Assembly: GCA_012519615.1 (NCBI GenBank)
Contig: JAAYPW010000097.1
Span: 1-37,628 of the forward strand
Length of the DNA: 37,628 nucleotides
Source of the DNA: Fusobacteriota bacterium
Lineage (GTDB): Bacteria > Fusobacteriota > Fusobacteriia > Fusobacteriales > JAAYPW01
Direction: 5' to 3'
In this document: piece after piece, positions 1 through 37,628 of the stretch
Position numbering within the stretch: the first letter of the stretch is position 1
How the letters are laid out: each line of letters opens with the position of its first letter
Notes under the pieces: model-generated
Told to the model about the DNA's origin: nothing
The model's database searches: none
Seen by the model: only the letters and a program-made list of their open reading frames with translations
Made by a program: the position numbers and the translations under genes

Positions 1-1596
1 AGATATCTTTTAATATTAAGTAAAGATAATAAAGAAAAAATTAAAGTGGAAGCACAGCAATCAATATTTATTTTGTTAGAAAAAATAGATGTAAATGAAA
101 CAAATGACGATATTGAAAATGTATTGGAGTATTTAGAAGAAGAGTTAAGCCGAAATGATATTAAAAAAATATCTATTTTAATTAAAATGCTTTTAAAATT
201 TAAAGAGATTGGTGCAAGTAAAATTGTACAAGATGTTATCAATAAAAATAGCACAAGAGATATCTATTTTAAACTGCTAAACGAGATAAAAAATAACGAA
301 AAAATCTATATAATTATGGAAATGCTTAATTCAAAAATACCTGAAATAAAAGAGATGGGAATAAAACTATTAAAAAATTTTAAAGTTGAAAATGTTTTTT
401 TTAATGAAGTAGAAAAATCATTAGGTAAATATATTGTAGAAAATAAAAATTTTTTTCATCAAAAAGAAAAAAATGCAATTATATCATTTATCATAAGTAA
501 TAATTTATTGGAAAAAAACATAGAAAAATTAAATTCCGATATTTCAATTGAAAGAAAGTATGCTGTAGAAATTATTGGTATGATTGAAGAAGCTAAAATT
601 TATAAATTAATAATAAATATGAGAAAAGATCCAGATATATCAGTAAGGTTAAGCGTTATAGAAGTTTTAGCTTCAAAATCTAACGAAAACTTTTTAAATG
701 TTTATGAAGAGATGCTAGACGATCCAGATGAAAATATTCAAAAAAAAGCACTAGAATCAATATCAAATATAGATACAGAAGAGGCAAATTTGGTTTTGCA
801 TAATGCGATGACTCATACAAATATCAACATTAGAAATCAAGTTTCGATGCTTTTAGCAAGAGATACAATATCAAAGTATATATCTTCATTTGATAAATTA
901 GATGTGAAAAACAAGAAAAAAATTGCATTAGTTTTAGAAAAAATGGATGGGGATATTGAAAGCTTATTTTTAAAAAAAATGAAAAGTATCGATGCAAATG
1001 AAAGAAAAAAAATAATAGAGATTATTGAATATGTGGAAAATCAATCTAAATATAAAGAAGCAATATTAGTTGCAATGAAAGATCCTGAATCCACAATAAG
1101 GGCTAAAATTGCTAATATTCTAAAAAATATTAAAGATAAAGATGTTTTATTAGGAATGCTTAAACTATTAAATGATCCAGATAAAAGAGTAAGAGCAAAC
1201 ATAATTGAAACTTTTGGTAAAATTAATAATAAAACAGCAATAAAATTAATAATTCCTTATTTAGAAGATATGGATAATAGGGTAAAAGCTAATTCTATTA
1301 TAGGATTATATCATATGGGTTATATAGATGCTTTAAATAATTTAAATGAGATGCTATTTAGTGATTCAGAAAAAATGAGAGCAAGTGGAATATATATAAT
1401 AAGAGAGTTAAAATTATATGATAAAATACAGCTTGTAAGTAACATGACATCTGATAAATCAGAATTAGTTAAGGTGAATTTAATTAAATTATTTTATGAA
1501 GCAGGGGAAATTGCAAGGATAAAAGTTTTCTTAAAAGATATAAATGGAAAAGTTTTTGAAACAGCAAAAGAGTATCTAAATAAAGGTAGTGATTAA
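1..1596 (+). CDS. HEAT-repeat domain protein, 5' end truncated by the window (frame is open to base 1)
   Basis: ORF in frame 1 is open to position 1 (RYLLILSKDNKEKIKVEAQQ...); repeated DPD..VR/K.A.......D helical-repeat motifs. Confidence 0.8.
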   Translation, partial: RYLLILSKDNKEKIKVEAQQSIFILLEKIDVNETNDDIENVLEYLEEELSRNDIKKISILIKMLLKFKEIGASKIVQDVINKNSTRDIYFKLLNEIKNNEKIYIIMEMLNSKIPEIKEMGIKLLKNFKVENVFFNEVEKSLGKYIVENKNFFHQKEKNAIISFIISNNLLEKNIEKLNSDISIERKYAVEIIGMIEEAKIYKLIINMRKDPDISVRLSVIEVLASKSNENFLNVYEEMLDDPDENIQKKALESISNIDTEEANLVLHNAMTHTNINIRNQVSMLLARDTISKYISSFDKLDVKNKKKIALVLEKMDGDIESLFLKKMKSIDANERKKIIEIIEYVENQSKYKEAILVAMKDPESTIRAKIANILKNIKDKDVLLGMLKLLNDPDKRVRANIIETFGKINNKTAIKLIIPYLEDMDNRVKANSIIGLYHMGYIDALNNLNEMLFSDSEKMRASGIYIIRELKLYDKIQLVSNMTSDKSELVKVNLIKLFYEAGEIARIKVFLKDINGKVFETAKEYLNKGSD

Positions 1597-1597
1597 T

Positions 1598-2002
1598 ATG
1601 AGTTATACAATATACGATGTATTAGAAGGATTAACAAGAAAAAGTAATCCCAATGCAATATATCAAGTGATTTTATTAATAGTACTTGTTCTTCTTTTTA
1701 TATTAGCGTCAAATTATTATGCAAATAGACCAAAACTTTTAAAAAGAAAACAGGATGATGAGGTCTTTGATTATATTTTAAAATTAAAAAAAATTGATTC
1801 TGTAGAGTTACATTTAATAAAAACATTAATAAAAAGATATGATATTAAAGATAAGTACAACATACTTATAATGGAAGGAAAATTTCAAAAATACATAGAT
1901 ATGGAGATAATGAATATAGAACAGAGTATAATGCCCGAAAAGGAAAAAGAAACTATGATTGAAAGTTACAATAAATTGAAAAGAAAAATTTTTGACAATT
2001 AG
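1598..2002 (+). CDS. Small membrane protein with one N-terminal TM segment, unknown function
   Basis: SD aaaggtagtg upstream of ATG 1598; hydrophobic segment VILLIVLVLLFILASNYY. Confidence 0.7.
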   Translation: MSYTIYDVLEGLTRKSNPNAIYQVILLIVLVLLFILASNYYANRPKLLKRKQDDEVFDYILKLKKIDSVELHLIKTLIKRYDIKDKYNILIMEGKFQKYIDMEIMNIEQSIMPEKEKETMIESYNKLKRKIFDN

Positions 2003-2066
2003 CTATAACTATGATACATTAATATTATAGAAGGGAATGAAAAAATTGAAGAAAGGAGGGTTTAAA

Positions 2067-2537
2067 ATGAGTGCAATAGTAAATAAAATAGCGAATTTTA
2101 TAGGGTTTGATATGGAAGAGGATGTAGACTATATGGAAGTAAATGAGAAACAAGAAGAAAAAGTTGTTAAATTTAATGAATTGAGAAATAAAAAGAACCA
2201 ACAAAAAATTTACACTCAAGAAGTTTTTGAATACGTTTTACTACATTTAAAATCTTATGAAGATGTAACAAGAATAGCTGATGAAATAAAAGCTAATAAA
2301 ATGGTTACTTTTAATTTAGCTGGATTAGAATTTGAAACAGCAAGACGAGTTTTAGATTTTATAAGTGGTGTTGCGTACTATTCACAAGCTAATATTAGTA
2401 AAGTAAGTGATCATGCTTTTACAGCTGCACCAAAATATATTAAAATTAGTAATGAACTTCCTGTGAAAGAGTCTGGAAATGAAATTTTAGATAAAAAAAG
2501 AAATACTTCTGAAGAAGAGATAGTTAGAGGAAAATAA
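2067..2537 (+). CDS. sepF: Cell division protein SepF
   Basis: SD aaggagg 8 nt before ATG 2067; SepF-like N-terminal amphipathic segment and core (FEYVLLHLKSYEDVTRIADEIKANKMVTFNLAGLEFETARRVLDFISGVAYY). The ORF-track start at 2037 includes the SD and is probably too far upstream. Confidence 0.88.
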   Translation: MSAIVNKIANFIGFDMEEDVDYMEVNEKQEEKVVKFNELRNKKNQQKIYTQEVFEYVLLHLKSYEDVTRIADEIKANKMVTFNLAGLEFETARRVLDFISGVAYYSQANISKVSDHAFTAAPKYIKISNELPVKESGNEILDKKRNTSEEEIVRGK

Positions 2538-2584
2538 AAAATGTGTGATTCTATTTTTATAAATAGAATCGCACATTTTTTTTA
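2536..2584 (+). terminator. Rho-independent terminator after sepF
   Basis: AAAAATGTGTGATTCTATTTTTATAAATAGAATCGCACATTTTTTTT: long stem followed by U tract. Confidence 0.85.
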
Positions 2585-2702
2585 TTTTAAAATATATAAT
2601 TTCTACATAAAATATATATTAAATAAAAATAATTTATTGATAGAACATAAAAAAATAAGATACACTTACTTGTTATATATATAATTATAAAAAGGAGTGT
2701 AA

Positions 2703-2784
2703 ATGAAAACAGAAAATCGTTAGTATTACTTTAATTATTTTAAGTTTATTATTTATTTTTTCATGTAAAAAGCATAATAACTAA
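2703..2784 (+). pseudogene. Frameshifted lipoprotein signal-peptide remnant
   Basis: SD aaaaggagtg then ATG 2703; the next frame encodes IVSITLIILSLLFIFSCKKHNN* with lipobox-like FIFSC but no in-frame start. Confidence 0.5.
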
Positions 2785-2940
2785 GAAAACTAAAATATAG
2801 TAATGGATATATATCGTATCTCAATAGAGTTAAATGATGGTAGAATAAAATAGGAGATGCAAAATAAAGAGAATTGAGAAAATTAAAAAAATAGATAGCA
2901 ATAATAGAAGATGGTAAAAGATAATAAAAAATGAAAAACT

Positions 2941-3174
2941 ATGAAACTAACACATATACTATTAATAATACTTCTTCTAACTGGTTGTATATTTAGCAAA
3001 TTTGATGATATAAATAAAGAATACTTACACAGTAAAAGTAAATACTCCTTTATTAATACAAAAATACGAAAACCGGAAAAATATTAACCTGGTTATAATT
3101 CGATATATCATGAAAATAATATAATAATTGCAGCAGAATTTAATTCTATATATAATCTTAGAATCACATCCTAA
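2941..3174 (+). pseudogene. Small lipoprotein gene interrupted by an in-frame stop (or a 48-aa lipoprotein)
   Basis: MKLTHILLIILLLTGCIFSKFDDINKEYLHSKSKYSFINTKIRKPEKY* (2941-3087); same frame continues PGYNSIYHENNIIIAAEFNSIYNLRITS* to 3174, immediately followed by a terminator. Confidence 0.55.
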
Positions 3175-3214
3175 ATCCTTCTTCTAATTTTTTAGGAGAA
3201 GGATTTTTTATTTA
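3174..3214 (+). terminator. Rho-independent terminator
   Basis: AATCCTTCTTCTAATTTTTTAGGAGAAGGATTTTTTATTT: about 13/14 paired stem plus U tract. Confidence 0.8.
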
Positions 3215-3677
3215 AGTTATGTTTTTTATTTTATAATTGTATCAATACATACGTTGGAAAGAATCTTACTCTTAAGTATTATTTCATAATTCTCTATAAA
3301 TTATATTTTACTACAAAAATCGAAGGTTTTCATATTTTTATTTCATTATGATTTTTATCCTATCATGTTATTAAAACAATCTCTTTTGTCAAAACAAGAA
3401 TAAACTGTTGCTTTAGTAACGAATAGGATTAAATGAGGTAAATTTGGACATATTTAATTAGTAGGAGTTATTATAGCTCTATAACTGGTGATAAATTTAC
3501 CATTAAATATTTTAAATAAAATAAATCTAATTCAGAAAACATGTATTAGATTTATACAAAAAATTATTTAATGTTAAGTATTACCAAAATAAATTATGTG
3601 TTATGCAATAAAAACAACGCTGTAGAAATAATATTTTAATATATATATGCCGTATTTGAATCAATATAAAAAAAAAG

Positions 3678-3706
3678 TTGACATTTTAAGTAAAATCCTA
3701 TATTAT
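3678..3706 (+). promoter_or_regulatory. Sigma-70-type promoter for alaS operon
   Basis: TTGACA, 17 bp, TATTAT, followed by SD aaagggg and ATG 3742. Confidence 0.75.
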
Positions 3707-3741
3707 ATAAAGGATAGAATATAATAAGAAAGGGGTAAAAA

Positions 3742-6342
3742 ATGCTTTCTGGAAACGAAATTAGAAAAAAATATTTAGAGTTTTTTAAAAACAAAAACCA
3801 TAAAATATATGAGAGTGCATCGCTAATTCCTGATGACCCTACAATGTTACTTACAATAGCAGGAATGGTTCCATTTAAACCATTTTTTATGGGCAAAAAA
3901 GAACCAATTTATAAAAGAGCTGCTTCAAGTCAAAAATGTATGAGAACAAACGACTTGGAAAATGTTGGGCGTACTGCAAGACATCATACTTTTTTTGAAA
4001 TGTTAGGAAACTTCTCATTTGGGGATTATTTTAAAGAAGAGGCTATAGAATGGGCCTGGGAATTTATTACTGTGGAATTAGGTTTACCTAAAGAGAAATT
4101 ATGGGTATCTGTATATAAAGAAGATGATGAAAGTGTAAAAATTTGGAACGAAAAAATAGGTGTTCCTTTGGAAAGAATAGTAAAACTAGGTGAAAAAGAT
4201 AACTTTTGGATGGCAGGTCCAACTGGTTCATGCGGTCCTTGTAGCGAAATTCATATAGATTTAGGAGAGGAATATTCTTGTAAGAAACCAACTTGTCAAT
4301 TAGGATGCGACTGTGATAGATATTTAGAAATATGGAACCTTGTGTTTACTGAGTATAATAAATTAGAAGATGGTACTTTAGAACCATTACCTAAAAAAAA
4401 TATAGATACAGGAATGGGATTAGAAAGAATTGCTGCAGTTATGCAAAAAGTAGGTAGCAATTTTGATACAGATTTATTACGCCCAATAGTAGAGGAAATA
4501 GGTAGAGTAACAGGACATAAATATAAAGAAGATGCAGATGTAGATTTCTCTTTAAGAGTAATTGCAGATCATATTAGAGCAATTACATTTATGGTAGGAG
4601 ATGGCGTATTACCTTCTAATGATGGACGTGGATATGTATTAAGAAGAATATTGCGTAGAGCCTCTAGACATGGGAAATTATTAAAATATAATGAACTTTT
4701 TTTATATAAACTTGTAGATAAAGTTGTAGAAATTATGGGAGAACATTATGTTGAGATAAAAGAAAAACAAGAACATATTAAAAAAGTTATATTACGTGAA
4801 GAGCAAAAATTTATAGAAACGCTTGATCAGGGAATTTCCATTGCAAATGAGGAGATTAAAAAAATAAAATCTGAAAATAAAAATAAGATGGATGCAGAAA
4901 TTGTATTTAAACTTTACGGTACGTACGGATTTCCTTATGAATTAACTGAAGAGATATGTAAAGAAAATGATATTTTAATCTCGTTTGATGAATTTCAAGA
5001 GAAACTTGAAGAGGAAAAAATAAGAGCGAGAAATTCACGTGAAGTAATAAAAGAAAAAGTCGAAGATAGCTTTATTGAAGATTTTTACAAAGAACACGGT
5101 GAAACAAAATTTGAGGGTTATGAAAAAGATAAAACAACAGGTAAAATCCTTTTTCTTGAAGAGGAATCAGAAAATAGATATGAAGTTATATTTGATAATA
5201 CAGTATTTTATGCAGAATCTGGTGGACAAATATATGATACTGGGATAATACATGGTGATTCATTTAAAGGGAATGTAGTGTCTGTGTATAAAAAAAGAGA
5301 TATATTTATCCATAAATTAGAACTTACATCTGGAATAATAGAAAAAGATATGGTAGTAAATTTAGAGATAGATTTGGATAGACGTAATAGTATAAAAAGA
5401 AATCATACAGCAACTCATTTATTGCATAAAGCACTTATAGAAGAAATAGGAAGTCATGTGCAACAAGCTGGTTCTATGGTTAATGAAGATCGTTTAAGAT
5501 TTGACTTCAGTCATTATGAAGGGATAAAACCATCTGAATTAGAGGAAATAGAAAAAAATGTAAATAAAAAAATATTTGAAAATATAGAATTAACAAAAAA
5601 TATTATGGATATTGAAACTGCAAAATCAAAAGGTGCTATGGCATTATTTGGTGATAAATATGGTGAAGTTGTTCGTGTTGTAGAAGTACCAGGATATTCA
5701 ATAGAGCTTTGTGGTGGAACACATGTAGATAGAACAGGAGAAATTGGACTATTTAAAATAATTACAGAAACAGGTATTGCAGCAGGGACAAGACGTATAG
5801 AAGCGATAACAGGATATAAAAGCTATGAATATGTAAATAGTATGTATAAAAACAATCAAAAAATAGCAGAATTATTAAAAACAGACATAGACAGTATTGT
5901 AGAAAAAAGTGAAAAAATCTCTGAAAATTTAAAGGAATTAAGTAAAGAAAATGAACAACTTAAAATGAAGTTAACAAATATAGAATCAGATAAATTTTTA
6001 TCAAAACCAGAAGTTGTTAATGGAGTTACTGTTATTGTTCAAGACTTTAAAGATAAAGATGCAAATTATTTAAGAACAATTGTAGATAAAGCTAAGGATA
6101 AATATGAATCTTGTATTGTAGCACTAGGTTCAGATAATGAAAATGCTTTATTTGTAGTGGGAGTATCTAAAGATCTTGTATCTAAAGGGATAAAAGCTGG
6201 AGATATTGTAAAAGAAGCTGCAACAATAGCTGGTGGAAATGGTGGTGGAAGACCAGATTTTGCACAAGCTGGTGGGAAACAAGGGAATAAAGTTATTGAA
6301 GCTTTAAATCATATTAAAAAATTAATTAACGGGAAAATATGA
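3742..6342 (+). CDS. alaS: Alanine--tRNA ligase
   Basis: Full-length AlaRS signatures (TIAGMVPFKPFFMGKKEP, RHHTFFEMLGNFSFGDYFKEEAI, HTATHLLHKAL, CGGTHV). Confidence 0.98.
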   Translation: MLSGNEIRKKYLEFFKNKNHKIYESASLIPDDPTMLLTIAGMVPFKPFFMGKKEPIYKRAASSQKCMRTNDLENVGRTARHHTFFEMLGNFSFGDYFKEEAIEWAWEFITVELGLPKEKLWVSVYKEDDESVKIWNEKIGVPLERIVKLGEKDNFWMAGPTGSCGPCSEIHIDLGEEYSCKKPTCQLGCDCDRYLEIWNLVFTEYNKLEDGTLEPLPKKNIDTGMGLERIAAVMQKVGSNFDTDLLRPIVEEIGRVTGHKYKEDADVDFSLRVIADHIRAITFMVGDGVLPSNDGRGYVLRRILRRASRHGKLLKYNELFLYKLVDKVVEIMGEHYVEIKEKQEHIKKVILREEQKFIETLDQGISIANEEIKKIKSENKNKMDAEIVFKLYGTYGFPYELTEEICKENDILISFDEFQEKLEEEKIRARNSREVIKEKVEDSFIEDFYKEHGETKFEGYEKDKTTGKILFLEEESENRYEVIFDNTVFYAESGGQIYDTGIIHGDSFKGNVVSVYKKRDIFIHKLELTSGIIEKDMVVNLEIDLDRRNSIKRNHTATHLLHKALIEEIGSHVQQAGSMVNEDRLRFDFSHYEGIKPSELEEIEKNVNKKIFENIELTKNIMDIETAKSKGAMALFGDKYGEVVRVVEVPGYSIELCGGTHVDRTGEIGLFKIITETGIAAGTRRIEAITGYKSYEYVNSMYKNNQKIAELLKTDIDSIVEKSEKISENLKELSKENEQLKMKLTNIESDKFLSKPEVVNGVTVIVQDFKDKDANYLRTIVDKAKDKYESCIVALGSDNENALFVVGVSKDLVSKGIKAGDIVKEAATIAGGNGGGRPDFAQAGGKQGNKVIEALNHIKKLINGKI

Positions 6343-6767
6343 GTAGAGTATTAGGACTTGATATAGGTGATGTTAGAATAGGTGTATCAATGTCAGATAA
6401 ACTAGGAATTATAGCATCTCCTTTGGAAGTTATAAATAGAAAAAAAATTAATTCAAAAGATAGGATAGCAGATATAGTAAAAGAAAATGATGTTGAAAAA
6501 ATTATCTATGGACTACCTATAAGCTTAGATGGAAGTGAAAAAATCCAAGCAAAAAAAGTAAAAAAATATATAAAAGAATTAAAAAAAATAATAAATATTG
6601 AGTATGAAGCAGTAGACGAAAGATATAGCACAGTGTCAGCTGATAATATGCTAAATACATTTACAAAGAAAGATGCTATGGAGAAAAGAAAAATCGTAGA
6701 TAAAGTTGCTGCAACTATTATACTACAGACATATTTAGATATGAATAATAAAAGGAGGTTACAATGA
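6339..6767 (+). CDS. ruvX: YqgF/RuvX family putative Holliday junction resolvase
   Basis: LGLDIGDVRIGVSMSD, IIYGLPISLDGSE, DERYSTVSA motifs; overlaps alaS stop. Confidence 0.93.
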   Translation: MSRVLGLDIGDVRIGVSMSDKLGIIASPLEVINRKKINSKDRIADIVKENDVEKIIYGLPISLDGSEKIQAKKVKKYIKELKKIINIEYEAVDERYSTVSADNMLNTFTKKDAMEKRKIVDKVAATIILQTYLDMNNKRRLQ

Positions 6768-8035
6768 AAAAAGGTAGTGGAAAATTAATACTAGTTATTT
6801 TAGTGTTATTATTTTCAGCAGGTTTTGTATTTTTAAACAACGTTGATTTTCAAGTACTAAAAAATGAGATGAGATTTACAAGAATTAAAGGAAAAGATAT
6901 GATTAGACAAGGTTTAGACTTAAAAGGTGGGGTATACGCCATATTTGAAGCAAAACCAACAGCAGATGTAAAAGAGATAACACCAGAAGCGATGGAAAGA
7001 TTAATTGAAGTAATGGATAGAAGAGTAAACGGACTTGGAGTATCTGAGGCAAATGTTCAAAAAATAGGAGAAAATAGAATTGTTATAGAATTACCAGGGT
7101 ATGATAATCCTGAAGAAGCCTTAGAATTAATAGGTAAAACAGCATTACTAGAATTTAAATTAAAAAAACCAGATGGTTCTTTAGGTGAAACAGAATTCAC
7201 AGGAAGTCTATTAACAAGAGCAGAGGTATCTTATGATATGGGTTCACCTGTAATAAGTTTTTCTCTTAATCAAGAGGGAGCTGAAAAATTTGCAGAGTTA
7301 ACAAGAAAAAATATTGGGAAAAAATTAGCAATTGTATTAGATGGTGTTGAACAGATGGCACCTCAAATAAATTCTGCAATTACAGGTGGTTCTGGTACAA
7401 TTAGTGGAAGTTACACGTATAAAGAAGCACAAAGTGTAGCGAGTCTTCTAAATGCAGGGGCATTACCTATAAACGTAGAGGTTATAGAAACAAGAGTAGT
7501 GGGAGCTACATTAGGACAAGACTCTATTGATAAAAGCTTAAAAGCTGGATATATTTCTATAGTGTTAGTAATGATCTTTATGGTTATAGCGTATAGAATG
7601 GCTGGCTTTGTTGCAAACCTTGCACTTATATGTTTCGGATTAGTAACATTTGGATTACTTAATTTTTTCGATGCTACACTTACTTTACCAGGGATAGCTG
7701 GGTTTATATTATCAGTGGGAATGGCTGTTGATGCAAATGTAATTATATTTGAAAGAATAAGAGAAGAATTAAAAGATGGAGTTGGAGTTACAAAAGCTGT
7801 AGATTTAGGATTTGAAAGAGCTATGAGTGCTATTATGGATTCGAACGTAACTACCTTATTAATAATGTTAGTGCTATTTGTATTAGGAACAGGACCAGTA
7901 AAAGGATTTGCTGTAATATTGACAATAGGGGTAATTGCAAGTTTATTTACTGCTGTGTTAGTTACAAAAATGATACTAAAAAGATTCTTATCAATGTTTA
8001 ATAATAAAAACATAAGCTTATTTTTTAGAGTGTAA
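6764..8035 (+). CDS. secD: Protein translocase subunit SecD
   Basis: GLDLKGGVYAIFEA, DRRVNGLGVSEANVQ, GFILSVGMAVDANVIIFERIREEL. Confidence 0.96.
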   Translation: MKKGSGKLILVILVLLFSAGFVFLNNVDFQVLKNEMRFTRIKGKDMIRQGLDLKGGVYAIFEAKPTADVKEITPEAMERLIEVMDRRVNGLGVSEANVQKIGENRIVIELPGYDNPEEALELIGKTALLEFKLKKPDGSLGETEFTGSLLTRAEVSYDMGSPVISFSLNQEGAEKFAELTRKNIGKKLAIVLDGVEQMAPQINSAITGGSGTISGSYTYKEAQSVASLLNAGALPINVEVIETRVVGATLGQDSIDKSLKAGYISIVLVMIFMVIAYRMAGFVANLALICFGLVTFGLLNFFDATLTLPGIAGFILSVGMAVDANVIIFERIREELKDGVGVTKAVDLGFERAMSAIMDSNVTTLLIMLVLFVLGTGPVKGFAVILTIGVIASLFTAVLVTKMILKRFLSMFNNKNISLFFRV

Positions 8036-8050
8036 AAGGGAGGAATAAAA

Positions 8051-8968
8051 TTGAAATTAAATATAATAAAAAATATTCCGATTTCGTTAAGTATATCAGC
8101 GATTCTTGTAATTATATCACTTGCGTTGATATTTGGAAAAGGATTTAACTACGGTATAGATTTTGCCGGTGGGAATATGTTTCAAATAGAATTTAAATTA
8201 GAAAAAGCAGAAGAATTTAGAATAGAAGATTTAAATGTTGCGTTAGATATAATTGCAAAAGATATACCTCAATTAGAAGATACAAAAAGAAAAGTACAGG
8301 TTGAGGAGGGAAAAGCAGTTGTTATAATAAGAACAACTGAGATGAGCGATGAAGAGCAAAAAAGTTTCTTAACTTCTTTAAGTAGTGAATATAATGAATT
8401 TGAAATTCTATCTTCTGAAAAAGTAGGAGCAAGTATAGGGAAAGAGTTAAAAACAAAATCGCTATGGTCACTAGTATTTGGTTGTATTATAATATTAGTG
8501 TATATAAGAATTAGATTTTCAAACTTATCTTTCGGTATCTCATCAGTTATAGCTCTTACACATGACATTATTATATCAGCAGGGGTAATTGCGTTTTTAG
8601 GTTATGAAATTGACACTCCGTTTATAGCGGCAATTCTTACCATTCTAGGATACTCTATTAATGCAACAATAGTTATATTTGATAGAGTAAGAGAAAATAC
8701 TAGAAAATTAACGGCTAGTACATTTGGAGAGATAATGGATATTAGCGTTAATCAAACACTAACAAGATCAATCAATACTTCATTAACGACGTTTTTAGCA
8801 ATATTAGCTTTACTTTTATTCGGTGGAGCTACATTAAGAACATTTGTAACTACATTAGCTGTAGGTGTTGTAATAGGTACATTTTCATCAATCTTTTTAG
8901 CAAGTTCACTTGCATATTTATTAGAAGTTAGAAAAATAAATAAAAAGAAAGCTGAAATAGAAGGATAA
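8051..8968 (+). CDS. secF: Protein translocase subunit SecF (TTG start)
   Basis: GIDFAGGNMFQIEF; LTILGYSINATIVIFDRVREN; SD agggagg before TTG 8051. Confidence 0.96.
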   Translation: MKLNIIKNIPISLSISAILVIISLALIFGKGFNYGIDFAGGNMFQIEFKLEKAEEFRIEDLNVALDIIAKDIPQLEDTKRKVQVEEGKAVVIIRTTEMSDEEQKSFLTSLSSEYNEFEILSSEKVGASIGKELKTKSLWSLVFGCIIILVYIRIRFSNLSFGISSVIALTHDIIISAGVIAFLGYEIDTPFIAAILTILGYSINATIVIFDRVRENTRKLTASTFGEIMDISVNQTLTRSINTSLTTFLAILALLLFGGATLRTFVTTLAVGVVIGTFSSIFLASSLAYLLEVRKINKKKAEIEG

Positions 8969-8998
8969 TATTAAGTAGAAAAATATAACTTAATATTA
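8966..8998 (+). other. Perfect 11-bp inverted repeat overlapping the secF stop codon
   Basis: TAATATTAAGT - agaaaaatata - ACTTAATATTA; no downstream U tract. Confidence 0.6.
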
Positions 8999-9097
8999 CC
9001 ATAAAAATAAATTAACATATAATAATAGATTATTATTTATCCTTATTATTAGATAATGTAAATAATAAAATAAGATTATATTAAGGGGTGAGTGCTA

Positions 9098-9304
9098 ATG
9101 AGATACGATGCAGAGGTTATTGGACAAAATGCAGGGATAATATGGAGAAACTTATCGGAAAAAGGTGAACTTAATATTACAGGTCTTGAAAAAAGCGCAG
9201 AGCTTAAAAAAGAGGATATTCTACTAGCTTTAGGTTGGCTGTATAAAGAAGATAAAATAGCAAGTAAGCAGGTAGGAAAAGGGATAAAATTTTATTTGAA
9301 ATAA
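9098..9304 (+). CDS. Small winged-helix domain protein (DUF2582-like)
   Basis: Short wHTH protein ENAGIIWRNLSEKGELNITGLEKSAELKKEDILLALGWLYKEDKI-like pattern; SD ttaaggggtg before ATG 9098. Confidence 0.75.
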   Translation: MRYDAEVIGQNAGIIWRNLSEKGELNITGLEKSAELKKEDILLALGWLYKEDKIASKQVGKGIKFYLK

Positions 9305-9412
9305 TAAACTGTTAATAGGGGATGCCATTGTATTCCCTATATCAGCTTTAATTTATTTAGTTAAATTGCGATTATTTAGATTATATAGAATATTAAAAAA
9401 AGGAAGATATAT

Positions 9413-10522
9413 ATGAGAGTATGGACTGAAATAGATTTTGATAAATTAAAACATAATGTTGATGAAATAAAAAAAATATCAAATAATAAAAAAATTATTG
9501 GAATTATAAAAGCAAATGCATATGGTCATGGTGCAATAGAAATTGCAAAAGAATTATCAATAAATGGGGTAAATCTTTTTGGAGTTGCATGTATTGATGA
9601 AGCAAAAGAGTTAATAAGAAATAATATAGATGGAGAAATTTTAATTTTAGGTTGCACTCCAATTGAGGAGTGGAATGATATTATTAAATACAATCTTTCT
9701 ATGACTATAGCATCATTTGATGAAATTTATGAACTTGAAAAACAAAAAATTCATCCAAAAGTTCATATTAAAATTGATACTGGCATGGGTAGAATAGGAT
9801 TTAATTATGAAAAAGCAAATGAGGCAATAACATATATAATTAATAATAAACTAGCTGAAATTGAAGGGATATTCACACATTTAGCTAGTTCTGAATGTGA
9901 TGAAAATTATACAAAAATGCAGATTGACAAATTTGAAAAAATTGCAGATAAATATCCAGATATAAAATATAAACATATTTTAAATAGTGCAGGAATTATA
10001 AATTATAAAAATAAATATAATGTAATAAGACCTGGGATAATTATGTATGGTATTACACCATTTGATAATGGTGATAAATATAATTTTAAACCAATATTAA
10101 AATATAAAAGTAAAATTATATTTATTAAAAAAATAGAAAAAGAGAGTAATATTAGTTATAATGGAATTTATACAGCGAAAAAAGATGAAATTATTGCTAC
10201 AGTTTCTGCTGGGTATGGTGATGGAATAAATAGAAAATTATCCAATATAGGAAAAGTAATTGTAAAAAATATTAAATGTGAAATAGTTGGTAGAGTTTGT
10301 ATGGACCAATTTATGATTAGAATACCTAAAGAATTATCTAATATAAAAATAGGTGAAGAGGTAACAATTATAGGGGATATAATAACTGCAAACGAGATAG
10401 CTAAATACGCAGATACAATACCATATGAAATTTTAACATCAATTAGTAATAGAGTACCTAGAGTTTATATAAAAAATGGAAAAATAATTCAAGAAAAATC
10501 ATTATTAGGAAGGAAGTTTTAA
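9413..10522 (+). CDS. alr: Alanine racemase
   Basis: IIGIIKANAYGHGA (PLP lysine motif), HIKIDTGMGRIGF, RVCMDQFMI, NRVPRVYI. Confidence 0.96.
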   Translation: MRVWTEIDFDKLKHNVDEIKKISNNKKIIGIIKANAYGHGAIEIAKELSINGVNLFGVACIDEAKELIRNNIDGEILILGCTPIEEWNDIIKYNLSMTIASFDEIYELEKQKIHPKVHIKIDTGMGRIGFNYEKANEAITYIINNKLAEIEGIFTHLASSECDENYTKMQIDKFEKIADKYPDIKYKHILNSAGIINYKNKYNVIRPGIIMYGITPFDNGDKYNFKPILKYKSKIIFIKKIEKESNISYNGIYTAKKDEIIATVSAGYGDGINRKLSNIGKVIVKNIKCEIVGRVCMDQFMIRIPKELSNIKIGEEVTIIGDIITANEIAKYADTIPYEILTSISNRVPRVYIKNGKIIQEKSLLGRKF

Positions 10523-10527
10523 TATAA

Positions 10528-11046
10528 ATGTCAAATTTTATTAAAAAATTCAGAGATCGTTTTAAATTTAAAAATCGTTCTAATATAATTACATTTATAG
10601 ATATTATTTTTATTGTTGTAATATTTATATTTATTAAAAACTTCTATAAACTTACAGCTCCAACAAGTGATTCTATTACAAAAAATAAAATAAAATATAA
10701 TTTATACATTAATAAACATAAGTATGAATTAAATGATACAATGTTAATAAATTTGGAATTAAGAAATAGATCGAAAAAGAAAATAGAATTAATAAACGAA
10801 AAAGAAAAACCTATAAGAGTAGTTATTTATAATGAAAATAAAGATATCGTATATAGTAATGACTATATGGATAGAAATCGAGAAAATCCTAAAATTATCT
10901 CTGTAGGTGGATATGCAAAAATTAATATAGGTGAAAACTGGGATTTTGAATCAGAAATTTCCGAAATTACTAAGGGATCGTATAAAATAAAAGCTATCTT
11001 TAATAGTGGCGATGTCGAACTAGAGATACCATTTATAATATTTTAA
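10528..11046 (+). CDS. Membrane-anchored protein with BsuPI-like domain
   Basis: N-terminal TM then LNDTMLINLELRNRSKKKIEL....YNENKDIVYS....SVGGYAKINIGENWDF...GSYKIKAIF resembling the BsuPI fold pattern. Confidence 0.5.
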   Translation: MSNFIKKFRDRFKFKNRSNIITFIDIIFIVVIFIFIKNFYKLTAPTSDSITKNKIKYNLYINKHKYELNDTMLINLELRNRSKKKIELINEKEKPIRVVIYNENKDIVYSNDYMDRNRENPKIISVGGYAKINIGENWDFESEISEITKGSYKIKAIFNSGDVELEIPFIIF

Positions 11047-11061
11047 AATGAGGTGTAATTT

Positions 11062-11823
11062 ATGAAAAAAAATATTTTATTACTGTTTATTATGTTTTCT
11101 ACAGTTATATTTTCTAGACCTTTTGAAAATATTGAAATATTAGAAAAAAAAATATTTGGATTTACACTGGAAAGTAATGGAAATTATTATGATAGACTAG
11201 AAATTTTAGAAAAAAAGATATTTGGAAAGACTAGTAGCGAACAAGATGTAATAAGAATAGAAAAAATTAAACATTTCATATATTTAGATTCAGATTATTA
11301 TGCACCTATAAGAAAAATAGAAAATATAGAGGAAAATTTATTTGAAAATTTATCTAATAATATAGATATTATAACTAGGGTTGATAAAATAGAGGAAAAA
11401 CTATTTAGTAAAATAGAAAATAGTAAACCTCTTATGGAGAGAATAGATATATGTTTTGATTATTTAATGCTTAAAAATGACAATTTTAAGGAAAAACAGT
11501 TAATAAAAAATACAATAGAAAAGTTAGTAATAAAAGGGGAAAAACTAAAAAAAACTAAAAAAAATAAAGAGGTTACATTTATTGTAACAAAAGGATATAA
11601 AAACATTGTAAAAAAAGGGGATATAATAAGAGGAAAAGTTATAAAAGTTGAAAATGTAATTAGATTTAAAAATAGAAAAATTGATGTTTCGTTATATGAA
11701 ATAAAAAATAGCTATGGTGATATAATTAAAATAGAAAAAACTATTGAAACAAGGGAAAATGATGTAAATAAAGAGATAATAATTGAAGATATACCTATAA
11801 TAAAGGAGCTAAATAATGAGTAA
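11062..11823 (+). CDS. Secreted protein with degenerate RLExLEKxIFG repeats
   Basis: Signal peptide MKKNILLLFIMFSTVIFS followed by IEILEKKIFG, RLEILEKKIFG, RIEKIKHFIY, KIENIEENLF, RVDKIEEKLF, RIDICFDYLM. Confidence 0.7.
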   Translation: MKKNILLLFIMFSTVIFSRPFENIEILEKKIFGFTLESNGNYYDRLEILEKKIFGKTSSEQDVIRIEKIKHFIYLDSDYYAPIRKIENIEENLFENLSNNIDIITRVDKIEEKLFSKIENSKPLMERIDICFDYLMLKNDNFKEKQLIKNTIEKLVIKGEKLKKTKKNKEVTFIVTKGYKNIVKKGDIIRGKVIKVENVIRFKNRKIDVSLYEIKNSYGDIIKIEKTIETRENDVNKEIIIEDIPIIKELNNE

Positions 11824-13000
11824 AAGAATTATTGTAAAATCAGAAAAAGAAAAAAAAATATTAAACTTTTACCCTTTTATTTATAAAGATGAAGTAAAAG
11901 CAACAATGGGAACATTGGAAAATGGTGATTTAGTTCATATTGTTGATGAAAAATTAAATTTTATAGCTAAAGGATATATTAATGATAATTCTAATATATA
12001 TGTTAGAGTTCTAACTTTAAATAAAGATGAAATAATTAATAAGGAATTTATATATGATAAAATAAAAAGAGCTTATGAGAAAAGAGGAAAATTAGATAGT
12101 GAAACAAATTCTAAAAGAATTTTTTATTCTGAAGCAGATGGTTTATCAGGACTTATTGTAGATGAATTTGATAAATATTTATCTATTCAATTTAGAACGC
12201 TAGGAATAGAAAAATTTCGTATGGAAATTATTGATTCTATTATAGAAATTGTAAATCCTAAAGGTATATTTGAGCGTTCAGACACTGAATATCGTGTAAA
12301 AGAGGGAATTGAAGAAAAAACAGGGATAATTTACGGTGAAATACCAGAAAAAGTAATAATGGAAGATAATGGTATAAAATTTATTGTAGATATAATAGAA
12401 GGTCAAAAAACAGGATTTTTTCTTGACCAAAGAGAATCTAGAAAATTTATAAAAAAATATATAGATAGTGAAACAATATTTCTAGATGTATTTTCATCAA
12501 CTGGTGGATTTTCAATGACTGCATTACAAAGTGGTGCAAAAAAAGTTGTTGCAATAGACAAAGAGAGCGATGCATTACATACTGCAAAAGAAAATTATAG
12601 ATTAAATAATTATAGTGGAGAATTTTCTACTTTAGAGGGTGATGCATTTCAAATATTAAAAGATATGCAAAATGAAAAAATGAGATATGATATTATAATA
12701 TTAGATCCACCGTCACTTATTAAAAGAAAGGAAGATAGAAATAAAGGGCGCGATCTATTTATGAGTTTATGTGATAGCGGATTTAAACTTCTTAAAGATG
12801 AAGGGATTTTAGGAATATGTACTTGTGCTTACCATATGCAATTACAGGATCTAATAGAGGTAACAAGAATGGCAGCATCAGAAAATAGACTTAAATTAGA
12901 AGTTTTAGGTGTAACATACCAACCAGAAGATCATCCGTGGATTTTACATATGCCGGAGACTCTTTATTTAAAATGTTTATGGGTTAGGATAACAAAATAA
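11816..13000 (+). CDS. Class I SAM-dependent rRNA methyltransferase (RlmI-like, PUA domain)
   Basis: GQKTGFFLDQRESR, FLDVFSSTGGFSMTALQSGA, DIIILDPPSLIKRKEDR, HPWILHMPETLYLKCLWVRI. Confidence 0.93.
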   Translation: MSKRIIVKSEKEKKILNFYPFIYKDEVKATMGTLENGDLVHIVDEKLNFIAKGYINDNSNIYVRVLTLNKDEIINKEFIYDKIKRAYEKRGKLDSETNSKRIFYSEADGLSGLIVDEFDKYLSIQFRTLGIEKFRMEIIDSIIEIVNPKGIFERSDTEYRVKEGIEEKTGIIYGEIPEKVIMEDNGIKFIVDIIEGQKTGFFLDQRESRKFIKKYIDSETIFLDVFSSTGGFSMTALQSGAKKVVAIDKESDALHTAKENYRLNNYSGEFSTLEGDAFQILKDMQNEKMRYDIIILDPPSLIKRKEDRNKGRDLFMSLCDSGFKLLKDEGILGICTCAYHMQLQDLIEVTRMAASENRLKLEVLGVTYQPEDHPWILHMPETLYLKCLWVRITK

Positions 13001-13020
13001 TTATAATAAGGGTGATTTGT

Positions 13021-13713
13021 TTGTATATTGATATAATCGTATTAATAGTTTGTTTAATATCTTTAGCTTTAGGATATAGAAAAGGATTTATATTTGAGTT
13101 CTTTTCCTTATTTGGAATATTTATTTCTATATTTATTACAAAAAAAGTATCTGTATATATATTTGAAAATTTTAGTAGTAATGATAGTAATTTAAAATTT
13201 ATTATAACATATATAGTAATTTTTATTGTAATATATCTATTTTTATTTATAATTTTCTTCTTATTTAAAAAATTTATAAAACTTGTTTTTTTAAATTGGG
13301 TAGATAGGCTACTTGGTTTGTTATTTGGTTTGGTAAAAGGAGTTTTTTTTTCCCTTTTATTTGTGTATATATTAATATTTATTTCTCAGTATAATGAAAA
13401 TATAAAATTATCAGCAAATAGTAGTATATTTATAAATATTATTGCAAAAAATACACCAAATATGAAAATAGGTTTACCAGAAATAATTAACAATCAGATA
13501 GAATATTTTAAAAAAGAGAGAGAAATAGATAAAATAACTGAAAATGCACTTAAAGATATGGAAAAAAAAGTAGAAAATATAAAAAAAAATACGGAACTAA
13601 GTGAAGACAAAAAAAAAGTTATTAAAGAAATTGAATTACAAAATTTGCGTGAAAAAGAGATACAAAATATTTTGAAAAATGAAGATGTATCTAAAAAAAG
13701 GGGAAATAAATGA
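13021..13713 (+). CDS. CvpA family membrane protein
   Basis: N-terminal DIIVLIVCLISLALGYRKGFIFEFFSLFGIF and WVDRLLGLLFGLVKGVFFSLLFVYIL; likely TTG start 13021 with SD aagggtga (ORF track start 13012). Confidence 0.85.
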   Translation: MYIDIIVLIVCLISLALGYRKGFIFEFFSLFGIFISIFITKKVSVYIFENFSSNDSNLKFIITYIVIFIVIYLFLFIIFFLFKKFIKLVFLNWVDRLLGLLFGLVKGVFFSLLFVYILIFISQYNENIKLSANSSIFINIIAKNTPNMKIGLPEIINNQIEYFKKEREIDKITENALKDMEKKVENIKKNTELSEDKKKVIKEIELQNLREKEIQNILKNEDVSKKRGNK

Positions 13714-14987
13714 AATTAGTATATAAATATTTTTTCAAAGAGATGGTTTTACCAGTTTTTTTTGGAATAAGTGTATTTACGTTCCTATTTTTAATTGACT
13801 TTTTAATTGAGATGATGGAAAATATAATTGTAAAAAATATTCCTGTAATGGATGTATTAGAGATGGTTTCTTATTATTTTCCACCGATTTTATCAAATAC
13901 AATACCAATGGGACTTTTTCTAGGAGTGATGTTATCTTATAACAAATTATCAGGAAATAGTGAAATTATTGCAATGGAGTCAATTGGTGTTGGCTTTATA
14001 ACTTATCTGATTCCAGCATTTGTTGTTGGGTTTATTATGTTAAATGTACTGTTTTTTATAGAAGAAAAAGTTATTCCAGATTCATTTGAAAAATTAGAAT
14101 TAGTAACTAAAAAAATTGCATATACACGACCTGCTCTCAAACTGGAGGAAAAAACATTTATAGAAGATATAGGAGATCATAGTATATATATTAATAAAAT
14201 GGATAACGATGCAAATTTAGCAGAAAATTTAATTGTATTTCAAAAATTAGACACAAGTATTTATCCTAGAATAATATTAGCAGACAGATCTCGATGGGAA
14301 AATAGTACAATGATATTAGAAAATGCGAATTTTTATAATATCAATAGTAATGGAGAAAAAGAGATAGCAGGTAGTTTTGAAAAACAAATTATACCGATAA
14401 ATACTTTTTTTGGAAATTTCTCTTTAAAAGGTAAGAAAAAAAGAGCAATGATGTCAATAACTGAGTTAAAAACCGAAATTGATAATATATATGGTCATAG
14501 AAAAACTGAACAAAATGAAATTAATAATAAAATAAAAATTCTGAAAAAAAAGATGAAAAGATCAGAAATATCTCAAAAAGAATTTTTAGAAAGTGAAATA
14601 GTGAAATTAAATAAAGAGAAAGAAGTAATAATAGAAAAAGTTAAAGAGGAGATAAAAAATATTGATATTTCAGAAAAGAAACGTCGTAAAATAAGAGCTC
14701 TACCATATGAAGCTGAAATGCATCAAAAGCTAGCAGTACCTTTTTCAGCGTTACTTTTAGCGATTCTAGGTGTGTTTTTCTCCGTGAAAAGTGCCAGAAG
14801 TGGTAAAGGAGCCAGTTTTGTATTTAGTATCGCAGTTATATTTTCATATATGACTATAATTGGTATTGCAAAACAACAAGCCATTAAACTAAAAATAGAT
14901 GTTGTATTAGGGATGTGGTCGCCGAATATTTTACTTTTAATATTAATATTAATTCTATTTATAATTAGAAAAAGGAGAGTAGGATGA
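13710..14987 (+). CDS. LptF/LptG family (YjgP/YjgQ) LPS export permease
   Basis: N-terminal YKYFFKEMVLPVFFGISVFTFLFLIDFLIEMME; ILSNTIPMGLFLGVMLSYNKLSGNSEIIAMESIGV; C-terminal PFSALLLAILGVFFSVKSARSGKGASF. Confidence 0.92.
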   Translation: MKLVYKYFFKEMVLPVFFGISVFTFLFLIDFLIEMMENIIVKNIPVMDVLEMVSYYFPPILSNTIPMGLFLGVMLSYNKLSGNSEIIAMESIGVGFITYLIPAFVVGFIMLNVLFFIEEKVIPDSFEKLELVTKKIAYTRPALKLEEKTFIEDIGDHSIYINKMDNDANLAENLIVFQKLDTSIYPRIILADRSRWENSTMILENANFYNINSNGEKEIAGSFEKQIIPINTFFGNFSLKGKKKRAMMSITELKTEIDNIYGHRKTEQNEINNKIKILKKKMKRSEISQKEFLESEIVKLNKEKEVIIEKVKEEIKNIDISEKKRRKIRALPYEAEMHQKLAVPFSALLLAILGVFFSVKSARSGKGASFVFSIAVIFSYMTIIGIAKQQAIKLKIDVVLGMWSPNILLLILILILFIIRKRRVG

Positions 14988-16057
14988 AAAAGATTGATAG
15001 ATATATACTTAAAAATTTCACATACTCTTTTTTTGTAAGTTTTATGGCATTTGTTGTTATTTTTAATATACCTTCATTAATAAAAACGGTAGATTACATA
15101 ACAGAAGGGACAATAAAAGCATCACAGGGGTTAGAATTATTTCTTGTAGGGATACCCAAAACTGTAATTGATATTATACCATTATCCGTAGTTTTTGGTG
15201 GTTTAATAACTTCTAATAAAATGTCAACTAAATTAGAGTTAATGGCATTGAAAACATCAGGTGTAAGTTTTTCGAGAATAATTTTATACCCTGTAATTTT
15301 GTCTTTTATAATATCTTTAGCTGCATTTTGGTTTATTGACAGTGTAGTACCTAAAGCTAATGAGCGTCGTCGTGAATTAAGATATACAGAAGTATATAAT
15401 GTTAAAGACTCTAGAATAAAAACAGATGTTTACTATAAAGGGGAAAAGAATATTTATTACATTAGCTTCATAAATGGAAGCGAAAAAACAGTTAAAAATA
15501 TAATGGTATTAGTGATGAATGATGAGTTCTCTAAAATAGAAAAAATTATCACGGCACAAAATGGTGAGTTTAATGAAGAAATTGGTAGATGGGATCTACG
15601 TAAAGTAAAAATTAATAATATTGTAGAAAATAAAATGGAAAATTATATGAATTATACTCCTGATTTTTTAAATGAAAATCCAAATGATTTTTTAAGAGAC
15701 AAAATAAGAGAAAATGAATTAACTAGAAAAGATCTTATGGAAGCAGTAAATGTAATCGGAAGAACAGGTGGAGATGCTAGAAAAATAAGAGTTGCTCTGT
15801 ATGAGAGGCTATCATATCCTTTTGCAGCTTTTATTATTAGTTTCATAGGTTTATCATTGGGAAGCAGATATGTACGTGGGACATCAGCAGTTAGTATAGC
15901 TTTATGTATTGTAATTGGGTATCTTTATTATATTGTTAAAGCCACAGTGGAAGCAATAAGTATTGGTGGGAAAATTTCACCATTTTTAGGTTCATGGATT
16001 CCAAATATAATTTTTTTAGTTATAGGAATATATACTATGAAACAGTCAGAATATTAA
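14984..16057 (+). CDS. LptF/LptG family LPS export permease, second copy
   Basis: IDRYILKNFTYSFFVSFMAFVVIFNI; DIIPLSVVFGGLITSNKMSTKLELMALKTSGVSF; YPFAAFIISFIGLSLGSRY. Confidence 0.92.
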   Translation: MKKIDRYILKNFTYSFFVSFMAFVVIFNIPSLIKTVDYITEGTIKASQGLELFLVGIPKTVIDIIPLSVVFGGLITSNKMSTKLELMALKTSGVSFSRIILYPVILSFIISLAAFWFIDSVVPKANERRRELRYTEVYNVKDSRIKTDVYYKGEKNIYYISFINGSEKTVKNIMVLVMNDEFSKIEKIITAQNGEFNEEIGRWDLRKVKINNIVENKMENYMNYTPDFLNENPNDFLRDKIRENELTRKDLMEAVNVIGRTGGDARKIRVALYERLSYPFAAFIISFIGLSLGSRYVRGTSAVSIALCIVIGYLYYIVKATVEAISIGGKISPFLGSWIPNIIFLVIGIYTMKQSEY

Positions 16058-16083
16058 TTATTAAAAGGGAGAGTAAAAAATAA

Positions 16084-17307
16084 ATGCCTAAAATGAAAAC
16101 TATTTTAAATAGTATACCAGTTATTTATAAGAAAATGGAAGGATTGAAATCTGTAAGCTTTGGAATATATGTAAAAACAGGATTACGTGATGAAAAAAAC
16201 TATAAAAATGGGATCTCACATTTTTTAGAACACATGTTATTTAAAGGAACTAAAAAAAGAACAGCAAAAGATATATCTGAAGAGATAGATTTTCTTGGTG
16301 GTAGTATGAATGCGTTTACAAGTGCAGAAACAACAGGATATTATGTAACGTCACTAGGTGAACATTTAGAAAATGTAATCGATGTATTATCTGATATGTA
16401 TATTAATTCTGAATTTTTAGATAAAGAGATAGATAGAGAAAAAGGGGTTATTGTAGAAGAGATTAAAATGTATGAAGATATCCCTGAAGAAAAAATATTT
16501 GACTATAACTCTAAATTTGTTTTAGAGGGAACTAATTATGAAAAAACAATATTAGGTACAGAAGAGAGCGTAAAATCAATTACGAGAGATAATTTAATAG
16601 AGTATTGGAATGATAGATATACTAATGATAATATGGTGATTGCAATTGCTGGAGATTTTAATATAGATAAGATAATATTGCTACTTGAAGAAAAATTTAA
16701 AGATTTTCATAGAAAAGAAAAAAAAGGAGAGTATACAAAACTATTTAATATAAATAGTGGAAGAAAAGAGATAACAAAGACAACAAATCAAGTACATTTA
16801 TGCGTGAATACAAAGGGATTATCATACCATTCTGAAGATAGATACAAAGCTAATATGATCATAAATGTATTAGGTGGAAATATGAGTTCAAGATTATTTC
16901 AAAAAATACGTGAAGAAGAGGGGTTAGCATACTCAATATATAGCTATAATTCGTCTTATACTGACGGTGGGTTAATAACAACATACGCAGGAACAACTAA
17001 GAAAGATTTTGAAAAAGTAATATCACTTATAAAAGAGGAGTATAAAAAAATATATGATTTTGGTATAACAAAAGAGGAATTACAAAAAGCAAAAAATCAA
17101 CATTTAGCATCACTTGTAATTAGTGGTGAAACAACAAGAGCAAAAATGGGTACACTAGCAGGAAATTATTTAAAAAAAGGTAAATTATTTAATATAGATG
17201 AATTCACAGCTATAATAAAAAATATAAATATTGAAGACGTTCTACTATGTTCTAAAGATTTATTTAATGAAAAATACTACTCTGAGGTTATACTGGGGGA
17301 TATTTAA
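16084..17307 (+). CDS. M16 family zinc peptidase
   Basis: HFLEHMLFKGTKKRTAKDISEEIDFLGGSMNAFTSAETTGYYV (HxxEH) and NVLGGNMSSRLFQKIREEEGLAYSIYSY. Confidence 0.95.
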   Translation: MPKMKTILNSIPVIYKKMEGLKSVSFGIYVKTGLRDEKNYKNGISHFLEHMLFKGTKKRTAKDISEEIDFLGGSMNAFTSAETTGYYVTSLGEHLENVIDVLSDMYINSEFLDKEIDREKGVIVEEIKMYEDIPEEKIFDYNSKFVLEGTNYEKTILGTEESVKSITRDNLIEYWNDRYTNDNMVIAIAGDFNIDKIILLLEEKFKDFHRKEKKGEYTKLFNINSGRKEITKTTNQVHLCVNTKGLSYHSEDRYKANMIINVLGGNMSSRLFQKIREEEGLAYSIYSYNSSYTDGGLITTYAGTTKKDFEKVISLIKEEYKKIYDFGITKEELQKAKNQHLASLVISGETTRAKMGTLAGNYLKKGKLFNIDEFTAIIKNINIEDVLLCSKDLFNEKYYSEVILGDI

Positions 17308-17341
17308 TTATTGATTAGAAAAAAAGAGGAGGGATAGGAGA

Positions 17342-17791
17342 TTGGATACAGAAAGAGTAAATATTAAGGTGAAATTAGAAGAGAAATCATCTATTCCAAA
17401 ATATATGACCTCCGGTGCAGCGGGATTAGATGTAGCTGCGTATATAGAGGAGGACATAATTTTAAAACCTATGGAAAGGGTACTTATTCCAACAGGTATA
17501 AAGATGGAAATACCTTTTGGATACGAAGTAGAAGTTCGTCCAAGAAGTGGACTTGCTATAAAATACGGAATCACAGTTTTAAACAGTCCTGGTACAATTG
17601 ATTCCGATTATCGCGGTGAGGTTAAAATCATACTTATTAATTTTGGAAATGAAGACTACACTATAAAAAATGGAGATAGAATAGCACAATTAGTTTTAAA
17701 AAAAATTATAGTGGCAGATGTAGAAATAACTAGTGAACTAAGTGAGACAAAACGTGATAAATTTGGATTTGGTCATACAGGAGAAAAATAA
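17342..17791 (+). CDS. dut: dUTP diphosphatase (TTG start)
   Basis: SGAAGLDVAA, RPRSGLAIKYGITVLNSPGTIDSDYRGEV, NGDRIAQLV, FGFGHTG. Confidence 0.96.
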   Translation: MDTERVNIKVKLEEKSSIPKYMTSGAAGLDVAAYIEEDIILKPMERVLIPTGIKMEIPFGYEVEVRPRSGLAIKYGITVLNSPGTIDSDYRGEVKIILINFGNEDYTIKNGDRIAQLVLKKIIVADVEITSELSETKRDKFGFGHTGEK

Positions 17792-17820
17792 AAATATACC
17801 AATTAAGGAGGATTAATTAA

Positions 17821-18621
17821 ATGAAAAAAGGAGTAGTTTATGCTGTTACTTCGGGAAAGGGGGGTGTTGGAAAAACAACAACAACAGCCAATTTAAGTAC
17901 TGGATTAGCTATGCTTGGAAAAAAAGTTGCAGTTGTAGATGCAGACATTGGGCTTAGAAACTTAGATATAGTTATGGGGTTAGAGAATCGAGTTGTTTTT
18001 AATCTTGTAGATGTAATCGAAGGTAAAGCAAAATTAAAAATGGCACTTATAAAAGATAGACAATTTAAAGATAATTTACAACTATTACCAGCAGCTCAAA
18101 CAAGAGACAAAGACGCTGTTACACCAGATGATATGATTAAATTAGCTAAAGAGTTATCTAAAGATTTTGACTATGTTTTTATAGATTCGCCAGCAGGAAT
18201 AGAAAACGGATTTAAAAATGCAGTAGCTGGAGCAGATGAAGTTATAATTGTAACAAATCCTGAAGTATCCGCTGTAAGAGATGCAGATAGAATAATAGGA
18301 GTTTTAGAAGCATCACAAAAGAATAAGCCTAAATTAATTATAAATAGAATTAAACCAAATATGGTAAAAAAAGGCGAAATGTTAAGTGTTGAAGACGTGT
18401 TAGAGTTATTAGGAATCGATCTATATGGTGTTGTTCCTGATGATGAAAGTATAATTAGTTCAAGTAATAAAGGGGAACCGGTTATTAAATATGCTGATGC
18501 TAAAGCAGGACAAGCTTATTTAAATATCACAAAACGAATAACTGGTGAACAAATACCATTACTAGATTTAGATGATAAAAAAGGTATTTTAAATAAAATA
18601 TCTAATTTATTTAAAAAATAA
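17821..18621 (+). CDS. minD: Septum site-determining ATPase MinD
   Basis: TSGKGGVGKTTTTANL, DADIGLRNLDIVMGLENRVVFNLVDVI, C-terminal amphipathic helix GILNKISNLFKK. Confidence 0.97.
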   Translation: MKKGVVYAVTSGKGGVGKTTTTANLSTGLAMLGKKVAVVDADIGLRNLDIVMGLENRVVFNLVDVIEGKAKLKMALIKDRQFKDNLQLLPAAQTRDKDAVTPDDMIKLAKELSKDFDYVFIDSPAGIENGFKNAVAGADEVIIVTNPEVSAVRDADRIIGVLEASQKNKPKLIINRIKPNMVKKGEMLSVEDVLELLGIDLYGVVPDDESIISSSNKGEPVIKYADAKAGQAYLNITKRITGEQIPLLDLDDKKGILNKISNLFKK

Positions 18622-18641
18622 TAGGGGGAGGAATAAAATCA

Positions 18642-18929
18642 ATGTTAAAAAATATATTTGACAAACTTTTTAAAAAGGAGGAAGTAAGTAGTTCTATTGC
18701 TAAAAATCGATTAAAAGTTGTAATTACACAAGACAGAACTTCTTTTTCACCAAAAATTTTAGGACTATTGAAAGATGATTTAATGGAAGTATTTTCAAGA
18801 TATTTTGAATTAGAAAAAGAAGATATTCATAGTATTAAATTAGAAAACGAGGAAGATAATCTTGGTTTATCTATTAGTATACCAATAAAAAAAGTAAAAA
18901 TTAATGTGAGTGAGGGAAATGAAAAATAA
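18642..18929 (+). CDS. minE: Cell division topological specificity factor MinE
   Basis: AKNRLKVVITQDRTSFSPKILGLLKDDLMEVFSRYFELE; adjacent to minD. Confidence 0.93.
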   Translation: MLKNIFDKLFKKEEVSSSIAKNRLKVVITQDRTSFSPKILGLLKDDLMEVFSRYFELEKEDIHSIKLENEEDNLGLSISIPIKKVKINVSEGNEK

Positions 18930-20031
18930 ACAGAGCGTTAGACTTTTTTTAAAAAAAATCAAAAGGCTAGATTTAAGCCTTTTGATTAATGTATACATAA
19001 TTTTAGGACTTAGCTTAATATTTATATATAGTGCAACATACCAAGAAACGCGATCATTTTTTGTAAAAGAAATTATATGGATAGTTTTAGGTTCAATAGT
19101 ATTTTTTATATTTAGTATTATAGATTACAGAATTTTTTCAAAATACTCAAAAATTATATATATGGGGAATATACTCATGTTAGTAATAGTCCATCTAATT
19201 GGTTTTAAGGCAAAAGGCTCAAATAGATGGATAGATTTGGGTTTTTTGAAATTACAACCATCTGAATTTGCAAAGATTCTTTTACTTCTTACTCTTGCTG
19301 AAGTATTGGTAAATGAATACAAAAATGGTATAAGAAACTGGAAAGGAATACTAAGAACAGGAGTACATATTGTAATCCCTTTTTTACTTATATTAAAACA
19401 ACCAGATTTAGGAACAGCTCTTGTTCTTATATTTATATATTATGTTCTTATTTATTTAAATGGAGTAGATATAATATTAATGGTTATTATTTTTCTTATT
19501 AATTTATTAATGACACCAGTTGCATTTTTATTTTTAAAAGATTATCAGAAAAAGAGAATACTTATTTTTTTAGATCCTACAAAGGATGTATTGGGAGATG
19601 GCTGGAATGTAATACAATCTATGATTGCAGCAGGATCTGGGGGATTAATTGGTAAAGGTGTTTTATCAGGAACACAAACAAGATTAAATTTTATACCAGA
19701 ATCTCATACAGATTTTATTTTTTCTGTACTTTTAGAAGAGATAGGATTAATTGGAGGAATTTTTCTAGTAATACTATACATATGGTTAATTTATACGATT
19801 ATTAGTATAGGACAAAGAGTAGATGATGATTATGGTAAACTTCTATGTTATGGAATTGCTGCTATATTTTTCTTTCATAGCATTGTCAATATGGGAATGG
19901 TAATAGGTGTTATGCCTATAACTGGATTACCTCTTCTATTTATGAGTTATGGGGGAAGTTCGTGTGTTTTTGGATTTATGATGTTAGGTATAGTAGAAAG
20001 CGTAAGAATATATAACGACAATACCAAATAG
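18919..20031 (+). CDS. rodA: RodA/FtsW family peptidoglycan polymerase (RodA-like)
   Basis: KGSNRWIDLGFLKLQPSEFAKI; KQPDLGTALVLIFIYY; FIPESHTDFIFSVLLEEIG; GLPLLFMSYGGSS. ATG 18919 overlaps minE. Confidence 0.93.
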   Translation: MKNKQSVRLFLKKIKRLDLSLLINVYIILGLSLIFIYSATYQETRSFFVKEIIWIVLGSIVFFIFSIIDYRIFSKYSKIIYMGNILMLVIVHLIGFKAKGSNRWIDLGFLKLQPSEFAKILLLLTLAEVLVNEYKNGIRNWKGILRTGVHIVIPFLLILKQPDLGTALVLIFIYYVLIYLNGVDIILMVIIFLINLLMTPVAFLFLKDYQKKRILIFLDPTKDVLGDGWNVIQSMIAAGSGGLIGKGVLSGTQTRLNFIPESHTDFIFSVLLEEIGLIGGIFLVILYIWLIYTIISIGQRVDDDYGKLLCYGIAAIFFFHSIVNMGMVIGVMPITGLPLLFMSYGGSSCVFGFMMLGIVESVRIYNDNTK

Positions 20032-20076
20032 AGAGGTGGTGAATGCTGTTACACCTATGTGTACAGTATAAAATTG
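20031..20076 (+). promoter_or_regulatory. SD-hairpin-start element A (upstream of RluD-like gene)
   Basis: gagaggtggtgaatgCTGTtACACctatGTGTACAGtataaaaTTG: SD 20034-20041, stem 20046-20054/20059-20066 (extendable to 20043/20069), 7 nt, TTG 20074. Confidence 0.6.
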
Positions 20077-20910
20077 GAGTATATAATTGATGAAAATTAT
20101 GAAGAAGTAAGATTAGATAAATTTATTAGAAAAAAATACAAAGCTTTACCATTGAGTCTTATTTACAATATGATTAGAAAAGGGCAAATAAAGGTAAATC
20201 ATAAAAAATCTAAAGAAAATTATAGATTAATTAAAGGTGACCTTGTATTTATTTATAGTGAAGAAGAAAATAAAGTTAAATTTATAGAATTATCTAATAA
20301 AGAATATGAAATTGTTAAAAAATCGATTGTTTATGATAATAATGGTATTGTCATTATAAATAAAGAACCAGAATTAGTAGTTCATAAAGGTACAAATCAT
20401 GATTATGGATTACTAGAAATGTTGAAATCATATTATAAAACAGATGAATTTGCTTTTATAAATAGAATTGATAAAAGTACATCAGGACTTGTCATAGCAG
20501 GGAAAGATAATAAAACAGTTAGAGAATTATCGAAGTTAATTAGAGAAGATAAAATAAAAAGATTTTATTATGTAAAAGTAAAAGGTAATGTAAACGAAAA
20601 TGAATTTATAATAAAAAACTATATAGATAGAACAGAAACGACTTCTATTATTTCAGAAAATGGGAAAGAAAGTATAACTAAATTTAAATTAATAAAAAAA
20701 GAAAAAAATTATAGTGTCCTAGAAGCTGAATTAATAACAGGTAGAACTCATCAGATTAGAGTACAATTAAGCTCAATCGAATTACCTATTTTCGGCGATT
20801 ATAAATACGGATATAAGCAAGGAGAAATAATGTGTTTGTTTTCACATAAAATTATAATAGAAAATGGGATTACTATTGATTTAGAAATACCTAAATATTT
20901 TTATGAATAA
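20074..20910 (+). CDS. RluD-like 23S rRNA pseudouridine synthase with S4 domain
   Basis: EVRLDKFIRKKYK..S4 domain; FINRIDKSTSGLVIAGKD; TGRTHQIRVQL. Start placed at TTG 20074 because GTG 20059 of the ORF track lies inside a hairpin. Confidence 0.88.
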   Translation: MEYIIDENYEEVRLDKFIRKKYKALPLSLIYNMIRKGQIKVNHKKSKENYRLIKGDLVFIYSEEENKVKFIELSNKEYEIVKKSIVYDNNGIVIINKEPELVVHKGTNHDYGLLEMLKSYYKTDEFAFINRIDKSTSGLVIAGKDNKTVRELSKLIREDKIKRFYYVKVKGNVNENEFIIKNYIDRTETTSIISENGKESITKFKLIKKEKNYSVLEAELITGRTHQIRVQLSSIELPIFGDYKYGYKQGEIMCLFSHKIIIENGITIDLEIPKYFYE

Positions 20911-20985
20911 AAAAAGGAAATTATATTATTATTTCGTATAAATACATATCTTTATTTTTTAATACGATATAAGGTGGGGATTAAA

Positions 20986-22479
20986 ATGAAAAAATATGGT
21001 ATAAAGCAAAAAATTATGGTATTTCCTTTTTTAATTTTTGTTATACTAATATTAATTAATTTGCTAAACGAGGGGATAAGAAAGAGTATTAGAGAAAATA
21101 TTATTTTACCAAGTATTGAAAATGCAATGATGAATGAAATAAAAGTTAATTTAAAAGCAGTGACAGATAATGAATCATTAATATTATCTAATGAGGTAAA
21201 AAATCTAGTTCAAGAAGAAAAAATAAACCACATTAGAAAACATACTGATAATATATTTTTCTTCGATGATTTATCAGGATATTTTTTCTCGTATACAACT
21301 GAGGGAATTAGAATTAATGTACCAACAGAAGGGGGAAGAAAAGATAATGGAAAGGATTTATCAGGTTTAAAAGATTCAAATGGAATCTTTTTTATACAAA
21401 AAATGATTGATATTGTAAAAAAAGATAAAGGTGGATTTGTTGAATACTATTTTCCGAAGCCAAATGGGGTAGTAGAACCTAAACTAGCATATGTAAAACT
21501 TATTGAAGGTACAAATATATTTATTGGAACTGGTATATATTATGATAGCATTAATGAAGCAAAATCTTCAATTAATAAGTCAATGAAGGAGAAAGAAAGA
21601 TATTATAATATAATGGTGTATGTTGTTGTATTAGCACTATTATTAGTTGTTATGCTTATTTCGTATATAGTAATATTTAGTATAAATAATGCGGTGAATA
21701 AAATTACAATTAAATTAAAAGAAAGTTCAAGTAGTATAAATATTGCATCAAATGAATTATCAAATGTGAGTCAGCATTTAGCTAGTAGTAGCGGGGAACA
21801 AGCTGCAAGTATAGAAGAAACATCAGCAACACTTTTTGAGACAAGTACAATGATAAAAAGAAGTGCAGATAATACAAATAATGTCAGTAAATTATCAGTA
21901 GAGACGACATCCCTTGCCAATGTAGGGAACAAAGAGATGGGGAAAATGCTTGATTTTATACAAAATTTGAGAAAATCAAGTAATGAGGTTCATGCTATAA
22001 TAAAAGTAATTGATGATATTGCCTTTCAAACAAATATACTATCTTTAAATGCAGCAGTTGAAGCTGCAAGAGCAGGAGAATACGGGGCAGGTTTTGCTGT
22101 TGTAGCAGAAGAAGTCAGAAACTTAGCCCAGAGAAGTGCAGAAGCAGCCAAAGATACAGAAGAAAAAATCGAAAGTAATGTTAAAATATCTGAAGAAAGC
22201 TTTAAAATGGCAGAAAATGTATCGGTTAGACTTAAAGAAATCGTAGAAAATGTTTCTAAAATAGATTCATTAATGGAAGAGATAAAAGATGCGAGCTTCG
22301 AGCAAAGTAGAGGGGTAGAACAAATAAATCTAGCTGTAAATCAGATGGAAACAGTAACTCAAACTATTGCAAGTACAGCAAGAGAAGGAGCAGCAACAGC
22401 AGAAGAACTAGATGCTCAATCGAATTCAATGGCTGAAATAGTAATGGAGTTAGAAGAAATTGTAAATGGTGAGAAGTAA
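20986..22479 (+). CDS. Methyl-accepting chemotaxis protein
   Basis: Two TM segments, periplasmic Cache-like sensor ([22 protein letters not shown]...), hairpin tip [49 protein letters not shown]. Confidence 0.94.
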
Positions 22480-22489
22480 TATATTTTTT

Positions 22490-22520
22490 AAATAAAAAGG
22501 GGAATTTCCCCTTTTTATTT
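22490..22520. terminator. Near-perfect palindromic terminator
   Basis: AAATAAAAAGGGGAA T TTCCCCTTTTTATTT, 15-bp stem, could act bidirectionally. Confidence 0.88.
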
Positions 22521-22948
22521 ATTTATAATTTTATTCCAAATTTAAATTATACAAGTGAATTTAATGGGAAATTGTAAATCAACATAGGTATGTACAAAAA
22601 TGTTAATGTTAAATTTAAAATTTTATTTAAAACTAATAGTTAAAATATGATTACTTTTTTCTATAGTATGGATATATTTACATAAAAAATCTAAGCAATA
22701 AATATTTTATAGAAATATAGAAATATTAAAAAAATAATCAAAAATACCGTGTACTTAATCTAGCTATCAAACATTATAAAATATCATAAAATTATTGATA
22801 TTTTATTTCATAAAATCATACATGTAAGTATATTTTGATATGTTAATTTGTTTTTATTTTATTTTTCTAAGCACTAAATTCTAATCGCAGCTTTTAAAGA
22901 TAGTTTGTATTTATAAATATTTAAAAGAATTACAAAAAGGGGGGAGTT

Positions 22949-23683
22949 ATGTATATAGAGGAAGATGAATATTATTATGTAGATAAATTTAATAAAGAAG
23001 GGGTTATGGCTATTTATACTAAAAAAACTTGCGGGGATTTTTCTGATAACTCTCTAATAAATAAGGAAAATAATCATATTTCAAAATTTTTATCTAAGTT
23101 TAAAAAAGAGTATAAAATTATTTATGCAAAACAAACGCACTCAAATAATATTAAAATAATTGATGATAAAATAGAAAAAAATTATGATGATGTAGATGGA
23201 TTTATTACAAAAAGAAAAGATATTATTCTTTTAACAAAATATGCCGATTGTTTACCATTGTATTTTTATGATAAAAAAAATAGTGTTATTGGGGTGGCAC
23301 ATTCTGGATGGGGAGGAACTTACAAAGAGATATATAAAGAGATACTAGTAAAATTAGAGGAAAATTATAACTCTAAAAAAGAGGATATTATTGTGGCAAT
23401 AGGTATAGGGATAAAAAATTGCTGTTATGAGATTGGGGAAGAATTTTATGAAAAATTTATATCAAAATTTAGTAATGAGATAATGGATAAAGTAATTTTA
23501 AGAAAAAATGGAAAATTATATTATGATAATGAATTATTAAACTATGAGTTAATAAAAGAAATTGGAATTCCTAAAGAAAATATAACAATGTCAAACAAAT
23601 GTACATATTGCTCCGATGAATTTTTTTCATATAGAAAAGGTGATAAATCAGAAAGAAATTCTGGAATAATATTTTTTAAATAA
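22949..23683 (+). CDS. pgeF: PgeF/YfiH (LACC1) family protein
   Basis: KQTHSNNIKII, VDGFITKRKDIILLTKYADCLPLYFYD, VIGVAHSGWGGTYKEI, CTYCSDEFFSYRKGD. Confidence 0.92.
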   Translation: MYIEEDEYYYVDKFNKEGVMAIYTKKTCGDFSDNSLINKENNHISKFLSKFKKEYKIIYAKQTHSNNIKIIDDKIEKNYDDVDGFITKRKDIILLTKYADCLPLYFYDKKNSVIGVAHSGWGGTYKEIYKEILVKLEENYNSKKEDIIVAIGIGIKNCCYEIGEEFYEKFISKFSNEIMDKVILRKNGKLYYDNELLNYELIKEIGIPKENITMSNKCTYCSDEFFSYRKGDKSERNSGIIFFK

Positions 23684-23717
23684 AATAAAAATTAATATAG
23701 TTTTATATTTAAAATTG

Positions 23718-23726
23718 TGATATAAT
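23718..23726 (+). promoter_or_regulatory. Extended -10 promoter element
   Basis: TGATATAAT about 55 nt upstream of the dehydrogenase start. Confidence 0.5.
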
Positions 23727-23781
23727 ACACTTGTAAAATGAAAATAGATATAAAAATACTAAATAAAGGAGTTTGATATTT

Positions 23782-24855
23782 ATGAAAGTTTTTAAAATTG
23801 CTGTTATAGCTGGAGATGGAATTGGTCCTGAGGTTATAGATGAAGGGATCAAAGTTATGAAAAAAATTGAGGAACTAGATCCAAGCTTAAAATTTGAGTT
23901 TACATATTTTCCTTGGGGATGCGAGTACTATCTTAAACATGGTAAAATGATGGCTGATGATGGTATGGAACAACTAAAAAGTTTTGACGCAATATTTCTA
24001 GGTGCTGTAGGATATCCTGGTGTACCAGACCACATATCTTTATGGGATCTATTGCTTAAAATAAGAAAAGGATTTGACCAATATGTAAATTTACGTCCAG
24101 TGGTATTATTAGATGGTGCACCTTGCCCACTTGCAGATGTAAAAAGAGAAGATATAAATATGCTTGTAGTAAGAGAAAATAGTGAAGGTGAATATGCAGG
24201 AGCTGGAGATAGATTATTCCAAGGAAAACCAGAAGAAGTAGTATTACAAACTGGAGTATTTTCAAGAAAAGGTACAGAACGTATAATAAGATATGCTTAT
24301 GAAATTGCAAGAAAAGAGAAAAAATCTCTAACGAGTATTAGTAAAGCAAATGCTTTAAATTATTCAATGGTTTTTTGGGATGAAGTATTTGTTGAAGTTG
24401 GAAAAGAATATCCTGATGTAAAAACATACTCTTATCTTGTAGATGCAGCAGCAATGTTCTTTGTTAAACAACCTGAAAGATTTGAAATTGTAGTAACATC
24501 AAACTTATTTGGAGATATTATAACTGATCTTGGTGCTGCTATTGCTGGTGGAATGGGGTTAGCTGCAGGAGCCAATCTTAACCCTGAGAAAAAATTCCCA
24601 TCAATGTTTGAACCAATTCATGGTTCGGCACCAGATATTGCTGGTAAAGGGATAGCAAATCCATTAGCATCGGTATGGTCAGTAAGTCAAATGATGGATT
24701 TCTTTGGATATGAAAATTGGGGTAAAATAGTACTAGATTCTATAGAAACATTATTAGTTGATAAAAGAGCATTAACACCAGACTTAAAAGGAACAGCTTC
24801 TACAAGTCAAGTAGGAGATGCCATTGTTGAAATATTAGAAGAATTAAAAAAATAA
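23782..24855 (+). CDS. Isopropylmalate-dehydrogenase superfamily, tartrate/D-malate dehydrogenase type
   Basis: IAVIAGDGIGPEVIDEG; GYPGVPDHISLWDLLLKIRKGFDQYVNLRPV; VRENSEGEYAGAGDRLFQG; SNLFGDIITDLGAAIAGGMGLAAGANLNP; FEPIHGSAPDIAGKGIANP. Confidence 0.9.
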   Translation: MKVFKIAVIAGDGIGPEVIDEGIKVMKKIEELDPSLKFEFTYFPWGCEYYLKHGKMMADDGMEQLKSFDAIFLGAVGYPGVPDHISLWDLLLKIRKGFDQYVNLRPVVLLDGAPCPLADVKREDINMLVVRENSEGEYAGAGDRLFQGKPEEVVLQTGVFSRKGTERIIRYAYEIARKEKKSLTSISKANALNYSMVFWDEVFVEVGKEYPDVKTYSYLVDAAAMFFVKQPERFEIVVTSNLFGDIITDLGAAIAGGMGLAAGANLNPEKKFPSMFEPIHGSAPDIAGKGIANPLASVWSVSQMMDFFGYENWGKIVLDSIETLLVDKRALTPDLKGTASTSQVGDAIVEILEELKK

Positions 24856-24859
24856 AAAT

Positions 24860-24895
24860 AAAAAGAACCATATAATATGTGGTTCTTTTTCTACT
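24860..24895 (+). terminator. Rho-independent terminator
   Basis: AAAAAGAACCA - tataatatg - TGGTTCTTTTT. Confidence 0.88.
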
Positions 24896-24923
24896 ATTAG
24901 ATAAAATATATAAAGGTGATAAT

Positions 24924-26090
24924 ATGAGAATATGTATATTAGCAGATGATTTCACAGGCGCAGGAGATGTAGGTATACAATTACGTAAATTTGGTTTTAA
25001 TGTAAAAATACATACAAATAATAATTTTCTTGAAAAAAATGATGATGATGTGATTGTTATTAATACAAATACTAGAAATGACGAGTCTGGTTTATCAAAA
25101 AAAATAATTAACAAGACAATGGAATTTTTAAATAAAACAGGTTATGATAAACTTTATAAAAAAATAGACTCAACATTAAGAGGAAATATAAAAGAGGAAG
25201 TAATAGAACTTAAAAAACATATTAAAATTGGAGAAAAAATATGTATTATAATAGGCTTTCCAAAAATGGGGAGACAAATTTTAGATGGAAAACACTATCT
25301 AAACGGGACATTATTAACTAATACAGAATTCGCAAAAGATGTGCATAAACCAGTGAAAAGTTCAGATTTAAGGGATTATTTTTCGGATTATAAAATAATA
25401 AAATTAGACGAAATAAGAGGTAATTTAGAAGAAAATCTCTCTTTAGTAAATGAAGATATCATTATTTTTGATAGTGAAACAGAAAAAGACTTAGAAATAA
25501 TTGCAAAATCTATAGTTACGTTAGGTTATGATAAAAATGTTGTTGGTTCTGCAGGCGTTATGAATTATTTACCAAAGTACTGGAATTATAAGAAAAATAG
25601 AGTTTTTATGTTATCGGGATCATGTTCGGAAAAAAATATATTACAGGTAAATGAATTTAAAAAATATAATGACGATAATATATATATTTACAAAATTAAT
25701 TATAATATCTCAATTGAGGAGAATATAAAAATTATAGAAAATTTCTGTGAGAATAATGATATATTTCTTATAAGTATTGATAAAAAAGATGATATTTTAA
25801 AAGAAAAATTAACCTTAGTGACTGATTATAATAAAAATATAGCTTTTTATATAATAAAAAAATATAATATTAAAAATCTATTTTTAACTGGTGGAGAAAC
25901 AGCAATAGAAACATTAGAATTGTTGAATATAAATAAATTAAATGTTATAGATGAAATTGATACAGGTGTTGTAATATATAAAGATATGACTGGTGAATTT
26001 CAAATTATTAGTAAACCAGGTGCATTTGGAAATAATGATATTTATAAAAAAGCTTATGAAAAATTAAAAAATGTCGAAAATATAATTTAG
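24924..26090 (+). CDS. Four-carbon acid sugar kinase family protein
   Basis: ILADDFTGAGDVGIQLRKFGF; YKKIDSTLRGNIKEEV; FLTGGETAIETLELL; KPGAFGNNDIY. Confidence 0.9.
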   Translation: MRICILADDFTGAGDVGIQLRKFGFNVKIHTNNNFLEKNDDDVIVINTNTRNDESGLSKKIINKTMEFLNKTGYDKLYKKIDSTLRGNIKEEVIELKKHIKIGEKICIIIGFPKMGRQILDGKHYLNGTLLTNTEFAKDVHKPVKSSDLRDYFSDYKIIKLDEIRGNLEENLSLVNEDIIIFDSETEKDLEIIAKSIVTLGYDKNVVGSAGVMNYLPKYWNYKKNRVFMLSGSCSEKNILQVNEFKKYNDDNIYIYKINYNISIEENIKIIENFCENNDIFLISIDKKDDILKEKLTLVTDYNKNIAFYIIKKYNIKNLFLTGGETAIETLELLNINKLNVIDEIDTGVVIYKDMTGEFQIISKPGAFGNNDIYKKAYEKLKNVENII

Positions 26091-26117
26091 CAATATTAAA
26101 ATGAAAGGGGTGACAAC

Positions 26118-26570
26118 GTGAAAAAATACTGTATTTTAATTTTCAGTTTTTTATGTTTTTTTATGATTTACGGTGAAGTTGACCAATCACTTTTTATAAA
26201 GATAAGTGGACGGGTCAAAGAATTAAGAAGTATAATGGAGGAAAAACTTTTTGAAGCTGATATACAAAGTGATGTTGTAGTAGCTTATGATCTTTTAGAA
26301 GATAAAGTTGTATTTAATGTGAAAACATTACCTCTAGAAAATGGGGAAATTTATAAAATTTATGAAGAACGAAATATTAATAATTTTGTAGACATTGCTA
26401 AATTGGAAGAGATGCTACCAAGCGTAAAAGTAGCTAAAGATTATACAATTCTTAAATGGATAACTATAATATCTATGCTGCTTATAATGTCTATTACAAG
26501 TGTCAGATTTAGAAAAGTGCATAAAAAGAAAAAAGAGAAAGAGATAGAAAAAATTGAAAATGCTGCATAA
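26118..26570 (+). CDS. Small secreted/membrane protein, unknown function (GTG start)
   Basis: SD aaaggggtg; signal peptide and C-terminal TM segment followed by basic tail. Confidence 0.6.
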   Translation: MKKYCILIFSFLCFFMIYGEVDQSLFIKISGRVKELRSIMEEKLFEADIQSDVVVAYDLLEDKVVFNVKTLPLENGEIYKIYEERNINNFVDIAKLEEMLPSVKVAKDYTILKWITIISMLLIMSITSVRFRKVHKKKKEKEIEKIENAA

Positions 26571-26573
26571 AAA

Positions 26574-26620
26574 AGAGGCTGTATAAAATAATTTATTTTA
26601 GACAGCCTTTAAAAGTTTTT
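26574..26620 (+). terminator. Probable terminator hairpin
   Basis: AGGCTGT at AAAATAA t TTATTTT ag ACAGCCT; weak U tract. Confidence 0.6.
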
Positions 26621-26645
26621 ACAAAATAATAGTAAAAAAATGGTA

Positions 26646-26674
26646 TTGGCAAAAAGTTAAAAATATGATATACT
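26646..26674 (+). promoter_or_regulatory. Sigma-70-type promoter
   Basis: TTGGCA, 17 bp, TATACT. Confidence 0.6.
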
Positions 26675-26696
26675 AATGTATATTGGGGGAATATTA

Positions 26697-28172
26697 ATGA
26701 GAAATATTTCAGATGTTAACTATTATAATAGCAAGAAACTTGTTTTAGATTGTCTAAATAATAAAATTGTTTATGAAAATAAGAATATAGATATTGAAGA
26801 GCTTGTAAAACCACAAAGTTTAATTATATATAATGAAAAAATCTATATTACAGATGAAGAAGATAATAGCATCAAGCTATTTGATATAAATTTTAATTTG
26901 ATACAAAAAATAACTCACAAAGAGATCATTAAACCGTTTTATATTAGGATAATTAATGATAAAATTTTTATAACAAGCAATTATAAAAATGGAATATCGG
27001 TGTATAGTATAAATGGAGATTATTTATATTCATTTGGTGAAGAAATCGGGATATCTTCCTATATCGATATTGATAATGAAAACATATATGTGTCTTCGCC
27101 ATATAAAAATAGTATATATATTTACCATATGGACGGTATTTTATATAAAAAAATTGATTGCTTATTTAAATATCCACAAGGGATAAAATTATATGAAAAA
27201 TATATATTAGTTGCTGACCAATTTAATAAACGAATTGTTGCCTTAGATAAAACATCCAATTTTAATATAAAAGAATTCACCTCTACGAAATACTTTAAAA
27301 TTATATATACTAGAAAGAATAATATATTTATTTACGATGAATATAATGATGAGGAGATAAAGATAAATATTGATGATTTTAGAGATTTTATAGAAAAAAA
27401 TGAAACTGTATTGGAAAAGATAGATATAGTTCCAAATATTATTCAAGAATTTATTAAAATAAATGATAATTTAAAATTGGATAAACCTAAAGCAATATGT
27501 ATAAAAGATGATATCTTATGGTTTTCAATGCATAATCACAGAACAATAGTGAATTATAATTTAAAAGAAAATAGATATATTAATTTTTATAAAGTTGGAA
27601 TTCAAACAGAAAAAATATTGTTAACAGATACAAAAGTAATTATTTTAGATTATTTTTTTAGGGAGATTTTAGTTGCTAATAATAAAAATTTAAAGGTAGA
27701 ATATAAAATTCATCACAAAGATTTTGTTAGAATTGCAGATATATTTTTATATGGAAATAAAGTTTATGTGCTAGATTCGTTTATAAATACTGTTTTTGTT
27801 TTTAATATTTTTGGAAAATTTATTAAAAAATATAAAATTATTGGTAGCGACAATGTTAAAATTAAAATAATAGAAGAAAAAATATATATATTAGATAAAA
27901 GATTATCAAAAATATACTATTATAATATGTTTTTTAATTTAATAAAAGAGTATAATTTATATAGAAATAGTTTTCCAGAAGATTTTTTGCTTGATAATAA
28001 TTACTTTTATATTTGTGATGATAAAAAGGAAAATATTATTAGATATAGTGAAGATAAATTACAAAGCGAGGTTGTAGAAAATAAGCAGCTTCCAACAAAT
28101 ATAGTAAAATATGGAGATAATTTTGTAATTAGTTCTTATTATGTCGGAGGTATTAAGATTATAAATATGTAA
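26697..28172 (+). CDS. Beta-propeller (NHL-like) repeat protein
   Basis: Repeated blades: KIYITDEEDNSIKLFDINFNLIQKI, NIYVSSPYKNSIYIYHMDGILYKKI, KVYVLDSFINTVFVFNIFGKFIKKY, KIYILDKRLSKIYYYNMFFNLIKEY. Confidence 0.8.
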   Translation: MRNISDVNYYNSKKLVLDCLNNKIVYENKNIDIEELVKPQSLIIYNEKIYITDEEDNSIKLFDINFNLIQKITHKEIIKPFYIRIINDKIFITSNYKNGISVYSINGDYLYSFGEEIGISSYIDIDNENIYVSSPYKNSIYIYHMDGILYKKIDCLFKYPQGIKLYEKYILVADQFNKRIVALDKTSNFNIKEFTSTKYFKIIYTRKNNIFIYDEYNDEEIKINIDDFRDFIEKNETVLEKIDIVPNIIQEFIKINDNLKLDKPKAICIKDDILWFSMHNHRTIVNYNLKENRYINFYKVGIQTEKILLTDTKVIILDYFFREILVANNKNLKVEYKIHHKDFVRIADIFLYGNKVYVLDSFINTVFVFNIFGKFIKKYKIIGSDNVKIKIIEEKIYILDKRLSKIYYYNMFFNLIKEYNLYRNSFPEDFLLDNNYFYICDDKKENIIRYSEDKLQSEVVENKQLPTNIVKYGDNFVISSYYVGGIKIINM

Positions 28173-28173
28173 A

Positions 28174-28223
28174 AAAGGTGGTGTAGTATTAACATAATAT
28201 ATTACGTTAATACAGTTAATATG
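28174..28223 (+). promoter_or_regulatory. SD-hairpin-start element B (upstream of YueI-like gene)
   Basis: aaaaggtggtgtaGTATTAACaTAAtataTTAcGTTAATACagttaatATG: SD 28174-28183, stem 28186-28193/28206-28213, 7 nt, ATG 28221. Confidence 0.7.
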
Positions 28224-28769
28224 AATATGGAAAATGATAAAGTTGAGAAAACTAAAATAGATTTTATAAAAAGACAAGTAGAGAAGAACTATTATCTAGG
28301 TGAATATAAAGAAAGAGTACTTGTTGCTTTAAATAAAAGCCAAATAATTGAAGATGGTGTTTATAGGGAAATAGAGGACTCTTTAAAAGATAAACGAGCA
28401 TATCTTCTAAAAATGTCACGAGACATAGGTATAACAGCTTTGAAACCATATATAAAAATGGCAGAAGATTTAAATATAAGATATGAGCTTATTGATTCAA
28501 TCTCTTTACAAGGAGATATTGGACTTGTAGTTGTATCAAAAGAAGCAGTCGAAATAAATAAAGACAATGTAGTTTTAAGGGATATAGATCAGGATTTCTT
28601 AGATGTTGGATTAAGTGAAGCGCATAGTAAAAATAGAGGAAAAGCCATTTGTAAAAAATGCTATAGTGATATAGAAAAAGTACTTCCAAAATATAAAGAG
28701 GAATACAGAGTAATAAATTTTTTAGATAAACTTGTCGGATGTAGTTGTCCAATATGTTTGAAAAAATAA
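28221..28769 (+). CDS. YueI family protein (DUF1694-like)
   Basis: LGEYKERVLVALNKSQIIEDGVYREIEDSLKDKRAYLLKMSRDI pattern; C-terminal Cys cluster CKKCYS...CSCPIC. Confidence 0.75.
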   Translation: MNMENDKVEKTKIDFIKRQVEKNYYLGEYKERVLVALNKSQIIEDGVYREIEDSLKDKRAYLLKMSRDIGITALKPYIKMAEDLNIRYELIDSISLQGDIGLVVVSKEAVEINKDNVVLRDIDQDFLDVGLSEAHSKNRGKAICKKCYSDIEKVLPKYKEEYRVINFLDKLVGCSCPICLKK

Positions 28770-28807
28770 AATAATATATAAATAACAGGCTTGGAAGGAG
28801 AAGTATA

Positions 28808-30082
28808 ATGTTGGTGGATGGTTTTGTTATAAACGGCGGGAAAAAATTAGATGGGGCTGTAAAAATTAGTGGCGCAAAAAATGCTGCTTTACCAATTTTA
28901 GCAGCAACATTAATTGCTAAAGGGGAATATATATTAAATAATGTTCCGGAACTTAAAGATATTAGAACAATGATTCAATTGTTAGAAAAATTGGGACTAG
29001 AGATAACTAAATTAAAAAACAATACATATAAAATAATTAATAATGGTAATTTAAATACAGAAGCAAAATATGATTTAGTAAAAACAATGAGAGCATCATT
29101 TTTAGTAATGGGACCTTTATTAGCGCATTTTCAAGAGTCTAGAGTTTCTTTACCAGGAGGATGTGCAATTGGTGCAAGACCGGTTAATTACCATTTAAAA
29201 GGCTTTGAAGCACTAGGATGTAAGATAAATATAGAACACGGATATGTGGAAGCAAAAGCAGATAAATTAATTGGAAATTCAATATATTTAGATTTTCCAA
29301 GTGTTGGTGCCACTGAAAATATCATTATGGCAGCTACATTAGCTGAAGGAAAAACAATCATTGAAAATGCAGCACAGGAACCAGAAATTGAAGATTTATG
29401 CGGATTTTTAAATAGTATGGGTGCTAAAATAACAGGAATAGGAACTGCAAGATTAGAAATAGAGGGAGTATCAAAATTAATACCAGGAGAGTATACAATT
29501 ATACCAGATAGAATAGAAGCAGGTACTTTTATTGTTGCATCAATAATTACAGATAGTGAAATAAATATTACAGATATTAATTTAAAACATTTAGAAAGTT
29601 TTAATTTAAAACTAGAAGAGATGGGTGTAGTGTTTGAAAAAACAGAAAATAGTATAAAAGTAAAGTCTAAATTAAAAGATTTAAAGCCTACGAAAGTTAA
29701 AACAATGCCATATCCAGGTTATCCTACAGATTTACAAGCACAAATAACCATTTTATTATCAATAATTGAAGGCACGAGCGAAATAAAAGAGACAATATTT
29801 GAAAATAGATTTATGCATATATCAGAATTAAATAGAATGGGTACAGATATAACAATTGACGGGAATACAGCACTTATAAAAGGTGTAAAATCATTAAGTG
29901 GTGCAGAAGTAATGGCGTCGGACCTAAGAGCAGGAGCTTGTCTTGTATTAGCTGCTTTAATAGCAAAAGGGGAAACAACAATTAATAGAATATATCATAT
30001 TGATAGAGGATATGAAAAAATGGAAGAAAAATTAGTAAACATAGGTGCAGATATAAAAAGGGTTAAACTAGGAGTGATGTAA
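28808..30082 (+). CDS. murA: UDP-N-acetylglucosamine 1-carboxyvinyltransferase
   Basis: [72 protein letters not shown]. Confidence 0.97.
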
Positions 30083-30784
30083 TTGAAAAAAATAATAGGT
30101 ATAAACCCTGTTATAGAAGCATTGAAAAACAACACACATATAAGTAAAATTGAGATTTATAAGCAAAATAATAATATTAAAATTGAAGAAATTATAGAAA
30201 TTTCTAAGAAAAAGTCTATTAAAATTTTATTTGTAGAGAAAAAAGAGAGTGATAGTCAAGGAGTAATAGCATATATAGAGGAATATGACTATGAAAAAGA
30301 TTTTGGTGAGTTTTTAGAAAAAATTGTAAAAAATAAAGAATCCACAGTACTTATTCTAGACGGGATACAAGATCCAAGAAACTTCGGTGCAATAATAAGA
30401 AGTGCGGAGTGTTTCGGAGTAGATGGGATAATAATTCCAAATAGAAATAGTGTTAAAATAAATGAAACTGTAATAAAAACCTCAACAGGTGCTATAGAAT
30501 ATGTTGATATAGTGCCAGTTACAAATATTTCTCAAGCAATTGAGCAGTTAAAAAAAATAGGGTATTGGATATACGGTGCTGAAGCAGATGGTTCTAAAGA
30601 TTTTAAAAAAGAGAGTTATGCAGAAAAAGCAGGTGTGGTTTTAGGTAGTGAAGGTAGAGGGATAAGAAAAAAAGTTAAAGAAAACTGTGATATTCTAGTT
30701 AAAATACCTATGAAAGGGAAGATAAACTCTTTGAATGTATCAGTAGCTTGTGGTATCTTGCTTTCGCAAATTTCAAAAAAATAG
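30083..30784 (+). CDS. rlmB: TrmH/RlmB family 23S rRNA 2'-O-methyltransferase (TTG start)
   Basis: ILDGIQDPRNFGAIIRSAECFGVDGIIIP, VVLGSEGRGI, IPMKGKINSLNVSVACGILL. Confidence 0.92.
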   Translation: MKKIIGINPVIEALKNNTHISKIEIYKQNNNIKIEEIIEISKKKSIKILFVEKKESDSQGVIAYIEEYDYEKDFGEFLEKIVKNKESTVLILDGIQDPRNFGAIIRSAECFGVDGIIIPNRNSVKINETVIKTSTGAIEYVDIVPVTNISQAIEQLKKIGYWIYGAEADGSKDFKKESYAEKAGVVLGSEGRGIRKKVKENCDILVKIPMKGKINSLNVSVACGILLSQISKK

Positions 30785-30795
30785 GAGTTGATGGG

Positions 30796-31524
30796 ATGTT
30801 ATTAAACATTAATCAGGAGCTTCGTGATAATGAAAAGGAAATTTATGAATACGAGGAATTGGAGGAAAGAAAAGAGATAGTTAATGAAAAAACAATCGAA
30901 GAAACAATCGAAATTATAAGAGAACATCAATTATTGGAAGAGGCTAAATCAGGTGATGAGGAAGCGGTAGGCCAAATATTTGATAAATACAAAAATTTCG
31001 TATTTTTAAAAGCAAGAAACTATTTTTTATTAGGTGCTGAAAGAGAAGATTTAATCCAAGAAGGGATGATTGGTCTACTAAAAGCCATAAGAGGATATGA
31101 TAAAAATAAACTTGCTTCATTTAGAACGTTTGCATCAATATGTATAAAAAGACAGTTAATAACTGCAATAAAAACAGCTAATTCTCAAAAAAATATGGCA
31201 CTTAATTTTGCTGTAGGACTTGTAACAGAAGATAAAAATGAGAATAATAAAGAAGTTGTATCGTATGCAAGAGGTCTTGAATCGTACATATCATATAGTC
31301 CAGAAGAATTATATTTAACAAAAGAACAAATTGAAGGATTACGAGATTTCTTAAAGATTAATCTAAGTGAGTTTGAATACACTGTTTTTAATTACATGGT
31401 TGTGGGTTTAACCTATAAAGATATTGCAAAAAAACTGAGTAAAAAAATTAAATCTGTAGATAACGCAATCCAAAGAATAAAAAGAAAAAGTGGAAACTGG
31501 CTAGAAAACTATCAACAATGTTAG
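30796..31524 (+). CDS. RNA polymerase sigma factor, SigH-like
   Basis: GDEEAVGQIFDKYKNFVFLKARNYFLLGAEREDLIQEGMIGLLKAIRGYDKNKLASFRTFASICIKRQLITAIKTA; C-terminal HTH; ATG 30796. Confidence 0.9.
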   Translation: MLLNINQELRDNEKEIYEYEELEERKEIVNEKTIEETIEIIREHQLLEEAKSGDEEAVGQIFDKYKNFVFLKARNYFLLGAEREDLIQEGMIGLLKAIRGYDKNKLASFRTFASICIKRQLITAIKTANSQKNMALNFAVGLVTEDKNENNKEVVSYARGLESYISYSPEELYLTKEQIEGLRDFLKINLSEFEYTVFNYMVVGLTYKDIAKKLSKKIKSVDNAIQRIKRKSGNWLENYQQC

Positions 31525-31560
31525 CACAAAAAACAGATTAAATTCTGTTTTTTGTGTTTT
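31525..31560 (+). terminator. Rho-independent terminator
   Basis: CACAAAAAACAGA - ttaaat - TCTGTTTTTTGTG, perfect 13-bp stem then tttt. Confidence 0.88.
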
Positions 31561-32249
31561 GTTTTTTTAGTGAATTTTTTATCATTGAAATATAGATTTA
31601 TAGAAATATAAATATATACTTTTTTAGTATTTAATCCTTTTCTAAATACTATTTTCGAAAAAAACATTATGAAAAGGAAGAAAAAAATAGTATAATTACT
31701 AAAAAAATGATATATAATTTTATAGAGCAAAATATTATTTTATAAAACTTAATGTGTAAAAAAAATACCTTCGTTCGCGCTCCTAGAATGGGAGAAAATT
31801 TTAAAAACAAAATTTAAATTACTTTAGTACAAAGATTAAGAAAAAATATAAATAACTATGTGAAAAATATAAATAGTTTAATCATTAGAAAAAAAGCAAA
31901 GGATCCAATTGGTATTTAAATATTTATAAAGAAGTAACACAGATAAATTAAAAAATAAATTAACTTTAAAATTTAAAAATCTTCAATCCAAAAAAAATAT
32001 GTGAAAAACTTAGAATGAAATTTTTAAACTTGTATATTTTAAATTAGAAATTTTGTATATAACTGTATTGATATTTATATAATATTTTATGTTATAAATA
32101 GGGCTAAAATATATATGAAGATGAAATTAATAAGAATATATATAAAGGCAAACATAATAAAAAAAATCTTATATAAATTTTAATGTGAGATATAAAAATA
32201 TTTCAAATAAGAAAAAATATATTGGTATTATTAAAAAGATATTATAAAA

Positions 32250-32278
32250 TTGAAAAAAGTAAAAATATAAGGTATAGT
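32250..32278 (+). promoter_or_regulatory. Putative sigma-70-type promoter upstream of cheR
   Basis: TTGAAA, 17 bp, TATAGT. Confidence 0.45.
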
Positions 32279-32310
32279 ATAATTAATAAATAATTATATA
32301 ATCAGAAAAA

Positions 32311-32366
32311 AGGGGGGTGTGGCAAAATTATAATATTATATAGCTGTAATTTTGCTAATTAATATG
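32311..32366 (+). promoter_or_regulatory. SD-hairpin-start element C (upstream of cheR)
   Basis: aggggggtgtgGCAAAATTAtaatattatatagctgTAATTTTGCtaattaatATG: SD 32311-32319, stem 32322-32330/32347-32355, 8 nt, ATG 32364. Confidence 0.7.
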
Positions 32367-33197
32367 GAGATAGAAGAACCTTGTATTTCTGAATATACTT
32401 TTGGGAAATTTGCAAAACTAATATACAGTGAAATAGGAATTTATTTACCTGTACATAAAAAGATAATGTTAGAGGGCAGAATAAAAAAAAGGATGAGAAA
32501 ACTATTGATTGATAGTTATGAAAAATATTTTAATTATGTATTAGAGTCAAATGATGAAAGAATAGAATTTTATAATGTTGTTTCTACAAATAAAACTGAA
32601 TTTTTTAGAGAAAACCAGCATTTTGATATAATAATAAAAAATTTACCAGAAATTATAAAAATTAACGAAAAAAATGATAAAAAGCTTTCAATTTGGAGTT
32701 CGGCATCTTCTTCTGGTGAAGAAGCGTATAGTATACTAATCACTTTAATGGAACATTTTGATATATTAAAAACATGGAAATTAAAAATTATTGCATCTGA
32801 TATTTCAACTGCAATGTTAGAACAAGGTAAAATAGGTGAATATTCTGATTACAAAATAGAAAACATTGATAAATATTATCTAGAAAAATATTTTTCTAAA
32901 TTAGGAGAAAATAAATTCAAAATTAGAGAAAATTTAAAAAAATATGTTATTTTTAAAAGAATAAATTTAAAAGATCAAAGTTACCCTTTTAAAGGAACAT
33001 TCGAAATAATTTTTTGTAGAAATATACTTATATATTTTGATTATAATACAAAATTAAATGTATTAAAAAATATAATAAAATATTTGAAACATAATGGCAT
33101 ACTTGTTTTAGGGACAATGGAACCATTGTCTTATGAATTAGAAAGGGAGTTAGGATTAAAGAAAATTGATTCTACAGTGTATAAAAAAATCATATGA
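32364..33197 (+). CDS. cheR: CheR-type chemoreceptor glutamate methyltransferase
   Basis: FYNVVSTNKTEFFRENQHF, SIWSSASSSGEEAYSILITL, IIASDISTAMLEQGK, FEIIFCRNILIYFD; ATG 32364 preferred over TTG 32352, which overlaps the stem. Confidence 0.93.
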   Translation: MEIEEPCISEYTFGKFAKLIYSEIGIYLPVHKKIMLEGRIKKRMRKLLIDSYEKYFNYVLESNDERIEFYNVVSTNKTEFFRENQHFDIIIKNLPEIIKINEKNDKKLSIWSSASSSGEEAYSILITLMEHFDILKTWKLKIIASDISTAMLEQGKIGEYSDYKIENIDKYYLEKYFSKLGENKFKIRENLKKYVIFKRINLKDQSYPFKGTFEIIFCRNILIYFDYNTKLNVLKNIIKYLKHNGILVLGTMEPLSYELERELGLKKIDSTVYKKII

Positions 33198-33231
33198 TTT
33201 CATTATAAATTAGGAAAAGAGGTTATTTAGG

Positions 33232-34515
33232 ATGACTAGAAAAACAATTGCAATTGTATTAGCTGGTGGTGCTGGTAAAAGATTGGATATTTTATCTGCA
33301 CATAGAGCAAAACCTGCAGTTCCTTTTGCAGGGAAATATAGAATTATAGATTTTGTCTTAAGTAATTGCGTTAATTCAAATATATATACAGTTGGAGTAT
33401 TAACACAATATTTACCACGTTCTTTAAGTGATCATATAGGTATAGGGAAACCATGGGACTTAGATAGAACTTTCGGTGGGATAACATTACTTCCACCGTA
33501 TCAACGTGGTGAAGGGGAATGGTATAACGGTACAGCAAATGCTGTATATCAAAATATGAACTATATTTTAGAAAATAAAGCTGATAATGTAATAATTTTA
33601 GCAGGAGATCATATTTACAAAATGAATTATCAAAATTTAATAAAAAAACATGAAAGATTAAATGCTGATGTAACAATTGCAGTTAAAGAAGTTGATAAAA
33701 AAATAGCACATCAATTTGGAATTTTAGAGATGGGATCTGATTCTAAAATAATTAGCTTTCAAGAAAAACCAGAAAATCCTAAAGGAAATACTGCATCAAT
33801 GGGAGTATATATATTTAAAATAGATGTACTAAAAGAAATACTGTTAAAATATTGTGGACCAAAAGGTGGAGAAGATTTCGGTAAAGATATAATACCAAAA
33901 ATGATAGATGATTATCGTGTACACGGATATAAATTTAGAAGTTATTGGAGGGATGTAGGTACAATAGAGGAGTATTGGAAGGCGAATTTAGAGCTAATAG
34001 AGGAATATCCACCAGTTGATCTTTATGAAGAGGATTTTAAAATTCATACAAAAAGTGAAGAATTACCAGCAGTAAAATTTGGTAAAAATGGACTTGTTCG
34101 AAGAAGTCTAATATCAAATGGATGTATTATAAATGGAAAAGTAGAAAATTCTGTAATTTCACCAGGTGTAATTATAGAAGAGGGAGCTGTTATAACAGAT
34201 TCAATTATATTTAATGGTACAATTATAAAAAAAGATAGTGTAATAAATAAAAGTATAATAGATAAAAAAACAATAATTGGGAAAAACACAAGAATTGGAC
34301 TAGGTGATGACTACACACCGAATAAAGATGTACCAGAAAAAATGAATAGCGGAATAAATATAATTGGTAAGTTTGTTCATATTCCAGACACAACATATAT
34401 TGAGCGAAACTGTAGAATTATGTCACGTGTAACAGAGGATGATTTTAAAAGTAGACGTGTGAAAAGTGGTGAAACTGTGTATGCAAAAGAGGGATCAAAT
34501 TTATTTAAATTATAA
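33232..34515 (+). CDS. glgC: Glucose-1-phosphate adenylyltransferase
   Basis: AIVLAGGAGKRLDILSAHRAKPAVPFAGKYRIIDFVLSNCVNSNI, LAGDHIYKMNY, YWRDVGTIEEYWKANLEL. Confidence 0.96.
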   Translation: MTRKTIAIVLAGGAGKRLDILSAHRAKPAVPFAGKYRIIDFVLSNCVNSNIYTVGVLTQYLPRSLSDHIGIGKPWDLDRTFGGITLLPPYQRGEGEWYNGTANAVYQNMNYILENKADNVIILAGDHIYKMNYQNLIKKHERLNADVTIAVKEVDKKIAHQFGILEMGSDSKIISFQEKPENPKGNTASMGVYIFKIDVLKEILLKYCGPKGGEDFGKDIIPKMIDDYRVHGYKFRSYWRDVGTIEEYWKANLELIEEYPPVDLYEEDFKIHTKSEELPAVKFGKNGLVRRSLISNGCIINGKVENSVISPGVIIEEGAVITDSIIFNGTIIKKDSVINKSIIDKKTIIGKNTRIGLGDDYTPNKDVPEKMNSGINIIGKFVHIPDTTYIERNCRIMSRVTEDDFKSRRVKSGETVYAKEGSNLFKL

Positions 34516-34604
34516 TATATTTTACTAGATTTTTTATTAAATCTGTCGTATAATGTCATTTAAGTTTTATAACATTTTAAGATTAAATAATTGGAGGTAT
34601 GTTT

Positions 34605-35564
34605 ATGAAAAAATATATAGTTGGAGTAGATATTGGTGGTACAAATATAAAATCGGGGATTTTACTAGATAATGGAGAAGTCCTACTAACTAAATCTATA
34701 AAAACTGAAGCAAATAGAGGAGCAGATTATGTATTAGAGAAAATAAAAAACCTTATTTTTGAAATGCTTAATGAGATGAAAATAGAAAAAGAAAGTGTAA
34801 TTGGGATTGGGATGGGAATTCCAGGGCCTACAAGTACTGATACAGGTATAGTTAACTTTTGTCCCAATATGAAAGGTTGGGAAAATTACCGTGCAGAATC
34901 AGTTTTATTTGCAAAAACAGGGATACCAGTAAAAATAGGTAATGATGTAAATGTTATTACACTAGGGGAAACATGGAAAGGTGCAGCTGTAGGATATAAA
35001 AATGTATTAGGGATTACATTAGGGACAGGTATTGGTGGTGGACTTGTAATAGATGGGAAACTAGTATCGGGATTTACAGGTGCAGCAGGGGAAGTTGGAC
35101 ATCTTAAAATTGAAAAAAATGGTAAACTATGTGGTTGTGGACAATATGGCTGTTGGGAAGCTTATGCATCTGCAACGGGATTAATTAGAGAAGCTGCATC
35201 GAGATTATTAGTATGTAATAATAGTAAACTTTGGGAACATATAAATGGAGATCTAAATAAAATTGAAGCAAAAGATATATTTGATTTTGCTAAAGAGGGA
35301 GACAAATTATGTCTTGAACTAGTTGATTTTGAGATAAATTATTTATCTTTTGGATTAGCAAGTTTAATAAATGTAATAAATCCAGAAATTGTAGTTATTG
35401 GTGGAGGAATAAGTTTAGCAGGGGATATATTATTTGAGGGGTTACTTAAAAAACTAAATGAATATACACTAAAAGTGGCTCTACAAAGTGTAAATGTAGT
35501 ACCAGCTAAGCTAGGAAATGATGCTGGAATCGTAGGAGCTGCAGCTTTAATAAAATTAATATAA
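34605..35564 (+). CDS. ROK family glucokinase
   Basis: VGVDIGGTNIKSGIL, GITLGTGIGGGLVIDGKLVSGFTGAAGEVGHLKIEKNGKLCGCGQYGCWEAYAS. Confidence 0.95.
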   Translation: MKKYIVGVDIGGTNIKSGILLDNGEVLLTKSIKTEANRGADYVLEKIKNLIFEMLNEMKIEKESVIGIGMGIPGPTSTDTGIVNFCPNMKGWENYRAESVLFAKTGIPVKIGNDVNVITLGETWKGAAVGYKNVLGITLGTGIGGGLVIDGKLVSGFTGAAGEVGHLKIEKNGKLCGCGQYGCWEAYASATGLIREAASRLLVCNNSKLWEHINGDLNKIEAKDIFDFAKEGDKLCLELVDFEINYLSFGLASLINVINPEIVVIGGGISLAGDILFEGLLKKLNEYTLKVALQSVNVVPAKLGNDAGIVGAAALIKLI

Positions 35565-35604
35565 ATATAATACAAAAAATTAAATTTATGAATACAATAA
35601 ACAT

Positions 35605-35653
35605 AAAGGAGGGGAGTATTACATAATATGATTTGTGTAATGCGAAGAAAATG
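35605..35653 (+). promoter_or_regulatory. SD-hairpin-start element D (upstream of ferredoxin)
   Basis: aaaggaggggaGTATTACAtaatatgatttgTGTAATGCgaagaaaATG: SD 35605-35615, stem 35616-35623/35636-35643 (extendable 3 bp inward), 7 nt, ATG 35651. Confidence 0.7.
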
Positions 35654-35827
35654 GCATATAGAATTGTAAAAGAGGATTGTATAGGATGTGGTGCTTGTGA
35701 GACTGTTTGTCCTGTATCATGTATAAGTGAAGTTGCAGATGAAAAAAGAGAGATAAATGAATCAGAGTGTATTGACTGCGGTGCATGTGCATCAACATGT
35801 CCGGTATCGTGTATTTTTCAAGTGTAA
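35651..35827 (+). CDS. 2[4Fe-4S] ferredoxin
   Basis: Two CxxCxxCxxxCP clusters: CIGCGACETVCPVSC and CIDCGACASTCPVSC; start at ATG 35651 (MAYRIVKEDC). Confidence 0.96.
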   Translation: MAYRIVKEDCIGCGACETVCPVSCISEVADEKREINESECIDCGACASTCPVSCIFQV

Positions 35828-35831
35828 AGTC

Positions 35832-35863
35832 AATTAAAGAGGGTGATAACCCTCTTTTTAATT
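35832..35863 (+). terminator. Rho-independent terminator
   Basis: AATTAAAGAGGG - tgataa - CCCTCTTTTTAATT. Confidence 0.88.
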
Positions 35864-35907
35864 AGAGTTAAGATAGAAAAATTAAAATTTATAAAGGGGA
35901 GATAAAA

Positions 35908-37628
35908 ATGGCTAGAAGAGAACAATCAATAGAACCAAACATTGCAGATTTAGCAAATAGCTGGTTAAAATCATACAAACTTGATTACAAATTAGAGCAA
36001 TAATCACTAAATGCAGAAATTGACAAAGCACTTGATGACTATTACTCAAAAAATGGCGGAACTGGTGGCAATCGTCCCGATGCAAAGTTATTGCTTCAAG
36101 ATAAAAATCTGAGCTTCTTCCCTATTCTCATTGAATATAAAGGCTACAAAAACAAACTTGTAAAACTTGACAATGAAGGACAGGTTGAGAATAGAAATAA
36201 TAAAAATCAATCTCACTTTGCTAACATAAACTCTTATGCAGTAAACGGAGCCGTTCACTACGCCAACGCTCTACTGCATCATACCAGTTATACCGATATT
36301 ATTGCAATAGGTATGACTGGATATAAAGATGAAGCAGAAAAAATCCGTTACGAAATTGGCGTTTATTATGTTTCTAAATCCAATCTTGGAGCAGGACAAA
36401 AAGTTGGTGATTATTCCGATTTCTCTTTTTTAGCACCGAAAAACTTTGATGCGTTTATTGAAAAAGTCAAAACCCTTCATCTTTCACAAGAGGAGTTAGA
36501 CAAACTCAAAGAGCAACGAGAAAAAGAGATTGATACAAGTTTGGTAAAACTCAATAACGACATTTACCAAAATGAAAAAGGGCTTGGCGATAATGACCGT
36601 GTCTATTTGGTTGCGGCTTCTATTATTGCAACACTTGGTATTCCCGGTAAAGTTGCACCTCTTGAAAAATCTGATTTAAAATCTTCTACCGAAAGAGGCA
36701 ATACAGACGGAGAAATTATCGTACGAAAAATACAAGCGTTCCTAAATGAAAAAGGACTTCCTAAAGATAAAAAAGATCTGATTATTAGAACGCTACAAAA
36801 TACATTAACCACCGAAAATATTAACAAAGTTGAAAAAGGCGAAAGTCAACTCAAAAGAGTCTTTACCAAAATCGTAGATGATTTAGGCATCTATTACAAA
36901 ATTGGTTTAACCACCGATTTTACAGGAAAGCTCTTTAACGAAATGTACGGTTGGCTCGGGTTTACTGAAGATAAATTAAACGATATAGTACTTACACCAT
37001 CTTATGTTGCTAAACTTTTAGCAAAACTTGCAAGGGTTAATAAAGATTCATATGTCTGGGATTTCGCCACAGGGTCAGCAGGTTTGTTAGTTGCAGCTAT
37101 GAATGAAATGCTTAATGACGCAAAAAATAATATTAATTCTCCAACGGAATTAACGAAAAAGGAAATAAAAATTAAGGCAGAACAATTATTAGGTATAGAG
37201 AAAATACAAGAAGTTTATATGTTAGCAATTTTAAATATGATTTTAATGGGAGATGGAAGCTCAAATATATTAAATAAGGATTCCTTAAAAGATTTTGATG
37301 GTAATTATGGTTTTGGAAAAACAGATAGCAAATTCCCAGCAGATGCTTTTGTATTAAATCCACCATATTCAGCAAATGGAAATGGTATGAACTTTGTAGA
37401 AAAAGCACTTGGAATGATGAATAAGGGCTATGCTGCTATAATTATTCAAAATTCGGCAGGTTCAGGAAAAGCTAAAGAATATAATAAGAGAATACTAGAA
37501 AAACACACGCTTTTGGCAAGTATAAAAATGCCAGTAGATATTTTTATAGGTAAATCAAGTGTACAAACTAATATTTATGTATTTAAAGTAAATGAAAAAC
37601 ATCATAAAGATGAAATGGTTAAATTTAT
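35908..37628 (+). pseudogene. Bifunctional restriction/N6-adenine methylase (type IIG/IIB BcgI-like or type I M-like), in-frame stop at codon 32, continues past window end
   Basis: SD aaagggg before ATG 35908; TAA at 36001-36003; same frame open to 37628 with PD-(D/E)XK-like RPDAKLLLQ...LIEYKGYK, motif I WDFATGSAGLL and NPPYSANG. Confidence 0.75.

Follow-up and report, generated by a model that had tools for sequence, protein, structure and literature searches.

The cheR start codon in the window (the whole 37,628-nt stretch of DNA that was analysed) is separated from its Shine-Dalgarno (SD) sequence by a hairpin, and this hairpin is real and a member of a class. Two observations go beyond the earlier note on this DNA: folding of the hairpin restores the spacing between the SD and the ATG, and the same layout recurs in about 6% of the genes of this AT-rich Fusobacteriales genome. 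We consider it very probable that these leaders represent a lineage-specific, genome-wide form of split or accommodated ribosome-binding site (RBS), in which the hairpin acts as a structural bridge between the SD and the start codon. The features of the cheR leader are as follows.

32313–32319, forward strand: SD sequence GGGGGTG of cheR, from the sequence; pairs with the anti-SD CACCUCC, including one G.U pair
32320–32332, forward strand: 5' arm of the putative bridging stem, from the predicted fold
32333–32344, forward strand: hairpin loop of 12 nt, from the predicted fold
32345–32357, forward strand: 3' arm of the putative bridging stem, from the predicted fold; holds the listed TTG 32352
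32358–32363, forward strand: tail of 6 nt from the stem to the start codon, from the sequence
32364–33197, forward strand: cheR, 277 aa, start ATG 32364, from Pfam and an alignment of the start with that of a relative

The SD of cheR is part of the run AAGGGGGG (32310–32317), and its duplex with CACCUCCUU has an energy of -11.6 kcal/mol; the anti-SD sequence is assumed, because the 16S gene is absent from the assembly. The surrounding intergenic region (31525–32363) has a GC content of 16.6%, yet carries this run of six G before cheR. The earlier note had described AGGGGGG 46 nt from the ATG, followed by a stem of nine pairs extendable to 13. Both descriptions were accurate: the run ends at 32317, and the arms GCAAAATTA (32322–32330) and TAATTTTGC (32347–32355) are exact complements, to which pairs are added outward (T20-A57, G21.T56) and inward (T31.G46, A32-T45) to give 13 in total. 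This layout of arms occurs once in the genome, and the stem has a probability of 0.98 at 37 °C in the fold model. The distance from the SD core to the ATG is 46 nt unfolded and 8 nt folded, the latter comprising the 6-nt tail and the TG at 32318–32319. No closer SD was found for ATG 32364, and no Rfam family matched the window at its gathering score.

The product of the gene is a full CheR (Pfam CheR PF01739, 2.3e-53; CheR_N PF03705 from residue 13). It had been suspected that the protein starts at ATG 32364 and not at the listed TTG 32352, and our results support this. TTG 32352 lies within the 3' arm and has no SD at a working distance, and the best-matching relative outside the genome (locus L003 of genome G001, of the same order) has a start no more than one codon away from ATG 32364; the ATG is therefore the better start. 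The relative in G001 has an ordinary SD, GAGGAGA, 7 nt upstream of its start, and the cheR leaders of distant relatives are ordinary or unclear.

Taken singly, the cheR hairpin is only moderately significant. The fold of the whole 84-nt region is not unusual (z -0.52), a perfect 9-bp stem alone arises in shuffles of the spacer with P = 0.028, and in dinucleotide shuffles of the 44-nt spacer that follows GGGGGTG, a free energy of -11.2 or lower with a working spacing has P = 0.0026. As a lone case it could be chance, because AT-rich non-coding DNA often contains hairpins of comparable size. The reality of the hairpin is settled by statistics at the level of the class.

We analysed 919 kb, about half of one draft genome, using ORFs that were called in this analysis rather than annotated. 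Most of the first 330 ORFs sampled had a strong SD 3–10 nt from the start; among those without a local SD, many had a strong SD 20–60 nt upstream and an intervening hairpin. Over the 919 kb, a distant SD with a hairpin was present in 34 of 179 genes that lacked a local SD, compared with 2 of 43 in G001. A strict scan then took starts with an SD of -8 kcal/mol or lower, at least eight Watson-Crick pairs, an effective spacing of 3–13 and no local SD, in ORFs of at least 100 codons with the start near the 5' end of the ORF. This returned 42 starts for 711 ORFs (about 6%, roughly one gene in twenty), compared with 7 under a mirror and 5 under an arbitrary, non-complementary pairing rule. None of 331 ORFs of G001 passed the same scan, and 4 of 619 did so in 14 other samples of Fusobacteriota; by eye one of these four looks like a genuine split leader. 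This plausible case (L212 12107 of G002, from another Fusobacteriales family) has GGAGGTTTAA, a 10-bp stem and the ATG of a 207-aa ORF.

Shuffling of the spacers gave a consistent result. A hairpin compatible with spacing was present in 30 of 38 genes with a strong distant SD and no local one, compared with 10.2 ± 2.2 in shuffled spacers; genes with a local SD did not exceed their shuffles (21 vs 22.5), nor did genes of G001 (2 vs 2.1; 14 vs 20.7). Further, we picked genes with a distant SD and no local SD blind to pairing, matched the 5' half of each spacer with its own 3' half or with that of another gene, and counted runs of at least seven Watson-Crick pairs. The genes' own halves were complementary in 32 of 40 cases, whereas 6.2 were expected and the maximum was 16, so that none of 2000 permutations reached 32; the mean run was 8.8 for own halves and 5.15 for re-dealt ones. 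Genes with a local SD gave 5 of 22 against 3.2. Strong hairpins were not more common in other coding or non-coding DNA of the genome than in that of relatives, which excludes a general enrichment of hairpins as the cause, and the excess therefore belongs to the spacers between SD and ATG.

The usual form of these leaders is AAAGGNGGTGAA, a stem of 8–15 pairs that encloses between a few and about 20 nt, then 4–8 nt and the ATG. Gaps between SD and ATG range from about 20 to 60 nt, with a few apparently longer, and the summed unpaired spacing clusters at 4–12 nt, compared with 3–11 for ordinary SDs of the genome. Each stem position is occupied by many types of Watson-Crick pair, and arms of different leaders are alike at a mean of 2.8 of 8 letters; selection acts on pairing and not on stem sequence across many leaders within the genome. 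A covariance model of the stems was dropped, because MAFFT failed to align the unrelated stems by structure. By eye, two of the few apparent members with long loops (L088 at 3174 and L090 at 2967) span 77 and 84 nt, and CTGCTAAC-type arms adjoin their SD and ATG; other long-span matches, which run into coding sequence, are probably false. Some leaders do share sequence: GGNGGTGAAAANCTGCTAAC is present five times within two mismatches (in 97 other genomes of Fusobacteriota the count is mostly 0 and never above 2), and GGAGGGAGTTAT seven times in the 919 kb. Exact copies of GGNGGTGAAAANCTGCTAAC lie on contigs C3 (18631–18650, reverse strand), C63 (3249–3268, reverse strand) and C73 (2864–2883, forward strand) of the same genome (G000); two of them precede long-loop hairpins and start codons, and the C3 copy (L015 - 1351) is not followed by a clear gene.

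The window holds two further elements.

28177–28223, forward strand: second element; SD GGTGGTG at 28177–28183, stem within 28186–28213 (11 Watson-Crick pairs), ATG 28221 of a DUF1694 gene
20033–20076, forward strand: third element, probable; SD GAGGTGG at 20033–20039, hairpin at 20043–20069, start TTG 20074

The hairpin of the third element is bulged (dG -10.7), and by eye the ORF at TTG 20074 looks like a pseudouridine synthase.

The class is functionally mixed and includes housekeeping genes, among them the essential gyrB and accC. By Pfam family, the members comprise a pyrH-like kinase, bipA, ftsA, murG, hsp33, ftsH, pheS, pheT, a folP-like gene, uppS, mnmG, ribF, accC, gyrB, two response regulators and cheR. 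The start codons that follow the hairpins are supported, because several profile matches begin near residue 1 (AccC at 1, MurG at 4, MnmG at 4). In other Fusobacteriales, 20 of 23 homologs have a local SD (-6.5 kcal/mol or better) 3–9 nt from the start, and the remaining three are either weak or probably mis-called. Scans of named genomes with CheR and GlgC found no genome of the same family, and the 21-kb stretch with the best GlgC match (L121, 66% identity) contained no candidate split site.

A hairpin between SD and AUG reduces the spacing from 27 to 11 nt in T4 gene 25, in which destabilizing the structure lowers initiation, and from 22 to 5 nt in gene 38 (PMC3014915). The leaders described here resemble these genes in that a hairpin between SD and start shortens a long spacing. 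Further, cheR has a distant SD (46 nt) with none closer, and its hairpin restores a spacing of 8 nt (mostly 4–12 nt in the class); selection on pairing is seen across leaders within the genome only, and not across orthologs. In layout, the class thus appears to be built like the split RBS of T4 genes 25 and 38. Each of those cases concerns one phage gene and one conserved stem; the present leaders, in contrast, lie on a bacterial chromosome before about 6% of ORFs, their stems are mostly unrelated, and their gaps measure about 20 to 60 nt, with a few apparently longer. In the literature searched, such a hairpin is documented for a few T4 genes only, and our search of the open literature, which included few subscription journals, revealed no genome-wide example.

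In the mechanism that we propose, the 30S subunit would pair with the SD at 32313–32319 while the 13-bp hairpin folds aside, so that the 46-nt gap would act as one of about 8 nt and ATG 32364 would reach the P site; the same device would operate before about 6% of genes. Folding thus apparently brings SD and start to a working distance. We infer that ribosomes translate the mRNA in its folded form and that expression would fall if the hairpin opened.

The hairpins might instead be regulatory, tuning initiation as a protein-binding site or a temperature switch, with the effect on spacing a by-product. Their site between SD and start would suit control, and unfolding would lengthen the spacing. 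However, one sequence-specific protein cannot read all stems, because they are mostly unrelated, and the mixture of functions, with housekeeping genes included, does not fit such control. RNA thermometers of the ROSE type also carry a hairpin in their translation initiation region, but there the SD is occluded, whereas the SD in the present leaders is not part of the stem. In the model, the cheR stem is still folded at 70 °C (P 0.91), a temperature at which the class median is 0.72. We regard regulation as an unlikely explanation. We also rejected the idea that the class consists of DNA operators, because many of the palindromes lie no more than 50 nt past the stop codon of the preceding gene and are placed between SD and start.

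The palindromes could also be remnants of a small mobile or duplicated element that landed in SD-ATG spacers and was tolerated because it folds. The leaders that share GGNGGTGAAAANCTGCTAAC or GGAGGGAGTTAT are consistent with this, as is the absence of the insert from most homologs found, but most stems have no common sequence, hairpins are not in excess elsewhere in the genome, and the leader consensus has no exact match in viral contigs; as a full explanation, this is very unlikely. Read only as a statement on how the stems arose, it does not conflict with the split RBS. It is possible, although doubtful, that small palindromic inserts spread in a wave through the SD-ATG spacers of one Fusobacteriales lineage and became neutral or useful through RNA folding, leaving the translation of essential genes dependent on structured split RBSs. 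Finally, the whole-region z value and the shuffle frequency of the 9-bp stem would suit a chance palindrome in AT-rich DNA, with cheR starting without the distant SD. The class-level excess (30/38, 42 starts, 32/40), the G6 run in so GC-poor a region and the lack of any other SD for ATG 32364 make this hardly credible.

SD and start finders that scan only about 5–15 nt upstream would call such genes SD-less or misplace their starts. In a survey, Fusobacteria and some other groups had stronger structure at the start codon in non-SD genes than in SD genes (PMC5397173), which may be due, among other possibilities, to hidden split sites. Further, with natural structured spacers available across a whole genome, the response of the 30S subunit to a hairpin between SD and AUG could be measured.

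Other structures are present in the window. Upstream of the cheR leader, the region 31525–32310 contains a terminator-like hairpin with oligo-T near 31526–31568, a larger inverted repeat, TTTTTTAGTA/TACTAAAAAA, near 31620–31706 and a GC-richer patch, CCTTCGTTCGCGCTCCTAGAATGGGAG, near 31769–31795. An ORF at 36091–37626, which runs off the end of the window, has an NPPY motif and resembles a restriction-system DNA methylase.
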